NCBI RefSeq assembly: GCF_021379005.1
Contig: NZ_CP075171.1
Coordinates: forward strand, 1,302,001-1,366,000
Origin: Leptodesmis sichuanensis A121
Lineage (GTDB): Bacteria > Cyanobacteriota > Cyanobacteriia > Leptolyngbyales > Leptolyngbyaceae
Direction: 5' to 3'
Length of the DNA stretch: 64,000 bases
The position numbers were made by a program, and so were the translations under genes. Positions 1 through 64,000 of the stretch are shown here, piece by piece (positions within the stretch are counted from its first letter, which is position 1; every line of letters begins with the position of its first letter). The notes beneath the pieces were generated by a model that saw only the letters and a list, made by a program, of their open reading frames with translations, did not search any database and was not told where the DNA came from.

Positions 1-596
1 TAGCGATCGCCGTGGGCATCATACCAACTCAACACTTCTCGGCCCAGGGGATCATCAACCAGAGGACAACGACCTATACCCAGGCCAACTTCCGGCATCC
101 AAAATGGCTCCCCAATTTGCAGTTCATAAGTACCATTGACTAATTTGTAGACTGCAAACGGTAATTGCCCATCCCGTTGCCAAAACAGTGGGTTGTAAAC
201 CACGTAATAGAGTACGCCTAACCTGGCATAAATCTCCATCTTTTCCTCATATTCTCCCCCCGGCGTTTGCGACACCACCTCCAGGGTCAGAATCGGTGGG
301 ATATTTGCTTCTTCCCACATCACATAGCTTTTGCGGGCCTTGCCTCCCTTGCGCCGTTCCACCCCCAAACTCAAAAAAGCATCTGGAATCACAGGGACTC
401 TGGGATTGGCTCCTGTGGTGTGATAAATCCCCATATCTACGGCAAAGAACCAATCCTGCCGCTGTTTCCAAATGTATTCCAACAGAAACAGCAACACATT
501 AGGAACGAAATTTTGCTCTTCATTATCCACAGGCGTATCATCCGAATCGGGTAATTCGTCGCTGGTGGGTAGTCGTTCCAGGTCTGGCTGAAGCAT
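1..596 (-). CDS. Uma2 family endonuclease, partial (C-terminus outside window)
   Basis: The reading frame starts at an ATG (594-596) and runs off the left edge after about 198 codons, so the C-terminal end is missing. The PD-(D/E)XK-like pattern of Uma2/DUF820 proteins is visible: D72 in a PDAF stretch, E106 in LEVVS, and K119 followed by a YARLGVLYYVVY segment. These proteins are very numerous in cyanobacteria and are predicted restriction-type nucleases, but few have been tested. The N-terminal 30 residues are acidic and low in complexity. The family call is fairly sure; the substrate is unknown. Confidence 0.8.
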   Translation of the reverse strand, partial: MLQPDLERLPTSDELPDSDDTPVDNEEQNFVPNVLLFLLEYIWKQRQDWFFAVDMGIYHTTGANPRVPVIPDAFLSLGVERRKGGKARKSYVMWEEANIPPILTLEVVSQTPGGEYEEKMEIYARLGVLYYVVYNPLFWQRDGQLPFAVYKLVNGTYELQIGEPFWMPEVGLGIGRCPLVDDPLGREVLSWYDAHGDR

Positions 597-649
597 GGCA
601 CAACCTCAAGCGTCCTAGGATATGCTCTATTCTAGAATTTCCTTAAGGC

Positions 650-1123
650 ATGAACACCAACCTTCTTCCCTGGCAACAAGCTCCGATCATTCGTCACAGT
701 CTGCGGCTGCTACACAGCTTTCACCACTGGACTGGTAAGCCATTGTTGGCGGTGGAGGGAGAACCAGCCGCGATCGCTGAGGCTTTATTTCACGCTCCTT
801 TTGTGGTGGTTTCCCATGGCACCGAGGCAGACCCCGTACTGAACTATGGCAACCAAATGGCTCTCAAACTGTGGGAAATGGACTGGCCCCAATTCACCCA
901 AACGCCGTCCCGGTATACCGCAGAACCGATAGAACAGGAAGAGCGTGCCCGCCTGTTGCAACGAGCCAGGGAGCAAGGCTTGATTGATGACTATGAAGGG
1001 ATTCGTATTTCCAGCAGCGGTCGGCGGTTTCAAATCAGCCAGGTGGTGTTGTGGGATGTGCTGGATGAAGCGGGCCAGTGCTGCGGACAGGCAGCCACGT
1101 TCGATCGCTGGGCTTTTCTTTGA
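650..1123 (+). CDS. MEKHLA domain-containing (PAS-like) protein
   Basis: 157 residues forming a single PAS-related MEKHLA domain. The segment around residues 64-82 (NYGNQMALKLWEMDW) and the EGIRISSSGRRFQI stretch near 115-130 are typical. There is no signal peptide, membrane helix or output domain, so it may act as a free-standing sensor or ligand-binding protein. It is divergently placed from the Uma2 gene (54 bp between the starts). The family function is unknown; plant homologues carry the domain at the end of HD-ZIP III transcription factors. Confidence 0.8.
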   Translation: MNTNLLPWQQAPIIRHSLRLLHSFHHWTGKPLLAVEGEPAAIAEALFHAPFVVVSHGTEADPVLNYGNQMALKLWEMDWPQFTQTPSRYTAEPIEQEERARLLQRAREQGLIDDYEGIRISSSGRRFQISQVVLWDVLDEAGQCCGQAATFDRWAFL

Positions 1124-1264
1124 TCCACTCCCGGTCGCTTCAGCACGGGGAATCAGGACTCAGGCAAAGTTTGGAGGTGGCTCTAGCTTGTAAAGAGCCA
1201 GATTCCCCCTTTGGCTGGGAAGCGGTTCATACCACATTAATTGCTGTAAGGATTCAAGCTTTCA

Positions 1265-2515
1265 TTACTTCAACAGTTCCAGCAGACTTGTGTAGAGCGT
1301 GAAAAAACGAGATTCATCCAGTATCACTGTGTTGTTCCAGGTGGCAGAAACGCAGTATTGCTTGCCATCTTTCGCCTTCAACCCGGTGGTCAGATTGAGT
1401 ACGCCTGCTTCAGAGCCTCCCTTATAGGCCACCTGCTGCCAATGCTGAGGTTGGGCCACGCCGGGATTAATACTCATCAATGGCAAATCCTTTACCTGTG
1501 CCATCAGATTACAAAGCTCAGTCGTCGTAAAGAACCACTCAACATCAAGTGCAACTGGCTCTGCTGTAAATTCGTCAGCAGTAGGTAAGGGTTTTTGAAC
1601 AAGGGTTTGTAGAAGCTGACGACGAGCCGCTTCATCTCCCAGCCGGTACTGCTGCAACAGGTCAAAATTCTTCCGGCTTTTGAGAACGAAAGCCTCACGA
1701 GTACTCAGGAAAGGGCGATTGCGCAGTGTGACGGCTTCGATCGCTTCTCGTCCTACCAGATGCATCAGATGGTCGGTGGCCGTATTGTCACTTTGCGAGA
1801 TCATCAGGGCTGCCAGGGATTGAACCGTCAGCAAGGAGGCATCTGGCCAGGTTTGCAGGACACCAGAGGGTAAACTTTTCCACTGGCCTTGTAGAGATAC
1901 AACCTCTTCCCAGGAATGCTGACCGGATTGAATCTGCTGGATTAAGGTAGCAAGCACCGCAAGCTTAAAGGTGGAGCCAACGGCAAGGGGTTGATGAGCA
2001 TGGAAGGCGATCCGCTCTGTGCCATCTTCCAGGACCAACAAACTGACCTGACCTGGCAAAGCTTTGAACGCAGCAACAATGTCACTAAGCTGACCAACCT
2101 TGAGGCGAGCAGGCTGGAAAAATAACCCACTAATTTGCCCATTGGCATTGAGGCTGATTTTTGTTGGAACGAATCCTCGCTCGAAGACAATTCGGTAATC
2201 CTCACCTTCACTCTCTACCCCTTGATAAGTCCTCAGTTCTGCTTTGATACTGGCGATAATTTGCTGTACTTGAGCAATGGGAACCTGAGCGAGGAACGTG
2301 GGGGCAAACCATTCGGCCTCTATAGAAGTAGCGTTAAATAATCGCTCCAGTGCAGATTTAGGGGTCATTGAGAAAACAGGTTGAGTGAATGGAGGCATCG
2401 TGGGGGATATTGATTGGCCTGTAGCTGGAACAATTTCAGGTGCCAGCAGGATCAGAACCAGCCCAGCGATCGCCATCAGTGGTGTACTCCATACTTTAGA
2501 TCGCCTCTCGTGCAT
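1265..2515 (-). CDS. Serine hydrolase of the class A beta-lactamase / PBP-like fold
   Basis: 416 residues with an N-terminal hydrophobic segment (about residues 12-32), suggesting export or membrane anchoring. The active-site set of the penicillin-recognising family is complete: S181-T-F-K184 (SxxK), S242-D-N244 (SxN box) and K365-G-G367 (replacing KTG). Residues 50-140 form a helical/mixed domain like the one preceding the hydrolase domain in ORF12-type proteins. Likely a periplasmic transpeptidase-like or esterase-like enzyme rather than a resistance beta-lactamase, since the E166-type omega loop was not identified. It lies 20 bp downstream of the deaminase gene on the same strand, so the two may be co-transcribed. 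Confidence 0.75.
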   Translation of the reverse strand: MHERRSKVWSTPLMAIAGLVLILLAPEIVPATGQSISPTMPPFTQPVFSMTPKSALERLFNATSIEAEWFAPTFLAQVPIAQVQQIIASIKAELRTYQGVESEGEDYRIVFERGFVPTKISLNANGQISGLFFQPARLKVGQLSDIVAAFKALPGQVSLLVLEDGTERIAFHAHQPLAVGSTFKLAVLATLIQQIQSGQHSWEEVVSLQGQWKSLPSGVLQTWPDASLLTVQSLAALMISQSDNTATDHLMHLVGREAIEAVTLRNRPFLSTREAFVLKSRKNFDLLQQYRLGDEAARRQLLQTLVQKPLPTADEFTAEPVALDVEWFFTTTELCNLMAQVKDLPLMSINPGVAQPQHWQQVAYKGGSEAGVLNLTTGLKAKDGKQYCVSATWNNTVILDESRFFTLYTSLLELLK

Positions 2516-2535
2516 CTACCCAGCAGAAAACCCTG

Positions 2536-3810
2536 TCAACAATCGTCAAAAGAGGCAACGGGGCCATACCAGTTGGTTTGGGGGCACTCAGTTCGCACCA
2601 GCAACTTGCCGTGGGAAATGACGTAGCGGACGATCGCCCGTTTCCGTAGCGCATCGTAGCGATCCTGAGCATCCAGCACAATCAGGTTAGCAGGTTTGCC
2701 TACTTCGATGCCGTAGCGATCGTCCAGATGCAAGGTTTTAGCGCCATTCCATGTCACCATGTCGTAACAGGCATTCATCTCAGCAGTGCCAGTCATCTGG
2801 CAGACGTGCAACCCCATTGAGGCTACGTCCAGCATATTGCCTGTCCCCAGAGGATACCAGGGATCCTGAATACAGTCATGGCCAAAGCTGACGTTCATTC
2901 CCTGCTGCCAGAGTTCTTTCACCCGCGTTACCCCCCGTCGCTTGGGATAGGTATCCGTGCGGCCTTGCAAAGTGATGTTAATCAGGGGATTGGCGATGAA
3001 ATTGATTTCGGTGCGGCGGAGAAACCCCAGCAGTTTGAAGGCGTAAGCGTTGTTGTAGGAAGCAAAGGCCGTGGTGTGGCTGGCAGTGACGCGGGAACCC
3101 ATCTCACTACGAATGGCATAGGCGGCTACGACCTCTAAAAAGCGGGATTGGTCATCATCAATTTCGTCGCAATGGATGTCAATCAAGCGATCGTACTTTT
3201 CCGCCAGGGCAAAAATCCGGTGAATGGATTGCACCCCATCTTCACGGGTCAGTTCGTAATGGGGAATCCCACCGACGGCATCGGCTCCCATTTCCAGAGC
3301 CTTTTCCAGCAGGGTTTCATTATTGGGACTGCCGTAAATGCCATCCTGGGGAAAGGCGACAACCTGTAAGGTAATCCAATCCTTTACCGCTTCCCGCACT
3401 TCCAGCAATGCCTGAAGTGCCGTCAAGCTGGCTTCACTGACATCAGCATGGCTGCGGACAAACAAAACTCCCTGGCTGGCCTGTTGCTTCAAAGTGGCGA
3501 TCGCCCGTTGTTTGATGTCCTCCAGAGAAAGGGACTGTTTACGTTCCCGCCAGATCTCAATTCCTTCAAACAAGGTGCCACTTTGATTCCAGCGGGGTTG
3601 GCCAGCGGTCAGGGCAGAATCCAGGTGAATGTGGGATTCCACAAACGGAGGACTGACGAGCTGCTGCTGAATATCTAGTGTGATCTTGGCCGCTCCTGCA
3701 ATTTTGGGAGCAATCGCCGTAACCACTCCCTGCTGGATCGCAATATCCACGTCAGCGATCGTTCGGTCGGTTTGGAGTAAACGGCACTGACGCAGCAGCA
3801 AATCATGCAT
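2536..3810 (-). CDS. codA: Cytosine deaminase-like metal-dependent amidohydrolase
   Basis: 424 residues, close in length and sequence to E. coli CodA, which converts cytosine to uracil and ammonia in pyrimidine salvage. Metal ligands and catalytic residues are visible: H60 and H62 (HIHLD), H213 and E216 (HCDE), H245 and D312. The stretch AGQPRWNQSGTLFEGIE matches CodA almost residue for residue. The position equivalent to E. coli D314 is a cysteine here (C313), next to the catalytic D312. This residue shapes substrate choice in E. coli, so the true substrate may differ (isoguanine, isocytosine or another azine). Only 6 bp separate its start from the CpcT stop upstream. Confidence 0.8.
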   Translation of the reverse strand: MHDLLLRQCRLLQTDRTIADVDIAIQQGVVTAIAPKIAGAAKITLDIQQQLVSPPFVESHIHLDSALTAGQPRWNQSGTLFEGIEIWRERKQSLSLEDIKQRAIATLKQQASQGVLFVRSHADVSEASLTALQALLEVREAVKDWITLQVVAFPQDGIYGSPNNETLLEKALEMGADAVGGIPHYELTREDGVQSIHRIFALAEKYDRLIDIHCDEIDDDQSRFLEVVAAYAIRSEMGSRVTASHTTAFASYNNAYAFKLLGFLRRTEINFIANPLINITLQGRTDTYPKRRGVTRVKELWQQGMNVSFGHDCIQDPWYPLGTGNMLDVASMGLHVCQMTGTAEMNACYDMVTWNGAKTLHLDDRYGIEVGKPANLIVLDAQDRYDALRKRAIVRYVISHGKLLVRTECPQTNWYGPVASFDDC

Positions 3811-3816
3811 AAATAG

Positions 3817-4407
3817 TTAAACCTTTACTTCATCCGCAAAGCTGGCCCAGCGAACGAATTGGAACGGCCCTGCAATGGATCCCCACAGCAGTTCATCCGT
3901 CTCCGGATCTCGTCCGCGATCGTAGCTAATCAACCCATCCTCATTAATGAGAAACTCATTATCCAGATAGGTCGTTTTTTCTTTTCGGACAACAATACAG
4001 CCCTTTCCTGGCTCTACCCGGCCTCTAAAGCTATTGCCTGTCCATTCCACATGCATATTGCACCCCGGCATGGCTTCTAATCGGTCTAGTTTCAGAGTTT
4101 GCAATCGTTTGGGATCACGAGAAGCGTTATAAAACTCCTCTTCCCCTTGAATCTTGTAATTCTCCAACTCGATGCGTCCATCCTGCACCCAGAGCTTCAT
4201 CACCCGAATTCGGTAGGGATGATTTAATTCAAAATCATACGCCTGTTCCAGAAAAAAGCCCACTGTGGAAAAAAAATCTGCTGGCAGAGGCCGCATACAA
4301 ACCCGGATGTGAGCGTACAGGGGAGGATTTTCAAAAGCTTGTTCTTGATTACTAAAATCTGCTGCCATCCAGCGGGCAAGCGTTGTGAGATCGGTTGAGT
4401 GGCTCAT
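3817..4407 (-). CDS. cpcT: Phycobiliprotein chromophore lyase CpcT
   Basis: CpcT/CpeT-type lyases attach phycocyanobilin to Cys-153 of phycocyanin or phycoerythrocyanin beta subunits. The sequence follows the family closely from MSHSTDLTTLARWMAADFSN, with NPPLYAHIRVCMRPLP, NHPYRIRV, PGCNMHVEWTGNSFRG and ISYDRGRDPET. The frame is open for nine more codons upstream, but the family begins at the MSHSTD methionine, so the start is placed at 4405-4407. No strong ribosome binding site distinguishes the two. A second, more divergent family member lies at 60996-61622. This copy looks like the canonical CpcT. Confidence 0.88.
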   Translation of the reverse strand: MSHSTDLTTLARWMAADFSNQEQAFENPPLYAHIRVCMRPLPADFFSTVGFFLEQAYDFELNHPYRIRVMKLWVQDGRIELENYKIQGEEEFYNASRDPKRLQTLKLDRLEAMPGCNMHVEWTGNSFRGRVEPGKGCIVVRKEKTTYLDNEFLINEDGLISYDRGRDPETDELLWGSIAGPFQFVRWASFADEVKV

Positions 4408-4796
4408 TGCAGTTTTGTTAAAGATCGCTAGCAATTCATCTTCCCTATTCTAGGACGCAGCTATTCTCCTTATACGGTTCACCGTGTATACCGATCCCAG
4501 TAAAACCGCAAGTCTCAACCGGGGGACTTCCCCCCAGCCCCCCGCTGCGTGGGATCCTAACTCCCCCCCACCCCCCGCAAGGGTTGGCTTGCTCAGTGCA
4601 ATGAACCCCTGTGTGACAGTTTAATTGTCTCTACCTTAGTCTCTGACTTCTCACAATCCAACCCTTCTGGAGGGGGTTCGGGGGACGCAGCCGTCCCCTG
4701 AATTCGGGGGGTTTAGGGGGCTGCCACCCAAGTTAAGACTTTGGTTTTCACAGTTAAACTTCAGGTACTGCCAGTCTTCAGGACGTATATACAACC
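4408..4796. other. Intergenic gap, C/G-run rich, no gene seen
   Basis: Nearly 390 bases between cpcT and pyrF without a credible reading frame. It contains long C runs (4527-4545, 4563-4580) and a G-rich block (4663-4732) that matches a shorter copy at 16527-16560. Most of the gap is probably repeat-derived. Confidence 0.5.
4663..4732 (-). repeat. G/C-run repeat, long copy
   Basis: Read on the minus strand it goes from CTTGGGTGGCAG through several C runs to CCCCCTCCAGAAGG. The same two ends are joined more tightly at 16527-16560 on the plus strand, so the two look like a full-length and an internally deleted copy of one intergenic element. Confidence 0.5.
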
Positions 4797-5516
4797 TTAA
4801 GCGATAGGAAAACTCTCCTCGCAAATTTGCTGAAAGGCAGCACCCGGATCAGCCGCAGTCGTAATCGGTCGCCCAATGACCAGATAGTTTGCTCCGGCTT
4901 CAAAAGCCTCTCGCGGAGTTAGAGTACGGCGCTGATCAGCCGCAATAGCCCAGGCTGGACGGACTCCCGGACAAACCAGGAGGAAGCGATCGCCACAGGC
5001 TTGCCGTAGATGGCTGACTTCCTGAGGCGAACACACGGCACCCGGAATGCCACATTCCTGAGCCATTAACGCCATGTGTAGCGCATATTCCGGCAACTCC
5101 AGGGGAATTTTCAACTCAAACGCCAGCGATCGCGCACTCAAACTGGTCAGAACTGTAATGGCTAATAATTGAGGCACGGCCTGATCCGCTTCCGCAGCCC
5201 CTACTTCCACTGCTGCCTGGGCTGCCTTCAACGCATCCTTGCCCGCCGTCGCATGCACAGTAATCAAATCCACCCCATACCGCGCCGCCGATCGACAGGC
5301 TCCCGCCACTGTATTGGGAATATCGTGAAACTTCAGATCTAAAAAAACCCGCTTCTGGCGCGACTTCAGTTCCTGCAGAATGCTGGGGCCACTGGCAACA
5401 AACAGTTCTAACCCCACCTTCCAGAACGTCACCTGAGGCAATTGATCCAGCAGTGCGATCGCCTCCTCCTCTGTTGGCACATCCAGCGGCACGATAATGC
5501 GATCGGCGATCTTCAC
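4797..5516 (-). CDS. pyrF: Orotidine 5'-phosphate decarboxylase
   Basis: 239 residues. Catalyses OMP to UMP, the last step of de novo pyrimidine synthesis. The catalytic array is plain at D60-x-K62-x-x-D65 ([13 protein letters not shown]), with the phosphate-binding end VIGRPIT near the C-terminus. The start is GTG (5514-5516), overlapping the stop of the upstream lipoprotein gene by four bases (GTGA), which points to translational coupling; a purine-rich GAGGGGAAGAA just upstream can serve as binding site. Length and motifs are normal for the family. Confidence 0.95.
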
Positions 5517-6061
5517 TTCTTCCCCTCACAGTAGCTTTTAAAGTCCGTCACCATTTTGCCTTCTTCCTGAACCAGAGTACTCAATTTTTTGGTCGCCTGA
5601 GTCACAGTAACGACTGCTTGCTGGCTGCTTTCCACTCCTTCTGCCGAGTTGTTGCTCTCGCCAATGGTAGTGAGGGCAGAACTGATTTCCCTAAAGGTAG
5701 AGTTAGTGGCTTTTGCATTTTCCACATACCGCCCCTGTAAACCAATTAGCATTTCATCCTTCAAGTTCAAAGCTTGAATCTCCCGGATTAGCTCGTCCAT
5801 CTTCTCGGTTAAGGTGTTGAATCCTTGTGCCGAACTGGCAGCCGCCGCTTTAAAAGCTTTCAGATCGTTTTTGGCTCCAGCAGCTTTAGCGGCTGTTTCA
5901 AAATTCTTGCTTTCTCGTTGAAACTGCTGGGCGATCGGCTGAATTTTGTTAATCGCCGAGGAGAGTTTGCTGCATTGGGAAGATTTACTATTGCAGGCTG
6001 AGAGCAGCAGGACAGCCGCCAGGGCAATCAGCATTCGGGCTGGATAGGAGGACAACCGCAT
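5513..6061 (-). CDS. Putative lipoprotein of unknown function
   Basis: 182 residues beginning with a lipoprotein signal peptide: basic start, hydrophobic run 9-20 and lipobox L20-S-A-C23. The mature part is nearly all predicted helix, rich in Lys, Glu, Ala and Ser, with coiled-coil character between about 35 and 160 and few aromatic residues. Cys30 and Cys178 lie near the ends and could form a disulphide. No known enzyme motif is visible. It is translationally coupled to pyrF by a four-base overlap, yet nothing links it functionally to pyrimidine synthesis. Confidence 0.75.
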
Positions 6062-6110
6062 TACGTGGGAAACCGCTTTTCTGGAGTGGATAACCCATCT
6101 ATGGTAAAGC

Positions 6111-6153
6111 GGGATTGGGGATTAGGGGTTGGGGATTAGGGGTTGGGGATTAG
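6111..6153 (+). repeat. G-run tandem repeat, possible G-quadruplex
   Basis: A 43-base tract made of alternating ATTA and TT spacers between runs of three or four G, with seven G runs in all. The unit of about 15 bases is repeated nearly perfectly. It lies between the tyrS stop and the lipoprotein start, so the minus-strand transcript would be C-rich while the plus strand could fold into a quadruplex. A weaker three-run relative lies near 9842-9865. Confidence 0.6.
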
Positions 6154-6190
6154 AGATCTTCCTTCTGCCCTCTGCCTTCCTCCTTATGCC

Positions 6191-7459
6191 TTATTCCACT
6201 AGCCGGACGAAGCGTTTTGTACCGACGCTGAGGGTGCGTCCGATCAGGTCTGCAGCTGACTGAAAGGTGAGATCGACTTGATCCACCCGATCGCCGTCCA
6301 GTTTCACCGCTCCCCCTTGAATTTGCCGACGGGCATCGGAACTGCTCTTGCACAAACCGCTGGCACTGACAATGAAGAAGAGTTTAGCCGGAAATTGTAC
6401 CGAGGCCAGGGAAAATTCTGGCACCACATCAGTCTGGGTCTTGCCACCCCCTTTCACCAGATCCTCAGCCGCTTTCTGGGCCGTAATAGCGGCTTCCTTT
6501 CCGTGATATTGCGAGACGACTTCCAGGGCCAGCAGTTTCTGGCACTCACGGGGATTGTCGGGGAGGCGATCGAGGGGCAAGTTGGTTAATAACTCAAAGT
6601 ATTGTTTCAGCAGGTGATCGGGAGTTTTCTCCAGTTTGGAGTACATCGTCAACGGATCATCCGTCAGCGCCACGTAGTTGCCCAGGGATTTGGACATTTT
6701 CTGCACACCATCCGTGCCAATCAAAATCGGCAACAATAATCCAAATTGGGGCCGCATCCCAAAATGGCGCTGTAGATCCCGTCCCACAGCAATATTGAAC
6801 TTCTGATCCGTGCCCCCCAGTTCCACATCGGCCTCCACTACGACAGAATCATAGCCCTGCATCAGAGGGTAGAGAAATTCATGCAGATAGATCGGATTGC
6901 CCTTCTCGTAGCGTTCCGCAAACCCTTCTTTGGCCAGCATTTGCCCAACGGTCATCGTCGCCAGCAACTCCTGAATCTTCGCCAGATCCAGAGCCGATAA
7001 CCATTCAGAGTTATAACGAATTTCTAACCGTCCGGGGGTATCAAAGTCTAGAATCGGGCGGACTTGATCCAGATAGGTTTTAGCATTTGCGGCGACTTCT
7101 GCTTCAGTTAGCTGACGGCGCACTTCTGACTTTCCGGTGGGATCGCCAATCCGGGCTGTGAAATCTCCAATGATTAACACAGCCGTGTGGCCTGCATCCT
7201 GAAAGGCCCGCAACTTTCGCACAGGAATACTGTGGCCAACATGAATATCAGAGCCTGTGGGATCAATTCCTAATTTGACGCGCAGAGGGCGATCGCTGTT
7301 CAACAACCGCTGTACCAGATTTTCATCGGGATTATGGGAATCAGGCTGATGGGGAAAAATCTCATTGGTGCCCCGGTTAAGCCAGTCCAAGGTTGTAACA
7401 ACGGAAGATGAGGAACTGGATGTTAACGGTTGCGGATCAAGGGTGGCTTTTTCACTCAC
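6191..7459 (-). CDS. tyrS: Tyrosyl-tRNA synthetase
   Basis: 422 residues, charging tRNA-Tyr with tyrosine. The class I signatures are present: H73-V-G-H76 and K254-M-S-K-S258. The C-terminal 65 residues (from about 358) form an S4 RNA-binding domain ([17 protein letters not shown]). The arrangement and the KMSKS form match the TyrS2/TyrZ branch. The first 30 residues are a serine-rich extension before the Rossmann core; no better internal start is obvious. The gene is separated from the lipoprotein gene by about 130 bp of repeat sequence, so co-transcription is uncertain. Confidence 0.95.
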
Positions 7460-7914
7460 GGGCTAATTTAACGTTCACTAAAGGGGTTAATTAAAATTTT
7501 AGGATCACAGATTTAATAGCTCTGAATTCTCCCGTAGGATGTGTTAGCGTCGCGTCACGCATTATTCTCAGGGATTGCCCTGCGTCCTGATCGGGACGTT
7601 ACGGCTATCACCTGACACAGCCTAAATAAAACTCAAAGTAATTTATTGTGATTCCTGAAGGCGATCGCGGCTGAGCCATGAAACGGCATCAAAAACTCTA
7701 TCCGCTTCCACCGAACTTTACTCTAACCCGTTTAGTGGCTACCCCTTACAGTCCCAGATTTTCTTTTGCTAAAGTATGTTATCGTGCAGCCATATCTTTC
7801 TGAATCAGTTCTATATGAGAAGAGTTATTGGTAAGAGTTCTTTCCAGAAAAAACATTCACAACTTCCTTCTCTGAAGGTATTATCTAGCCCACTGCTCTT
7901 TCAGGAAAACGGTC
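7460..7914. other. Divergent intergenic region, no gene seen
   Basis: About 455 bases between the divergently read tyrS and PBP genes, expected to hold both promoters. An imperfect palindrome (7539-7562, ATGTGTTA...TCACGCAT) resembles the degenerate GATGCGTTACG repeats common in cyanobacteria. A HIP1 site lies near 7662. No convincing reading frame or RNA motif was found. Confidence 0.4.
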
Positions 7915-9831
7915 GTGTCCTCTAACACCCTTCGGCAAAAACGCCAAACCTCTGATCAAGACCCCCTGCTTCACTTTGCGGGAGCCGTTGGCAAAGTCAC
8001 TGGGGGAACCTTGCTGGGAATGACCATGCTCATCAGTTCAGTGTTTGCAGGCGGACTGGTTGGTTTAGCCATCAGCTTCCGCAATCTGCCCGATGTGCGC
8101 GTTCTCCGCAGCTATGCCCCTACAGAAACGACCCACATTTACGACATTAAGGGAAAGCTAATTGCCAGTTTGCATGGAGAAGCAAACCGTGAAGTAGTTC
8201 CGCTAGATAAGATTTCTCCCCATTTGAAGCGAGCCGTGATCGCCATTGAGGACAGCCATTTTTATCAGCATCATGGAGTCAACCCAGGAGCAGTAGTGCG
8301 GGCGTTGCGTGCTAACTGGTCGGAAGGACGAACGGTGGAAGGGGGTTCCACCCTGACCATGCAATTGGTGAAAAACCTGTTCCTCAACCCGAAACAAGCC
8401 TTTAGCCGCAAATTGGCTGAGTCTGTATTGTCAATGCGGGTGGAGCAGATTTTTACTAAAGATCAGATTCTGGAAATGTACTTGAATCAGGTCTACTGGG
8501 GCCACAACACTTACGGGGCTGAAACGGCTGCCCAAAGCTACTTTGGTAAATCTGCCGCCGATTTAACCCTGGCTGAGTCGACCATGATGGCTGGCCTGAT
8601 TCAGGCCCCAGAAAACCTCAGTCCGTTTGTCAACCTGAAGGCGGCGAAGCAGCGGCAACAGGAAGTGCTCAATCGCATGGTGGACTTGAAGTGGATCACT
8701 GCCAGCGAAGCCAGCGAGGCCCTCAAACAACCCATCAAATTCGGCAAAATTACTTCCTTCCAGACCAGTCAGATTCCCTATCTGACCGAGGCCACAGTGC
8801 AGGAACTGACCCGTAAGTTTGGGCGAGATGCCGTCCTCAAGGGAGGGATGCGAGTTCAGACTACCATTGACACCAAGTTTCAGCGCATGGCGGAGGATGT
8901 CGTCAAAGCAGGACATGAAAGTTTGCTGGCTCAAGGTGTCTATGCGGATCAGATGGCACTGGTGGCTGTGGATCCGCGCACTCACTTTGTCAAGGCTATG
9001 GTGGGTGGGGTGGACTACCGCAAGAGCCAATATAACCGGGCAATTCAGGCACTGCGTCAGCCTGGATCGGCCTTCAAGCCATTTGTCTACTACGCTGCCT
9101 TTGCTTCCGGTAAGTACAGCCCTGACTCCACCGTGGATGACAGTCCGGTTGGCTATCCCGATGGCTATGAAATGTACTACCCGCAAAACTATGATGGTTC
9201 ATTTTCTGGTCCCATCTCGATTCGCCATGCCTTAGCGGTGTCTCGCAACGTCCCCGCTGTCAAGCTGGGACAGGAAGTTGGTTTGAATAAGGTGATTGAT
9301 ATCTGTCGGACATTGGGAATTCGCAGTCCGATCGAACCGGTCGTTTCCTTACCTCTGGGTGCCGTAGACCTGACTCCTCTAGAAATGGCCGGAGCCTTTG
9401 CCACCTTTGCCAGCAATGGTTGGTATTCTGAAACCACCTTTATTGTTCAGGTCACAGATAGTTCCGGAAATGTCTTGCTGGACAATACTCCTAAACCTCA
9501 GTTAGTTCTAGATCCCTGGGCTGCAGCTGCATTGAACAGTACCTTGCAGAGTGTCATTGAGAGTGGTACGGCGACCTCTGCTGCGCTCGATCGCCCCGCT
9601 GCTGGGAAGACTGGCACTACCTCATCGGAGCGGGATATCTGGTTTGTCGGCTATGTCCCTCAACTGGCAACTGCCGTCTGGGTCGGTAATGACGACTACT
9701 CTCCGATCGGCTATGGGGCTACAGGCGGAACCTACGTTGCTCCCATCTGGCGCAACTTCATGCAACGGGCCTTACAGGGGGTTCCGGTGGAGAATTTCCG
9801 TCCAGCTTCGGATTTCCCTAGACCGCAGTAG
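7915..9831 (+). CDS. Class A penicillin-binding protein (transglycosylase/transpeptidase)
   Basis: 638 residues. Polymerises lipid II glycan strands and cross-links peptides in the periplasm. A single membrane segment (about 33-56) is followed by a GT51 domain with E112-D113 (IEDSHFYQHHGV) and E142-G-G-S-T-L-T-M-Q. The transpeptidase domain has S385-A-F-K388, S443-R-N445 and K565-T-G567. The start codon is GTG with an AGGAAAAC binding site just upstream. The length is that of a compact PBP1A/2C-like enzyme without extra C-terminal domains. It is followed after 35 bp by ruvA on the same strand. Confidence 0.93.
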   Translation: MSSNTLRQKRQTSDQDPLLHFAGAVGKVTGGTLLGMTMLISSVFAGGLVGLAISFRNLPDVRVLRSYAPTETTHIYDIKGKLIASLHGEANREVVPLDKISPHLKRAVIAIEDSHFYQHHGVNPGAVVRALRANWSEGRTVEGGSTLTMQLVKNLFLNPKQAFSRKLAESVLSMRVEQIFTKDQILEMYLNQVYWGHNTYGAETAAQSYFGKSAADLTLAESTMMAGLIQAPENLSPFVNLKAAKQRQQEVLNRMVDLKWITASEASEALKQPIKFGKITSFQTSQIPYLTEATVQELTRKFGRDAVLKGGMRVQTTIDTKFQRMAEDVVKAGHESLLAQGVYADQMALVAVDPRTHFVKAMVGGVDYRKSQYNRAIQALRQPGSAFKPFVYYAAFASGKYSPDSTVDDSPVGYPDGYEMYYPQNYDGSFSGPISIRHALAVSRNVPAVKLGQEVGLNKVIDICRTLGIRSPIEPVVSLPLGAVDLTPLEMAGAFATFASNGWYSETTFIVQVTDSSGNVLLDNTPKPQLVLDPWAAAALNSTLQSVIESGTATSAALDRPAAGKTGTTSSERDIWFVGYVPQLATAVWVGNDDYSPIGYGATGGTYVAPIWRNFMQRALQGVPVENFRPASDFPRPQ

Positions 9832-9866
9832 GAGATCGAGGATCGGGGATTGGGGCTTGGGGATAC

Positions 9867-10490
9867 ATGATTGGGTATCTGAAGGGGACGATCGCCAGCA
9901 TTCAGAAGCATGGGAATCGGGTGGTGCTGACGCTGGATGTGAATCAGGTGGGGTACGATGTGCAGATCGTGCCGCGCTTGTTGATGCAGTTGCCTGCGCT
10001 GGGGGAGTTGGTGCAGATCTTTACTCATCTGCAATTGCGGGAAGATCAAATGACGTTGTTCGGCTTTGGGACGGCGGCAGAGCGGGATTTATTCCGGCAG
10101 TTGGTGAGTGTCAGTGGGATTGGGCCGCAACTGGCGGTGGCGTTGCTGGATACCCTGGGGTTGCAGGATCTGGTGCAGGCGATCGTCGCAGGCAATACCC
10201 GCGCTCTGGCCAAAACGCCAGGAGTGGGCAGCAAAACAGCAGAACGAATTGCGCTGGAATTGCGATCGAAGCTGGCAGAATGGCGACAGCAGGCTGGGGT
10301 AATTCCGGTTCCAGCCGCAGGGCCAGCGTTGAGTATTCAGGAAGATGTAGAAATGACATTGCTGGCACTGGGCTATACCAACAGTGAGATTGCTCAAGCC
10401 CTGGAGGCCGTGGGTCAGAGTACGGCCCTCTCAAAGCGGGAGGATCCGGAGGAGTGGATTCGGGAGGCGATCGCCTGGTTGAGTCGATAA
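9867..10490 (+). CDS. ruvA: Holliday junction branch migration protein RuvA
   Basis: 207 residues. RuvA tetramers bind four-way junctions and load the RuvB motor. The N-terminal OB fold (MIGYLKGTIASIQ), the two helix-hairpin-helix motifs (VSGIGPQLAVALLD near 78-91 and TPGVGSKTAERIALELR near 113-129) and the C-terminal RuvB-binding domain (about 155-207) are all in order. The gene lies close behind the PBP gene and upstream of rpsO. Confidence 0.95.
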   Translation: MIGYLKGTIASIQKHGNRVVLTLDVNQVGYDVQIVPRLLMQLPALGELVQIFTHLQLREDQMTLFGFGTAAERDLFRQLVSVSGIGPQLAVALLDTLGLQDLVQAIVAGNTRALAKTPGVGSKTAERIALELRSKLAEWRQQAGVIPVPAAGPALSIQEDVEMTLLALGYTNSEIAQALEAVGQSTALSKREDPEEWIREAIAWLSR

Positions 10491-10581
10491 GGCAGAAGCA
10501 AAAAGGCAAAGGGATTGCTTTAGCTCTAACCTGCTGCTCCCTATTTTTCTAACTGGGTCATGGAAGTCACGGAATAACACC

Positions 10582-10609
10582 TTGAACTCCCGAATCCCTA
10601 TGGTATGAT
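10582..10609 (+). promoter_or_regulatory. Sigma70-type promoter candidate for rpsO
   Basis: TTGAAC (10582-10587) and TATGAT (10604-10609) are separated by 16 bases, close to the housekeeping consensus. Transcription would start near 10616, leaving a leader of about 37 bases before the rpsO ATG. Confidence 0.55.
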
Positions 10610-10652
10610 TAGAGACTGCTGACTTGATGAAGATAGGAAGTTTATACCGCTC

Positions 10653-10922
10653 ATGGCTCTGCTGCAACAGCGCAAACAAGAACTGATTTCGGAATACCAA
10701 ATCCACGAAACGGATACTGGATCCGCCGATGTACAAGTTGCGATGCTGACCGAACGCATCAACCGCCTCAGTGAACACCTGAGAGGCAACAAAAAAGACC
10801 ACTCCTCTCGCATGGGCTTGCTGAAGATGATCGGTCAACGCAAGCGCTTGCTGGCCTATATCCAGAAGCAAGACCGCGATCGCTACAAAGCTTTGATCGG
10901 TAGATTGGGAATTCGCGGTTAA
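10653..10922 (+). CDS. rpsO: 30S ribosomal protein S15
   Basis: 89 residues, the usual S15 length. It binds the central domain of 16S rRNA. Family landmarks are [22 protein letters not shown] (split by the conserved helix turn) and [22 protein letters not shown] purine-rich ATAGGAAG precedes the ATG, and a near-consensus promoter lies about 45 bases upstream. The PAM68-like gene begins 17 bp after the stop, suggesting a two-gene transcript joining translation and photosystem assembly. Confidence 0.97.
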
Positions 10923-10939
10923 TTCAGGAACGGCACACT

Positions 10940-11521
10940 ATGGCATCGGACTCCCGGCAGGCTAAAGGCAACAGCAAGCAAGGCAATAGCCCCAAAAGTG
11001 ATACCAAAGGCTTTTCCAAGGACAGTACTCCTGAGCAGAAGTCTCGGCTGCCCTTTGAGCCTGCCCAGAATCGCAAAAAAGCTCCCAAAAAAGCCGCTCC
11101 AGCAGCGGCTTCCAGCCAAAATAATGCTGGACAATCAGCCAAGCCGGATGGCTCTCAGGGGAAAGGTGCGGCGGCTGAGAAAGGTGTCACTCGGAAAGCG
11201 GCAACGGGTATTCCTGAAGTCATCACCAAACGGATGACCCGCCGTATGGCCTTCTTTTGTGGCATCCCTACAACAATGGGAATGTTGACGTTTGTGGTGA
11301 GCTACATCATCGTCAGCCAGCATCTCTTTAAGTTGCCGACGGTCGCTGTCTTTCTGGTCAGTCTGGGTTGTTTTGGGCTGGGAGTTTTGGGCCTCAGCTA
11401 CGGTGCCCTATCTGCCTCCTGGGATGAAGATCGCCTGGGAAGTTGGCTGGGCTGGGGCGAGTTTCGCGTCAATTTTGGTCGGACTGTGGAATCCTGGCGC
11501 ACTGCCAAACAGAAAAATTAA
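10940..11521 (+). CDS. PAM68 family photosystem II assembly protein
   Basis: 193 residues. The first 95 are hydrophilic, Lys/Ser/Ala-rich and probably disordered; two membrane helices follow (about 104-127 and 132-155), and the tail SASWDEDRLGSWLGWGEF is the family hallmark (DUF3464/PAM68). In plants and Synechocystis, PAM68 assists D1/CP47 handling during photosystem II assembly near the thylakoid membrane. It sits immediately behind rpsO. Confidence 0.9.
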   Translation: MASDSRQAKGNSKQGNSPKSDTKGFSKDSTPEQKSRLPFEPAQNRKKAPKKAAPAAASSQNNAGQSAKPDGSQGKGAAAEKGVTRKAATGIPEVITKRMTRRMAFFCGIPTTMGMLTFVVSYIIVSQHLFKLPTVAVFLVSLGCFGLGVLGLSYGALSASWDEDRLGSWLGWGEFRVNFGRTVESWRTAKQKN

Positions 11522-11584
11522 GGCTTCCGTTAATAGACACTCGATTCGTTTTTCTCTACTCACCCATCATTAAGGATAAGCAGC

Positions 11585-12646
11585 ATGATTGTAGTCATGA
11601 AAGTGGGTTCGCCCGAAGCTGAAGTGACTCGTCTGACGGAAGAGTTTGCCAGTTGGGGGCTTAGCCCGGAAAAGATTGTTGGCAAGCATAAGGTCGTGAT
11701 TGGTCTGGTTGGGGAAACGGTTGACTTAGATCCGCTGCAGATTCAGGAAGCCAGTCCCTGGATTGAAGAAGTACTGCGGGTTGAGAAGCCTTACAAGCGG
11801 GCCAGCCGGGAGTATCGGCATGGGGAACCCAGTGAGGTTATAGTTCCCACCCCCAATGGCCCCGTCTACTTTGGTGAACATCACTCGATCGTGGTTGTGG
11901 CAGGCCCTTGTTCGGTGGAAAACGAGGCCATGATTGTGGAAACGGCTCAACGGGTGAAAGCAGCAGGAGCAAAGTTTCTCCGGGGAGGAGCTTTTAAGCC
12001 GCGCACCTCTCCCTATGCATTTCAGGGACATGGAGAAAGTGCCCTGGGTCTGCTGGCAAGAGCGCGGCAAGAGAGTGGCCTGGGGATCATTACAGAACTA
12101 ATGGATGCTGCCGACCTGGAGCCGCTGGCAGAAGTGGCGGATGTGATTCAGATTGGTGCCCGGAATATGCAGAATTTTTCCCTGCTGAAAAAAGTCGGCG
12201 CACAGGACAAACCCATTCTGTTGAAGCGGGGGATGTCAGCCACGATCGAAGAATGGCTAATGGCCGCAGAGTACATCCTGGCCGCAGGCAACCCGAATGT
12301 AATTCTCTGTGAGCGAGGAATTCGTACCTTCGATAGCAAGTACACTCGTAACACCCTGGATCTGGCGGCGATTCCGGTGCTTCGCCAGTTGACTCACCTG
12401 CCGATCATGATTGATCCCAGCCACGGAACCGGCAAATGGGAATACGTACCCTCGATGGCCGCCGCCTCTATTGCCGCAGGTGCCGACTCTTTGATGATTG
12501 AGGTTCATCCCAATCCCAAAAAAGCCCTATCGGATGGGCCGCAGTCCCTCACACCCGATCGCTTCGATCTGCTGATGCAAGAATTAGCGGTAATCGGCAA
12601 TGCAATGGGCCGCTGGGCAACTGAACCCGCCATGACTCCGGTCTAA
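11585..12646 (+). CDS. aroF: 3-deoxy-7-phosphoheptulonate synthase, type I-beta
   Basis: 353 residues. Condenses PEP and erythrose 4-phosphate to DAHP, the entry step of the shikimate pathway. Residues 1-70 form the ferredoxin-like regulatory domain of the I-beta class (MIVVMKVGSPEAEVTRL). The barrel follows with G107-P-C-S110, KPRTSPYAFQG (142-152), LKRGMSAT and DPSHGTGK. The N-terminal domain suggests allosteric control by aromatic end products, as known for related enzymes. The ATG has a weak AAGGATAAGCAGC leader. Confidence 0.95.
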   Translation: MIVVMKVGSPEAEVTRLTEEFASWGLSPEKIVGKHKVVIGLVGETVDLDPLQIQEASPWIEEVLRVEKPYKRASREYRHGEPSEVIVPTPNGPVYFGEHHSIVVVAGPCSVENEAMIVETAQRVKAAGAKFLRGGAFKPRTSPYAFQGHGESALGLLARARQESGLGIITELMDAADLEPLAEVADVIQIGARNMQNFSLLKKVGAQDKPILLKRGMSATIEEWLMAAEYILAAGNPNVILCERGIRTFDSKYTRNTLDLAAIPVLRQLTHLPIMIDPSHGTGKWEYVPSMAAASIAAGADSLMIEVHPNPKKALSDGPQSLTPDRFDLLMQELAVIGNAMGRWATEPAMTPV

Positions 12647-12654
12647 GCAAGAGC

Positions 12655-12693
12655 AAAGTATGCAGAGAATAATAAAGTATACGGAGAATAATT
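12655..12693. repeat. Two-copy direct repeat after aroF
   Basis: Two adjacent near-identical units of about 19 bases, AAAGTATGCAGAGAATAATA and AAAGTATACGGAGAATAATT, lie directly behind the aroF stop. Their role is unknown. Confidence 0.5.
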
Positions 12694-12704
12694 TTTAGCG
12701 TTTG

Positions 12705-12801
12705 TTATATGAAGTCCGCTTGATTAGTGATTGCATCCCCCGTAGGGACAAGCAGCCGCTCACCCATATAAAGAGTAATCATATAAGCGGATTTCATATA
12801 A
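12705..12801. repeat. MITE-like element with inverted ends
   Basis: TATATGAAGTCCGCTT (12705-12720) is matched by AAGCGGATTTCATATA at the other end (about 12786-12801), 15 of 16 bases complementary, around 65 bp of non-coding DNA. It fills the gap between the convergent aroF and SbcC-like genes. It could also work as a bidirectional hairpin. No second copy was seen in this window. Confidence 0.5.
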
Positions 12802-12820
12802 GCCCTACACAGGAATACGC

Positions 12821-15580
12821 CTATCCTTCTCGCTCGACCACGATAATATTTTCTGTGATTTTCTCAAATGTGTCGTCATGGCTGATTACAAACAGTTGAC
12901 GGAAGGTTTTGATATTGGCGATCGCTTCGGCCAGATGTTCTCGTCGTGCTCTGTCCATATTGGTGGTGGGTTCGTCGAAAAAGGCGATATCAATGTCGGC
13001 CAGCACTTTCAGCAGGGCGAGGCGCACGGCTAAAGCGGCGCACATTTGCTCCCCGCCAGAGAGATTTACAAATCGCCGTTGGTGGGCGCTTTCCTGAATC
13101 AGGATCTCGTAATCCCGCGTCCATTGCAGACTAACATTAGAGCGGTTGAGCAACTCCCGGAAGAGTTTATCGGCTTCCCGTGAAATAGTCTGGATGTAGC
13201 GTTCCGTAATCCGGGGGCCAGCTTCTTTGTAGGCTTTGCGGGCGAATTTAATAAATCGCTCGGTTTTGCGTTTTTGCTCTAGCTGGGTCTGAGCCTCGGT
13301 GAGTTTTGCTTGCAGGGCAGCTAATCGCAGGAGTTGCTGTTCCAGTTCCTCCAGGTATTTCAGCATATCCGGCAGTCGGGCACTCAGCGCAATGGTTTGA
13401 TCTTTAGTTTCCTGGTAAGCCTGTTGCACGGTTTGGAAGTAGTCCGGGTCAAAAGTCTGACGCAAGCGATCGCGTTCGGCACTTAAATCCTGCTGTTGCT
13501 GCTCTAATGCCTGCAACTCGGCGATCGCGTCCTGCACTTGCTGGTGTTTTTGCTTGCGAGAATTGGCAACTTCTCGATTTTTGACGTAAATTTCGTAAGC
13601 CTCTCGATGGGCGGCTCGTAAAGCCTGCTGGGTTTGAATTTGCTCAGAAAGGTGGCCGAATTCAGATAATTGTTGATTCAGTTGAGCGATCGCCTGTTCA
13701 ATCTCGCTACAGGCGGCCCAAACTGCCATCATCTGAGCTTTCAATGCCGCTTCCTGGTGTAACTCTTCCTGGCGCAACCGCAGTCGTCCCCTGGGATTGT
13801 CCAGGTGTGTTAATTCTTCGGCCAATTGAGCGTACTTATCTTGTAAAACAGGCTCTTCTGCTAGTTGGGTTTGCAATTGGGTCAGACTGCTCTGCAATTC
13901 AGCCATTTCCGTCTCAAGCTGACTCTGATCCGTCAGCCAACGATCGAGGTTGGCATACCTGGTCTGATATTGACGCGCCGTTTGCAGTCGAGTCTGCACC
14001 TGTTGTAAGTGATGAGTCAGGGTTTCGGGAGAAGTTTGTGCGGTTAAATCAGCCAGAATCTCGTCCAGTGCAGCGTGCATCTGTTTTTGCCAGGATTGCC
14101 CACTCTCCAGAACCGTGAGAATTTCTGCCAGCGCTGAACTCCATAAGGGAACAGCCTTTTGTAATTCTTTGACGGTTTTTTTGGCCTGTTGGATCTGGGC
14201 CAGGAAGCGATCGCCTGCGGTCTGGGATTGCTGCCAGAGATGCCGCAGATCGGTTTCAAACTGAGTCGCGGCGGCAATTCGGCTGAGTTGTTCCTGATAG
14301 CGGTGCTGTTGCTGTTCCAGGTCAGGAATTTCTGCGATCGCAGGTTGCAACGCTTGCAATTCTTGAATCTGCTGCCCAACTTGAGCATGGCGAACCTGCA
14401 GTTGGTTCAGCCGTTTTTCTCGTTCTTGCAGTGTTTGCCGCAAGATAGTGAAACTCTGTAACTGCTGACTAACAGTTTGCTGAATCGTCTCCAGTTGCAT
14501 TTGCCGCTGAGCCAGCGGTTCTAAGTGCTGAATCTCCTGAGCCGCCTCCGTTAAACGGTTCAATTGCAGCGTCAATTTGGTGCGTTCCTGGTGGCGATCA
14601 CTCAATCGTTCTTCCTGCTGCCGCTGTTGGCGTTGCAATGTCTCGGCAAGACTACGCTGTTGTTCCAGTTCCCGCAGGGTGGCATCAGCCTGCTGCACAA
14701 TCTGGTAAGATTCCCGATTTTTGGTACAAATAGCAGCGGCAGCTTCTGCCGTTTCCAGATCTTTCTGTAATCGCTCTAAGTGTTTGGCTTGGCTTTGCAG
14801 ACGAGGTTGGAGTTGGGTGAGGTGCAGGTCGAGTTGTTGCGATCGAGCCGCCAAACTACTCAATTCGTCCCGTTCCCGTTGCAGGTCGGCTAATCGTTGC
14901 TGGGCCTGTTGCAAATTAGCCTGCACCTGTTCAATCTCCTGCCGCTGTTCCAGATGCTTTTGATGCAGCCCTTCTAGTTCCTGCAGGTCAGCCTGATACC
15001 GGGCAATCTCTTTTTCCAAATCCTCCACCTGTGTCTTGGCATACTTTTCCAGGTCTGCCAATTTTTTCCAGGTGTGCTGATATTCTTCAACTTTCAGGAT
15101 TTTGTCGAAAATGGCTTTGCGCCGCTCCTTCGTCAGCAGAAAATCAGCGGCAAAAGTACCCTGAGGGACACCGATCGTGCTGGAAAAAAGCTGACTTAAA
15201 TCCGTTCCTGGTGAAACCCCCAAATGTTGCCGCAACCAGGGCAGTACTTCCTCTTTAATTCGGTTGTAGGGCAGGCGTTCCTTAAGCTGCGGATCGTATA
15301 GCGTATAACTTTTGGTAGTACAGCGATGAACTTCATAGGTGCGCCCATCCCGATTGGAAACAAAGGCAATTTGCACCTGGGCACTGCCGGATCCGTTGCG
15401 AATTAAATCCTCTTTGGTGTAATCGCCAGAATAGTCAAATAAGACCCAGGCGATCGCTTCCAGAATACTGGTCTTGCCCGCTCCATTCTCGCCACAGATC
15501 GCATTTGTACCCGGTTGAAAGACAAAGTGGCGATCGCTGTGGGATTTGAAGTTCTTCAGCGTAACCGAGAGAATTTCCAT
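12821..15580 (-). CDS. SbcC/Rad50-like SMC-family ATPase, without zinc-hook motif
   Basis: 919 residues. The ATPase head halves are at the ends: Walker A G30-E-N-G-A-G-K-T37, the ABC signature LSGGEQMCAALAVRLAL near 840, and Walker B IDIAFFDEPT. Between them lies about 600 residues of Gln/Glu/Leu-rich antiparallel coiled coil. The best match is the SbcC subunit of the SbcCD nuclease, which processes hairpins and double-strand ends. The CxxC hook that normally joins two SbcC/Rad50 coils is absent: the only cysteines are isolated, and no SbcD phosphoesterase gene lies nearby. It may be a divergent SbcC or an SMC-like ATPase with another partner. Confidence 0.8.
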   Translation of the reverse strand: MEILSVTLKNFKSHSDRHFVFQPGTNAICGENGAGKTSILEAIAWVLFDYSGDYTKEDLIRNGSGSAQVQIAFVSNRDGRTYEVHRCTTKSYTLYDPQLKERLPYNRIKEEVLPWLRQHLGVSPGTDLSQLFSSTIGVPQGTFAADFLLTKERRKAIFDKILKVEEYQHTWKKLADLEKYAKTQVEDLEKEIARYQADLQELEGLHQKHLEQRQEIEQVQANLQQAQQRLADLQRERDELSSLAARSQQLDLHLTQLQPRLQSQAKHLERLQKDLETAEAAAAICTKNRESYQIVQQADATLRELEQQRSLAETLQRQQRQQEERLSDRHQERTKLTLQLNRLTEAAQEIQHLEPLAQRQMQLETIQQTVSQQLQSFTILRQTLQEREKRLNQLQVRHAQVGQQIQELQALQPAIAEIPDLEQQQHRYQEQLSRIAAATQFETDLRHLWQQSQTAGDRFLAQIQQAKKTVKELQKAVPLWSSALAEILTVLESGQSWQKQMHAALDEILADLTAQTSPETLTHHLQQVQTRLQTARQYQTRYANLDRWLTDQSQLETEMAELQSSLTQLQTQLAEEPVLQDKYAQLAEELTHLDNPRGRLRLRQEELHQEAALKAQMMAVWAACSEIEQAIAQLNQQLSEFGHLSEQIQTQQALRAAHREAYEIYVKNREVANSRKQKHQQVQDAIAELQALEQQQQDLSAERDRLRQTFDPDYFQTVQQAYQETKDQTIALSARLPDMLKYLEELEQQLLRLAALQAKLTEAQTQLEQKRKTERFIKFARKAYKEAGPRITERYIQTISREADKLFRELLNRSNVSLQWTRDYEILIQESAHQRRFVNLSGGEQMCAALAVRLALLKVLADIDIAFFDEPTTNMDRARREHLAEAIANIKTFRQLFVISHDDTFEKITENIIVVEREG

Positions 15581-15859
15581 ACAGTTTGTTATCCGTCATT
15601 CGTCGCAAGTAGAGCAGGCACAAGGGAAAAAACAGGGACGAGTGAAGACCAGAGTATATCAGGTTTGCTTCTACTTAAATAGTACAGGGGAATTACTTGC
15701 CTGGATTAGCTCTCTTGTTGGTGTCGCACATCTGTTGTTTTTGTTGGTCAAGATGTTCCGCTGAAACGTCTCTATGGGATACTACCCTTTTGGTTCACTA
15801 GATCTACTGAACTAGATCGGATAGATTTAAGGTTGAAGCGTAGATAAAGTTTGTTTTGA

Positions 15860-16474
15860 ATGCCCGTTCAGGTCAAAGATGAGTTGATTCCTCGCAGTCT
15901 GATGTTGCTGTGTCTGGGAACGGCAGTTTCGCTAGCGATCGTCCAGTGGGGTGGGGTGATTCCTCGTTCCAGTCGCCAACCTGTGGGAATTGTACGGGCA
16001 GACCATCAATCTGTGACTGTCACAACCCCCCCCTCCCCTCCCCCGATGGCATCTCCCCAACCCGTCAGCACGACAGTTCCTGAATCGGGAATGCGGTTAG
16101 TGGTGAAGTTGAGCGATCGTCACGTCTATCTGTACAAAGACAATAAAGCTCTGAACCAGTATCCGTTAGCGGTGGGTCAGGATGGTTGGGAAACACCCAC
16201 CGGAATTCATCAGGTTTTAGATAAGGAGCAGAACCCAGCCTGGATTCACCCGATTACGGGAGTGGAAACCCCACCAGGGCCAGATAACCCTCTGGGAAAA
16301 GCCTGGATTGGCTTCTGGACAGATGGCAAAACTGAAATAGGCTTCCATGGTACCAACCAGGAAGAACTCATTGGTCAGGCTGTTTCCCACGGTTGCCTGC
16401 GAATGCGAAATGAGGATATTGAAGATTTATATGCCCAGGTCGATGTGGGAACTCCGGTGATTGTAGAACCGTGA
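15860..16474 (+). CDS. L,D-transpeptidase (YkuD family)
   Basis: 204 residues. Makes 3-3 peptidoglycan cross-links or attaches proteins to peptidoglycan. An N-terminal membrane anchor (about 12-34) is followed by a Pro-rich linker (55-75) and the YkuD domain with H163 (GFHGT) and the S176-H-G-C179-L-R-M active site. The VGQDGWETPTGIHQV segment is typical of cyanobacterial members. It stands alone between the SbcC-like and ComFB-type genes; no SD-like purine tract is obvious upstream. Confidence 0.93.
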   Translation: MPVQVKDELIPRSLMLLCLGTAVSLAIVQWGGVIPRSSRQPVGIVRADHQSVTVTTPPSPPPMASPQPVSTTVPESGMRLVVKLSDRHVYLYKDNKALNQYPLAVGQDGWETPTGIHQVLDKEQNPAWIHPITGVETPPGPDNPLGKAWIGFWTDGKTEIGFHGTNQEELIGQAVSHGCLRMRNEDIEDLYAQVDVGTPVIVEP

Positions 16475-16526
16475 AGCGGTTGACGTGGCTGTCGCCGAAA
16501 TCCAACAGTGCTACCCAAACTCCTGA

Positions 16527-16560
16527 CTTGGGTGGCAGTCCCCCACCCCCCTCCAGAAGG
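16527..16560 (+). repeat. G/C-run repeat, short copy
   Basis: CTTGGGTGGCAG followed by C runs and CTCCAGAAGG. The ends match the element at 4663-4732 in reverse orientation, with the middle missing. Confidence 0.45.
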
Positions 16561-16659
16561 ATTCAACGGTGATCCGTTTAAGACCCTGGTAGAACTCATT
16601 AAGCGGTTGAGCCTCAATCTGTTGCATCCCACCGGCCAGCCCTAATCGTCAATCCAAAA

Positions 16660-17208
16660 TCAACCTGCTGGTGCCCCTTGTTCATAGTTGGGTGCATAGG
16701 CTTGCAACAGAGCACTTACCTGGGTCAGGATTTCGTCGCCAGAACTCTTGCCGATCGCCTGCCGTTCTGGGAAGAATTCGGGCCGATCCAGGTTACGGGC
16801 GATCGCTTCGCCTACTTGTTGAGCAATCAGAGCTTGCAAGTCCTCTTTGGCTCGTTGTCGTTGATAGTTGGCCCCTTCTTCCGTCGTGGCATACAGGGGG
16901 GGGAGGCGATTCAGGGCATAGGCCGCAATGTCGCCCAGATCCAGGGTGCGATCGCTGGTGGCTTCAATTTCGGCAACGCGGGCAATGGCCTCCGTTAAGA
17001 CCAGTTCTTCCATCACGTTAATGAACTGCTTCCGGGGAACGGCCACCACTTCCCCCGTTAACAGGGCACCCATGAGTCGATCGAGGGCCATATACTCTTC
17101 GATCGACAACTCCGAGGCGGTATCACAGATGCGTCCCACCTCTGCCTCCATTGCTGGGGTCAGATACCCGTCCTGCAGAGCCTGTTCCACAATCTTTTCG
17201 ATGCTCAT
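16660..17208 (-). CDS. ComFB-domain protein (CdgR-type c-di-GMP receptor candidate)
   Basis: 182 residues. The ComFB domain covers about 60-150, with NVMEELVLTEAI and DLGDIAAYALNRLPPLYATT as diagnostic stretches. Cyanobacterial ComFB proteins (CdgR in Anabaena) bind c-di-GMP and influence cell size; the domain is named after a Bacillus late-competence protein. The frame is open for 19 codons further upstream, but GGAGG (17213-17217) sits four bases before the ATG at 17206-17208, which settles the start. A c-di-GMP cyclase gene lies about 9 kb away at 25626. Confidence 0.85.
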   Translation of the reverse strand: MSIEKIVEQALQDGYLTPAMEAEVGRICDTASELSIEEYMALDRLMGALLTGEVVAVPRKQFINVMEELVLTEAIARVAEIEATSDRTLDLGDIAAYALNRLPPLYATTEEGANYQRQRAKEDLQALIAQQVGEAIARNLDRPEFFPERQAIGKSSGDEILTQVSALLQAYAPNYEQGAPAG

Positions 17209-17212
17209 AGAG

Positions 17213-17217
17213 CCTCC
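17213..17217 (-). promoter_or_regulatory. Ribosome binding site deciding the ComFB start
   Basis: GGAGG on the minus strand, four bases before the ATG at 17206-17208. It excludes the longer reading frame that begins 57 bases upstream. Confidence 0.8.
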
Positions 17218-17392
17218 GTACACCTCTTCCCTGTTATGAATGATCTGATTCTTATACATAACCATTGAAACATGGTGCCCCAGATTGACCTGATTGCACC
17301 ACTGGAATTAACAGCTTGCAGAAAAACTTATAGAAAGGGAGAATTTGGGACAATAAATCAATATTTCTCAAACCCCCATGGTACCGCATGGC

Positions 17393-18247
17393 TCACTCAA
17401 ATCCTTTATTCAGCCAGGGAGCGGGATCAACCGACAATCCGTTCACATAGAGTCCCCAATGTAAATGCGGCCCGGTGACTCCTCCGGTGGCTCCCACTGC
17501 CCCGATTACCTGTCCCGCCTGGACAAAATCCCCCTCCTTTACCTTAATCTGGCTGAGGTGCAGGTAAATGGTCGTTACACCCTGACCATGGTCGATGCCG
17601 ATCGTATTGCCATGTAGCTTAAATCCTTGTGCAACTCGGCCAATCAAAGCCACCCTGCCAGGAGCCGCAGCCACTACAGGAGATCCGGTAGCTCCGGCAT
17701 AGTCCACACCCCGATGGTAATAATCCTTGGCGAACACTCCATTATAGTAGCGACGAATGCCATACCCCGATGTCAGTGGCCCCCGATTGGGACGAACAAA
17801 CGGGCCGCGCCACAATTTCTCCGGTGTCACCAGTTTTTTGAACGCCTCTACCTGGTCAAACTCATAATCTGTCCCATCACTGCCCTTGCCAGAAAGCCAG
17901 ATGGATTGAGTGGGAAACTTGCGATCGCCCAGCTTCACCGTCACCTCTTTAGTCTCACCGCCTCCAGTCACCTGAATTGTTAATGGGCCGGGCTTGTCCA
18001 GGGGAGTTGTGGGCACCAGGGCGCGAAATTGATTACTCCCAACCGGAAATGTTTGCACAGTTTGTTGATTGATGGAAACTTGGGGAGCCGTACTGATAGT
18101 TGGATTATCGTACTGAACCGTCAGTCGTAAGGTATCCCCCAACTTAGGGTTCGTCGGCGTAACGTTGACCTGAAGCGCCAGCACAGGAGCCAGAGGAGCT
18201 AGAGCGATCGTCAGTCCTACAACAGGAGACAAAATCTGAAAGGTCAT
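17393..18247 (-). CDS. M23 family metallopeptidase, exported
   Basis: 284 residues with a signal peptide (hydrophobic 8-25, cleavage after ALA). Residues 26-105 form an Ig-like beta domain, and the LytM/M23 domain covers about 165-275, with H and D ligands in YYHRGVDYAG and the GPHLHWGLYV motif. Such enzymes cut peptidoglycan stem peptides in the periplasm. The gene is monocistronic by spacing, with the P450 gene read divergently 135 bp away. Confidence 0.92.
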   Translation of the reverse strand: MTFQILSPVVGLTIALAPLAPVLALQVNVTPTNPKLGDTLRLTVQYDNPTISTAPQVSINQQTVQTFPVGSNQFRALVPTTPLDKPGPLTIQVTGGGETKEVTVKLGDRKFPTQSIWLSGKGSDGTDYEFDQVEAFKKLVTPEKLWRGPFVRPNRGPLTSGYGIRRYYNGVFAKDYYHRGVDYAGATGSPVVAAAPGRVALIGRVAQGFKLHGNTIGIDHGQGVTTIYLHLSQIKVKEGDFVQAGQVIGAVGATGGVTGPHLHWGLYVNGLSVDPAPWLNKGFE

Positions 18248-18382
18248 AAGCAGAGGTAGAGTGGATAGTGAATAGAAAATGATCAGGTGACGGAATAAGG
18301 GAGACGGGGTAACCGCTTCGCATTTTATCCCACCCTTTCCCCCTCTCGTTACTCCTTCACCCCTTCACCCCACCACCTCGTC

Positions 18383-19762
18383 ATGACTCTTCCTCCCACA
18401 TACAACGCCCCTCCCTTCCTGCAAATCGCCCGGTGGATTCTGGAACCGTTGGAGTTCATGAGATCCTGTCAACATCGATATGGAGACTGCTTCAGGGCAG
18501 AATTTGGTGCTGGTCGCCATTTTTATTTCTTGAGTGATCCAAAAGTGATCGAGCAGGTGCTCACCGCCAATCCGGCTAATTTCGATTCAGGACGGGCCAA
18601 CTGGATTCTACGCCCAACCGTGGGAGATAACTCCTTACTCTTGCTGGACGGAGATCGCCACCAGCGCCATCGCCAGTTGCTCATGCCACCCTTCCACGGA
18701 GAGCGGATGAAGGCGTATGGGGAATTGATCTGCCGTCTGACGGAACAAGTTGCAAGCCAATGGCCGCTCAATCAGCCCTTTGCCACTCGTCCTGAGATAC
18801 AAAAGATTTCTCTCAGTATCATCTTGCAGGCCGTATTTGGGTTAACAGAAGGGCCGCGCTGCGATCGCCTGCGGAGTTTAATGGATGCCTTATTGAAGTT
18901 AACAACCTCCCGATTTGGATTTGTAATGGCTTTTTTCCCCATCCTCCAGCGAGACTATGGAGCCTGGAGTCCTGGCCGCCGATTTAATCAAGTGATGCAT
19001 CAAATTGATGAGGAGCTTTATGCTGAAATTCGAGAACGGCGGCACGCATTTGATCCCACTCGTAGTGATATTCTGACCCTGCTCCTGGCGGCACGGGATG
19101 AAACCGGACAACCAATGACCGATGTGGAACTCCGGGATGAACTGATGACCCTACTACTGGCCGGACATGAAACGACCGCTACAGCCATCACCTGGGCCAT
19201 CTACTGGATTCATTACTTACCTGCCGTAAAAGCCAAACTGCTGACAGAATTAGCGTCGCTGGAAAAACAGCCGGATCTGGGGGCGATCGTGCGTCTGCCC
19301 TACCTTAATGCCATCTGTTACGAAACCCTGCGAATTTACCCGATCGCTCTGATTACCCTGCCTCGCATTCTCAAAGTGCCAATGGAGATTGGTGGATATC
19401 AGTTTGAGCCAGAGTCGCTCCTGGCTCCCTGTATTTATCTGGTACATCAGCGTCCAGATCTGTATCCAGAACCCACAACCTTTAGGCCGGAACGCTTCCT
19501 GGAACGGCAATTCTCGCCCTACGAGTACTTTCCCTTCGGTGGTAGCAATCGTCGCTGTATTGGGGCCGCATTTGCCTTATATGAAATGAAGTTGGTGCTG
19601 GCCACGCTGCTAACTCGCTATGAGTTGACCCTGGCGGAAACCAAACCCGTCGTTCCGATTCGAAGAGGAGTGACCACGGCTCCCAAAGGTGGGGTAAAAC
19701 TGATTGCGAAAGGCCAGCACTCTGCTGTCAGTACCCCAATTGCATCCTTATGTCAGACCTGA
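18383..19762 (+). CDS. Cytochrome P450
   Basis: 459 residues. The haem thiolate is C392 in FGGSNRRCIGA, the oxygen-activation helix carries A260-G-H-E-T-T265, and the ExxR pair is E314-R317. There is no membrane anchor, so the protein is probably soluble. The sequence style resembles the cyanobacterial CYP110 group, whose tested members hydroxylate fatty acids, alkanes or terpenoids. No ferredoxin or reductase gene is adjacent. The last 13 bases overlap the next gene, implying co-translation with the cyclotransferase-like protein. Confidence 0.92.
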   Translation: MTLPPTYNAPPFLQIARWILEPLEFMRSCQHRYGDCFRAEFGAGRHFYFLSDPKVIEQVLTANPANFDSGRANWILRPTVGDNSLLLLDGDRHQRHRQLLMPPFHGERMKAYGELICRLTEQVASQWPLNQPFATRPEIQKISLSIILQAVFGLTEGPRCDRLRSLMDALLKLTTSRFGFVMAFFPILQRDYGAWSPGRRFNQVMHQIDEELYAEIRERRHAFDPTRSDILTLLLAARDETGQPMTDVELRDELMTLLLAGHETTATAITWAIYWIHYLPAVKAKLLTELASLEKQPDLGAIVRLPYLNAICYETLRIYPIALITLPRILKVPMEIGGYQFEPESLLAPCIYLVHQRPDLYPEPTTFRPERFLERQFSPYEYFPFGGSNRRCIGAAFALYEMKLVLATLLTRYELTLAETKPVVPIRRGVTTAPKGGVKLIAKGQHSAVSTPIASLCQT

Positions 19763-20187
19763 TCAAAGTCTTTGTCTACGGCACCCTCAAACCCGGAGAA
19801 GTAAAGCATTCCCTTTGTGTAAACCAAATTAAAGAACCACGCCCTGCGATCGTTCAGGGGCAACTCTACCATCTACCCCTTGGCTATCCGGCCATGACTC
19901 TGGATGCAGCCGGGATTGTGCGTGGATTTGTGTTGTCATTTGCTGACCCCACCATCCTCCAGACGCTGGACGATTATGAGCAGCACGCCCCTGAATATTT
20001 CCAGATGCATGCGCCAGATTTATCCCTAGAAGCTCATCAATACCGCCGTTTACAAATTACCACGTTCCATCCTGACCACTCCCCTCTGGATCTTGCCTGG
20101 TGCTATGTAATGACCTCCCAACAAATTACTGCGTTGAGAGGTCGTTGGGTGGCCAGCGGAGACTGGACTCGGAATTGGGCCAATTAG
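19750..20187 (+). CDS. Gamma-glutamylcyclotransferase-like (AIG2/GGCT fold) protein
   Basis: 145 residues. V8-Y-G-T-L-K-P-G15 near the start is the glycine-rich binding loop of the fold, and DDYEQHAPEYF carries the acidic residue region used by family enzymes. Members act on gamma-glutamyl peptides or amines, releasing 5-oxoproline. The ATG lies inside the P450 gene (13-base overlap), an arrangement that suggests one transcript. The substrate cannot be predicted from sequence. Confidence 0.82.
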   Translation: MSDLIKVFVYGTLKPGEVKHSLCVNQIKEPRPAIVQGQLYHLPLGYPAMTLDAAGIVRGFVLSFADPTILQTLDDYEQHAPEYFQMHAPDLSLEAHQYRRLQITTFHPDHSPLDLAWCYVMTSQQITALRGRWVASGDWTRNWAN

Positions 20188-20201
20188 GGATCCGCTTTGT
20201 T

Positions 20202-20777
20202 TTAGCGAATGGTGCTATTCGAGGGATTGAACGCATCCCCAACTCCTGGTTGAGGAGAAGCGGAAGATGCAGGAATAGAGATTAGAGGCTTATCTAGAGC
20301 CACCAGCAGAGGTTCGGCAGAATCTTTGGCTGGTTGTTGAGTTTCCTGAGGGGTCTGAGCCAGTTGGGGTGCAGGAGCGTGATCTCCTAAGAACACACTG
20401 GATACCGCCCCAACCACCACGGCTGCGATCGCAATGCCGCCCCAGATCACAGCATGGCGAGGACGACGATCGACACGGGCCAGCACAGAATCCACGGTTC
20501 TCTCAACAGAACACTCATCGGAGATTGGGACAGGCATGGCTTGCAAGGACTGCCGGAGCTTAAGCAACCGTTCGTATAGTCGCTGCACAGTGGGGTCATT
20601 ACTCAGCCAGTCTTCGACTTGACGGCGTTCGTCGGCGGTGACTTCGCCATCCATATAAGCGCTTAACAGTTCAAAGCGATCGCGGTGCATCACATCTAAA
20701 GCTCGTGGAGAGGAATTCAAGTTCCCAGACATGGCTGCCTGAGGGTTGAAGTTAGGAGGGTCAAAATTGGACGTCAT
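20202..20777 (-). CDS. Membrane anti-sigma factor (partner of the ECF sigma)
   Basis: 191 residues. The cytoplasmic N-terminal helical domain (about 33-82: RFELLSAYMDGEVTADERRQVEDWLSND) is the RseA/RsiW-like anti-sigma fold, followed by one membrane helix (109-131) and a Pro/Ser/Gln-rich periplasmic tail. The HxxxCxxC zinc motif of ZAS-type anti-sigmas is not present. It lies 149 bp behind the sigma gene on the same strand, the usual layout for a sigma/anti-sigma pair. It probably holds the sigma factor at the membrane until a signal triggers release. Confidence 0.8.
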   Translation of the reverse strand: MTSNFDPPNFNPQAAMSGNLNSSPRALDVMHRDRFELLSAYMDGEVTADERRQVEDWLSNDPTVQRLYERLLKLRQSLQAMPVPISDECSVERTVDSVLARVDRRPRHAVIWGGIAIAAVVVGAVSSVFLGDHAPAPQLAQTPQETQQPAKDSAEPLLVALDKPLISIPASSASPQPGVGDAFNPSNSTIR

Positions 20778-20926
20778 TGCAACATCACTTTTTGTGTAAG
20801 GAGTACACCCAGCTTTTGATCAAACAGGATAAACAATCCAGCTTAGAAACACAAACTGTTTCAAGAGGGATCGGGATTCCAACTTCAGACAGATCTAACC
20901 CTTCCCAATTGTACAATTGCTCTCGA

Positions 20927-21622
20927 TTAAATACCGTCAAGATAATTTTGCAATTGGGACTGCAGTCGGAGCCGCGCCCGGGCAATTCGGGATTTCACTG
21001 TTCCTAAAGAAACCCCCGTAATTTCGGCAATCTCTTCATAGGCCATTCCCTGAATTTCCCGTAGTACGATCGTCGTCCGGAAAGCTTCGGGTAGGTCAGC
21101 GATCGCGTCTCGCAACTGGTCGTAAAACTCCTGAGTAGTCAGATTTTCGTCAGGGCCAGGTGTTTCGGAGGCAAGTTCCCATTCCATCTCCCCATCATCC
21201 ATTGATAGTGGTGCATCTAACGACAGCGGACTGGCCGTCCGTTTGCGTTTCCGCAACTCGTCATAAAACAAATTCGTGGCGATCCGGCTCAACCAGCCCC
21301 GGAATTTTTCCGGTTCATTCAGCCGTTGGATATTGCGATAGACCCGGATCCACACTTCCTGGGTCAGGTCAGCGCGATCGTGCCAGTCTGGTGCTAGATG
21401 ATACAAAATCCGTTCAACGTTGGATTGATACCGACGCATTAACTCTGCAAAGGCAGCTTTATCAGGGCGATGTCCAGCTTGACACTGCAGAATCAAATCG
21501 TAGTTAGAGAGTTTGTCTGCTTGCACTGAAATTTGGGAAGCCGTCGGTTCTACCGTTGACCAGGATAGCCGAAGAGAGTGACTCATGGGCGGAATTTCGC
21601 TCTTAAACATTCCGTTGTCCAT
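20927..21622 (-). CDS. sigG: ECF sigma factor, SigG-like
   Basis: 231 residues. Region 2 (about 65-135: AFAELMRRYQSNVERILYHL to RIATNLFYDELRKRKR) and region 4 (about 170-225: LPEAFRTTIVLREIQGMAYEEIAEITGVSLGTVKSRIARAR) are complete, with an acidic linker between them. The N-terminal 40 residues are extra. The neighbouring anti-sigma gene and the overall sequence point to SigG, the essential or stress-related group 4 sigma of cyanobacteria; that assignment is inference. An internal ATG at codon 13 (MSHSL) is an equally possible start. Confidence 0.82.
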   Translation of the reverse strand: MDNGMFKSEIPPMSHSLRLSWSTVEPTASQISVQADKLSNYDLILQCQAGHRPDKAAFAELMRRYQSNVERILYHLAPDWHDRADLTQEVWIRVYRNIQRLNEPEKFRGWLSRIATNLFYDELRKRKRTASPLSLDAPLSMDDGEMEWELASETPGPDENLTTQEFYDQLRDAIADLPEAFRTTIVLREIQGMAYEEIAEITGVSLGTVKSRIARARLRLQSQLQNYLDGI

Positions 21623-21760
21623 GACGCTGCTGGTGAAATGAATGTTCCTGCCGGAGGTGGAGTGAATTGTGAAGTATTTGTAAGGAAGCTGTTAGCCAGG
21701 CTCAAACAAAGAACGAGCATTAAATACCATTGACTTGTGCGGGTTATTCAAGCCAGCATC

Positions 21761-21913
21761 TTAAAAATGCTTGACGGCCTGAGCAGCCTGAGTACTTGCC
21801 TTATTGATTGGTAGCAGGTTTTGATTGTTTTGGATTGCTGAGGGACGATTAAACCCTGTTAATAAGATGAGCGAGATTGTCAAGAGTGCGGCTGTAACTA
21901 ATTTGTCGAACAT
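21761..21913 (-). CDS. Small exported or membrane peptide, 50 aa
   Basis: An ATG at 21911-21913 preceded by GGGGGAAG opens a 50-codon frame ending at TAA (21761-21763). The first 20 residues are a classic signal/membrane segment (MFDKLVTAALLTISLILLTG), followed by a polar Asn/Gln-rich tail ending in VKHF. It lies on the same strand as sigG (its stop is 138 bp upstream of the sigG start) and ftsH. No family is recognised. The good ribosome binding site and the amphipathic layout argue for a real gene; an accidental frame cannot be ruled out. Confidence 0.45.
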   Translation of the reverse strand: MFDKLVTAALLTISLILLTGFNRPSAIQNNQNLLPINKASTQAAQAVKHF

Positions 21914-22041
21914 ACTTGCTTCCCCCGTCACGAACCAGACCTTTTGTAGAAAAGTCTTTTACAAAGACGGAATACAGTGCCTGTTGTTGACATTCCGCAT
22001 CTTTGTTCAACCTTTACTTAGTTCTAGCCCTGGAATGCATA

Positions 22042-22071
22042 AGGTTTCTTGAGGATAGCCCCAAGAAACCT
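22042..22071 (-). terminator. Hairpin after ftsH
   Basis: AGGTTTCTTG and CAAGAAACCT form a perfect 10-bp stem with a 10-base loop, 69 bases behind the ftsH stop. There is no clear T run, so it may be a transcript-stabilising hairpin rather than a standard terminator. Confidence 0.4.
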
Positions 22072-22139
22072 CAAGATAGGATAAGCATTCCCCAAAGCTT
22101 TGGAAAAGCGCTTTAGAAAATATCCTGAAAATTTGTTGT

Positions 22140-24050
22140 TCAAGATGATGGGGTGGCAACGGATTGTTGCTCCGTGTATTCCGCAACAATCTGGCGGAAT
22201 TCATCCCCTTCGATCGTTTCCTTATCCAGCAAAACGTCTACCAGTCGATCAACCAGAGGCCGATTTTCCCGGATCAGACGACGGGCTTCCTGATAACAAT
22301 GCATGGCAATTTCCCGCACCTGGCGATCGATTTGAGTCGCTACTTCCTCGGAATATTCCGAGCGGGCCATTAAGTTACGGCCTAAGAATACTTCATTGCC
22401 AGAGGATTCAAAGGCGACCAGCCCTAATTCAGACATACCGTAGCGAGTCACCATTTCGCGGGCCAGTTCTGCCACTGACTTGATATCGCCACTGGCTCCC
22501 GCTGTGACTTCAGCAGGGCCAAAGACTTCCTCTTCAGCCGCGCGTCCCCCCAGGGCCATCGTAATTCGATCGGTTAACCAGGCACGAGTATACAGACCGC
22601 TATCGATCATGTCTTCGTTGAAGGATTGCTGGGCAAAACCACCTACCCCGCCCGATCGCGGAATGATGGTCACTTTATTGAGGGGATCCGCATTTTTCAG
22701 CAATGTCATCAGCAACGCATGGCCGACTTCGTGATAGGCAATCAGTCGTTTTTTCTTGCTGTCTAACAACGGGGTCAGAGTCAGACCGATCGTGACGCGA
22801 TCGATCGCATCGTCAATTTCCAGCATCGTAATCGCTTCCTTGCGACGACGGGCTGTGAGGATCGCCGCTTCATTCAATAAATTGGCCAGATCCGCCCCTG
22901 CAAATCCGGGAGTCCGACGGGCGATCGTTTCTAGAGACACATCAGGAGCCAGACGCTTGTTGCGGGCATGAACCTCCAGAATTCCCAGCCTTCCGTTATA
23001 GGAAGGTAAATCTACGGTGATTTGGCGATCGAACCGACCGGGGCGTAATAACGCGGAGTCCAGTACATCAGGACGATTGGTGGCAGCAATAATAATGATT
23101 CCAGTATTGCCTTCAAACCCATCCATCTCCGTTAGCAACTGGTTGAGAGTTTGTTCTCGCTCGTCGTTGCCACCGCCAATTCCGGCTCCTCGTTGCCGAC
23201 CCACGGCATCAATTTCATCAATAAAGATGATGCAGGGGGCATTTTCCTTCGCTTTCTTAAATAGATCCCGAACGCGGGAAGCCCCTACCCCGACAAACAT
23301 TTCCACAAACTCGGAACCAGAGATGCTGAAGAAAGGGACTCCGGCTTCCCCAGCGATCGCCTTGGCCAGCAAGGTTTTACCTGTTCCGGGAGGGCCAACC
23401 AATAGCACCCCTTTGGGAATCCGGGCACCGACAGCCGTGAATTTCTCCGGTTTTTTCAAGAAAGTAACGACTTCCTGGAGTTCTTCCTTGGCCTCTTCAA
23501 TACCGGCGACATCATCAAACATCACGCCCGTTTTGGCTTCCATCTGAAAGCGGGCGCGAGATTTGCCGAAGTTCAACGCCTGACCTGGCCCTCCAGGAGA
23601 GTTGGCAGACCGTCGGATAATCATCAGCAAGCCGCCCAACAGCAGCAGGAACAAGAACAATTGAGCCATAAGACCCACAAGCGCTCCGTTGTCTGCTGAG
23701 TCTTTAATGGCTAAAGGCACTTTGTTTTGCCGCGCCCGCTCAACTAGAATGTTATTTTCCTCAAACAGAGGGACTTCCTTCGGTGGTTCTTCTCGCTTCT
23801 GGTCTTCCAGTTTCACCCGTGCTACCCGTTGTACTCGATCAATCTCAATAGCTTTGACCTTACCACTGTCGATATCTCTCAACAGGTCGCTGTAGCTCAT
23901 CGGCTCACGATTGGCGTTTGCACTTGCTAGAGCGGGAACAGTGAGGCTGAGTCCCTGGGCAATGACAAAAAATGCTGTGATCAAGCCTTTAACAGCTTGA
24001 CCACGAACCGACGATCGCTGAGCCAGAGAGTGTGTGCGGGAACCTTTCAT
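22140..24050 (-). CDS. ftsH: ATP-dependent zinc metalloprotease FtsH
   Basis: 636 residues. A membrane-bound AAA+ protease, assembled as hexamers, that degrades damaged membrane proteins including photosystem II D1. Two hydrophobic segments (about 21-43, signal-like, and 124-145), Walker A G219-P-P-G-T-G-K-T226, Walker [10 protein letters not shown], the SRH region ([21 protein letters not shown]) and the zinc site H440-E-V-G-H444 are all intact. Cyanobacteria have about four FtsH paralogues; the replaced segment [19 protein letters not shown] separates it from the FtsH2 type and suggests the FtsH1/FtsH3 branch, but not firmly. Confidence 0.95.
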
Positions 24051-24179
24051 ACCTGCTTGCCTTTTGAATGCTGCGTATCTTCCCCAGAAGCGAACCCCCT
24101 TGCTGAAGGCGTTCTGGGAATGTAACAGGGTCTTTAAATGTTAGTGTAACCTGCTTCTATCCTAGTCGACCGGGATCCT

Positions 24180-25355
24180 TTATCCAGAGCCATTCAAACT
24201 TAACCGTTTCCAGCTTAGTTGCCCTGCCGCATCTAAATGCCAGCGAAGGAACTGGGCGGGTTGCTGCTGGTAGCTCGTGGACAGTCCGATCGCCTGCCGA
24301 GGTGCGCTGGTGGCCAGCGCGATCGCTGTATCCACCGGACAAATCCCCCACTTGACAAGATTCTGAACCCCTATCAGCAATGGCAATGTCGTACCGGACA
24401 ATGTTCCATCGGGCAAGCGAGCCGTTCCTTGAGTGACTTCAATCTGGCGGGTATCCCAGGGATAGGCTCCATCAGGAAGTCCTAAAGGTGCCAGAGCATC
24501 ACTCACCAGGAACACCCCGCGATCGTATTGAGCAGCCCGCAACAAAATATCCATCATGATGGGAGATACATGCTGACCATCAGCAATCAGGCCACAGTGG
24601 ACACGGGAATCAACGATCGCGGCTCCCAGCAACCCCGGTTCCCGATGGTGCAATGGTGGCATGGCATTAAAGGCATGAGTCACCATCCTGGCTCCCTGGT
24701 CAAAGGCTTGCTGAGCCTGGGTTGCCGTTGCCATTGAATGCCCCAAACTCACAGTAATCCCCAGCGATCGCAGGTAGGGAATCACCTGACCTGATGCATC
24801 TAATTCCGGTGCAAGAGTGATTACTTTCACCAGACTGGCATAATCTCCCAAGATTCGTTTGACGTTGTCCACCCTGAGCGGCTGCAGATGCTCGGCAGAA
24901 TGAGCACCCCGCTTTTGGGGATTCAGAAACGGCCCTTCGAGGTGAACACCCAGGATAGCAGCAGTGGGAACTTTGAATTTTGAATTTTGAATTTTGAATT
25001 TTGCAAGAGTAGAGAGTGATCGCTGAATATTCTCAATAGAGGTTGTCACCAGAGTTGGCAGAAAGGCATCCACACCCTGCCCCCAGAGAAAATTACAGAT
25101 CGGTGCTAGTTTGTCAATATTTTGCTCACTCAAATCAGGAAAAGCCAGTCCCAGTGCTCCATTGATCTGGAGATCAACTCCTCCCAGGGAAAGCCAGTCT
25201 CCTGCGATATCTAAAATCTTAGTTTCTGCACTTGCTGGAGCTGCTGCGGAAATCACTTGAGGCTGAATTGAAGTAATCCTACCGTCTGCGATCGCAATTT
25301 GCTGCAACCCTTCATATCCAATCAACCGAACATTCTGAAGTATCAAACCATTCAT
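24180..25355 (-). CDS. nagA: N-acetylglucosamine-6-phosphate deacetylase
   Basis: 391 residues. Removes acetate from GlcNAc-6-P in amino-sugar and peptidoglycan recycling. HLEGPFLNPQKRGAH and GHSMATATQA are family signatures, with HAFNAMPPLHHREPG in the C-terminal half. The frame is open 18 codons further upstream, but TAAGGAGA (25361-25368) is a strong binding site five bases before the ATG at 25353-25355, so the shorter start is used. An in-frame AT-rich heptamer repeat (24972-25002) encodes KFKIQNSKFK in a surface-loop position before the ILGVHLEGPF strand. Confidence 0.92.
   Translation of the reverse strand: MNGLILQNVRLIGYEGLQQIAIADGRITSIQPQVISAAAPASAETKILDIAGDWLSLGGVDLQINGALGLAFPDLSEQNIDKLAPICNFLWGQGVDAFLPTLVTTSIENIQRSLSTLAKFKIQNSKFKVPTAAILGVHLEGPFLNPQKRGAHSAEHLQPLRVDNVKRILGDYASLVKVITLAPELDASGQVIPYLRSLGITVSLGHSMATATQAQQAFDQGARMVTHAFNAMPPLHHREPGLLGAAIVDSRVHCGLIADGQHVSPIMMDILLRAAQYDRGVFLVSDALAPLGLPDGAYPWDTRQIEVTQGTARLPDGTLSGTTLPLLIGVQNLVKWGICPVDTAIALATSAPRQAIGLSTSYQQQPAQFLRWHLDAAGQLSWKRLSLNGSG
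24972..25002. repeat. TTTGAAT heptamer tandem repeat inside nagA
   Basis: Four consecutive TTTGAAT units plus TTT. Short tandemly repeated heptamers of this kind are common in cyanobacterial intergenic DNA; here the run is translated. Confidence 0.8.
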
Positions 25356-25360
25356 TAATT

Positions 25361-25368
25361 TCTCCTTA
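25361..25368 (-). promoter_or_regulatory. Ribosome binding site deciding the nagA start
   Basis: TAAGGAGA on the minus strand, five bases before the ATG at 25353-25355. Confidence 0.75.
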
Positions 25369-25625
25369 CCAATTCCCAATTCTATCCTCTCCCTCCCTCC
25401 TTTCTTCATAGCCTATCTCATTGTTAAAGCTCAGCCATTTGTAAAGCTCTGTCCGCCAAAAAACCTAATTCTGCTGTCAGCAAAAGTAATTTAGTTTCCG
25501 CCATTAGTAGTAACGGGAATAATGGATTCGGCATGAATTGGTCAAGGAATCAGAACATAAAAAATAACAGGATGTAGATACTTAAATCAAATCCTTTTAT
25601 TTGTCATTTTCGACTCAGCAAATAG

Positions 25626-26684
25626 ATGAACGAGTATCAAATGGGATGCAATCAGAGCAATATTCTAGTTGTAGATGACCTACCTGATAATGTTGACCTC
25701 CTTTATAGAATATTGAGGCAGAAAGGCTTTAATGTTACGACGGCCCATAGTGGAGAAGAAGCCCTTTCCACGATATTGACCTGCTTACCAGATCTAATCC
25801 TGGTTGATATTGGAATGCCTTACATGGATGGCTACGAAGTGTGCCACATTCTGAAAGCAAATCCTCGGACAAAAGATATTCCGATTATTTTTGTAACGGC
25901 TTTTGAACAAATACTGAATAAGGTCAAAGCCTTTGAAATGGGCGGGGTGGATTACATTACCAAACCTTTTGAAACAGCAGAGGTGCTGGCTCGGGTAGAA
26001 CTTCACTTATCTCTACGGCGGCTACAGCAGCAATTGGAAGCCCAGAATGAGTTATTGCGCCGAGAAGTTCGCGATCGCATGGCCATAGAAGCCGCCTTAC
26101 AGGCCGCGAATCAGGAACTGCAGCGGTTAGCTCATCAAGATGGTTTGACTCAAATCGCCAACCGTCGTTGCTTTGATCTCTGTTTGAATCAAGAATGGCG
26201 CAGACTAATGCGGGAAGTGCAACCCCTATCCTTGATTCTCTGCGATGTCGATTTCTTTAAAGCCTATAACGACACCTATGGTCATCAAGCAGGGGACAAT
26301 TGCCTGCGTAGAATTGCTAGTGCGATTGCAACAGCGGTTAAACGCCCAAGTGATGTAGTAGCACGCTATGGCGGAGAAGAGTTTGTTCTCATTCTGCCCA
26401 ACACCCCTGCCTCAGGAGCTTTGTATGTTGCCCAGGAGATCCAGGAGGCGGTTCGAGCATTAGAACTGGTTCATGCAGGCTCCCAAATTAGCCCCTATAT
26501 CACCCTGAGTATGGGAGTTACAGCCGTTATTCCAAAAGCAAATCTATCCCCGATGTCTCTCATTGCTGCGGCCGATCGCGCCCTCTACCGAGCTAAATTG
26601 GCGGGACGCGATCGCATCAGTTTAGAAGAAGTTGGGTTTCGATCAGATCACCCTCACGTTCTTGGAGATCACCCAAAGGTATAG
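25626..26684 (+). CDS. Response regulator diguanylate cyclase (REC-GGDEF)
   Basis: 352 residues. Receiver domain 12-130 with phospho-acceptor D61 (LVDIGMPYMDGY) and K113 (ITKPFE); coiled-coil linker 130-170; GGDEF domain 170-340 with G249-G-E-E-F253. R240-P-S-D243 lies five residues before GGEEF and fits the RxxD inhibitory I-site, so the enzyme should make c-di-GMP and be restrained by its product. No histidine kinase gene is near. It converges with the next gene, the stops 11 bp apart. Confidence 0.93.
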   Translation: MNEYQMGCNQSNILVVDDLPDNVDLLYRILRQKGFNVTTAHSGEEALSTILTCLPDLILVDIGMPYMDGYEVCHILKANPRTKDIPIIFVTAFEQILNKVKAFEMGGVDYITKPFETAEVLARVELHLSLRRLQQQLEAQNELLRREVRDRMAIEAALQAANQELQRLAHQDGLTQIANRRCFDLCLNQEWRRLMREVQPLSLILCDVDFFKAYNDTYGHQAGDNCLRRIASAIATAVKRPSDVVARYGGEEFVLILPNTPASGALYVAQEIQEAVRALELVHAGSQISPYITLSMGVTAVIPKANLSPMSLIAAADRALYRAKLAGRDRISLEEVGFRSDHPHVLGDHPKV

Positions 26685-26695
26685 TGTTTCCTGCA

Positions 26696-27283
26696 TTATG
26701 ACTCGTCCTCAATGACTGCTCTCGCATTGTACCGGGATAAAAGAGTAGCGATGAACTCCGCAGCCGTGATCAATTGCGGGGAACTTGGAGAGCTAGGGGA
26801 AAACCACCAGCCCTGCGTAGTTTCTGGCGATCGCCAGAGGCTTAAATGATCAACGGCTGGTTCCGCATAAAAACTATCCTGTCCCGCTCCCAGTAAAGCA
26901 GAACTCCAGTGGGTAAAGTAGTCGTGACTGAGCCGATGCACGGGAAAATCTCCAACTAGCGGCACTCCCCAACCATCTACCGCAATCAGTGCGGCGATCG
27001 TTCCTCCCATTAATCGCCAACTCCAGGCTGTTGCAATTCCACCCACCACCCCAGCACTAAAGCTAATAATAGCAACGGTTTGATTCAGCCAATCTTGCAG
27101 ATGCACAGATCTTAACTGAGTACACAAAAACCAACTGATATGAATGGCTGAATAGGCAGGATAGCGATCAGTCGGAAAGATCAACCAGGTAAAAGCAGCT
27201 TCATCCATGACCCTCTGCAGTCCCTGCAAAAAATCCTGAGTTGCTTGCGGATCGTGAATGCCGGGACAAACAAGGACATACAT
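26696..27283 (-). CDS. Alpha/beta-hydrolase-like protein of unknown function
   Basis: 195 residues, counting from the ATG at 27281-27283 (MYVLVCPGIHDPQATQDFLQ). A longer frame reaches 27589 but would overlap the 3' end of the LysM-M23 gene by almost 200 bases, so it is rejected. The opening beta strand with CPGIHD, the ISFSAGVVGG nucleophile-elbow-like turn and a late VDHLSLW suggest a lipase-like alpha/beta fold, with the serine in SFSAG, an imperfect GxSxG. The substrate is unknown. Confidence 0.65.
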   Translation of the reverse strand: MYVLVCPGIHDPQATQDFLQGLQRVMDEAAFTWLIFPTDRYPAYSAIHISWFLCTQLRSVHLQDWLNQTVAIISFSAGVVGGIATAWSWRLMGGTIAALIAVDGWGVPLVGDFPVHRLSHDYFTHWSSALLGAGQDSFYAEPAVDHLSLWRSPETTQGWWFSPSSPSSPQLITAAEFIATLLSRYNARAVIEDES

Positions 27284-27395
27284 AAACTCTGGTGTACGTA
27301 AAAGGCACGAGCCTGGGAAAAAAGTAGGCAAATTTAAAAAATAATGGAGAGAAACCTCAAGCTTCCCTCCAAGCATCATCAACCAATTCGCTTGA

Positions 27396-29471
27396 CTAAC
27401 CTCTATCTCTGGGCAGGAAAGCCATCGGGTTAACAGCACCGCGACCACTGGGGTGAACTTCAAAGTGGAGGTGCGGTCCTGTACTGTAGCCAGTGCTGCC
27501 CATCTCAGAGATTTGCTGCCCTTGAGCCACCTGCTGACCCACCTGTACCAGAATGCGGCTGTTGTGGGCATACAGAGTGAGGCTACCATCTGGATGTTGA
27601 ATCTCTACCAGATAGCCGTAGCCACCAGAGTTCCACCCAGCAGTCACCACTACTCCATCCGCTGCGGCCATGATGGGAGTGCCAACAGGGCCAGCAATGT
27701 CAATGCCTTTGTGCATCCGGCCCCAACGCCAGCCAAAGCCTGAGGTGAGAACCCCTCTTGTCGGCCAAATGTAGCCTTCAAATCTACCTGGAGCACCGGG
27801 CAGGTATTCGTTTCCAGGGCCTAAGGGTGGTAATTCAGGAGAAACTGTTTTACCCAACCGAGATTGAACGAGCGGATCGTAACTCTCAGATCCTACAGAA
27901 GCCGCTGCCACTAACTGCGGTTTCGACTCAGAAGCGGCTATAGGCTGCGAGACATCTTTCGCCTGGGGGGGCTGTCCCGTCCGGATTCGCTCACGCATTT
28001 CACGAATGCGAGAATTCAGGTTGGAGTAACGCTCCGGATTAAACTCAGGATTAACGCGCTCCGATGTTCCACCTAAGGCAACAGTAGCTGGTACTGCTCT
28101 AACAGAGACATCCTGGGTTTGAGGACGGCTGGCTTGTGCCTGACTACCATACTTCTCACGCAATTTCTCGATCTCAGATTTGAGATTCGCGATATTGTTG
28201 GATTGAAGTAGCTTGGAATCAGAATTGGTCGCAGGTAGTGTGGTTTGTGGGGCAAAGGAAGAAACGGCTGCAACCTTTGTTTCTTGAGAAACCGCAGGAG
28301 TAACTAAAGATTGAGGCGACGAACCAGAAACATCCAGTGATTTGGGAGAAGCGGGGACAGAGGCAATCAATCCCTTAAATCTTTGGGTAGACTCTCTTGC
28401 CGTCTGGTTTTGAGGAATCACCAGAACTTGATCGGCAAGGATGTAATTGGGGTTCGTAATCCGATTTGCTTGGACTAACTGTTGCAAGGTTATCCCATGA
28501 GCACGAGCGATCGTAGCCAGGGTATCTCCTCGATTAACCCGGTAATTTACCAGATCCTCAGTCCCATTCTCAGGAAACGTCGATGGGTTAGAGCGAACAG
28601 TAGGCTGGGGACTTCTGATAGAGCCAAAAGCCACTGTTTGTTCACCTGAAGGCAGAGCAGTAGGCAATTGGGCCTTTTCAGACTGCTGCTCCGAAGTTGG
28701 AAGACCAGGTAAATTAACTCTGGTTTCGTCTACTGACTTAGAGCTAGAATCCCTTTGGGCAAGAGGTTTAACAGACGATGACTCATCAGAGGGTAAAGTT
28801 GCTAACCCAGCGCGCAAGCTGTCGCGCTTTTGCTTCAGATTCTTGAGCGCTTCCTCTTGCTTGACTTTTAGGTTTGCGTCAACAGGAGATGGAAGCGTGG
28901 TCGGGGAAGCTGACGCGATCGGGGTACCACTTAAGCGCCCTGCTACTGGGCCGTAGTATCCCGGCATAATTGCCGCAGTATCAGAGGTAACAGAGGCTTG
29001 AGCGATTCGGCTGTCAGTAGGGATGATCAAAACCTGGCCAACCCGAAGTACAGCATCAACCGAAAGATTATTGGCTAATGCGATCGCTGCTGCGTCTGCA
29101 CCGTAAAAGCGAGCAACCTCCCAAAGCGTTTGACCTTCTTGGACAGTGTGCTTGATTGCAAGAGGCTGTGACTCCGAGGAAGAGGGCTGAGAAGCAGTAG
29201 CCTCTGGAGAAAGAGCGGCAGTCTCAAACGAATCTGCAGGTGATACGGTAGATTCCCCAACTGCTGGTTCAGCAGCAGTTGCACTATCGCTTTGATTGGG
29301 AACTGGCAGGTTGTAAGCACCCATTGAAATTGCCAATCCAATCATCGCGGCGGAAGTACGAACCCGACGGTTATTGTCGGGAAGAGCCTGCTTTGTTTGA
29401 GCGGTTGTCGCTTCCTGCTCGTCTGTACGGGAAGGAACAGGCTTAACCTTCTGCGGGAATGTTCGTCTCAA
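27396..29471 (-). CDS. LysM and M23 domain murein hydrolase/activator (NlpD-like)
   Basis: 691 residues. An N-terminal hydrophobic segment (about 40-55), two LysM glycan-binding motifs (about 108-152 and 305-350), a long Ser/Gln/Pro-rich linker, and a C-terminal M23 domain with MHKGIDIAGP and GPHLHFEVHP. It probably binds and cuts, or activates cutting of, septal peptidoglycan in the periplasm. The start codon is TTG (29469-29471), supported by a perfect AGGAGG eight bases upstream. The M23 zinc ligands look intact, so catalysis is plausible. Confidence 0.93.
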   Translation of the reverse strand: MRRTFPQKVKPVPSRTDEQEATTAQTKQALPDNNRRVRTSAAMIGLAISMGAYNLPVPNQSDSATAAEPAVGESTVSPADSFETAALSPEATASQPSSSESQPLAIKHTVQEGQTLWEVARFYGADAAAIALANNLSVDAVLRVGQVLIIPTDSRIAQASVTSDTAAIMPGYYGPVAGRLSGTPIASASPTTLPSPVDANLKVKQEEALKNLKQKRDSLRAGLATLPSDESSSVKPLAQRDSSSKSVDETRVNLPGLPTSEQQSEKAQLPTALPSGEQTVAFGSIRSPQPTVRSNPSTFPENGTEDLVNYRVNRGDTLATIARAHGITLQQLVQANRITNPNYILADQVLVIPQNQTARESTQRFKGLIASVPASPKSLDVSGSSPQSLVTPAVSQETKVAAVSSFAPQTTLPATNSDSKLLQSNNIANLKSEIEKLREKYGSQAQASRPQTQDVSVRAVPATVALGGTSERVNPEFNPERYSNLNSRIREMRERIRTGQPPQAKDVSQPIAASESKPQLVAAASVGSESYDPLVQSRLGKTVSPELPPLGPGNEYLPGAPGRFEGYIWPTRGVLTSGFGWRWGRMHKGIDIAGPVGTPIMAAADGVVVTAGWNSGGYGYLVEIQHPDGSLTLYAHNSRILVQVGQQVAQGQQISEMGSTGYSTGPHLHFEVHPSGRGAVNPMAFLPRDRG

Positions 29472-30172
29472 AAAAACGACCTCCTAAATTTCCAGCGTTT
29501 AACTGTCCTTGAGCCATTGATCTGTCTCTAGTCAATGATGCAAATCACATTGATAGAGGATCTGGATCACACACGGTAATTACACTTAGGCAAGATTACC
29601 CCGCTTTTTCAATTTAGACAAGTTTACACTCAACAGTAAGCATTTGTAACAAGCACCAAACCATTGTGTCAACAGGCATTGAAGAAATCAAAAAAGTTTT
29701 GATTCCGCCAGAAGTTTGCGCGGTTGCAGATAGATACATCCTTAAAAACGGCCACAGACTTCTTAATAGAAATCTACGAAAGCCTTTAAGGAGAACGGTT
29801 TGGAGCCACTAAAAAGCTTAAGCGGCATAACCATCAATGGCATAGACAGGGCAGAACGAATGTTCCGCTCACTCCAAACACTTCTCACAATTTCACCACA
29901 AAATGGGTAACTCAGGATTCGTATATCCACCCAGGAGGTTGAAATGTAGCATGAATTTTACTGGGTGATGAAGTTTGATATAAAGCTTAAAATCACTCTG
30001 GATAACGCTCCAGATCCGTTGAAGAACAGCGCTTTTGAAAGATCGGAAAACAGCTAACTCCAACAAGTTTCTGAGAGAAGTTACACAAATCGAACTGTAT
30101 ATGAATTTCTTATCAAGTTTTCCGTATTTGGTAGTCCAGTTGACTTAAATCTGACTGGTCTCTTCACTGGTT
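29472..30172. other. Long intergenic region upstream of the LysM-M23 gene
   Basis: About 700 bases between trmL and the LysM-M23 start, both on the minus strand. It has no credible reading frame. Such length suggests a long leader or several promoters for the peptidase gene. A ydaO-type signature was looked for and not found; no other riboswitch class was recognised. Confidence 0.4.
29480..29485 (-). promoter_or_regulatory. Ribosome binding site supporting a TTG start
   Basis: AGGAGG on the minus strand, eight bases before TTG 29469-29471 of the LysM-M23 gene. Confidence 0.75.
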
Positions 30173-30631
30173 CTATATCAACCCCAACTGGCGACGAGCT
30201 TCAAATAAACCGATCGCCACACTGACCGACAGGTTAAGGCTGCGAATCTCTGGTTGAGCCATTGGAATCCGAACAGTCTCAGCACAGGTGGCAAGAACTT
30301 GGGGAGGGAGTCCCTCCGTCTCGCTACCAAATAACAACCAGTCATCCATCTGGTATTGAAACTGTGTATAACTACATCGCCCTGAAGTGCTAAAGCCAAT
30401 CCATCGGCCCTTCTGGCCTTCAAAGAAAAGTTGAAACGCTTCCATAGAAGGGTGGAATTTGAGATTGACGTAGGGCCAATAATCTAATCCTGCTCGTTTC
30501 AGGTAGCGATCGCTAATTTCAAACCCCAATGGCCCAACCAGATGCAATTCAGTACAGGTAGCGGCACAGGTACGGGCAATATTTCCAGTATTCGGTGGAA
30601 TTTGGGGATGGACGAGAACAACTTTCAACAT
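30173..30631 (-). CDS. trmL: tRNA (cytidine/uridine-2'-O-)-methyltransferase TrmL
   Basis: 152 residues, a minimal SPOUT (trefoil-knot) methyltransferase. Landmarks are PQIPPNTGNIARTC at the start, HLVGPLGF, the knot motif FGSETEGLP and IPMAQPEIRSLNLSVSVAIGLFE near the end. In E. coli TrmL methylates the ribose of the wobble base 34 in tRNA-Leu isoacceptors with SAM as donor. Length is normal. Confidence 0.92.
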   Translation of the reverse strand: MLKVVLVHPQIPPNTGNIARTCAATCTELHLVGPLGFEISDRYLKRAGLDYWPYVNLKFHPSMEAFQLFFEGQKGRWIGFSTSGRCSYTQFQYQMDDWLLFGSETEGLPPQVLATCAETVRIPMAQPEIRSLNLSVSVAIGLFEARRQLGLI

Positions 30632-31137
30632 TCAGACAGTATACTCACGTAAATTTCTCTCTGATGAGATGCAGGTTTTTACCAGAAATCAGATTTTTGA
30701 TAGTTTTTTTTAATACCAGCCTCTTTTGATGGAAACATTAGAAATTTTGATTCTCCAAAAGGGGGATTTCAAGTGAAACTAATATTTCTTCCGAAATAAA
30801 TTAATAGTTTCCCTGGCTGGTACTCTCCCTTATTTTTTCTCTAAGATATTAAAAATTATCCAATTCTTCTACTGAAGAGTCGGTCGAGGTCAGATCATAT
30901 TTCCTGTATGCCTAATCCCTACATACCTATATATATAGATATCTTTTACCTCTTTGATTAGCCTAAATGAGGTCTTCCAGGCTGAGGGCTTATTGAATTC
31001 AATTAGGGTGAAGCTTGGAATCCTTATCCTAAAAAGCTTTCAGCCTTAGGGAGCAAAATTTCTCTATTGCTACACAAAGATGAGGTTAAGAAGTTGTTAG
31101 CTAGCTCCGCAGCCAGACCTTACACTCGTGCTTCAGC
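30632..31137. other. AT-rich gap, repeat-bearing
   Basis: About 500 bases upstream of trmL with no plausible gene. It contains the MITE candidate at 30714-30822 and a TATATATAGATAT tract near 30930-30945. Confidence 0.4.
30714..30822. mobile_element. MITE candidate, 109 bp
   Basis: TACCAGCC at the left end is exactly complementary to GGCTGGTA at the right end. Just inside, GGAAACATTA on the left corresponds to TTAATAGTTTCC on the right after a small gap. The interior is non-coding. Flanking target duplication is not clear. Confidence 0.45.
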
Positions 31138-31367
31138 GTGATCGGTCAGCCCGAAACCGCCCAGAAGCTTGTCAGTTGAGGCCGTCATTTGAGTCCTCTT
31201 GGTGGTTGCGAAAGCGCCCAGCAGGGTGTCGGTGAGGGCCATAGCGAGGGGCGATCGGTGATCCTGAAACCGCCCAGGAGATTGTGAGTGAGGCGTGGTT
31301 GAAGGTCGATCAGTGCGTCGCTGAGCTAACAACGCTGTTGCAACGGATTGGTGAGTTCTGGCTGTAG
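31138..31367 (+). pseudogene. Decayed 57-bp tandem repeat gene remnant
   Basis: Three related units share GGT..N6..GAAACCGCCCAG-like cores starting at 31144, 31201 and 31257, a 57-base then 56-base period. Translated on the plus strand they give IGQPETAQKLVS (stop), GGCESAQQGVGEG and IGDPETAQEIVSEAWLKVDQ. The 56-base step shifts frame and the first unit meets a stop, so the array is broken. The last unit continues to a 38-codon open stretch ending at TAG 31365-31367, inside the attC-like site. The minus strand has an alternative 40-codon frame (ATG at 31240-31242) without a binding site. Confidence 0.45.
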
Positions 31368-31410
31368 GGGAGCAAGATTGATCCGCAACCGCTGAACAGC
31401 AACGTTAGCC
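31324..31410 (+). repeat. attC-like imperfect inverted repeat
   Basis: GCTAAC-AAC-GCTGTT at the left and AACAGC-AAC-GTTAGC at the right pair in two 6-bp blocks separated by an unpaired 3-base spacer, resembling R box, spacer and L box of integron attC sites. The 87-bp length is in range. The outer boxes AGCTAAC and GTTAGCC each differ by one base from RYYYAAC and GTTRRRY, compensating each other. No integrase gene is in the window. Confidence 0.35.
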
Positions 31411-31457
31411 TGACTATGATATAGACAACCGAACCTCAATTTTCATTGCTCACAAAA

Positions 31458-31613
31458 ATGAGATTCCTCTTCACCCTACCTGCATGGGTTACCACGGTAT
31501 TCGCTGTAGCTGCTGATGCAAATTCAAAACAACCACAATGGTGGGAAATTATTACTGGAATTCTTGCAGTTCCTGCTGCTGTCGTTGGTCTTATCTATTC
31601 TGTTCTACCTTAG
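31458..31613 (+). CDS. Small membrane peptide candidate, 51 aa
   Basis: ATG 31458-31460 to TAG 31611-31613. The product has a hydrophobic start (MRFLFTLPAWVTTVFAVAA), a short polar stretch with QPQWWEI and a second hydrophobic helix (ITGILAVPAAVVGLIYSVLP), so it could be a hairpin membrane peptide. There is no Shine-Dalgarno tract. It begins 47 bases behind the attC-like site, as an integron cassette ORF would. The family is unknown and the gene may be accidental. Confidence 0.35.
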   Translation: MRFLFTLPAWVTTVFAVAADANSKQPQWWEIITGILAVPAAVVGLIYSVLP

Positions 31614-31755
31614 TGGTGCAGAAATCTCAAAGGCGACCTAAGGAAAAACGGTAGTGCGATCGCCGATCGCTGTAGGCTGGGTTTCCTGCCGTCAACCCAG
31701 CATCGCTTTTCTCCTGGCAGCACTGACCAAAACGCGATCGCATTTATGACTGAGA

Positions 31756-31880
31756 TTGTGGGCGCGATCGCTCAAGTTGGAAGCTCGGATCGAAGCATTG
31801 GAGAATCATCGACAGAAGAATAGCCGTAACAGTAGCAAGCTGCCGTCGGGTGGTGGGTTCGGCAAACGCACCAAAAGCCT
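31756..31880 (+). pseudogene. IS66-type transposase N-terminal remnant
   Basis: The frame reads LKLEARIEALENHRQKNSRN followed by SSKLPSGGGFGKRTKSL, matching the N-terminal coiled coil plus NSRNSSKPPSxDG signature of IS66-group (DUF6444-containing) transposases. Only about 40 residues remain; the catalytic domain and terminal repeats are absent. It marks past transposon activity in this island. Confidence 0.6.
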
Positions 31881-31975
31881 ACACCCACAGGGAGCGAGAC
31901 ATGCTCATAGCCGCTTAATTTCATTTGATTTTGAGCGTTTGTTAAAATGGGCAGCAGGTGGAGTGAGTGACCGGA

Positions 31976-32152
31976 ATGCCTACTGCTGCTCAATTAGAGA
32001 GTTTATATCGCGTTAGCTATCAGTTGACCTATACCATGCTGCAACCGATTCATCTGGTTTGTGTTGATCGTCGGACTCGCAATGTGTACGTCTTGGCTGG
32101 ATATGGTGAAGACCTTGAGTTTGAAATTGTACCGAATGGAGAGGTGTTCTGA
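31976..32152 (+). CDS. DUF6888-type small protein
   Basis: 58 residues (MPTAAQLESLYRVSYQLTYT onwards), with the HLVCVDRRTRNVYVLAGYGEDLEFEI core seen in small cyanobacterial proteins of this group. The stop TGA shares one base with the ATG of the next gene (TGATG at 32150-32154), so the two are translationally coupled. Such DUF6888/DUF6887 pairs recur in cyanobacteria; function is untested, and a toxin-antitoxin-like role is only a guess from size and layout. An upstream GTG (31967) is an alternative start. Confidence 0.65.
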   Translation: MPTAAQLESLYRVSYQLTYTMLQPIHLVCVDRRTRNVYVLAGYGEDLEFEIVPNGEVF

Positions 32153-32394
32153 TGAGTCAAGCGAATTTTGATGCCATGAGTGATGCCGAATTAAAACGGT
32201 ACTTCCTATCAAACCGCCAAGATCAAGGTGCTTTTCAGGCATATTTGGACAGGTTCAGTCAGCGTCCAAAATCCCTCATCGCAAGTCCAAGCGATCCTGA
32301 TTTTGATGCAAAGATTCAGGCAGCAATTCGGCAGAAATTAGAAGCCTCGCATAGCAGTCAGCCAGCTAACAACACAGTTGAGCAGACGGAATAG
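32152..32394 (+). CDS. DUF6887-type small protein
   Basis: 80 residues. The N-terminal half (NFDAMSDAELKRYFLSNRQD, then QGAFQAYLDRFSQRPK) is the recognisable part, resembling antitoxin-like small proteins that fold as a short helical bundle. The C-terminal 35 residues are polar and probably flexible. It overlaps the preceding DUF6888-type gene by one base. It converges with the helicase gene 70 bp away. Confidence 0.65.
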   Translation: MSQANFDAMSDAELKRYFLSNRQDQGAFQAYLDRFSQRPKSLIASPSDPDFDAKIQAAIRQKLEASHSSQPANNTVEQTE

Positions 32395-32465
32395 AGCTTT
32401 TTTGCTTCGCTTCAGTCTTAATTGCTGCCGCTCACTTTAGCCGTTCCATTCCAAAAACAGCCTTC

Positions 32466-35177
32466 TTACTCAATCACGCCGCTGACTGGGAAGCGATCGA
32501 TCAGTTGGATGGCTCGGACTGCGTTGCGTTTCAGTTCTGTAGGCAGATGGGGAACATGGGGAATTTGTGAGAGGAAATCCAGAGTACGGCGCAGAATTCG
32601 CACGATGTCCCCTTCATCCAGGCTGGTATTAGCACAGAGTTCGGGCCACTCCATTCCCAGTGCCCATTGTTCCACCAGGCCGACAAACTCGTATTCCAGC
32701 CAGGCCGGTAACACAACCTGCAGCCGACGCTGGCGTTGAAACAGGCGATGTCGGATGCTCCGCAGTCCACCCAGGGCGGCTTCCACGGTAGGAGGCAAAT
32801 CGTGACGAGTCCAGCTATCGGGACGGGAGACTTCCGTGACCAGTGCAGCGCAGGCTGCCGCCAGATGATGAGGTTCCAGGAGATCCAGTTCGCCAGAGGT
32901 GAGAGCCAACCCCAGCCACAGTTCGTTGTCACCGCGAATCGCCGCCACGGATTGTCCCAGGGGGGTGGGAGTCAGATCGGCCAGACAGCCAAAGCTTTGC
33001 AGAATATCAATCAGATCCAGGAAGGCTTCCCAGTAATGGTGAGATTGGCGATCGAGCTTGGTGTACCGGTCTTCCAGTTCACTCTGAATCGCTGTAATCC
33101 GCTTTTGCCGCTTCAAAATCGTGGCCCGATTCCCCCATTGATGCACGGGATGGGCATTGATTTGAGCTTCTACTGCCTGCAGCCGTTGCAGTTGGGTATA
33201 CACTTCGGGAGCTACATCCGCCAGAGGAGAGGCTTCAGGTAGGGATTGGGCGATCGCCGCTGTTTGCTCATTGCCTTTCCGGGATTGTCCAGGTTTGAGG
33301 GGCATTTCTGGAGGGGGATGCAGGGTATCGACTGCAGCAATTCGGGGCAGTTCTCCCCGCAAATCCACCACATCGGCCACGGTTGTCACATACCAGCGGT
33401 TGTCCTTACCCAGACAGACTAAATAAGGAAACTGTCCAGCTCCTGCTACCTTCGTCACCAGCACCGCCGAGAGGGGAGCCGTCATAGAACTGTGATGGCC
33501 TTTAAGACTGAGAACCGTACCTGCTACAGCAAAGGAAACGGCCATCGCCATATCGTGAGCGCGGACTTCCTCGGCCTGATGCTGCAGGGTTTTGAACAGG
33601 CGGCGTTCCTCTTTCAGTCGCTCCTGCAATTTTTCGTACTGGGCCAGTTGCTCCCAATCTACGGAAGCCAGTTGAGCCTGCAATTGAGACTGTTCGGCTT
33701 CCAGACGATCGATCGCCTCCTGTTGGGGTCGGAGATATAAGGTAGCGAGATACTGTCCAAAGCTGCGTTCCACCAGTTCCTTGGCTTCATCCAGCGTGTG
33801 GGTCTGTAACAGGTTGAGCACCATGCCATAACTGGGTGTAAATTGACTGACCAGCGGATCGGGGCCAACTGTCGCCAGATAGGCCGCTTCTCGTGCTCCT
33901 TCAAAGGGGGTCTGTACTGTCACCACATGGCCCTGCACATCCATGCCCCGTCGTCCGGCCCGACCTGCCATTTGCAAAAACTCGGAAGCATTCAGCAAGC
34001 GATGGCCGCGATCAGTACGTTTAGACAGACTGGAAATCACCGTCGTCCGGGCTGGCATATTGATCCCAGCGGCCAAAGTTTCGGTGGCAAAGACAACCTT
34101 AATGAGTCCCTGCTGAAATAGTTCTTCGACCAAGCCTTTCCAGGCGGGCAGCAATCCGGCATGATGAGCGGCAATCCCTTGATACAGGGGTTCGACCTGT
34201 CCGGCCCGGGCGGCTTCCGGGTTGCGCTCCAGAAATTCGTCAATTTGCTGCTTCAGAGCTGCCGCTTCTACTTCATTCACCAGGGAAAAATCACCAACGG
34301 TCGCAACGGCCTGATCGCATCCCCGGCGGCTAAAGATGAAGTAGATAGCAGGCAGCATATCTCGCTGCTGTAAGTGGGATAACACAGCGGCCAGAGAGGG
34401 GCTTTCCTGCCTGGGGCCACGGCGATCGCCATTTCCTTTCGCGCCCCTGCCTCCCTTGGGCCGCAGGCGGGGATTCATTTTTTTCTGACTGTCATCCAGC
34501 AGCGGAAACAAGCCTTTGGGAGTGCAGTAGTGAAACTTCAGGGGAACGGGGCGGAAGTCAGAATAGATTAACTCCGTTGGCCCATGCACCTGGTGAATCC
34601 AATCGGTTAGTTGGTCACTGTTATCTACCGTCGCGGACAGAGCCACCAGTTGAATTTCATGGGGACAGTAGATAATTGATTCCTCCCAGACGGTGCCCCG
34701 CTGGCGATCGTTCATGTAATGGCATTCGTCCAATACCACTGCTTCCACACCAGTCAAGGAGGTGCCGACTTCGCCGATCGGGGTGCCATACAACATATTA
34801 CGAAAGATTTCAGTGGTCATCACTAAAATCGGCGCATCCCGATTGATCGAAATATCGCCTGTCAACAAGCCCACGGAGTCAAAGCCAAATATTTCGCGAA
34901 AATCCCGCAGTTTCTGGTTCGACAGGGCTTTTAAGGGGGTGGTGTAGAATACTCGCCGTTTGCCTGTCAACGCCCGGTGGATCGCATATTCTCCAATCAA
35001 GGTTTTACCCGATCCTGTCGGCGCACAGACCACGACGGAACGACCCGCCTCCAAAGCCGCGATCGCCTGGCGCTGGAACTCATCCAGGGGGAAGGGAAAT
35101 AGTTGGCTTAGATCAAGCCTTGGTGAGGTAGGAAGGGAAGTCACACCCGAATAGTCCAAACGACGGAGGATCGACAC
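32466..35177 (-). CDS. Ski2-like DEAD/DEAH-box RNA helicase
   Basis: 903 residues. Helicase core 30-470: Walker A C51-A-P-T-G-S-G-K-T59, DECHYMNDRQRG (motif II as DECH), SATVDN (motif III) and QMAGRAGRRGMD (motif VI). The C-terminal 400 residues include the rRNA-processing arch-like region and the DSHCT domain (from about 730). It resembles Mtr4/Ski2 and chloroplast ISE2, which unwind RNA for processing and decay. It is probably cytoplasmic. Monocistronic by its neighbours' orientation. Confidence 0.9.
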   Translation of the reverse strand: MSILRRLDYSGVTSLPTSPRLDLSQLFPFPLDEFQRQAIAALEAGRSVVVCAPTGSGKTLIGEYAIHRALTGKRRVFYTTPLKALSNQKLRDFREIFGFDSVGLLTGDISINRDAPILVMTTEIFRNMLYGTPIGEVGTSLTGVEAVVLDECHYMNDRQRGTVWEESIIYCPHEIQLVALSATVDNSDQLTDWIHQVHGPTELIYSDFRPVPLKFHYCTPKGLFPLLDDSQKKMNPRLRPKGGRGAKGNGDRRGPRQESPSLAAVLSHLQQRDMLPAIYFIFSRRGCDQAVATVGDFSLVNEVEAAALKQQIDEFLERNPEAARAGQVEPLYQGIAAHHAGLLPAWKGLVEELFQQGLIKVVFATETLAAGINMPARTTVISSLSKRTDRGHRLLNASEFLQMAGRAGRRGMDVQGHVVTVQTPFEGAREAAYLATVGPDPLVSQFTPSYGMVLNLLQTHTLDEAKELVERSFGQYLATLYLRPQQEAIDRLEAEQSQLQAQLASVDWEQLAQYEKLQERLKEERRLFKTLQHQAEEVRAHDMAMAVSFAVAGTVLSLKGHHSSMTAPLSAVLVTKVAGAGQFPYLVCLGKDNRWYVTTVADVVDLRGELPRIAAVDTLHPPPEMPLKPGQSRKGNEQTAAIAQSLPEASPLADVAPEVYTQLQRLQAVEAQINAHPVHQWGNRATILKRQKRITAIQSELEDRYTKLDRQSHHYWEAFLDLIDILQSFGCLADLTPTPLGQSVAAIRGDNELWLGLALTSGELDLLEPHHLAAACAALVTEVSRPDSWTRHDLPPTVEAALGGLRSIRHRLFQRQRRLQVVLPAWLEYEFVGLVEQWALGMEWPELCANTSLDEGDIVRILRRTLDFLSQIPHVPHLPTELKRNAVRAIQLIDRFPVSGVIE

Positions 35178-35263
35178 ATTGCCATGGTGGCAGGATAGAG
35201 AAAGTTCTAATGCCCAGCCCTGGTTCTATCTTAAGCATCCAGCGACGATCGCGAATGGCAATT

Positions 35264-35332
35264 AAACCCAGACCAGCTAGAAAACGGGAGTTTTTCCATC
35301 AGGAACTTGATTCTGGGCATGGACAGGGTTTA
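35264..35332 (-). repeat. AAACC/GGTTT palindromic repeat, diverged copy
   Basis: In reverse orientation: AAACCCAGACCAGCTAGAAA at the left and TTCTGGGCATGGACAGGGTT at the right. It aligns along its whole length with the copies at 44201 and 47511, with about one quarter of positions changed. Confidence 0.6.
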
Positions 35333-35408
35333 ACTCTGCAAAACATTTTATAAATGTTCATCTTAAACTGCCGCTACTGCTTCGATAGGAAAAACTAAAA
35401 GAATAATT

Positions 35409-35450
35409 AAACCAAGTCCAGTTAGCAAACTGAAGTCTCTCATCAGAGCA
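35409..35450 (-). repeat. AAACC/GGTTT palindromic repeat, partial copy
   Basis: AAACCAAGTCCAGTTAGCAA is a recognisable left end, after which similarity fades. Confidence 0.4.
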
Positions 35451-35602
35451 ACTGCAGCGGTGGAGATGGACGAGGTCTGAATAGTGTTCAGTTCTGGAGT
35501 GGAGTATGAATGGCAAGAATTTGTAAAATCCCCCAAGGGGGATACTCATTCAATGTTTGGTAAGTTACAGTAACTAGGGAATCTTAGTTTACTGGAACAG
35601 AT

Positions 35603-35630
35603 GATCTACAAGTTTTGATCTACAAGTCTT
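35603..35630. repeat. 14-base tandem duplication upstream of the riboswitch
   Basis: GATCTACAAGTTTT and GATCTACAAGTCTT stand side by side (13 of 14 identical), about 110 bases before the aptamer. It could be an operator. Confidence 0.4.
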
Positions 35631-35739
35631 GACTTTGTAGTTCTTCCAGAGCAGCTTCCTGACTAGATCGGTTCGTGTCAATCTAGTTTCTCATAAATAC
35701 AGTCAGGGAAGCCTGCATCGTCTGCTTAAATCGTGGGTG

Positions 35740-35892
35740 GCCTAATTTGGAAATTAACTTGAACAGCTTTCGTGGTTCAGGTTGGTTTCTAGAACGGAGG
35801 AACCAGTGTCCTTGGGGCGAATCTCAAAAGTACCTGAGAGAGGCACCTTCCAGCCTTAGCCCGTCAGCTAACTCCGTCGGCAATGGAAGGAG
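35740..35892 (+). promoter_or_regulatory. c-di-AMP riboswitch aptamer (ydaO/yuaA class)
   Basis: Three blocks of the ydaO-yuaA consensus occur in order: ACGGAGGAACC (35794-35804), TTGGGGCGAATCT (35812-35824) and CCGTCAGCTAACTCCGTCGG (35861-35880), followed by CAATGGAAGGAG. They align closely with the well-studied Thermoanaerobacter aptamer in order and spacing. The 5' border near the GCC at 35740 is estimated; the 5' half is less conserved. The class binds two c-di-AMP molecules and usually switches genes off. It precedes the universal stress protein gene by about 130 bases. Confidence 0.85.
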
Positions 35893-35969
35893 TACCCGAG
35901 ACTGAAGCTTTTACAGCAACCGTCGTAGGTGTCTCCTGGCAGTTACTCACCTGAATATCCTGTATTCCG

Positions 35970-36023
35970 GGTGGCTGTCGCCTAACCCACCTCTCGTTCA
36001 CACTCATTTCTGAGAGGTTTTTA
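35970..36023 (+). promoter_or_regulatory. Riboswitch expression platform hairpins
   Basis: ACCTCTC (35989-35995) pairs with GAGAGGT (36012-36018), a 7-bp stem followed by TTTTTA; GAGAGG is also the only Shine-Dalgarno-like tract before the GTG at 36026. An alternative stem, GGTGG (35970-35974) with CCACC (35987-35991), overlaps its left arm, so the two exclude each other. Confidence 0.55.
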
Positions 36024-36025
36024 CC

Positions 36026-36742
36026 GTGGAAATTTTACCCATGCTGGCCCGTCTAGAACATGCGCTCGGCTGCTCTGACCTGACCCGGCAAATGGTGTTG
36101 AAACCCAATCCTGTCATACCTTCTCGATCGCAGCGGGAGGACATTAATCTGGTCGTCGGTTACACCGACTCTCCTCAAAGCCATACCGCTCTGGACTTGA
36201 CCTTATGGATTGCCTATCAAACCCGGTTGGCAACGCGGAAAACTGTTACTGTTCAGGTCGTCTATGTCGTTGACCCAGACCAGTCTGGCTATCGTCAGCC
36301 TCGTTCTATTGATGCCGTCTTGCAAGCTGAGATGGACGATCGCAAGGTACCGCTTTATCAGTGTGGCAATACCTTAGAGCCGATTTCATGGATTACTGGA
36401 GCCGTTGCTCCGGAACTATCCACAAAAGCTGTGGCACTGGAGGTTGCTGCACGCCGCGATCGCTCCGCTGAACGGGATACCAACTGGCAGATTTACCAAT
36501 TTGAACAGGCCGATCGAATTCTCTGGCAGGCGCGAAATCTAGCCAACGAGTGGCGCGGCTGTTTAGAAACCCATCTCCGATTTGGTTCCGTCGCCACCGA
36601 ACTGCGGGATGTGGCCCGTAAGGAAGCCGCAACTGTATTAGTTGTCGGTTGTAAATCTGCGAATCACCCGATTGTGGAAGCCCTGGGGGATGATCTGCCC
36701 TGTCCGGTGCTGGGAATTCCACCGAGAGCCTGTAGACCTTAA
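36026..36742 (+). CDS. Universal stress protein-like protein under c-di-AMP riboswitch
   Basis: 238 residues. The UspA fold is seen in the opening strand INLVVGYTDSPQSHTALDLTLW (about 36-58) and the closing AATVLVVGCKSANHPIVEAL with PCPVLGIPP. The ATP-binding G-x2-G-x9-G(S/T) pattern is not clear, so it may be a non-ATP-binding type. A roughly 70-residue insertion (95-165) sits between the halves. The start is GTG at 36026, with GAGAGG nine bases upstream inside a hairpin; an ATG at codon 6 is an alternative. The riboswitch ties it to c-di-AMP, hence probably to osmotic or potassium stress. Confidence 0.75.
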   Translation: MEILPMLARLEHALGCSDLTRQMVLKPNPVIPSRSQREDINLVVGYTDSPQSHTALDLTLWIAYQTRLATRKTVTVQVVYVVDPDQSGYRQPRSIDAVLQAEMDDRKVPLYQCGNTLEPISWITGAVAPELSTKAVALEVAARRDRSAERDTNWQIYQFEQADRILWQARNLANEWRGCLETHLRFGSVATELRDVARKEAATVLVVGCKSANHPIVEALGDDLPCPVLGIPPRACRP

Positions 36743-36760
36743 GGCAAAAGAAGACACCTT

Positions 36761-36789
36761 GTAGAGACGTTCCGGTGGAATGTCTCTAC
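36761..36789. repeat. GTAGAGACG hairpin repeat, copy 1
   Basis: GTAGAGACGTTCC and GGAATGTCTCTAC form a near-perfect 13-bp palindrome around GGT. Same family as 40944 and 57100. It follows the universal stress gene and may end its transcript. Confidence 0.7.
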
Positions 36790-36909
36790 GTTGGTTTGAT
36801 GAATTTGGCTGGCCCAATCGCTAGAATCACGGACGATTTTGGGCACTATAACAGTAACTTCATCAATCAGCGGGCAAGGGGAAGCCCCGGCCAAAGGAGT
36901 CTCTACAAT

Positions 36910-37143
36910 ATGTCCATTGAGAGTGCGAGCCGATTTCTGGAAGCAGTAACTTATGATGAGTCCCTGCGAGATAAATTTGAGCAGGTTCAGTCTCCAGAGG
37001 AATTTTTAACCCTGACTCGGCAGTTGGGTTACAGCTTTACTACCGAGGAGTTATTGGGACTGGCCAAAGAGCAAAGTCAGGGAATTATGGTACGCCGCCA
37101 CACAGGGGTCTGGAAGTGGTTACGATCGGTTCACTGGCTGTAA
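36910..37143 (+). CDS. Nif11 domain protein
   Basis: 77 residues from MSIESASRFLEAV. The Nif11 helical domain covers 1-60, with FLTLTRQLGYSFTTEELLGLA as its hallmark. There is no double-glycine cleavage site or core peptide, so it is unlikely to be a RiPP precursor; free Nif11 proteins occur widely in cyanobacteria without known role. The frame is open 45 codons upstream, but the domain begins at the ATG 36910-36912 and the upstream part runs through a repeat hairpin, so it is left out. Confidence 0.82.
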   Translation: MSIESASRFLEAVTYDESLRDKFEQVQSPEEFLTLTRQLGYSFTTEELLGLAKEQSQGIMVRRHTGVWKWLRSVHWL

Positions 37144-37206
37144 GTTGTCGATCGCAGGCGGCTCACGGTAGAGTCAGGGCAATTGACTGTGTGGTGTAGT
37201 TTGCTC

Positions 37207-39168
37207 ATGCCCATTATTCGCCCGATCGCGGCTCTGTTTCTGGTCGCTCTGTTTACCCTGATGCCTATGACTGCTGCCCAAGCGGCTACTTTTCCTGCTA
37301 ACGAGAATCTGGTTGTAGAGGAAATTCCGGCTATCCCCCTCTCTTTGGTGGATACCGTTAAACGCTATACCGAATTTCGATCGGGCCTATTCGCCAGTTG
37401 GCATCCTACCGAGCGGGAGATGTTAATTTCCACCCGCTTCTGCAACAACGCCCAAATTCATGCGGTGCGCTTTCCCTTAGCCGCCCGCAGACAACTTACC
37501 TTTTTTACAGAACCCCCGTCTGGTGCCAGCTACCAGCCCACGACTGGAGACTATTTTGTCTTTAGTAAAGATATTGGGGGTAATGAATTTAACCAGAATT
37601 ATCGCTATGACCTGGCGACTGGAGACATTACCTTATTGACCGATGGCAAGTCGAAGAACAGTCGGGGAGTCTGGTCAAATAAGGGCGATCGCATGGCCTA
37701 CACCTCCACACGGCGCACCGGGTCAGATACGGATATTTACCTGATCGATCCCACCAATCCCAAAAGCGATCGCTTACTGGCTCAGGTGGAAGGGGGCGGT
37801 TGGGTACCGTTGGACTGGTCGCCAGACGATCGGCAGTTGCTGGTACTGCAATATGTTTCCGCGAACGAAAGTTATCTCTGGTTAATGGATGCCCAGACAG
37901 GAACTAAAACCCTACTGACTCCTAAAGCAGGAAAAGAACCCATTTCTTACTCCAGTGCTGTGTTTGCTAAAGATGGCAAGGGTATCTATTTAGTCAGCGA
38001 TCGGGAATCCGAATTTCAGCGATTGGCCTACTTCGACTTGGCCAGCAAACGCTACACCTACCTCACGACGCAGATCAAATGGGATATTGAAGATTTTGAT
38101 CTGTCCAAGGATGGCAAACTCCTGGCCTTTGTGGCCAATGAAGATGGGGCCAGCGTACTGCACATTCTGGACACCAAAACCCGCAAGGAACGGAAATTAC
38201 CTCAGTTACCCAATGGTCTGATGTTTGGGCTAAGCTGGCACCCCAATAATCAAGATCTGGGCTTTTCCATGACTTCCGCGCGATCGACCACCGATGTTTA
38301 TTCTCTAAATATTACCTCCAACAAAATCGATCGCTGGACGGAAAGCGAAACGGGCGGCCTGAACACTACAAACTTTTCGGACGCAGAACTGGTGCGCTGG
38401 AAAAGCTTTGACGGCAAAACCATCTCCGGCTTTTTGTACCGTCCACCTAAGAAATTCACTGGCAAACGTCCCGTGATTATCGATATTCATGGGGGGCCAG
38501 AAGCTCAGTTTCGTCCAGTTTTCCTGGGACGGCAGAATTATTACCTGAATGAGCTGGGTGTGGCTCTGCTATTCCCCAATGTGCGGGGTTCCACAGGCTA
38601 CGGCAAAACTTTCCTGAAACTGGACAATGGCTTCCTGCGTGAAGATTCCGTGAAGGATATCGGTGCCCTGCTGGATTGGATTGCCACTCAGCCAGATCTC
38701 GATGCCAGCCGGATTATGGTTACAGGGGGCAGTTACGGCGGCTATATGTCCCTGGCCGTAGCGACGAACTACAGCGATCGTATTCGAGCAGCAGTCGATA
38801 TTGTCGGCATCTCCAACTTTGTCACCTTCCTGGAACGCACCGAAGGCTATCGACGGGATTTGCGACGGGTTGAATATGGCGATGAGCGCGATCCCAAAAT
38901 GCGAGAGTTTTTACTCAAAATCTCTCCCGTCAATAACGCTGAAAAAATTAAAAAACCCCTATTTGTGATTCACGGTCAGAACGATCCACGGGTGCCCCTG
39001 AATGAAGCGGAACAAATTGTCGCCACTGTGCGGAAAAACAACGTCCCCGTCTGGTATCTGATGGCCAGGGATGAGGGGCACGGATTTGCCAAAAAAGCCA
39101 ATGCCGACTTTCAGTTCTATGCCACGGTGATGTTTGTCAAAGAGTTTTTGTTGAAAAATAGTGGATAG
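37207..39168 (+). CDS. S9 family prolyl-oligopeptidase-like serine peptidase, exported
   Basis: 653 residues from the ATG at 37207, giving a clean signal peptide (MPIIRPIAALFLVALFTLMP, cleaved after AQA). A beta-propeller (WD/PD40-like, about 50-400) precedes the alpha/beta-hydrolase domain with S509 (GGSYGGYM), D593 (GQNDPRV) and H625 (DEGHGF). The closest type is the acylaminoacyl/dipeptidyl peptidase group, which trims short peptides. It is probably periplasmic. A TTG eight codons upstream (37183) is an alternative start. Confidence 0.92.
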   Translation: MPIIRPIAALFLVALFTLMPMTAAQAATFPANENLVVEEIPAIPLSLVDTVKRYTEFRSGLFASWHPTEREMLISTRFCNNAQIHAVRFPLAARRQLTFFTEPPSGASYQPTTGDYFVFSKDIGGNEFNQNYRYDLATGDITLLTDGKSKNSRGVWSNKGDRMAYTSTRRTGSDTDIYLIDPTNPKSDRLLAQVEGGGWVPLDWSPDDRQLLVLQYVSANESYLWLMDAQTGTKTLLTPKAGKEPISYSSAVFAKDGKGIYLVSDRESEFQRLAYFDLASKRYTYLTTQIKWDIEDFDLSKDGKLLAFVANEDGASVLHILDTKTRKERKLPQLPNGLMFGLSWHPNNQDLGFSMTSARSTTDVYSLNITSNKIDRWTESETGGLNTTNFSDAELVRWKSFDGKTISGFLYRPPKKFTGKRPVIIDIHGGPEAQFRPVFLGRQNYYLNELGVALLFPNVRGSTGYGKTFLKLDNGFLREDSVKDIGALLDWIATQPDLDASRIMVTGGSYGGYMSLAVATNYSDRIRAAVDIVGISNFVTFLERTEGYRRDLRRVEYGDERDPKMREFLLKISPVNNAEKIKKPLFVIHGQNDPRVPLNEAEQIVATVRKNNVPVWYLMARDEGHGFAKKANADFQFYATVMFVKEFLLKNSG

Positions 39169-39199
39169 TGGGTGGTGAATGGTGAGTAGGAGTGAATCT

Positions 39200-39254
39200 G
39201 TCATTGGTTATTAGTCATTTGTTGAGAAAGGACAGATGACTGATGACCAATGAC
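39200..39254. repeat. Long imperfect hairpin after the S9 peptidase gene
   Basis: A 23-base arm beginning GTCATTGGTTATTAG pairs with one ending GATGACCAATGAC, 20 of 23 positions complementary, around a 9-base loop. Possible transcript end or intergenic repeat. Confidence 0.5.
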
Positions 39255-39312
39255 AGACGAATGACAAAGGACACAAGACAGAATGCTTAGAACTTAGCTA
39301 CTGAGAACCCTT

Positions 39313-39927
39313 ATGACAGGTCGCAGACCCGAACCAACGATCGCTCAGGAACTGAAAGCCCATGCCATGATTTTGGGTGGGCTGGTAGCCATTGCCTGGG
39401 GATTGGAATTGTTTGATCTATTTATCTTTAGACAGGGGCTTAATCCGGTGAGCGGATTGGATCAATATGGGATTGTGCCCCGGAATTTGATTGGGCTACG
39501 GGGAATTCTGTTTGCCCCTTTTCTGCACGGAAATTTGGCCCATTTGATTGGCAATACGATTCCCTTCCTGGTGCTGGGCTGGTTTGTGATGCTGCGGGAA
39601 ATTAGTGATTTCTTCGTAGTCACCATTATTTCTGCCCTGGTGAGTGGCTTGGGCACCTGGCTATTCGGTGCTCCTGGCATCCACATTGGAGCCAGTGGGG
39701 TGATTTTTGGCTATCTGGGTTATCTGCTGTTGCGGGGCTATTTTGAACGCAGCGCGATCGCGATCGCCATGTCGCTGTTTGTGTGCGTTCTGTACGGTAG
39801 TCTGTTGTTGGGGCTATCTCCCTTTCAAACCGGGATTTCCTGGGAAGGGCACCTGTTTGGCTTTTTGGGGGGTGTCCTGTCAGCCCGGTTATTAACGAAT
39901 ACCAGTAAACACTCCCCAGGAGGCTAA
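39313..39927 (+). CDS. Rhomboid family intramembrane serine protease
   Basis: 204 residues with six predicted membrane helices. The catalytic dyad is S128 in GASG (HIGASGVIFGYLGYLLL) and H180 in WEGHLFGFLGG; HGNLAHLIGN near 72-81 supplies the helix-2 His/Asn. Rhomboids cut membrane proteins within the bilayer. Its stop overlaps the AGGAGG (39918-39923) of the next gene, so the two are likely translated from one transcript. Confidence 0.93.
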   Translation: MTGRRPEPTIAQELKAHAMILGGLVAIAWGLELFDLFIFRQGLNPVSGLDQYGIVPRNLIGLRGILFAPFLHGNLAHLIGNTIPFLVLGWFVMLREISDFFVVTIISALVSGLGTWLFGAPGIHIGASGVIFGYLGYLLLRGYFERSAIAIAMSLFVCVLYGSLLLGLSPFQTGISWEGHLFGFLGGVLSARLLTNTSKHSPGG

Positions 39928-39932
39928 ATCCA

Positions 39933-40754
39933 TTGACGAAGGCAGTCATTTTAGGCTGTGGCTATGTGGGCACCGAGGTCGCCCGATTGTGGCAACCCAC
40001 TCTGACTGTGACGGCCACAACCACAACTCCAGCACGAGTTGCGGAACTAGAAGCGATCGCCCATCGGATTGTGGTTTTGCAGGGGAGGGATGAAGCTGCA
40101 CTGCGATCGCTTCTCCAAGATCAGGAGATTGTCTTGCTATCTGTGGGTGCCCGCTATGGCAACTATACCGATACTTACCTGAAAACGGCTGAAACGCTGG
40201 TCGCCGCTCTGCCCCGGTGCCCCTCCGTGCGTCAGATCATTTACACAGGCAGTTATGCGGTGTATGGCGATCGCGGCGGAGCCTGGGTGGATGAAACCAC
40301 TCCGGTTGCGCCAGCAAACGAAAACGGTGAGGTGTTAGCGGCTACGGAACAGGTACTCCTGAATGCTGCCAGTGAGCGCTTGAAGGTTTGCGTCTTTCGC
40401 CTGGGAGGAATTTATGGCCCCGGTCGGGAACTGGTGAAAATTTTTGGCCGCGTTGCCGGAACTACCCGTCCCGGTACTGGCGAAGAGGCCGCTAACTGGG
40501 TCCACTTGGATGACATTGTGGGCGCGATCGACTTTGCCCGTCAGCAGGGTTTAAGTGGCATTTACAATCTCGTCGGCACTGTTCCCCTGACCAGTAAAGA
40601 ATTGCTGGATCAGGTTTGCTCCACTCATCACCTGCCCCCCGTCTCCTGGGATCCTACTCAACCCAGCCTCCGTCCCTACAACGCCAAAGTGTCCAACCAG
40701 AAACTCAGATCCGCTGGCTATGCCTTCATCCATCCCGAAATTCAGCAATTCTAA
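39933..40754 (+). CDS. NAD(P)-binding SDR-family epimerase/dehydratase-like protein
   Basis: 273 residues. Rossmann motif G8-C-G-Y-V-G13 at the start, then YTGSYAVYGDRGGAWVDE and VFRLGGIYGPGRELV, as in extended atypical SDRs (YeeZ-like). The standard YxxxK active site is not found, so it may bind a nucleotide without the usual catalysis. The start is TTG (39933-39935), backed by a perfect AGGAGG nine bases upstream that overlaps the rhomboid stop. Confidence 0.85.
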   Translation: MTKAVILGCGYVGTEVARLWQPTLTVTATTTTPARVAELEAIAHRIVVLQGRDEAALRSLLQDQEIVLLSVGARYGNYTDTYLKTAETLVAALPRCPSVRQIIYTGSYAVYGDRGGAWVDETTPVAPANENGEVLAATEQVLLNAASERLKVCVFRLGGIYGPGRELVKIFGRVAGTTRPGTGEEAANWVHLDDIVGAIDFARQQGLSGIYNLVGTVPLTSKELLDQVCSTHHLPPVSWDPTQPSLRPYNAKVSNQKLRSAGYAFIHPEIQQF

Positions 40755-40943
40755 AGCATCCCTGTTCAGGGCGGGCTTGACTGTAGTCAGCGACCATATT
40801 TCTCATTTGGCGGGCGATGGCTGGAAGGCACGGCGATAGTTGGATACGGTACGTGGATTGATGAGAGACAGCACCAGGTTCTCGTACTGGCACAGAGCAT
40901 AGATCATACTAATACCCATTTAAATTGCGGCGCGGCAGATCCC

Positions 40944-40972
40944 GCAGAGACGTTCCGGCGGAACGTCTTTAC
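40944..40972. repeat. GTAGAGACG hairpin repeat, copy 2
   Basis: GCAGAGACGTTCCGGCGGAA leads into CGTCTTTAC; the inner arms ACGTTCC and GGAACGT pair perfectly. Same family as 36761 and 57100. Confidence 0.65.
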
Positions 40973-41071
40973 AAGGGTTTGTATGCCTTAACAACGATTT
41001 GAATTGGTATAAGTTGACCTATGACCATTGCGATCGACTAATTTACATACCAGTCGAAGGGTTAGCTTAGA

Positions 41072-41099
41072 GGCAGAAGTAGTCAGGTTTACTTCTGCC
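41072..41099. terminator. Stem-loop between convergent genes
   Basis: GGCAGAAGTA and TACTTCTGCC make a perfect 10-bp stem with an 8-base loop. On the plus strand CTTTTTA follows after a few bases, suiting the SDR transcript; it may also serve rfbB. Confidence 0.5.
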
Positions 41100-41128
41100 C
41101 TCTGACTTTTTACTTGTGCCTTAGTGGA

Positions 41129-42220
41129 TTAAGCATATACCTTGTTGTAGTAAGCCTGATACTCTTCAGACAGCAAGGGTCGCCACCAGTCCTCATGGCT
41201 CAAAAACCATTGAACGGTCAGCCGTAAGCCTTCTTGTACAGTGACGGAAGGTGTCCAGCCCAGTTCCGTTTGCAACTTAGAAGAATTAATCGCATAGCGA
41301 CGATCGTGTCCTGGGCGATCTTTGACAAACGTAATCAGGCTCTCTGCAGGTTTCACAGGTAAGCTAGGAGCCATCTCGTTCATCAAGGCACACAGCATTT
41401 GCACCAGATCAATGTTTTTAACTTCGTTGTTGCCCCCAACGTTGTAAGTTTCACCGACCTTGCCCCGCCGCAGTACAGCATCGATCGCACTACAGTGATC
41501 TTCGACATATAGCCAGTCCCGTACATTCTGACCATCACCATAAACGGGGAGCGGTTTACCCATCAGGATGTTAATGCACATCAGGGGAATCAACTTTTCT
41601 GGAAAGTGGTAAGGCCCATAGTTATTAGAGCAGTTGGTTATCGTCGTGGGCATCCCGTAGGTGTGGTAATAAGCCCGTACCAAATGGTCACTGCCAGCTT
41701 TAGAGGCTGAGTAGGGGCTGTTAGGCGCATAGGGAGTCGTTTCAGAAAAAGCTGGATCATGGGGTCCTAAGCTGCCATACACCTCATCGGTGGAAACATG
41801 GTGGAAACGATAATCCTCCGGACGATCGCTGGACATCCAATGTTGACGGAAGGCTTCCAGCAACGTAAACGTACCCACCACATTGGTTCTGACAAAGGCA
41901 TCGGGGCCAAGAATGGAGCGGTCTACGTGAGACTCCGCAGCAAAATGCACTACCGTATCAATGGCCTCTTCTTGCAGTAGGGCATCGATCAAAGGACGAT
42001 CGCAAATGTCTCCTTGAACAAATCTGAAATTGGAATGGGAATCTAGGGGAATCAGTGTGCGCCGATTTCCAGCATAGGTCAGGGCATCCAGGACAACGAC
42101 GCGATCGTTGGGATAATGCTGACACCAGTAATGGGCAAAGTTGGAACCAATAAATCCGGCTCCACCCGTCACGAGTAGCCTGCGCTGTTTGCTTAAGGAT
42201 TGGAGTTCTACAGAGGTCAT
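41129..42220 (-). CDS. rfbB: dTDP-glucose 4,6-dehydratase
   Basis: 363 residues. Second step of dTDP-L-rhamnose synthesis: dTDP-glucose to dTDP-4-keto-6-deoxyglucose. NAD-binding GGAGFIGSNFAHYW is at 18-31, the active site STDEVYG follows at about 140, and YSASKA supplies Tyr and Lys. Length and motifs are standard. It is in the same direction as rfbA and rfbC but separated from them by a glycosyltransferase gene and a repeat-filled gap. No rfbD (rmlD) is in the window. Confidence 0.95.
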   Translation of the reverse strand: MTSVELQSLSKQRRLLVTGGAGFIGSNFAHYWCQHYPNDRVVVLDALTYAGNRRTLIPLDSHSNFRFVQGDICDRPLIDALLQEEAIDTVVHFAAESHVDRSILGPDAFVRTNVVGTFTLLEAFRQHWMSSDRPEDYRFHHVSTDEVYGSLGPHDPAFSETTPYAPNSPYSASKAGSDHLVRAYYHTYGMPTTITNCSNNYGPYHFPEKLIPLMCINILMGKPLPVYGDGQNVRDWLYVEDHCSAIDAVLRRGKVGETYNVGGNNEVKNIDLVQMLCALMNEMAPSLPVKPAESLITFVKDRPGHDRRYAINSSKLQTELGWTPSVTVQEGLRLTVQWFLSHEDWWRPLLSEEYQAYYNKVYA

Positions 42221-42347
42221 TAATTTTACCTATTTACATTCAGAGGACAACCGGATAGAGAAGAGTACCCAACAAAAGGGTAAATGGAAATCAAGCCAAT
42301 GTCCCCTACTTCATCGAATCCAAAAATAATTTGAGAAAAATCCTGCT

Positions 42348-43634
42348 TCAAATTGCAGATTTTTTAAAGTCGATTAATTCTTGGTAAATTTCTACAATTC
42401 TTCTTGCTTTAGTGCTCCATTCAAATGCTTGTGCTTTTTGAGTTGCCTGAATGGACATCGCTTTTCTCAACTCCGGGTCTTGAACGAGCAGCGTAATCTT
42501 GTTGGCCATTTCTTGAATCAGGTACTCCCTGGAAATGGGTTCTAGCCTGAATCCAGTTTCATCGGTTACATACTCCCCAATACCACCGTTGTTAACGACA
42601 ATACAGGGAAGCCCACAAGCCATTGCTTCCATAACCACCGCCCCACCAAATTCGCGAATTGAGGGGAAACAGAAAATATCTGATTTGCTGTAATACTCCA
42701 GAGTGTCCTGTTGTTTAATCCAACCTGTGAACTTCACCATATTGGTCAGATTCAGAGTCTGTACCCTTTGATGTAAATCCTCTCTCTCGGAACCATCCCC
42801 AATAATAGTTAATGAGATTTGATTTTGGATGACTGGAGCTAACCGAGCGATCGCTTCAATCAGGATATCGGCTCCCTTATAAGGAACCAATCGGCCCACA
42901 AACAGCAACTCAACTTTCTGATTTTCTTTTCGCTTACTGGAATGCTTCAAAAATTCTTTCGTAATGCCATTTTCAAATAGCAGTTCAATCCGGTGATCGG
43001 CGATCGCAAACAGATCTTTCAACATATTCAGTGTGTAGGTTGATCCAGAGAGAATGCGATCGGCTTTTTGATAAGTTGCTACATAGCCAGGAATTAAGTG
43101 ACGACCAAGAGGTCTGAGAAAGTTCCAGAATACCTTTTCCTTCTTGGCAGTTTCCTCAAACCCCTTGGGAAAAGGAACTCCACCATTCACTGGGCCTAAT
43201 AATAGAGGTGTACGACGACATGCCTGAATTAGCTTAACCGGATACCTGGGCATCATCGGAGTAATCGCATGGACGACATCGTATTTTCCCTGTTTGACAT
43301 CCCGATGAAAAAGCTGATAAACCTGATGATTAAATTCGGCGTAAACTGGATACGTCAAAGCATTATAAAGCGGCCAGTTAATCACCCCTTTATGAGTGAT
43401 TTTCTCAATTAGAGAATGATATTTCTTGATAGCAGGACTTTCACTAATGTAAAAGATTGGTTGATGCTGGGGATACTGCTCAAATGCCTGTCTATTCCGT
43501 TCGTGAGTAACTAGAGTAACATCTACAATCTGACTGATTTCTCGATAAAAGTTGTAGCATACCAGGGGTACAGAGGCCCAGTCTGGATTGCATTGTTCAG
43601 CAATCATGAGAACTTTTAAGTTCATGGCACTCAT
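42348..43634 (-). CDS. Glycosyltransferase family 4 protein
   Basis: 428 residues, GT-B fold. The C-terminal nucleotide-sugar site shows LLFVGRLVPYKGADILIEAI (about 245-265) and FCFPSIREFGGAVVMEAMACGLP with the EX7E spacing of GT4 retaining enzymes. Probably transfers a sugar in surface polysaccharide assembly, given its rfb neighbours. The base composition is more AT-rich than that of rfbB and rfbA, which may mean later acquisition. GGAG lies nine bases before the ATG at 43632-43634. Confidence 0.88.
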   Translation of the reverse strand: MSAMNLKVLMIAEQCNPDWASVPLVCYNFYREISQIVDVTLVTHERNRQAFEQYPQHQPIFYISESPAIKKYHSLIEKITHKGVINWPLYNALTYPVYAEFNHQVYQLFHRDVKQGKYDVVHAITPMMPRYPVKLIQACRRTPLLLGPVNGGVPFPKGFEETAKKEKVFWNFLRPLGRHLIPGYVATYQKADRILSGSTYTLNMLKDLFAIADHRIELLFENGITKEFLKHSSKRKENQKVELLFVGRLVPYKGADILIEAIARLAPVIQNQISLTIIGDGSEREDLHQRVQTLNLTNMVKFTGWIKQQDTLEYYSKSDIFCFPSIREFGGAVVMEAMACGLPCIVVNNGGIGEYVTDETGFRLEPISREYLIQEMANKITLLVQDPELRKAMSIQATQKAQAFEWSTKARRIVEIYQELIDFKKSAI

Positions 43635-43879
43635 ACAGTTACTCCAATCAACAGTCAGAAATAAGTTTAGAAACAGGAAAAGTTAAGGGCTTTTGGCAAA
43701 AACTCAGGTAAATGCTTCAATCATCTATTTCTAGAATTCCCTAAGTGCGTTGAAATATCGAAAAGCCATGAAAATTTGCTCGATCGTGTTTAATTGTATT
43801 TAGTTAAAGAGATTTTAGTTAATAGAGAGCCAAATTACCCATATTGTTTCTGGATTAGACAACATATTTTTTTTATTTG

Positions 43880-44095
43880 AACCTTGACCAAGTTCAGAAT
43901 CGGAGTTTCTCTGATCGGAAAACGATCGTTCTCTAGCTGGGTGCATGTCACTTTTGCCCTCACCCTAAATCCCTCTCCCAAATTGGGAGAGGGACTTTGA
44001 GATGACTCGGCTCCCCTTCTCCCAGGTTGGCAAAAGGGGTTGGGGGATGAGGGCCTGCAAAGGTGACATACTATCCTCTAGCTAGACTTGGTTTA
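43880..44095 (+). repeat. AAACC/GGTTT palindromic repeat, interrupted copy
   Basis: The left part (AACCTTGACCAAGTTCAGAA to CTCTAGCT at 43938) and the right part (CTCTAGCTAGACTTGGTTTA from 44076) together rebuild one family member. They are separated by the insertion at 43939-44075. Confidence 0.7.
43939..44075. mobile_element. Nested MITE-like insertion with 8-bp target duplication
   Basis: 137 bp flanked by CTCTAGCT on both sides (43931-43938 and 44076-44083), which occurs once in uninterrupted copies of the host repeat. Its ends carry inverted ATGTCAC(T/C)TTTGC (left 43944-43956, right complement 44058-44070). The inside has the familiar CCCTCACCCTAAATCCCTCT and GGGAGAGGGACTTTGA motifs. 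No coding capacity, so it must have moved with help from elsewhere. Confidence 0.65.
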
Positions 44096-44200
44096 TCAAA
44101 TCAAAAAACTACTTTTCGGTTTAAGGATCGCCTCAAGCCAAAAAGTAGTCTTATGGTAATGCGTTACGGCTGCCGCCTAACCTGGCTACAAAATTGAATT

Positions 44201-44272
44201 AAACCTTGTCCAAGTCCAGAACGGTCGTTTCTCTAATCGGAAAACGATCGTTCTCTAGCTGGACTTGGTTTA
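44201..44272 (+). repeat. AAACC/GGTTT palindromic repeat, intact copy
   Basis: 72 bases from AAACCTTGTCCAAGTCCAGA to CTAGCTGGACTTGGTTTA. The ends pair (CCAAGTCCAG with CTGGACTTGG) and the centre has a second palindrome (CGTTT...AAACG), so an RNA copy would fold into a long hairpin. Confidence 0.75.
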
Positions 44273-44303
44273 TTCTCCAAATTTGACTCCTCAGTTTTCA
44301 TTC

Positions 44304-45377
44304 CTACGACAGTTCAATTTGTGAGTCGTCGCCAATCATGAACCGAAGGGCTTTGGGACGTTGAGGGGCTAGTTTAAGCTGTGCCCGTTGGCCAATCACA
44401 CTGTCTACAATTCGTTGATGAATCCCAACTACTTTAGCCCCCTTCAAGATCACGCTATGTTCCAGATCCGCATCAATCAAGGTTACTTGATCTGCTACGC
44501 TACTGTACGGCCCGATGAAGCAATTCTCCAAATGGCAGTCCTCACCAATCACTACTGGACCTCGCACCGTGCAGTTAATCAGTTTTGATCCAGAACCAAT
44601 CTTCACCCGTCCGGAGATCTGACTTTGACTATCCACTTCACCTAACATTTCAGACTGGAGGCAGGTATCTAGAACGATTTGGTTGGCTTCCAGAAGATCA
44701 TCTTTTTTCCCAGTATCCAACCACCACCCTTCAATCTGTCGAGCTTCGACATGGCTCTGGTGGTTGATCAGATCCTGAATCGCATCCGTAATTTCCAACT
44801 CACCACGGGCCGAGGGCTGGATGCGATCGATTGCTTCATGAATCGTATTCGCAAAGAAATAGATGCCCACCAGTGCCAAATTAGAGGGAGGAACTTTAGG
44901 TTTTTCCACCAGATGCAGCACTCGGCCTTGAGCATCAACCTGAGCCACCCCAAACGCGGTTGGGTTGGGTACAGGACGCAGCATGATCAAAGCATCCATG
45001 TGTTGCTCTTTAAAGTCGGTTAAGAAGTGCCCCAGTTCATTCTGAATCAGGTTATCCCCTAAATACATGACGAACGGCGAATCTCCCAAAAAGGGACGGG
45101 CGATTTTAACGGCATGAGCCAATCCTGCAGGTTCATTTTGCAGAATATAGGTAATGTTGGCTCCAAAGCGATCGCCATTGCCTGTCTTGGCCTTCACCTC
45201 TTCCCCGGTTTCAGGGCTAATAATAATGCCAATGTCGGTTACGCCCGCCGCAACAATAGATTCAATTCCGTACCACAGAATTGGTTTATTAGCTACTGGA
45301 ACCAGTTGTTTGGCCCCCGTATAGGTGAGAGGCCGTAACCGGGTACCTTTACCACCGCTCAAGATCAGTGCTTTCAT
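44304..45377 (-). CDS. rfbA: Glucose-1-phosphate thymidylyltransferase (long form)
   Basis: 357 residues. Makes dTDP-glucose from Glc-1-P and dTTP. Opening motif MKALILSGGKGTRLRPLTYT with the G-x-G-T-R-x2-P-x-T signature, KQLVPVANKP, and a C-terminal left-handed beta helix (about 240-335; SGRVKIGSGSKLINCTVRGP). The long form with the added beta helix is the archaeal/actinobacterial and cyanobacterial type rather than the 290-residue enterobacterial RmlA. It lies 27 bp behind rfbC. Confidence 0.93.
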   Translation of the reverse strand: MKALILSGGKGTRLRPLTYTGAKQLVPVANKPILWYGIESIVAAGVTDIGIIISPETGEEVKAKTGNGDRFGANITYILQNEPAGLAHAVKIARPFLGDSPFVMYLGDNLIQNELGHFLTDFKEQHMDALIMLRPVPNPTAFGVAQVDAQGRVLHLVEKPKVPPSNLALVGIYFFANTIHEAIDRIQPSARGELEITDAIQDLINHQSHVEARQIEGWWLDTGKKDDLLEANQIVLDTCLQSEMLGEVDSQSQISGRVKIGSGSKLINCTVRGPVVIGEDCHLENCFIGPYSSVADQVTLIDADLEHSVILKGAKVVGIHQRIVDSVIGQRAQLKLAPQRPKALRFMIGDDSQIELS

Positions 45378-45404
45378 AGAATAATTTTCGGGTTTAGTGG
45401 GTAT

Positions 45405-45950
45405 TTAAGAGAAAACTTCTGCAATCCCAAAGGGTTTGCCAGCCTTATCTTTGGAGGACAAAATGGGTTCTTCTGTCAACGGCCAAGCAATAGCGAGATC
45501 AGGGTCATTCCAAAGAATGCAACGCTCATGTTCAGGTGCATAGTAGTCGGTCGTTTTGTATAGCACTTCTGCCACATCTGAAAGGACTAGGAATCCATGC
45601 GCGAAGCCTGCGGGAACCCAGAGCAACCGTTTGTTTTCAGCCGTTAGCGTGCAACTCACCCATCGCCCAAAAGTCGGTGATTGTTTGCGAATATCGACCA
45701 CCACATCAAAAATACTGCCGACCGTAGCTCGCACTAATTTGCCTTGAGCCTGCTGAACCTGATAATGCAAACCTCGCAAAACGCTTTTGCAGGAGCGAGA
45801 ATGGTTATCTTGAACAAATTGTTCAGTGATTCCAGCTTTTTCAGCAAACGTTTTACTGTTGTAGCTCTCCATGAAAAAACCGCGATCGTCCTCAAAAACA
45901 CGAGGTTCGATGATCAAGACATCAGGGATTTCTGTGGGCAGAACGTTCAT
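45405..45950 (-). CDS. rfbC: dTDP-4-dehydrorhamnose 3,5-epimerase
   Basis: 181 residues. Third step towards dTDP-L-rhamnose. The cupin core has the catalytic His in LRGLHYQ (about 62), with FVQDNHSRS before it and VPAGFAHGFLVLSD after it. Length is normal. It starts the rfbC-rfbA transcript. The last enzyme, RfbD, is not encoded here. Confidence 0.95.
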   Translation of the reverse strand: MNVLPTEIPDVLIIEPRVFEDDRGFFMESYNSKTFAEKAGITEQFVQDNHSRSCKSVLRGLHYQVQQAQGKLVRATVGSIFDVVVDIRKQSPTFGRWVSCTLTAENKRLLWVPAGFAHGFLVLSDVAEVLYKTTDYYAPEHERCILWNDPDLAIAWPLTEEPILSSKDKAGKPFGIAEVFS

Positions 45951-46276
45951 TCCAATTTCCTTCGACTTCTAATTCCACCGTTCATTAAAACATTGCTGGA
46001 ATCCTTAGAGGAACTCGAGCTTGAGAGCGTGAAGAGCAACCACTAAGCGTTATAACCTGAAACTTTTTGATCAACCAACCTGAACGAGGCCCACTTCATA
46101 AAAAATGAATAAACAGGCCCTACTGTTCTCTGAAACCCTTTATAGAAAACATTCTCAGAGTCTTGAGAATTTCAGTGGTAACTTAAGAAGATGTAATTTT
46201 AGTTACAAGTAATATCCGGCACTTTAGACGAATGTTCTTGCAATAGAATTCCCCATTATCTTTGGAATTAACGAAA
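45951..46276. other. Intergenic region upstream of rfbC, no gene
   Basis: 326 bases between ddl and rfbC. A small perfect hairpin ATTCTCA/TGAGAAT lies near 46149-46168. Presumed rfbC promoter region; nothing else recognised. Confidence 0.4.
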
Positions 46277-47374
46277 TCATTCTGTAATTTCCGGGTTTGG
46301 ATTGATTGCCTCGTGTCGCTCCACCGCTAGTTGAACTAATTGATCGACCAGTTCTACAAAGGAGAGACCGCTCTCTTTCCAAAGTTCTGGATACATACTG
46401 GTGGCGGTAAATCCGGGTAAGGTATTAATTTCGTTAACGAATACTTCTTGGGTTGATTCCATGTAGAAAAAATCAACCCGTGCCAGCCCCGATGCATCAA
46501 TTGCCCGGAAAGCCTGAAGCGCCAGATCCCGGATTTGTTCAGTAATTGCGGGGGGGAGAAGGGCAGGAATGATCAAATCAGCTTTACCTGTCGTGTATTT
46601 GGTTTCATAGTCATAAAAATCACTTTGGTAAGTAATCTCACCTACTACAGAAGCTTTGGGTTGATCATTGCCCAATACTGCACACTCAACTTCCCTGGCT
46701 ACCACCCCTGCTTCTACAATCAAGCGGCGATCGTAGGTGGCAGCGTTATCCAGGGCTGTTTCTAGTTGAGTCCGGTTGCGGACTTTGGAGATGCCGACGG
46801 AGGAGCCTAAATTCGCAGGTTTGACAAAACAGGGATAACCGAGAGTCGCTTCAATCTGATCGCAGAGTTTTGAGTAAATGCAGGGATTAGACCAGATTTG
46901 CGATCGTGTCACTGGCACATACTTCACCTGAGGCAACCCGGCCTGAGCAAATATCTGCTTCATGGCAATTTTATCCATTCCCACCGCCGAGCCTAAAACG
47001 CCCGACCCAACGAAGGGAACCTGCATGAGTTTGAGTAAGCCCTGTACCGTGCCATCCTCTCCATTTGGCCCATGCAGGATGGGAAACCAAACATCTACCT
47101 GGGCAACCTCTGCTGGAAATTGCCACCTTTTCCCTGCAAGAGTTGCTGTTGAAGAATTGCTGATTGGGAGAGGCTTGCCTGAGCGCAAAATTTCCTGAGC
47201 AATCTGTTGACCTTGCCAAAGTCCATCTTTCTGAATATAGAACGGTATTAAATGATACTTTTCTGCATTACCTGCCGCTGTTAAGGCTCCAGCGATTGCC
47301 CTTGCTGATACGATCGAAACCTCATGTTCACCCGAACATCCGCCAAACAGCAGCCCAATCGTTTGTTTCTTCAT
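46277..47374 (-). CDS. ddl: D-alanine--D-alanine ligase
   Basis: 365 residues. Joins two D-Ala with ATP for peptidoglycan precursors. [14 protein letters not shown] at the start, [14 protein letters not shown] (about 105-118), [18 protein letters not shown] and [20 protein letters not shown] are ATP-grasp and ligase landmarks. The Ser/Tyr pocket looks like the D-Ala-D-Ala rather than the D-Lac type (SMYP end), although specificity is inference. Confidence 0.95.
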
Positions 47375-47813
47375 GTCCTCACCCTCCTCATGGAATCATC
47401 ACGTCCATAGCTTCCCATGTAACACCTGCGTTTTTCCACAGGGGCTATTGCTTCAGGCAACCCATTCTAAGCCTGATCTCGACATGAATTCTTCAGCAAG
47501 CTGATCAGTCAAACCTTGTCCAAGTCCAGAACCGGAGGTTCTCTTACAGGAAAACGACCGTTCTCTAGCTGGACCTGGTTTAATGTAACGTAAGTTTACA
47601 ATTTCAGGTCAAAATAACATGAAGCTTGTTAGGATCACGCACAAGCTTTCTCAGTCAGTAAGTGAAAGCCGTTGTTAATGTGGTAGGTGCGTTTCCCTGA
47701 AGGCGTGTTTGGAAAATTGCTATAGAAGTGAGTGCTTTTTTCCAGATGGCTCCGAATGTGAGTTGTTTTCGTCAGGTTGAGTAACTTGTATCCCTGACCT
47801 AGTAAAGGTTTTT
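47375..47813. other. Divergent gap between ddl and the TPR gene
   Basis: About 440 bases. It contains one palindrome repeat (47511-47582) and presumed promoters for both neighbours. No reading frame of note. Confidence 0.45.
47511..47582 (+). repeat. AAACC/GGTTT palindromic repeat, intact copy
   Basis: 72 bases from AAACCTTGTCCAAGTCCAGA to CTAGCTGGACCTGGTTTA. About 85% identical to 44201-44272. Confidence 0.75.
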
Positions 47814-48272
47814 ATGAATATGCGATCGCAGCTTTTGAGCACTGTTGAAGGTGGCACGAGAGTCGCTGAGCATCTCACTCAAAGAGGAATAGCCCTGGCA
47901 AAAGATGGCTTTCATCAGGAAGCTGTAGCGGAGTTCGATGCTGCAATCCGTTGGCGGCCACATCATTGGTTGGCCTGGTATCATCGGGGCGAGGCTTTGG
48001 CGACCTTGAATAGGTATGCGGAAGCTCTAGCCAGTTTTGAGCAAGCACTGGAACTGGAACCAGATAGTTATCAGACCTGGACATTTCGGGCCGTCATGCT
48101 GATTTACTTAGAGCGGTATGAAGAAGCATTGGAAAGCTGTGATCGCGCGATCGCCATTTACCCAGATGATCAGGAAGCATGGATATTTCGAGGTGTGGCA
48201 TTGCAACGGCTAGGCCGCTTCAAGCTTGCTTATGCCAGTTATGAGCATGCTACGTCACCTGAACAGGCATAA
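47814..48272 (+). CDS. TPR-repeat protein
   Basis: 152 residues with about three and a half tetratricopeptide repeats from residue 18 on (AEHLTQRGIALAKDGFHQEA, HWLAWYHRGEALATLNRYAEA, SYQTWTFRAVMLIYLERYEEA, DQEAWIFRGVALQRLGRF). No signal peptide or enzymatic domain. It probably serves as a protein-binding adaptor; its partner is unknown. It stands alone, reading towards the polysaccharide fusion gene. Confidence 0.88.
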   Translation: MNMRSQLLSTVEGGTRVAEHLTQRGIALAKDGFHQEAVAEFDAAIRWRPHHWLAWYHRGEALATLNRYAEALASFEQALELEPDSYQTWTFRAVMLIYLERYEEALESCDRAIAIYPDDQEAWIFRGVALQRLGRFKLAYASYEHATSPEQA

Positions 48273-48353
48273 ATCGTTGAGGGCACCCAGTCTTTTCCAT
48301 CCTCAATTATCTTTTTCTCTGTTCTTATTCTCTTATAGAAATCTCATTTTGTT

Positions 48354-49994
48354 CTACCGATCATTCATTGATGGTTTTTTGAAAGATGTGAAAGATGGAG
48401 GTTGATAAAGTCCTAATTTTTGTTTAAGCAGTAGCCAGAAGAAGGGCAAATCTTCAACCAAATAACGCTTCCAAAGGCGTTTGGGATCGGAGTAAATTCT
48501 AAAGAGCCACTCAAGTCCCATTTTGCTCATCCAGCGAGGAGCACGTTGAACAATTCCTGCTTCAAAGTCAATAGTTGCACCTACAGCAAAGAAGATTTTG
48601 ACGTGGGTGAACTTGTCTTTATATTTATCAATCCACTTCTCCTGTTTTGGAGCACCAACTCCTACGGCTAAAACAGTTGCTTTAGACTGATTAACCATTT
48701 CAATAATTTCCAGGCATTCCTGCTCATTCTTCTCAAATCCAAAAGAAGGAGAGTAAGCACCCACTACGATATCTCGCCCAATCTTAGCGTTAATTCTAGC
48801 TCTTGCTCTGTCTGCAACTCCTGGAGCACCGCCGAGCAGAAAGATGGTCATGTCTTCATTGTTTCTGTGAAATCGACAGAACAGAGGAAAGAAATCAGAA
48901 CCAGATATTTTTTCTTTGAGAGGAGTCCCAAGAAAGCGAGATGCATACATCAAGATTTGACTATCACATACTCTATAGTCAGCGTTGAGATAAATTTTGA
49001 AAAACTCTGGATCTCGTTGAAGTTTCATCAGGTGATCCACGTTGGGAGTAAATACCACACCACTCTTCAGCGTTTCTAGAAACTGCACCACTGACAGATT
49101 ATCAAATGGTACATTCAAAATTTTAATCTGGCTATTAAAGCCCTTAGAATGAAAGAGCCTGCGACGATCGCGCCTTGAGCCGAATAAAACATGGAAGAAT
49201 GTACTGGTGAGAATCATAAGATCTAAACGACGGCTCCATCCATCAATGTACGCAAAATCCATTTCAAGAATTTCTTCAAAGTTCATTTCATACTTTCGTT
49301 GATTGGTCTGCCACAAGCCTGTTAAACCAGGCTTTACAGCTAATCGTTGCCAATCTCCTCGGGTATAAAACTGAACCTCATCTAAGGTAGGGGGGCGAGT
49401 ACCTACCAGGCTCATGTCACCTTTCAAGATGTTGTAGAACTGGGGGAGTTCGTCTAAATAAAAGTATCTGAGAAGTTTACCAACTGGTGTGATTAAGGGT
49501 TCATGAGCTTGATCAAAAAGCTTATTACCTTTTTCGTAGGCCAGCTTCAGTCGTTGCCTTTCTGCATGAGGGGAGGCGGTGCGAAATCGCCAAAGCAGAA
49601 AATGTTTTCCCCGCAATCCCACTCTGGGCTGGGCAACAAAAATTGACCCCGGTGAACTAAGATATACGGCTGGGGCAAGGAGTGGCAGGAGAATCAACAG
49701 GATAAAAAGTCCTGCGATCGCGCCTACAATATCTAGACTTCGTTTAAACCGACTGTGTAGAGAGGGATGACTCAAAACACTGAAAAATTCCAGGTTATAA
49801 AGGCCGGCTTGTCTTTTTAATACAGCTTTAAGTTCTCCTTTAGAGATTAACTTGGACTCTACAAGAATCTCACCAAGTAGTTGCCATCCAACAGTTTCAA
49901 CCTGCTGGCGCTGTTTTTCAAGAGCACTATACAGTTGGCTTTTAGTAATTAAGCCTTCCTGTAACAAAATTGCACCCAAAGCATACCTGGCCAT
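48354..49994 (-). CDS. Three-part fusion: MshEN-like motif, sugar phosphotransferase, WecG/TagA glycosyltransferase
   Basis: 546 residues. Residues 5-28 and 39-62 are two 24-residue motifs fitting the MshEN c-di-GMP-binding pattern (LGxxLL..GLI....L...L..Q), though the leading Arg of each is replaced (A5, L39). Residues 83-270 form a polyprenyl-phosphate hexose-1-phosphate transferase with a membrane segment (88-112), and D181-E182 in LDELPQ as the catalytic pair. Residues 290-505 are a GT26 WecG/TagA/CpsF domain (TPNVDHLMKL, GVGAPKQEKWI); its usual DG is D344-S. One protein could thus start a lipid-linked glycan and add the second sugar. Confidence 0.88.
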   Translation of the reverse strand: MARYALGAILLQEGLITKSQLYSALEKQRQQVETVGWQLLGEILVESKLISKGELKAVLKRQAGLYNLEFFSVLSHPSLHSRFKRSLDIVGAIAGLFILLILLPLLAPAVYLSSPGSIFVAQPRVGLRGKHFLLWRFRTASPHAERQRLKLAYEKGNKLFDQAHEPLITPVGKLLRYFYLDELPQFYNILKGDMSLVGTRPPTLDEVQFYTRGDWQRLAVKPGLTGLWQTNQRKYEMNFEEILEMDFAYIDGWSRRLDLMILTSTFFHVLFGSRRDRRRLFHSKGFNSQIKILNVPFDNLSVVQFLETLKSGVVFTPNVDHLMKLQRDPEFFKIYLNADYRVCDSQILMYASRFLGTPLKEKISGSDFFPLFCRFHRNNEDMTIFLLGGAPGVADRARARINAKIGRDIVVGAYSPSFGFEKNEQECLEIIEMVNQSKATVLAVGVGAPKQEKWIDKYKDKFTHVKIFFAVGATIDFEAGIVQRAPRWMSKMGLEWLFRIYSDPKRLWKRYLVEDLPFFWLLLKQKLGLYQPPSFTSFKKPSMNDR

Positions 49995-50220
49995 CTTTCC
50001 TGAAGTTTTTCAGTATAGAAGTTTACCCTGATGAATATCCTTAGCTTCACTAGAGTACCCTCCATTTCTGAAGAGCTAACCAAGGCTTCATACTCAAACC
50101 ACGCCTGAGAATTGTTTACTACGAACAGTCTCAGATGTCTTCATAGTAAGTTGAGAGACAGGAAGTTCATTTCTGCTTTATCAGCAATTCACAGAAACGA
50201 GAACCTTTATCAAGCGCTGT

Positions 50221-51243
50221 TCAAAAATCAATGACTGGCTTATTCGATTTAGGCGTTGAGGTATTGTATTCGATTAAGCGAGAGGGTCGCCTGAACAGTT
50301 TGCCCCAATAGAATCTCGCCTGTCCTTGTGCCTGAGGAAACTTGGCTAGAGCACAAGAGAGTCCAAATAACCATGCCTCGATTCTGGTTTGCCCCGATCG
50401 ATGGGCAAATCGGTAAGCTCGATAGGCCATCAGGGGATAGCCTGCTAGTAGCAATAGACTAAATCCATGGGTGGGAATCGCGGTTGTCAGCAGGAGCACT
50501 GGAATTATCAGTCCCCAAAGGCGAATACTCCGGCTTTCTTTGACCCAGTGGCATTCGGGAGGTGCTCCGTGTAACCAGGCCCCTTCAGCATAAGCATATC
50601 CCGCCCGTACAGAACGCTTCCACCATTGTCCGAAGCGTGTCATTTGAGCATCATGCAAAGTCATTTCAGCATCAATCCGGAGAATTTTGCCTCCGTTTTG
50701 GCGAAGTCGAACGCACAGTTCCGGTTCTTCCCCAGCAATCAGGTGAGGATTATAGCCACCAACCGACTGGAGGGCTGAAATTCGCATCATGGCGTCGCCT
50801 CCACAGGCTTTAGCTTCTCCGATCGGGGTATTCCATTCCAGATCACAGAGGCGATTGTAGATAGACGCTTCTGGGTAACGTTCTCGCCGCCGACCACAAA
50901 CGACAACGACATCAGGTTGAGTGTTGAGTACCTTTTGAGCTTGTTCTAACCAACCCTCAACGACTTCACAATCTCCATCAACGAATTGGACATAGTCGAG
51001 GTCAGGAGCGATTTCTAGCAGGCGAGTTAAGCCCGCATTACGAGCACGGGCGGCTGTAAAAGGGATAGATAAATCTAGCTCAACAACATTGACACCCAGC
51101 GATCGCGCCAGTTCTACACTGCCATCGGTAGAACCAGAATCTACATAGATCACCTGTGCAGCGCGGCCCACGACAGATTGCAGACATTGCTGCAAGCGAT
51201 CGCCTTCATTCCGTCCGATCGCGACAATTCCAAGTTTGCTCAA
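50221..51243 (-). CDS. Glycosyltransferase family 2 protein, membrane-associated
   Basis: 340 residues. GT-A domain 1-230 with VIYVDSGSTDGS (32-43), FVDGDCEV (DxD-type metal site, about 87-94) and an acceptor-side ED-like GEEPELCVRLRQ. Two to three hydrophobic segments after about 245 suggest membrane attachment. Likely an exopolysaccharide glycosyltransferase, given the adjacent sugar-transferase fusion gene. It lies about 230 bp upstream of the fusion gene on the same strand. Confidence 0.88.
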   Translation of the reverse strand: MSKLGIVAIGRNEGDRLQQCLQSVVGRAAQVIYVDSGSTDGSVELARSLGVNVVELDLSIPFTAARARNAGLTRLLEIAPDLDYVQFVDGDCEVVEGWLEQAQKVLNTQPDVVVVCGRRRERYPEASIYNRLCDLEWNTPIGEAKACGGDAMMRISALQSVGGYNPHLIAGEEPELCVRLRQNGGKILRIDAEMTLHDAQMTRFGQWWKRSVRAGYAYAEGAWLHGAPPECHWVKESRSIRLWGLIIPVLLLTTAIPTHGFSLLLLAGYPLMAYRAYRFAHRSGQTRIEAWLFGLSCALAKFPQAQGQARFYWGKLFRRPSRLIEYNTSTPKSNKPVIDF

Positions 51244-51410
51244 GTGTTGTACCTCCCAAGGAAACGGCTAACGTTAGGGTTCCCTCGCTTTTAAGTACAA
51301 CACAGGATCCGGCTAGAGCGAATGGAAATATGGCTCTCAATGGTAAAGTTTCTGTCAAGAATTAGGGTTTACAGAAAAGTAAAGCTACGGCTTAGCAATG
51401 GGGGAGAGGT

Positions 51411-51432
51411 GAAGGGGTGAAGGGGTGAAGAC
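51411..51432. repeat. GGGTGAAG short tandem repeat
   Basis: Three near-identical GTGAAGGG-type units immediately behind the nadA stop. A C-rich counterpart lies just before the P450 start (about 18352-18372). Confidence 0.5.
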
Positions 51433-51434
51433 GT

Positions 51435-52403
51435 TTAAGTACTCATTTCCAACATCCGTTGAATAGGACGTAATGCGGCGAGCCGGACTGTTTCTGGCAA
51501 GGTAATTTCGGGAGCGCGGTGTTTCATGCACAGGTACAACTTCTCCAAGGTGTTGAGGCGCATGTGGGGGCATTCGTTACAGGCGCACTGGTTGAGAGGA
51601 GGAGCCGGGATAAACTGCTTATCAGGCACAGCTTTTTGCATCTGGTGAATGATCCCCGGTTCCGTGGCCACGATAAACTGCTGACTCTGGCTCTGTTGCA
51701 CATATTTCAATAAAGCCGTGGTGGAGCCAATGTAATTGGCCTGACGCAGCACGGCAGGTTCACATTCGGGATGGGCGATCGCCTCCGCATTGGGATGCAG
51801 CATTTTCAGTTGGACAAGCTTCTTCTCGGAGAACGTTTCATGGACCATGCAACTGCCCTGCCAGAGCACCATCTCCCGTCCGGTTTGCTGACTTACGTAG
51901 TTGCCCAGGTTGCGATCGGGGCCAAAAATGATGGGCTGGTCAGCAGGAATCTGGTTCACGATCCGTACCGCATTGGAACTGGTACAGATAATGTCGCTCA
52001 TGGCTTTGATCTCAGCCGTGCAGTTTATGTAAGAAATTACCAAATGTTCTGGATGAGCCGCTTTGAATCGAGCAAACGCATCGGGGGGGCAACTATCGGC
52101 CAGAGAACAGCCTGCATCCAGATCCGGTAGCAAGACCAGCTTATTGGGATTCAAAATTTTAGCCGTTTCAGCCATGAAATGAACGCCAGCAAAGACGATC
52201 ACATCCGCAGGGGTAGCGGCGGCTTTGCGAGACAATTCCAGAGAATCCCCAATAAAATCAGCAATATCCTGAATGTCCGGATCCTGGTAGTAATGCGCCA
52301 GAATTACTGCATTTAATTCCTGCTTGAGGGCTTGAATTGCGCCAAAAAGGTCATAGGGCAGGGAATCTGGAGTCGCAGCAGGAGATAAGGGGGGAATTAA
52401 CAC
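51435..52403 (-). CDS. nadA: Quinolinate synthase A
   Basis: 322 residues. Condenses iminoaspartate and dihydroxyacetone phosphate to quinolinate in NAD synthesis, using a [4Fe-4S] cluster. Three-fold pseudo-repeats are seen, with cysteine ligands in [20 protein letters not shown] and [22 protein letters not shown] near the start and [10 protein letters not shown] are typical. NadB is not in the window. Length suits the short NadA type. Confidence 0.95.
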
Positions 52404-52629
52404 GGCAGTTGATTGTGATGGTCAGGATAGATCTGGATTATAGTATCTATCACCAAAATTCGGGGGAGGGTATATGGCAATTTTCACTTTTACACAGCGC
52501 TGATAAGGGACTTACAGCGATTTTCAGATGAGTAAGCTACAGCCTTGAGCTTGGGGAATGGGGGGATAGGGAGTTACGGCTAACGCCTCACCCATCTTAC
52601 AACTGGGACAGGATTGGATTGCCAATCCC

Positions 52630-54606
52630 CTAGCATTCGGGCAACGAGTTTCGTGATGGGTTGGTGACTTCAGAACTGAATTCTTCCGCTGGTGGGTGAA
52701 AGTATTCATAAATTTGCTGGGCAAGGCGAGGGCCAATCCCCGGAACGGCAGCAATTTGTTGGGGGGTAGCCTGCCGGAGATAGTCGATCGATCGAAAGGT
52801 AGCCAGCAGTTGCTTTTGTCGCTGGTAGCCCAATCCGGGAATGTCATCTAAGCGAGAACGGCGCATGCGATCGCTCCGCTGTTGCCGATGAAAACTGACT
52901 GCAAAACGGTGGGCTTCATCTCGTAAACGGCGTAATAACTGGACTCCAGGCTGCTCGGCAGCCGTTGGCAGTGGCAAGGATTCTCCAGGCAGGAAAATTT
53001 CCTCGCGCTGCTTGGCCAGACTGACCACCTTTACGTCTTCCAACAAGTTCATCTCTCGTAAAGCATTGACGACTGCGGATAGCTGCCCCTTGCCGCCATC
53101 GATCATCACCAGATCGGGAAAATCAGAATTGGCAGACACATGGCGACTTAAAACGGAGGACTCCCCATTGCCGATATCTCTGCCATTGGCTTTGGCGGTT
53201 GCATACTTCCGGAAGCGGCGAGTAATCACTTCGGCCATGGAAGCAAAGTCATCCGAGTGACCAGATCTGACCGTAGGATTTTTGATTTTGTAGTGACGGT
53301 AGTGCTGTTTAGCAGGCATCCCATCTATAAAAACGACCTGGGAGGCAACTGCATCTGATCCCTGAATGTGGGAAATGTCGTACCCCTCAATCCGGCGGGG
53401 AATGTCTGGCAGGTCTAACAATTCGGCCAGATCTTGTAGCGCCTGGGTATTGCGATCGGCGAATCGCTGAGTGCGAGCCAACTCATAGCCAGCATTCCGC
53501 TCTACCATGTCGATCAGTTCAGCCTTGACCTGACGTTGGGGATTGACGATCGTGACTTTCCGGCCTTTGGTGTGACTGAGGAACTCGGCCAGCATCTCAG
53601 TTTCAGGTAACTCATGCTGCACCAGAATTTCGGCAGGAATTTCGATCGGATCCACATTCTGGTAATGCTCTTCGAGAACCCGCTGCAGAATCGCTCCCGG
53701 TGTCCCCGATGCGGCATCGGCCATAAACCCCAGTCGTCCCACCAGTCGTCCGGCTCGAATTTGAAACAGTTGAATACAGGCATGGTGGTCATCAGCAGCC
53801 AGGGCGATCGCATCGCGGGAAACGGTATCGTCTGCCAGTGCTACCTTTTGATCCGCTCCCAGGGTTTTAATCCCAGCAATTTGATCCCGCAGGTGGGCTG
53901 CCTGCTCAAAGTTCAACTCTTCTGCAGCCTGTTCCATCTGTTCCGTCAGGATGTTCACCAACTCCTCCGTGCGGCCCTGAAACACCATCGCCACTTTCCG
54001 CACGATTTTGTGGTAGTCCTCAGAGGAAATCAGTTGCTGACAAACTCCTGGACAGCGCCCAATGTCGTAATTCAAGCAGGGACGATCCTTAAACAGGGGT
54101 TGGGGACGTTGCCGCAACGGAAAAATGCGCTTCACCAGATGCAGGGTACGGCGTAATAGGCCAACATCCACATAGGGGCCATAAAAGCGATCGGCTTTCT
54201 TTCCCCCATGCCGCTTGCGGGTAATAAAGATGCGGGGATAAGGGTCAGACCAGGTGATGCATAGCCAGGGATATTTTTTGTCGTCCTTCAGCAGTACGTT
54301 GTAGTAGGGTTGGTGCTGCTTAATCAGGTTGGCTTCCAGTGCCAGGGCTTCGGCTTCTGTATCTGTAACGATGAATTCGATATCCACCACCTGCCGCACC
54401 ATCATGGCAATGCGAGGACTATGGTGGTGCTCATCCCGAAAGTAGGAACGAACGCGCGATCGCAGCTTTTTAGATTTGCCGATATATAGAACGTGATCGG
54501 TGGCATCCCGCATGTAATAAACTCCTGGTTCAGCAGGAATTTCTTTCAGGCGAGTCTCCAGGCGATCGGGGTCTTTGACTAAGGGCAGGACTTGTGCCGA
54601 CTCCAC
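52630..54606 (-). CDS. uvrC: UvrABC system protein C
   Basis: 658 residues. Makes both incisions in nucleotide excision repair. GIY-YIG nuclease domain 25-105 ([25 protein letters not shown]), a UVR domain binding UvrB (about 203-240), the RNase H-like C-terminal nuclease ([32 protein letters not shown]) and two helix-hairpin-helix motifs at the end ([38 protein letters not shown]). All parts are complete. Confidence 0.96.
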
Positions 54607-54755
54607 AATAGACTTGCAGTAAATGAGTACTCTTCGATCTTAGGCAATTTCTGGGAAAGATAGTGCCTCCGTAAGAGCGCAGCAGTCCGTAGCTAAGGTG
54701 GTTTCTGAGATGGGCCTACTATAGAAAACTGCTTTCCAGCTTGAGGAATCTGTCC

Positions 54756-55424
54756 TTAGAGATGAATCTGGCCGAGGATGGTACGGAGGCGATCGTAATC
54801 ATCCTTCAGATACAAGCTCAGGGTTCTGCCTGCCTGGACCAGCCATTCCCGATCGGCCTTTCGCAATTGATAGATCTCCCGAATGGTCGCGGCAACCAGG
54901 GCATCGACAGGTACACCGTTCATCTGTAACAGAGTCCGCAAAAAATCCAGCTTTTCTGTGAACTGAATCACTTCCGCTGGATCACACTCATAAACTGCCT
55001 GGTGCAGTTGTGGCGGACGAGGCGGCAGGTGTTGATAAAAGGAGGATTGATTCAACAGAGGAGCATCTGCGATCAGGCCATGAGGCTGGAATCCGACAAT
55101 CGCAGCTCGAAACTCTGTCTTCAACATGGCGAAAATCTGGGGTTGCTGCTCCCGTAATTCCTGCAGTGATAATCCCAACGCTCTGGCCCGGTGGACAGAA
55201 TCGATCGGGCTGGTGGAAGCGTAATACACCACGGCATAGACAAGATTACCTGCCTCTTCTTCCACTGCCTTCACCCAACTGCCAAAAGCTGGCATGACTG
55301 GAAATGTCAAATCATCTGGTTCCAAGCACTGTGCCAGAAATTCTGCTGTGGAAGTTTCAATGACTTCTGCGATATGGCTGGGATGCCGATTTCCAGCAGC
55401 AGGACGAGGCAAGGGAAGACGCAT
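54756..55424 (-). CDS. HAS-barrel domain protein of cyanobacteria
   Basis: 222 residues. The N-terminal part (GNRHPSHIAEVIETSTAEFL, SWVKAVEEEAGNLVYAVVYY) resembles the beta-barrel that precedes the ATPase in HerA proteins, here without any ATPase. The C-terminal 90 residues are helical. The family is conserved in cyanobacteria but uncharacterised. There is no signal peptide. It lies between ndhS and uvrC on the same strand. Confidence 0.65.
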   Translation of the reverse strand: MRLPLPRPAAGNRHPSHIAEVIETSTAEFLAQCLEPDDLTFPVMPAFGSWVKAVEEEAGNLVYAVVYYASTSPIDSVHRARALGLSLQELREQQPQIFAMLKTEFRAAIVGFQPHGLIADAPLLNQSSFYQHLPPRPPQLHQAVYECDPAEVIQFTEKLDFLRTLLQMNGVPVDALVAATIREIYQLRKADREWLVQAGRTLSLYLKDDYDRLRTILGQIHL

Positions 55425-55472
55425 AGAAGTTATGAGTTCTCAGTTTTAAGTTTTGAGTTGCTTTCAGTTGAA

Positions 55473-55670
55473 CTATTTGCCTTTTTTCTTGCCAGCAGAT
55501 GTGTCAACTTCTTGCAGTTCTGCAAGGCGGAAGGTAACTAACTTGTCCCAGTTTCCGCCTTCAAATAATACGGCAACCTTGCCATCCGAAATGCGTTGCA
55601 CCAACCCTTGAAACTGGTAGTAGGTATCCTGGGGATTGATGACTTTAACGGCTGAACCTGGCAGAATCAT
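55473..55670 (-). CDS. ndhS: NAD(P)H-quinone oxidoreductase subunit S
   Basis: 65 residues. The SH3-like fold protein (DUF3252) that forms the ferredoxin-docking site of the photosynthetic NDH-1 complex, used in cyclic electron flow at the thylakoid. [20 protein letters not shown] and [20 protein letters not shown] are highly conserved. It is followed by a Lys-rich tail. The call rests on the strong whole-length family pattern. Confidence 0.87.
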
Positions 55671-55804
55671 AGTGTCTTATCGTTGGGTGTCCACTTAAGC
55701 GATTATACGGGTAGAGGGGGAGCCTCCGGTCATTGGTCATTTAAGGGCAGGGAATAGACCAGAAGTAATGATTTTGCGGTGTAGAAACCGGGTTTCTGGC
55801 CATG

Positions 55805-57064
55805 CTAGAACTTGAGGCGCTGGCGGAAGTTGGCGACGGATTCAACAATCCCGATCGCCAAAAAGTTCATCAACAGGGCCGACTTACCGTAACTGAGCCA
55901 GGGTAAAGGGATGCCAGTGACAGGAGAAAGACCGATTGTCATGCCGATGTTAACGCTCACCTGAAATACGATCATGGAGAATACGCCGATCGCCAGCAGG
56001 GAACCAAAGTTATCTTTCGCATTTTGAGCAATAATCACCAGTCGCAAACAGATCAGCCAGAAAGCGACTAAAACGAGTATACAGCCCACAAATCCTAATT
56101 CTTCGCCAATCGCTGCAAAGATAAAGTCGGTGTGCTGTTCCGGGATGAAGTTAAGTTGGGTCTGCGTGCCCTGATGGAGGCCCCGACCCCACAGTTGTCC
56201 GGCCCCGATCGCGATCCTGGACTGGATCAGGTGATATCCGCCTCCCAGGGGATCCTGGTCGGGGTTGAGAAAGATAATCAGTCGTTTCTTCTGATAATCC
56301 TTCAGCACTTCCCAAAGAACGTGACCTAATCCACCCGACACCAGATTGATCACCACCGTCGCTAATGTACCCAGACGATACCAGGGCAGGGATCGCCAGG
56401 CCACAACACCCACGATCGCAATCCAGATAAACCAGACTGGCAGAAAGGCATTAAACAGAATCGCCGAAATAAAAGGGGACAGGAGGAGCAGTAACCAACC
56501 GGGATTGGCGTTCCCCCAGTAGAGCATCCCCATTGTGATCGCACCAAACACCAGAGAGGTGCCCAAATTCGGTTCCAGAAACACCAGCGTCCACGGAACG
56601 GCCACTACGGCCATCACGCGCAGGGCCGATGGAATGGTAGAAGCTGGTCGATCGCTGAGCAGAGCCGCGATCGTGATAATCGCTCCTAATTTGGCAAATT
56701 CAGAGGGCTGTAAGTTGAACCCCAGGATCGTGATCCAGCGTTGTGCTCCTAATCCTTCCGTACCAAAAAACTTCACGGCCAGCAGCAGCACAATGGTGGC
56801 ACCGTAAATAATCCAGTGCCATTGCAGCAGCCGTTCGTAGCGCCAGCGAGCGATCGCCAGCGCGATCGCCAGCCCAATTCCCCCCGTAAGCAGATGTTGG
56901 AATGACCAGTTGGCTCCTTCCTGGTTGATTTCCACGCTATGAATCATGGTTGCCCCTAGAATCGTCAAGCCAACGGGCAGGACAAAGAGCCACCAGTCTA
57001 CGCTCTGCCAGCTTTGCAGCAGGAACTTCCAGCGGATCTGGGGAATAAGGGATTTTTGCAGCAT
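55805..57064 (-). CDS. rodA: Rod shape-determining protein RodA (SEDS glycosyltransferase)
   Basis: 419 residues with about ten membrane helices. SEDS proteins polymerise lipid II together with a class B PBP; RodA acts in side-wall growth. QSRIAIGAGQLWGRGLHQGT and NFIPEQHTDFIFAAIGEELGFVG are RodA-type signatures, including the catalytic Glu/Asp region. WLSYGKSALLMNFLAIGIVESV closes it (the usual PFVSYGGSS appears as WLSYGKSA). It probably shares a transcript with mrp upstream. Confidence 0.92.
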   Translation of the reverse strand: MLQKSLIPQIRWKFLLQSWQSVDWWLFVLPVGLTILGATMIHSVEINQEGANWSFQHLLTGGIGLAIALAIARWRYERLLQWHWIIYGATIVLLLAVKFFGTEGLGAQRWITILGFNLQPSEFAKLGAIITIAALLSDRPASTIPSALRVMAVVAVPWTLVFLEPNLGTSLVFGAITMGMLYWGNANPGWLLLLLSPFISAILFNAFLPVWFIWIAIVGVVAWRSLPWYRLGTLATVVINLVSGGLGHVLWEVLKDYQKKRLIIFLNPDQDPLGGGYHLIQSRIAIGAGQLWGRGLHQGTQTQLNFIPEQHTDFIFAAIGEELGFVGCILVLVAFWLICLRLVIIAQNAKDNFGSLLAIGVFSMIVFQVSVNIGMTIGLSPVTGIPLPWLSYGKSALLMNFLAIGIVESVANFRQRLKF

Positions 57065-57099
57065 GGGAAAGAAGGAGCCGAAACCAGAATTAATTGTTT

Positions 57100-57128
57100 G
57101 TAGAGACGTTCCGCCGGAGCGTCTCTAC
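57100..57128. repeat. GTAGAGACG hairpin repeat, copy 3
   Basis: GTAGAGACGTTCC and GGAGCGTCTCTAC pair in a 13-bp stem with one mismatch around GCC. It touches the last base of the mrp stop codon (57128-57130), between mrp and rodA. Confidence 0.7.
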
Positions 57129-58198
57129 TATGTTAGGGCAGCAACGGAAACCCTGGCAGCGATTTGCTGAGCGATCGCCACCAGCGCCTTAGCTGAAGCG
57201 GAATCGGGATCGGAGAGGACGATCGGTAAGCCGCGATCGCCCCCTTCTCGTAAAGGAATTTCCAGTGGCACACAACCCAACAACGGCACCTGCAGTTCCC
57301 GGGCAGTTTTTTCGCCCCCTGCTGAGCCGAAAATGTCGTACTGCTTCTCCGGCATATCCGGTGGAATGAAGTAACTCATATTTTCCACAATGCCCAACAC
57401 TGGAACGCCCAATTGCTGGAACATCTTCAACCCGCGACGGGCATCTAATAATGCCACATTCTGGGGAGTGGTCACAATTACGGCTCCCGCCATGGGCACG
57501 GCTTGAGCCATTGTCAGTTGAGCATCCCCCGTCCCAGGCGGCATATCCACAATCAGATAATCCAGGTCGCCCCATTGCACCTGATAAAGGAACTGCCGAA
57601 TTACCCCATTCAACATTGGGCCACGCCAGATCACGGGTTGATCTTTGTCAATTAAAAATCCCATGGAAACCAGCTTCACGCCGTGATTGAAGGCTGGTTC
57701 CAGAATCTCTCCCTGGGCACCCTGCTGTACCATGACACTGGCTCCTTCCAGACCTAACATGGTGGGCGCGTTGGGGCCATAGATGTCGGCATCGATCAGT
57801 CCCACTTTGGCTCCGGATTGAGCCAGGGCTACGGCCACATTCACGGCGACGGTACTTTTGCCAACTCCCCCTTTACCACTGGAAACGGCCAGAATATTTT
57901 TTACACCAGCAATTCCCTGGCGATCGGGCAATGATTTTTGCTGTGGAGTTTCAGCCGTGACTTCCACCTCCACCTCGGTCACTCCTGGCAAGGTTTTAAT
58001 CGCTCGTTCACAATCTTCCACAATAAACTGACGCAAGGGGCAGGCTGGAGTCGTCAGGACAAGCGTAAAACTGACTTTCCCGTCCGCGATCGCCACATTG
58101 CGGATCATATTTAATTCCACCAAACTTTTGCGAAGTTCAGGATCCTGGACGGGCTTGAGGACTTCGAGGACAGAACTGGTACTGAGAGTATCAAGCAT
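57128..58198 (-). CDS. Mrp/NBP35-type P-loop ATPase (iron-sulfur carrier)
   Basis: 356 residues. An MIP18/DUF59 domain (1-85) precedes the P-loop ATPase with SSGKGGVGKSTVAVNVA (about 106-122) and DADIYGPNAPTMLGLEG. The CxxC that bridges the cluster in ApbC is absent: ENMSYFIPPDMPEKQYDIFG stands in its place, as in the HCF101-like group. It probably carries or assembles [4Fe-4S] clusters, for example for photosystem I. The stop lies in a repeat hairpin. Confidence 0.9.
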   Translation of the reverse strand: MLDTLSTSSVLEVLKPVQDPELRKSLVELNMIRNVAIADGKVSFTLVLTTPACPLRQFIVEDCERAIKTLPGVTEVEVEVTAETPQQKSLPDRQGIAGVKNILAVSSGKGGVGKSTVAVNVAVALAQSGAKVGLIDADIYGPNAPTMLGLEGASVMVQQGAQGEILEPAFNHGVKLVSMGFLIDKDQPVIWRGPMLNGVIRQFLYQVQWGDLDYLIVDMPPGTGDAQLTMAQAVPMAGAVIVTTPQNVALLDARRGLKMFQQLGVPVLGIVENMSYFIPPDMPEKQYDIFGSAGGEKTARELQVPLLGCVPLEIPLREGGDRGLPIVLSDPDSASAKALVAIAQQIAARVSVAALT

Positions 58199-58247
58199 GT
58201 TTCCACTCTGGATTAGGCATATTGATTTTAAAGCCTGCTGACACCCC

Positions 58248-58778
58248 TTAGAAATCCCAACAACTACGTTTTACGGGTTTCATTGAACTTCCAGATACAG
58301 CCTGACGAGCAGCTTGCTCAGCACACTGCACCAGTTGTGAAGCGACCCGTGCGGCACAGGGACGGATGAGTGACCAGAACAAAGGAGACAACCAGCCGCG
58401 CAAGGTTACAGAATAAGACACACAGGCTCCACATACGGTCGATTGCACTTGATACGTGACCTGTTCTTCTAAACCGGGCATGACCAGGATGCGAACACTC
58501 AATAACTCTTTGGGACGGACGCGCTCAACAAAAATCCGTACTGGAATCGGAATCAGACGGGTGAAGGCTTGATAGATCAGTCCCGGTTTAACAACCAATC
58601 CATTTGGGACATTAGTACTGGAAAGAATGGGGTGCCAGGATACATCCGTTAAATCTGTGATCGTCCTCCACAGATCGTCCACCGATGCCGTACTGATGAC
58701 CTCATAAGTTCTGACTAAAGAGCTTTGAGCAGGGCTTTCCGAACGATTGAATTTGGGTGCCCCTTTAAACGGTGCCAT
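58248..58778 (-). CDS. SRPBCC (START/Bet v1-like) family protein
   Basis: 176 residues. Polyketide-cyclase/SRPBCC fold, with an opening RTYEVISTASVDDLWRTITD and DVSWHPILSSTNVP, then an amphipathic C-terminal helix (about 135-160). The fold makes a hydrophobic pocket for lipids or other ligands. No enzyme motif. It precedes mrp on the same strand by about 50 bp. Confidence 0.75.
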   Translation of the reverse strand: MAPFKGAPKFNRSESPAQSSLVRTYEVISTASVDDLWRTITDLTDVSWHPILSSTNVPNGLVVKPGLIYQAFTRLIPIPVRIFVERVRPKELLSVRILVMPGLEEQVTYQVQSTVCGACVSYSVTLRGWLSPLFWSLIRPCAARVASQLVQCAEQAARQAVSGSSMKPVKRSCWDF

Positions 58779-59151
58779 AGGCTCACCTCGCCAAGTCAGA
58801 AGGGAAATTTCTATTTTATGCAGACATGGAACTCACAACATCGTCTCACAGAGTAGTTTTACGATCGCAAATCAACCAAGTCCAGCTAGAGAACGGTCAT
58901 TTTCCGATGGGTGACAGTTTTGCGGTGTTTTTAAGGGATCATTGGCCGAATGCCAGGCTCCTAAGCAGGGCGATCGCGACTTTTCAAAGATCCTCTAAAC
59001 ATTTCTTCAACTATTGCGGCGACTAACTATGTGAGATTGGTAAAGTCAGGTATGCATAATCCTCTATTTTTCGTTAGTCTCAGAGGCTGCTACCTGCAAT
59101 TCACTTGCTCCGTGCAGATGGCTAATTGATTTTTCACAGGATCTGTTTAGT
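58779..59151. other. Divergent gap upstream of hemF
   Basis: About 370 bases between the SRPBCC and hemF genes with one half-copy of the palindrome family (58874-58908). A 66-codon frame at 58826-59026 runs through that repeat and is not accepted as a gene. Confidence 0.45.
58874..58908 (-). repeat. AAACC/GGTTT palindromic repeat, half copy
   Basis: AACCAAGTCCAGCTAGAGAA then CGGTCATTTTCCGAT matches the right half of the intact copies, in reverse orientation. Confidence 0.65.
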
Positions 59152-60192
59152 ATGACAGCGTTTTCCACTTCTGAACCAGCGACTTCCAGCAATACCCTTC
59201 CACCCAGCGATTCACGCGATCGAGTGAGCCAGTTTTTGCGTGACCTGCAGGATCAAATTTGCCAGGGGTTAGAACAACTTGATGGAGTCAGTAAATTCCG
59301 GGAAGACAGTTGGGAACGGGAGGAAGGCGGTGGCGGACGATCGCGGGTGATCCGGGATGGCGGTGTATTTGAGCAGGGCGGGGTAAACTTTTCCGAAGTT
59401 TGGGGGAAAGACCTGCCCCCCTCGATTCTGGTGCAGCGTCCGGAAGCGGCAGGACACGGGTTTTATGCAACTGGAACCTCGATGGTGTTGCATCCCCGCA
59501 ATCCTTACATTCCCACCGTTCACCTTAACTATCGCTACTTTGAAGCTGGCCCGGTCTGGTGGTTTGGCGGTGGAATTGACCTGACTCCCTACTACCCTTT
59601 TCGCGAAGATGTGATTCACTTCCACCAGACGCTCAAACAAGTCTGCGATGCCCATCATCCCTACTATTACAAGGCGTTCAAGCTCTGGTGTGACGAATAC
59701 TTCTACCTCAAACACCGTCAAGAAACCCGTGGAGTCGGTGGCCTGTTCTTTGACTACCAGGACAGCCAGGGTAATTTGTATCCCGTTGCCTATCCCAATT
59801 CACAAAGCGAGACTCCAGCGGCTCAGTACAGTAAAGCCGTTGGGCCTGTGGAGGGTCGCACCTGGGAAGATTTATTTGCTTTTGTGAAAGATTGTGGTAG
59901 CGCGTTCTTACCTGCCTACGTCCCGATTGCCGAACGCCGAAAAGATACCGAGTATGGCGATCGAGAACGGAACTTCCAACTCTATCGGCGAGGACGGTAT
60001 GTAGAGTTCAATCTGGTCTATGACCGAGGTACGATTTTTGGCTTGCAAACCAACGGACGTACCGAATCCATCCTGATGTCTCTGCCTCCCCTGGTGCGCT
60101 GGGAATATGGCTATGAACCTGAGAGCGGTACGCCAGAGGCTGAATTGTATACAACTTACTTGAAGCCACAAAATTGGTTGAACTTGCCCTAA
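59152..60192 (+). CDS. hemF: Oxygen-dependent coproporphyrinogen III oxidase
   Basis: 346 residues. Oxidatively decarboxylates coproporphyrinogen III to protoporphyrinogen IX with O2, serving haem, chlorophyll and bilins. [27 protein letters not shown] and [20 protein letters not shown] are the family hallmarks. The first 25 residues are a Ser/Thr-rich extension. A long hairpin behind the stop (60222-60275) looks like its terminator. Confidence 0.96.
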
Positions 60193-60563
60193 CCATTGGG
60201 GTGAGAATCCATCAACCTTTCGCAGAGGGCAGGGGGTAGAAGGCAGGAATACAGCCTTTTCCCTCTGCCCTCTGCCTTTTGCCATGTTTTCAGTCGGGTT
60301 GGTATGAAGCGGAAATAAATCTCTAGAGATTTTGTTGGAATTTCTCAAATTTGTGTCGAAACTAAACTCAACTGTAGCCTGGAGCTTTCACAAGCAAGGC
60401 TTTTTCAACCACGATCGCTAGAACTTTGAACGGCTACTTCACGTACTGCTATCCCCATCCAGGTTGATAACAGTACTGAATTCGTTTGACTAAAGTTCAC
60501 AACCAATTTCATTTCGGTGTCATCCCAAGTGTGCTGGCGTTTAGGAGAGGGCAAGTAATTTCT
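60193..60563. other. Gap between hemF and the STAS gene
   Basis: About 370 bases with the hemF hairpin at the left. The right part is open in the STAS frame (from 60486) but is poor coding sequence. Nothing else recognised. Confidence 0.4.
60222..60275 (+). terminator. Terminator-like hairpin after hemF
   Basis: GCAGAGGGCAG (60222-60232) pairs exactly with CTGCCCTCTGC (60265-60275); inside, AGAAGGC and GCCTTTT pair in part. CTTTTG follows the stem. Confidence 0.5.
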
Positions 60564-60944
60564 ATGGAACAGAAATCAATTCACATGGAGCAGAAAACTC
60601 ATACAGTCCAGGATGGGGCTTCTGTCATTGTCTTAACTCCGACTGGACGTTTAGATATCACCACAGCATGGCAGTTCCGGCTCAAACTGCAAGAATGTAT
60701 CTCCAAGCATAGCCGCCATGTAGTGGTTAACCTGGGGCAAGTCAACTTTATTGATAGCTCTGGGCTGACTTCTTTAGTGGCCGGAATGCGAGATGCAGAT
60801 AAGGTGAGAGGTAGCTTCCGGATTTGCAACGTTCATCCAGAGGCCCGCTTAGTCTTTGAAGTGACCATGATGGATTCCGTGTTTGAAATTTTTGATACGG
60901 AAGACGAAGCGTTAGAAGGTGTTCCACGGGGAATTGCCAGTTAA
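60564..60944 (+). CDS. STAS domain anti-sigma factor antagonist
   Basis: 126 residues from the ATG at 60564. STAS domain with VIVLTPTGRLDITTAWQFR and the phosphorylation-site helix FIDSSGLTSLVAGMR (D-S-S-G). Such proteins bind serine-kinase anti-sigma factors and are switched by phosphorylation of that serine. GGAGAGGG lies 15 bases upstream, rather far; a second ATG seven codons on is possible. The reading frame to 60486 adds 26 residues not seen in the family. No partner kinase is adjacent. Confidence 0.85.
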   Translation: MEQKSIHMEQKTHTVQDGASVIVLTPTGRLDITTAWQFRLKLQECISKHSRHVVVNLGQVNFIDSSGLTSLVAGMRDADKVRGSFRICNVHPEARLVFEVTMMDSVFEIFDTEDEALEGVPRGIAS

Positions 60945-60973
60945 GACCGGGAATTGTTAGGGGTGAGTTTGCA

Positions 60974-61005
60974 TGAGTTCAGATGAATTCATGATTCAGA
61001 ACTCA
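60974..61005 (+). terminator. Hairpin at the STAS/CpcT-like convergence
   Basis: TGAGTTC (60974-60980) pairs with GAACTCA (60999-61005), and inside TGAAT with ATTCA. AAATTATAGTTTT follows. It overlaps the 3' end of the CpcT-like gene and could end the STAS transcript. Confidence 0.4.
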
Positions 61006-61622
61006 AAATTATAGTTTTCCCGTTTGGTATAGCGATAAGGCCCCAAAATGGCACCCCACAAAGCTTTTCCCGTTGCCAGATCGATGCCCTTATCGTAGCT
61101 GAGGAATTCAGTAGCACTGACCTCAAAGCCGAGAGATACATAGCGTGTCTCACCCTGATAGATAAAACTACACTGGGTATCAGGTAGGGACGAAGCAATA
61201 AAGCGGTAAGAACCTGTTGAGCCAGGACTATTTTCCACCTGATGCTGACTAATGACTTTGAGAATGCACCCTGGTAGCAGTTCAACTTGTTCCAGGGTGA
61301 TTGTTTTCAGTAGCTCTGGTTTTTGCCCTGCTCCAGCTACTGCTTCTGGATCCTTAAAACCGTAATATTGCACCTGAAGTGCTTCAGGATCAGTTGAGCT
61401 AACTTGTAATCGCAGTAATCGCTGACGGTAGGGGTGATCTAAATTTACAACGCTGGCCTGCTCTGCAAACAACGTCAGACTGTCAGCGGAGAATAGTGAG
61501 AGCGGACGATGCCAAAGCCGCAGATGGACAAACCAGGCAGGTTCTGCGATCGCCTGCTCTCGATTATCAAATTCACCTGCGAGGTAGTGAGCCAGCGTCC
61601 GTAAATCAGCAGAAATAGTCAT
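60996..61622 (-). CDS. CpcT/CpeT-family chromophore lyase, divergent paralogue
   Basis: 208 residues. The calycin-like CpcT fold is seen in LRTLAHYLAGEFDNREQAIA, NLDHPYRQRLLRLQV, LPGCILKVISQ and FLSYDKGIDLATGKALWGAI. It differs from the CpcT at 3817 throughout, lacks CMRPLP-type signatures and carries a short insertion near 120. It may act on another phycobiliprotein or site (CpeT-like), or have lost lyase activity. It is divergent from thf1, the starts 119 bp apart. Confidence 0.85.
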   Translation of the reverse strand: MTISADLRTLAHYLAGEFDNREQAIAEPAWFVHLRLWHRPLSLFSADSLTLFAEQASVVNLDHPYRQRLLRLQVSSTDPEALQVQYYGFKDPEAVAGAGQKPELLKTITLEQVELLPGCILKVISQHQVENSPGSTGSYRFIASSLPDTQCSFIYQGETRYVSLGFEVSATEFLSYDKGIDLATGKALWGAILGPYRYTKRENYNFEF

Positions 61623-61741
61623 CCGGTCATCAAGGGGTCAAACAGCTTCTCATCTCGAAGGCTCAAATCCTCCTCATTCTGATCCCTCGCAACGGTACAA
61701 AACTTGGCAAACTTACCGTCAAGCGCGAGAATGGAGGGAAG

Positions 61742-62497
61742 ATGAACCTTCCAAATTCTACTGTGAACAACGTCCGCACTGTTTCTGATACCAAGCGAGC
61801 CTTTTACACCCTCCACACTCGCCCCATTAACTCCATCTACCGTCGGGTGGTGGAGGAGTTAATGGTTGAGATGCACCTGCTCGCCGTGAATATGGATTAT
61901 CGCTACGATCCAATCTATGCGCTGGGTGTTGTCACCTCCTTTGAACGATTCATGCAGGGTTATCGCCCAGAGGCAGACAAGCCTTCCATCTTTGATGGGT
62001 TATGTAAAGCGCTGCAAGATGACCCCAACCTTTACCGTCAAGATGCAGAACAGATGCGGGCCTTTGCCAGCCAGAAATCTGCCAAGGACTTGGTGGCCTG
62101 GTTTGAACAGGCGGCTGCAACTCCTTATGGAGATGACTTGCAGGAGCGAATTAAGGCGATCGCCAATAACCCCAAGTTTAAATACAGCCGCTTATTTGCC
62201 ATTGGTCTATTTAGCTTGTTTGAACTGGCAGATCCATCCGCGATGAACAACGAGGCTCAGCGCGAGGAATTGCTGAAGCAGGTCTGTGCTGTATTGCACT
62301 TACCTCAAGACAAGGTACAAAAAGATCTGGAACTGTACCGCAGTAACCTGGAAAAGATGACCCAGGCTCAGGCAGTGATGAGCGACATCCTGCAAGCGGA
62401 GAAGAAAAAACGGGAGGAGCGATCGCAGGCCAATACCAGTACCGATCCTGCTGAATCTTCTGATACGCCCAAGGACGAAGCGGCTTCGGGTTCCTGA
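61742..62497 (+). CDS. thf1: Photosystem II biogenesis protein Thf1/Psb29
   Basis: 251 residues. Binds and stabilises thylakoid FtsH hexamers and so governs photosystem II repair; in plants also thylakoid formation. VSDTKRAFYTLHTRPINSIY and YRRVVEELMVEMHLLAVNMD are unmistakable. The C-terminal 45 residues are a charged coiled coil and a Ser/Thr/Asp tail. An ftsH gene is about 38 kb away. Confidence 0.95.
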   Translation: MNLPNSTVNNVRTVSDTKRAFYTLHTRPINSIYRRVVEELMVEMHLLAVNMDYRYDPIYALGVVTSFERFMQGYRPEADKPSIFDGLCKALQDDPNLYRQDAEQMRAFASQKSAKDLVAWFEQAAATPYGDDLQERIKAIANNPKFKYSRLFAIGLFSLFELADPSAMNNEAQREELLKQVCAVLHLPQDKVQKDLELYRSNLEKMTQAQAVMSDILQAEKKKREERSQANTSTDPAESSDTPKDEAASGS

Positions 62498-62620
62498 ATT
62501 AAGTTGTTCGGGTGGAAAAATCTGGAATTCCCTGATAGCCCTTTGAAGATCAGGTAGACATAAATTGCGCCGCTGCTGATGCATTCTGTTGGCATAGCGT
62601 TCTACCCGAAAAGGTTATCT

Positions 62621-64000
62621 ATGGCTTTTCACACTCCTCCCCAAAAACAGCAAGGCCACTATCGGTACGACCCAACCGCTTTACATCCAATGGGGCCAGC
62701 CCGGATCTTCCCCTACACTGGCGAAGATGGCCTGTTGCGGTATCTGTTCACCAGGTTTGGACACCGTTGGTTAGACCAGGGGAAATTGTCTCAACCCTGG
62801 GATTTGTTGCTGCAACAGATGCATCGGGGGTTGAAGCAGCTAGATGATGCCTGGAGCTATTTAACGACCCAATTGGTTGACTTTGAGCTGTTTCAGTCAG
62901 GGTGGTTGAATCTGGATTTGCCTCCCGATGAACAGTTTAATGCCAGCTTTGTCCGCGAGCGCCGCACCATGACCAATGCCCTGTTAGCGGCTAAAAAGGC
63001 ATCTGAATCAATCGGTTCCCTGGAGGTTGGCCGTCTCCACTTTTATGATGCGCTGCAACAACATGGCTATGATCGGCCTGAAACCTGGCAAATTCATCAA
63101 CGGGAGGAGGGCTTAAGCGATCGGGAGTTTGCCCGTCAGCGGGTAGCCGGACAAAACCCCGTCATGCTGCGGCAAATTCAGCCCGTGGATCAGCCTTTGT
63201 TGGATAGTTTACGCTCCCAACCACTGCAGCTAGGAAATGGGGATGCGATCGACCTGATGCAAGCTGCAGCCCAACACCGCTTATTTGTAACAGATTATCC
63301 CTTGCTGCAAAATTTATCTGCGGCAGATTTACAGCCTGGACGCTATGTGGGCAGTCCCGTGGCTCTGTTTCATCAATCCCCAACTGGATTGGAACCGATT
63401 TTAATTCAACTGGAACCAGGGAACATAGTCACACCAGGGACGAATGGTGGCCCAGCCGATCGCTGGATGCAGGCCAAGCTGTTTGTGCAGGTAGCAGACG
63501 TGACCTATCACGAGTTAATTACTCACCTGTGCGATACCCACCTGGCGATGGAAGCCTTCGCGATCGCTACACCGCGTCAGTTGCCCATCAATCATCCGCT
63601 ATATCGGTTACTCCGTCCCCACTTCCAATTTCTGCTGGCAATCAACACCCGTGGCAATGCCGTGCTGCTCAGTAAAGGGGCAGCCATTGATCAGTTGATG
63701 GCTCCCACTCGTGAAACCTCCCTGGAATTGATTAATCGGGCCTATCGAGAACACTCCTTTAGCGATCACGCTCTGCCCAAACTGATTCAACGTCAGGGAG
63801 TAGGGGCTGAGTTCCTGCCAGATTTTCCGTACCGGGATGATGCCTTGTTGCTGTGGGAGGCGATCGCCCGCTATGTGACTCGCTATCTGCAACGCCATTA
63901 TGCAGACAATGTGGCCATTCAGCAGGATCCTTACCTGCAGGCCTGGGCTGCTGAACTGGGTGAACCCCTGGCTTCCCGTCCTCGCTCCGAGTTTCCCCAA
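62621..64000 (+). CDS. Lipoxygenase-family protein, partial (3' end outside window)
   Basis: 460 codons, open to the right edge. The plant-type lipoxygenase iron site is visible: WMQAKLFVQVADVTYHELIT, then HLCDTHLAMEAFAIATPRQL and HPLYRLLRPHF, where the paired histidines of the first iron-binding helix fall in HLCDTH. No PLAT domain precedes the catalytic part, as in other bacterial enzymes. Lipoxygenases add O2 to polyunsaturated fatty acids. The C-terminal Asn/His and the carboxyl-end isoleucine ligand lie beyond the window. The ATG follows AAAAGGTT. Confidence 0.85.
   Translation, partial: MAFHTPPQKQQGHYRYDPTALHPMGPARIFPYTGEDGLLRYLFTRFGHRWLDQGKLSQPWDLLLQQMHRGLKQLDDAWSYLTTQLVDFELFQSGWLNLDLPPDEQFNASFVRERRTMTNALLAAKKASESIGSLEVGRLHFYDALQQHGYDRPETWQIHQREEGLSDREFARQRVAGQNPVMLRQIQPVDQPLLDSLRSQPLQLGNGDAIDLMQAAAQHRLFVTDYPLLQNLSAADLQPGRYVGSPVALFHQSPTGLEPILIQLEPGNIVTPGTNGGPADRWMQAKLFVQVADVTYHELITHLCDTHLAMEAFAIATPRQLPINHPLYRLLRPHFQFLLAINTRGNAVLLSKGAAIDQLMAPTRETSLELINRAYREHSFSDHALPKLIQRQGVGAEFLPDFPYRDDALLLWEAIARYVTRYLQRHYADNVAIQQDPYLQAWAAELGEPLASRPRSEFPQ

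Follow-up and report, generated by a model that had tools for sequence, protein, structure and literature searches.

The gene for a divergent universal stress protein (Usp) in the cyanobacterium Leptodesmis sichuanensis A121 is preceded by a sequence that is almost certainly a c-di-AMP aptamer of the ydaO/yuaA riboswitch class, and the riboswitch very probably controls the gene. On balance, we favor the reading in which c-di-AMP, acting through this ydaO-type riboswitch in the usp leader, would turn the gene off by sequestering its Shine-Dalgarno (SD) sequence. In cyanobacteria, c-di-AMP is an osmotic-stress messenger, required for survival through the night and for salt acclimation, and to our knowledge few of its effectors there have been described; the pairing reported here ties a stress protein and a co-regulated transporter to that messenger. 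The riboswitch class is already known, also in cyanobacteria, and this Usp is a well-conserved and useful target of it. No report of a Usp gene under RF00379, the Rfam model of the class, was found in the open literature, a scope outside of which lie the founding gene lists (Nelson 2013, Block 2010). For a Usp, linkage to a riboswitch is a rare functional lead.

The aptamer and its pseudoknot

When the window, the whole 64 kb stretch of DNA that was analysed, was scanned against the full Rfam library, it gave a single match, to RF00379, with a cmscan score of 66.3 bits (gathering score 38, E 3.7e-13). The alignment takes in all 134 model positions (1-134), and inspection of alignment and sequence finds the conserved core blocks GGAACC, GGGG(C/U)GAAUC and CCCGUCAGCUAAC all present. 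Because the match is full length and so far over its gathering score, and because a Usp open reading frame begins 128 nt further on, it stands far above chance. The element lies in the 5' leader of usp, with a conserved SD hairpin (below) between it and the gene. In the genome of 5.35 Mb there are two RF00379 matches, the other scoring 65.0 bits at C1:3168512. Coordinates of all features are collected in Table 1.

The locus was originally picked out by a sequence-only reading, which named it a c-di-AMP riboswitch and proposed a search with the RF00379 covariance model; that search, together with the pseudoknot and the presence of a cyclase gene, supports the identification. The three consensus blocks it listed, ACGGAGGAACC (35794-35804), TTGGGGCGAATCT (35812-35824) and CCGTCAGCTAACTCCGTCGG (35861-35880), are exactly where it placed them, and the UspA-fold gene it put about 130 bases downstream is a genuine match to PF00582, with its GTG start 128 nt past the end of the aptamer match. 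Its outer limits of 35740-35892 were right as to locus, while the 5' end was some 15 nt early and the 3' end 5 nt short.

Table 1. Predicted features of the usp leader and gene, in window coordinates
Feature	Position	Strand	Basis
c-di-AMP riboswitch aptamer (RF00379), full length	35755..35897	+	cmscan 66.3 bits, gathering 38
Aptamer helix ACGGAG (35794-35799) / CTCCGT (35872-35877), enclosing the conserved GGAACC, GGGGCGAAUC and CCCGUCAGCUAAC blocks	35794..35877	+	RF00379 alignment
Pseudoknot CCUUCCA (35846-35852) / UGGAAGG (35884-35890)	35846..35890	+	loop/tail complementarity
Post-aptamer hairpin AGGAG...CTCCT	35888..35937	+	outside Rfam model; covariation
SD-sequestering hairpin ACCUCUC (35989-35995) / GAGAGGU (36012-36018)	35989..36018	+	covariation
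Universal stress protein family gene, 238 aa, GTG start	36026..36742	+	PF00582 42 bits, cut-off 24

Complementarity between the loop and tail strands, of at least 5 bp, was found in 136 of 136 cyanobacterial aptamers, and pairs taken from the same aptamer had a mean score of 16.5, compared to a permuted mean of 14.4 and a permuted maximum of 14.8. The pseudoknot of the usp aptamer occupies the same place as CUCCUUCG/CGAAGGAG, the pseudoknot of the crystallised ydaO RNA (sequence in PMC5393176). Its sequence follows the target gene: Usp leaders have CCUUCC/GGAAGG and most others UCUCUC/GAGAGG, which is also the form that mostly sets slr0753-like leaders apart from the Usp class among the 136 aptamers. 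In most ABC and sucrose-phosphate-synthase-like leaders, and in many permease leaders, the form seen was UCUCUC/GAGAGG.

The post-aptamer hairpin shares its first three bases (35888-35890) with the pseudoknot strand. Across 25 distinct leaders, 93.8% of the cells in its stem are paired, with nine changes on both sides, against 63.6% at most in slid controls; this covariation was shown for the Usp class only. By eye, leaders of several target classes in cyanobacteria also have hairpin-like sequences just 3' of the aptamer.

Conservation of the pairing and the c-di-AMP regulon

RF00379 is present in 93 of 386 cyanobacterial genomes and relatives of this Usp in 52 of the same 386; in 41 of those 52, an RF00379 match precedes the Usp match by 100-672 nt. 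A named collection, searched for the core CCGTCAGCYAA, has it 145-307 nt upstream of usp in 71 of the best 80 orthologs, and Rfam adds two more, bringing the number with a riboswitch before usp to 73 of those 80. The two sets overlap in species and are two views of the pairing, not independent samples. Named orthologs with the riboswitch come from Nostoc, Anabaena, Dolichospermum, Tolypothrix, Leptolyngbya, Stenomitos and Myxacorys, and span Nostocales, Leptolyngbyaceae and others. Most genomes with this Usp have RF00379 upstream of it, which makes the association an old one that has been retained; the suggestion of the sequence-only reading that a Usp is a cyanobacterial target of the class is borne out in both sets.

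Eleven orthologs had no RF00379 match, and in nine of these, rescanned with permissive Rfam filters, no aptamer was found. A motif search showed that two of the nine (genomes G340 and G042) hold an interrupted aptamer. At these two loci, L057 and L058, the 3' half of the aptamer is at the right distance from usp and the SD hairpin is intact; in one, about 270 nt separate GGAACC from CCCGUCAG, and in the other the 5' half has been replaced. Usp orthologs at L217, L232 and L249 have the SD hairpin and no detectable aptamer.

A search of the genome for a diadenylate cyclase, another check that had been suggested at the outset, found one DAC-domain protein (PF02457, 133.6 bits), encoded between lysA-like and uppS-like open reading frames. 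With this one PF02457 protein and the RF00379 matches, the genome therefore has a source of the messenger as well as an aptamer for it.

The first genes downstream of cyanobacterial riboswitches, with names outside the Pfam-tested ones resting on a reading of the sequences, comprise 50 NrtB/SsuC-like ABC permeases, 39 copies of this Usp, 33 slr0753-like permeases (PF03600), four sucrose-phosphate-synthase-like glycosyltransferases, three Na+/H+ antiporters and a few singletons. Usp is thus the second commonest target, behind the NrtB-like ABC transporter. Sixteen genomes show the order riboswitch, ABC operon, second riboswitch, usp, with the ABC genes directly upstream of usp and, in nearly all sixteen, about 3.4-4 kb between the two riboswitches. 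At G382:C1:4381182-4385101, for example, two riboswitches on the same strand are about 3.5 kb apart, the ABC operon coming first and usp after it. The other riboswitch of L. sichuanensis heads the same ABC operon (L171:4501-8775, equivalent to G000:C1:3168512-3172786), which consists of genes for an NrtB-like permease, an NMT1-like binding protein and an NrtC/D-like ATPase, followed by an ExoD gene. From the tandem order and from the position of this genome's second riboswitch, the Usp and the NrtB-like transporter thus share a c-di-AMP regulon.

We propose that the Usp would form part of a c-di-AMP regulon for solute and ion transport, whose other members would be the NrtB-like ABC transporter, the slr0753-like permease, the sucrose-phosphate-synthase-like glycosyltransferase and the Na+/H+ antiporter. 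Cyanobacterial members of the riboswitch class have been linked to osmoprotectants (PMC5986932), from which we infer that the NrtB-like system may be a transporter of solutes or osmolytes. A Usp family under a riboswitch in dozens of genomes, with an ABC transporter adjoining or co-regulated, makes a concrete regulon to test. At L025 (G014:C1:2137082), a c-di-AMP riboswitch was also seen before a gene that by eye resembles those for P-type cation ATPases.

The expression platform and the direction of switching

The 3' arm of the SD hairpin contains GAGAGG, the likely SD sequence, 7-9 nt ahead of the start codon in the aligned leaders; that codon is GTG in 36 of 37 aligned orthologs. Among 23 distinct leaders, 95.0% of cells in the stem are paired, against no more than 61.5% in slid controls, with covariation from UA to CG, and CYUCUC/GAGARG pairs at six of six positions in 32 of the 37 aligned leaders. 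Of the 71 named orthologs that carry the aptamer, 68 have the hairpin, at a fixed spacing to the start. Because it is kept at L217, L232 and L249, where no aptamer is detectable, the hairpin may serve some separate purpose besides switching.

A chance match, or a decayed and functionless aptamer, is exceedingly improbable for a full-length hit of 66.3 bits with an intact and covarying pseudoknot, whose linkage to usp is kept in most genomes that have the gene. Rather doubtful, though far less so, is an arrangement in which the same riboswitch, like that of Bacillus ydaO, would use its distal hairpin as an intrinsic terminator, with c-di-AMP causing premature termination before usp. Published members of the class do terminate transcription (PMC9960051), and UUUUU follows the stem in the window's copy. 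That U-run, however, is missing from the other 36 aligned leaders, a T-run of at least four follows the hairpin in none of the 71 named orthologs, and the stem ends just 8 nt from the start codon, with the SD sequence as its 3' arm. A scan of the leader for intrinsic terminators found none, the loop of this hairpin being too long for the scan, and the hairpin has a predicted energy of -9.4 kcal/mol (z -0.85). Termination was accordingly dropped as the main reading, and since the U-run follows the hairpin in the window's copy only, the terminator look of that copy is probably incidental. With the U-run unconserved and the hairpin in 68 of 71 orthologs, the evidence favors SD sequestration over termination, and the platform is likely translational. 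This points to translation as a possible level of control for c-di-AMP riboswitches in cyanobacteria, whereas the best-studied examples terminate transcription.

As to direction, the known members of the class are OFF switches (PMC9960051), and we consider it likely that c-di-AMP would lower Usp production here as well. When the native aptamer core was imposed in folding, the predicted probability of the SD hairpin increased from 0.58 to 0.78 as a mean of 30 leaders (about 12 rose, three fell) and from 0.31 to 1.00 in this leader; this is weak evidence for OFF, because fixing any structure removes competitors and the rise may be generic. The opposite sign, in which c-di-AMP would free the SD sequence and Usp would rise with the messenger, has an intuitive appeal, as a stress messenger would induce a stress protein, and binding could remodel the leader either way, given the overlap of pseudoknot strand and post-aptamer hairpin; it nevertheless appears unlikely against the behavior of known class members and a model in which the imposed aptamer favors the SD hairpin. 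It is also somewhat unlikely that the SD hairpin constitutes a control element in its own right, such as a thermosensor or a target of an sRNA or protein, while the aptamer acts elsewhere, for instance on RNA stability. The three orthologs that keep the hairpin with no detectable aptamer would fit such a division, as would the outcome of two permutation tests, in which no conserved pairing of aptamer to hairpin was found; the presence of the hairpin in nearly all aptamer-bearing named orthologs, at fixed spacing, speaks against it.

In those tests, a candidate anti-sequestor made of the anti-SD arm and a GAGAG strand of the aptamer was rejected, own-partner pairing being no better than permuted (P 0.98), as was pairing with the GAAGCGGAGG strand, which recurs in several ensembles yet also did no better with its own partner than with permuted ones (P 0.32). 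The pseudoknot strand was rejected as a trigger; blocking it left SD pairing nearly the same (0.916 to 0.915).

In the favored reading, that of an OFF switch working by SD sequestration, c-di-AMP would lock the aptamer and its pseudoknot, and in the locked state the distal hairpin would bury the SD sequence that precedes GTG, a weak start codon. As c-di-AMP drops, the leader would rearrange and the SD sequence open. The Usp so produced may act like TeaD of Halomonas, tuning the co-regulated transporter.

The Usp protein and comparison with known systems

Members of the RF00379 class include ydaO/kimA of Bacillus and nlpC of Corynebacterium. The usp riboswitch resembles the class in its full aptamer model, pseudoknot, position in a 5' leader and, probably, OFF logic; it differs in that its target is a stand-alone Usp, in an apparent SD-sequestering platform in place of a terminator, and in having a further hairpin after the aptamer, which the Rfam model does not include. 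The sequence-only reading had described the class as best known in Firmicutes, to which it is not confined: a cyanobacterial member, that of Synechocystis slr0753, is cited as verified in PMC10117731 (from Mantovani et al. 2022). That switch is of the same class and phylum and is described in PMC10117731 as c-di-AMP-dependent; its gene encodes an ion permease, while the switch studied here precedes a Usp.

Of the genome's 18 matches to the Usp domain, this protein scores lowest. Two conserved halves, N-terminal (VGYxxSPxSxTALD) and C-terminal (HLRFG...LGCxSxxHPxI...VLGIP), flank a variable insert. Modelled with AlphaFold from 11 orthologs, the protein has a mean pLDDT of 70, with values below 50 for residues 87-144, the insert. 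Foldseek matches to the model are almost all Usp proteins, and TeaD (PDB 3HGM) ranks third, at 13% identity. The motif G-x2-G-x9-G(S/T) of ATP-binding UspFG-type proteins is absent from the beta4-alpha4 loop, which reads GCKSANHPIVEALGDD; the first glycine alone is kept, as Gly208 here, and is invariant in the 11 orthologs.

TeaD of Halomonas elongata is a Usp whose gene accompanies those of TeaABC, a TRAP transporter of ectoine, and deletion of teaD raises ectoine uptake while leaving teaA mRNA unchanged (PMC2964678). Besides the fold, the two proteins have in common a gene next to a solute transporter; the transporters belong to different families and sequence identity is low, and the parallel is functional only, an analogy apart from the shared fold. 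A TeaD-like role is a tentative possibility for the Usp, and it fits because the gene adjoins, or is co-regulated with, an ABC transporter in the regulon of an osmotic messenger. We know of no riboswitch at the TeaD locus.

The USP domain of KdpD from Staphylococcus aureus is a c-di-AMP receptor. It has the same fold and, like our Usp, does not have the complete ATP motif, the first glycine being kept. Its published c-di-AMP motif, (A/G/C)XSXSX2N(Y/F) (PMC8214093), was not found in this Usp, which has VGYTDSPQSHTALD at that place, and unlike the KdpD domain this protein is not part of a sensor kinase. That the Usp would itself be a nucleotide sensor, perhaps of c-di-AMP, and regulate the NrtB-like ABC transporter as TeaD does TeaABC, seems quite improbable. 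On such a reading the protein would perhaps have lost the ATP triphosphate loop and kept the ribose-contacting glycine, like the KdpD domain; if true, a single messenger would govern how much of a transporter is made and how active it is, by way of an RNA receptor and a protein receptor. Downstream of usp, positions 36913-37143 of the window (plus strand) encode a 76-aa Nif11-domain protein (PF07862).
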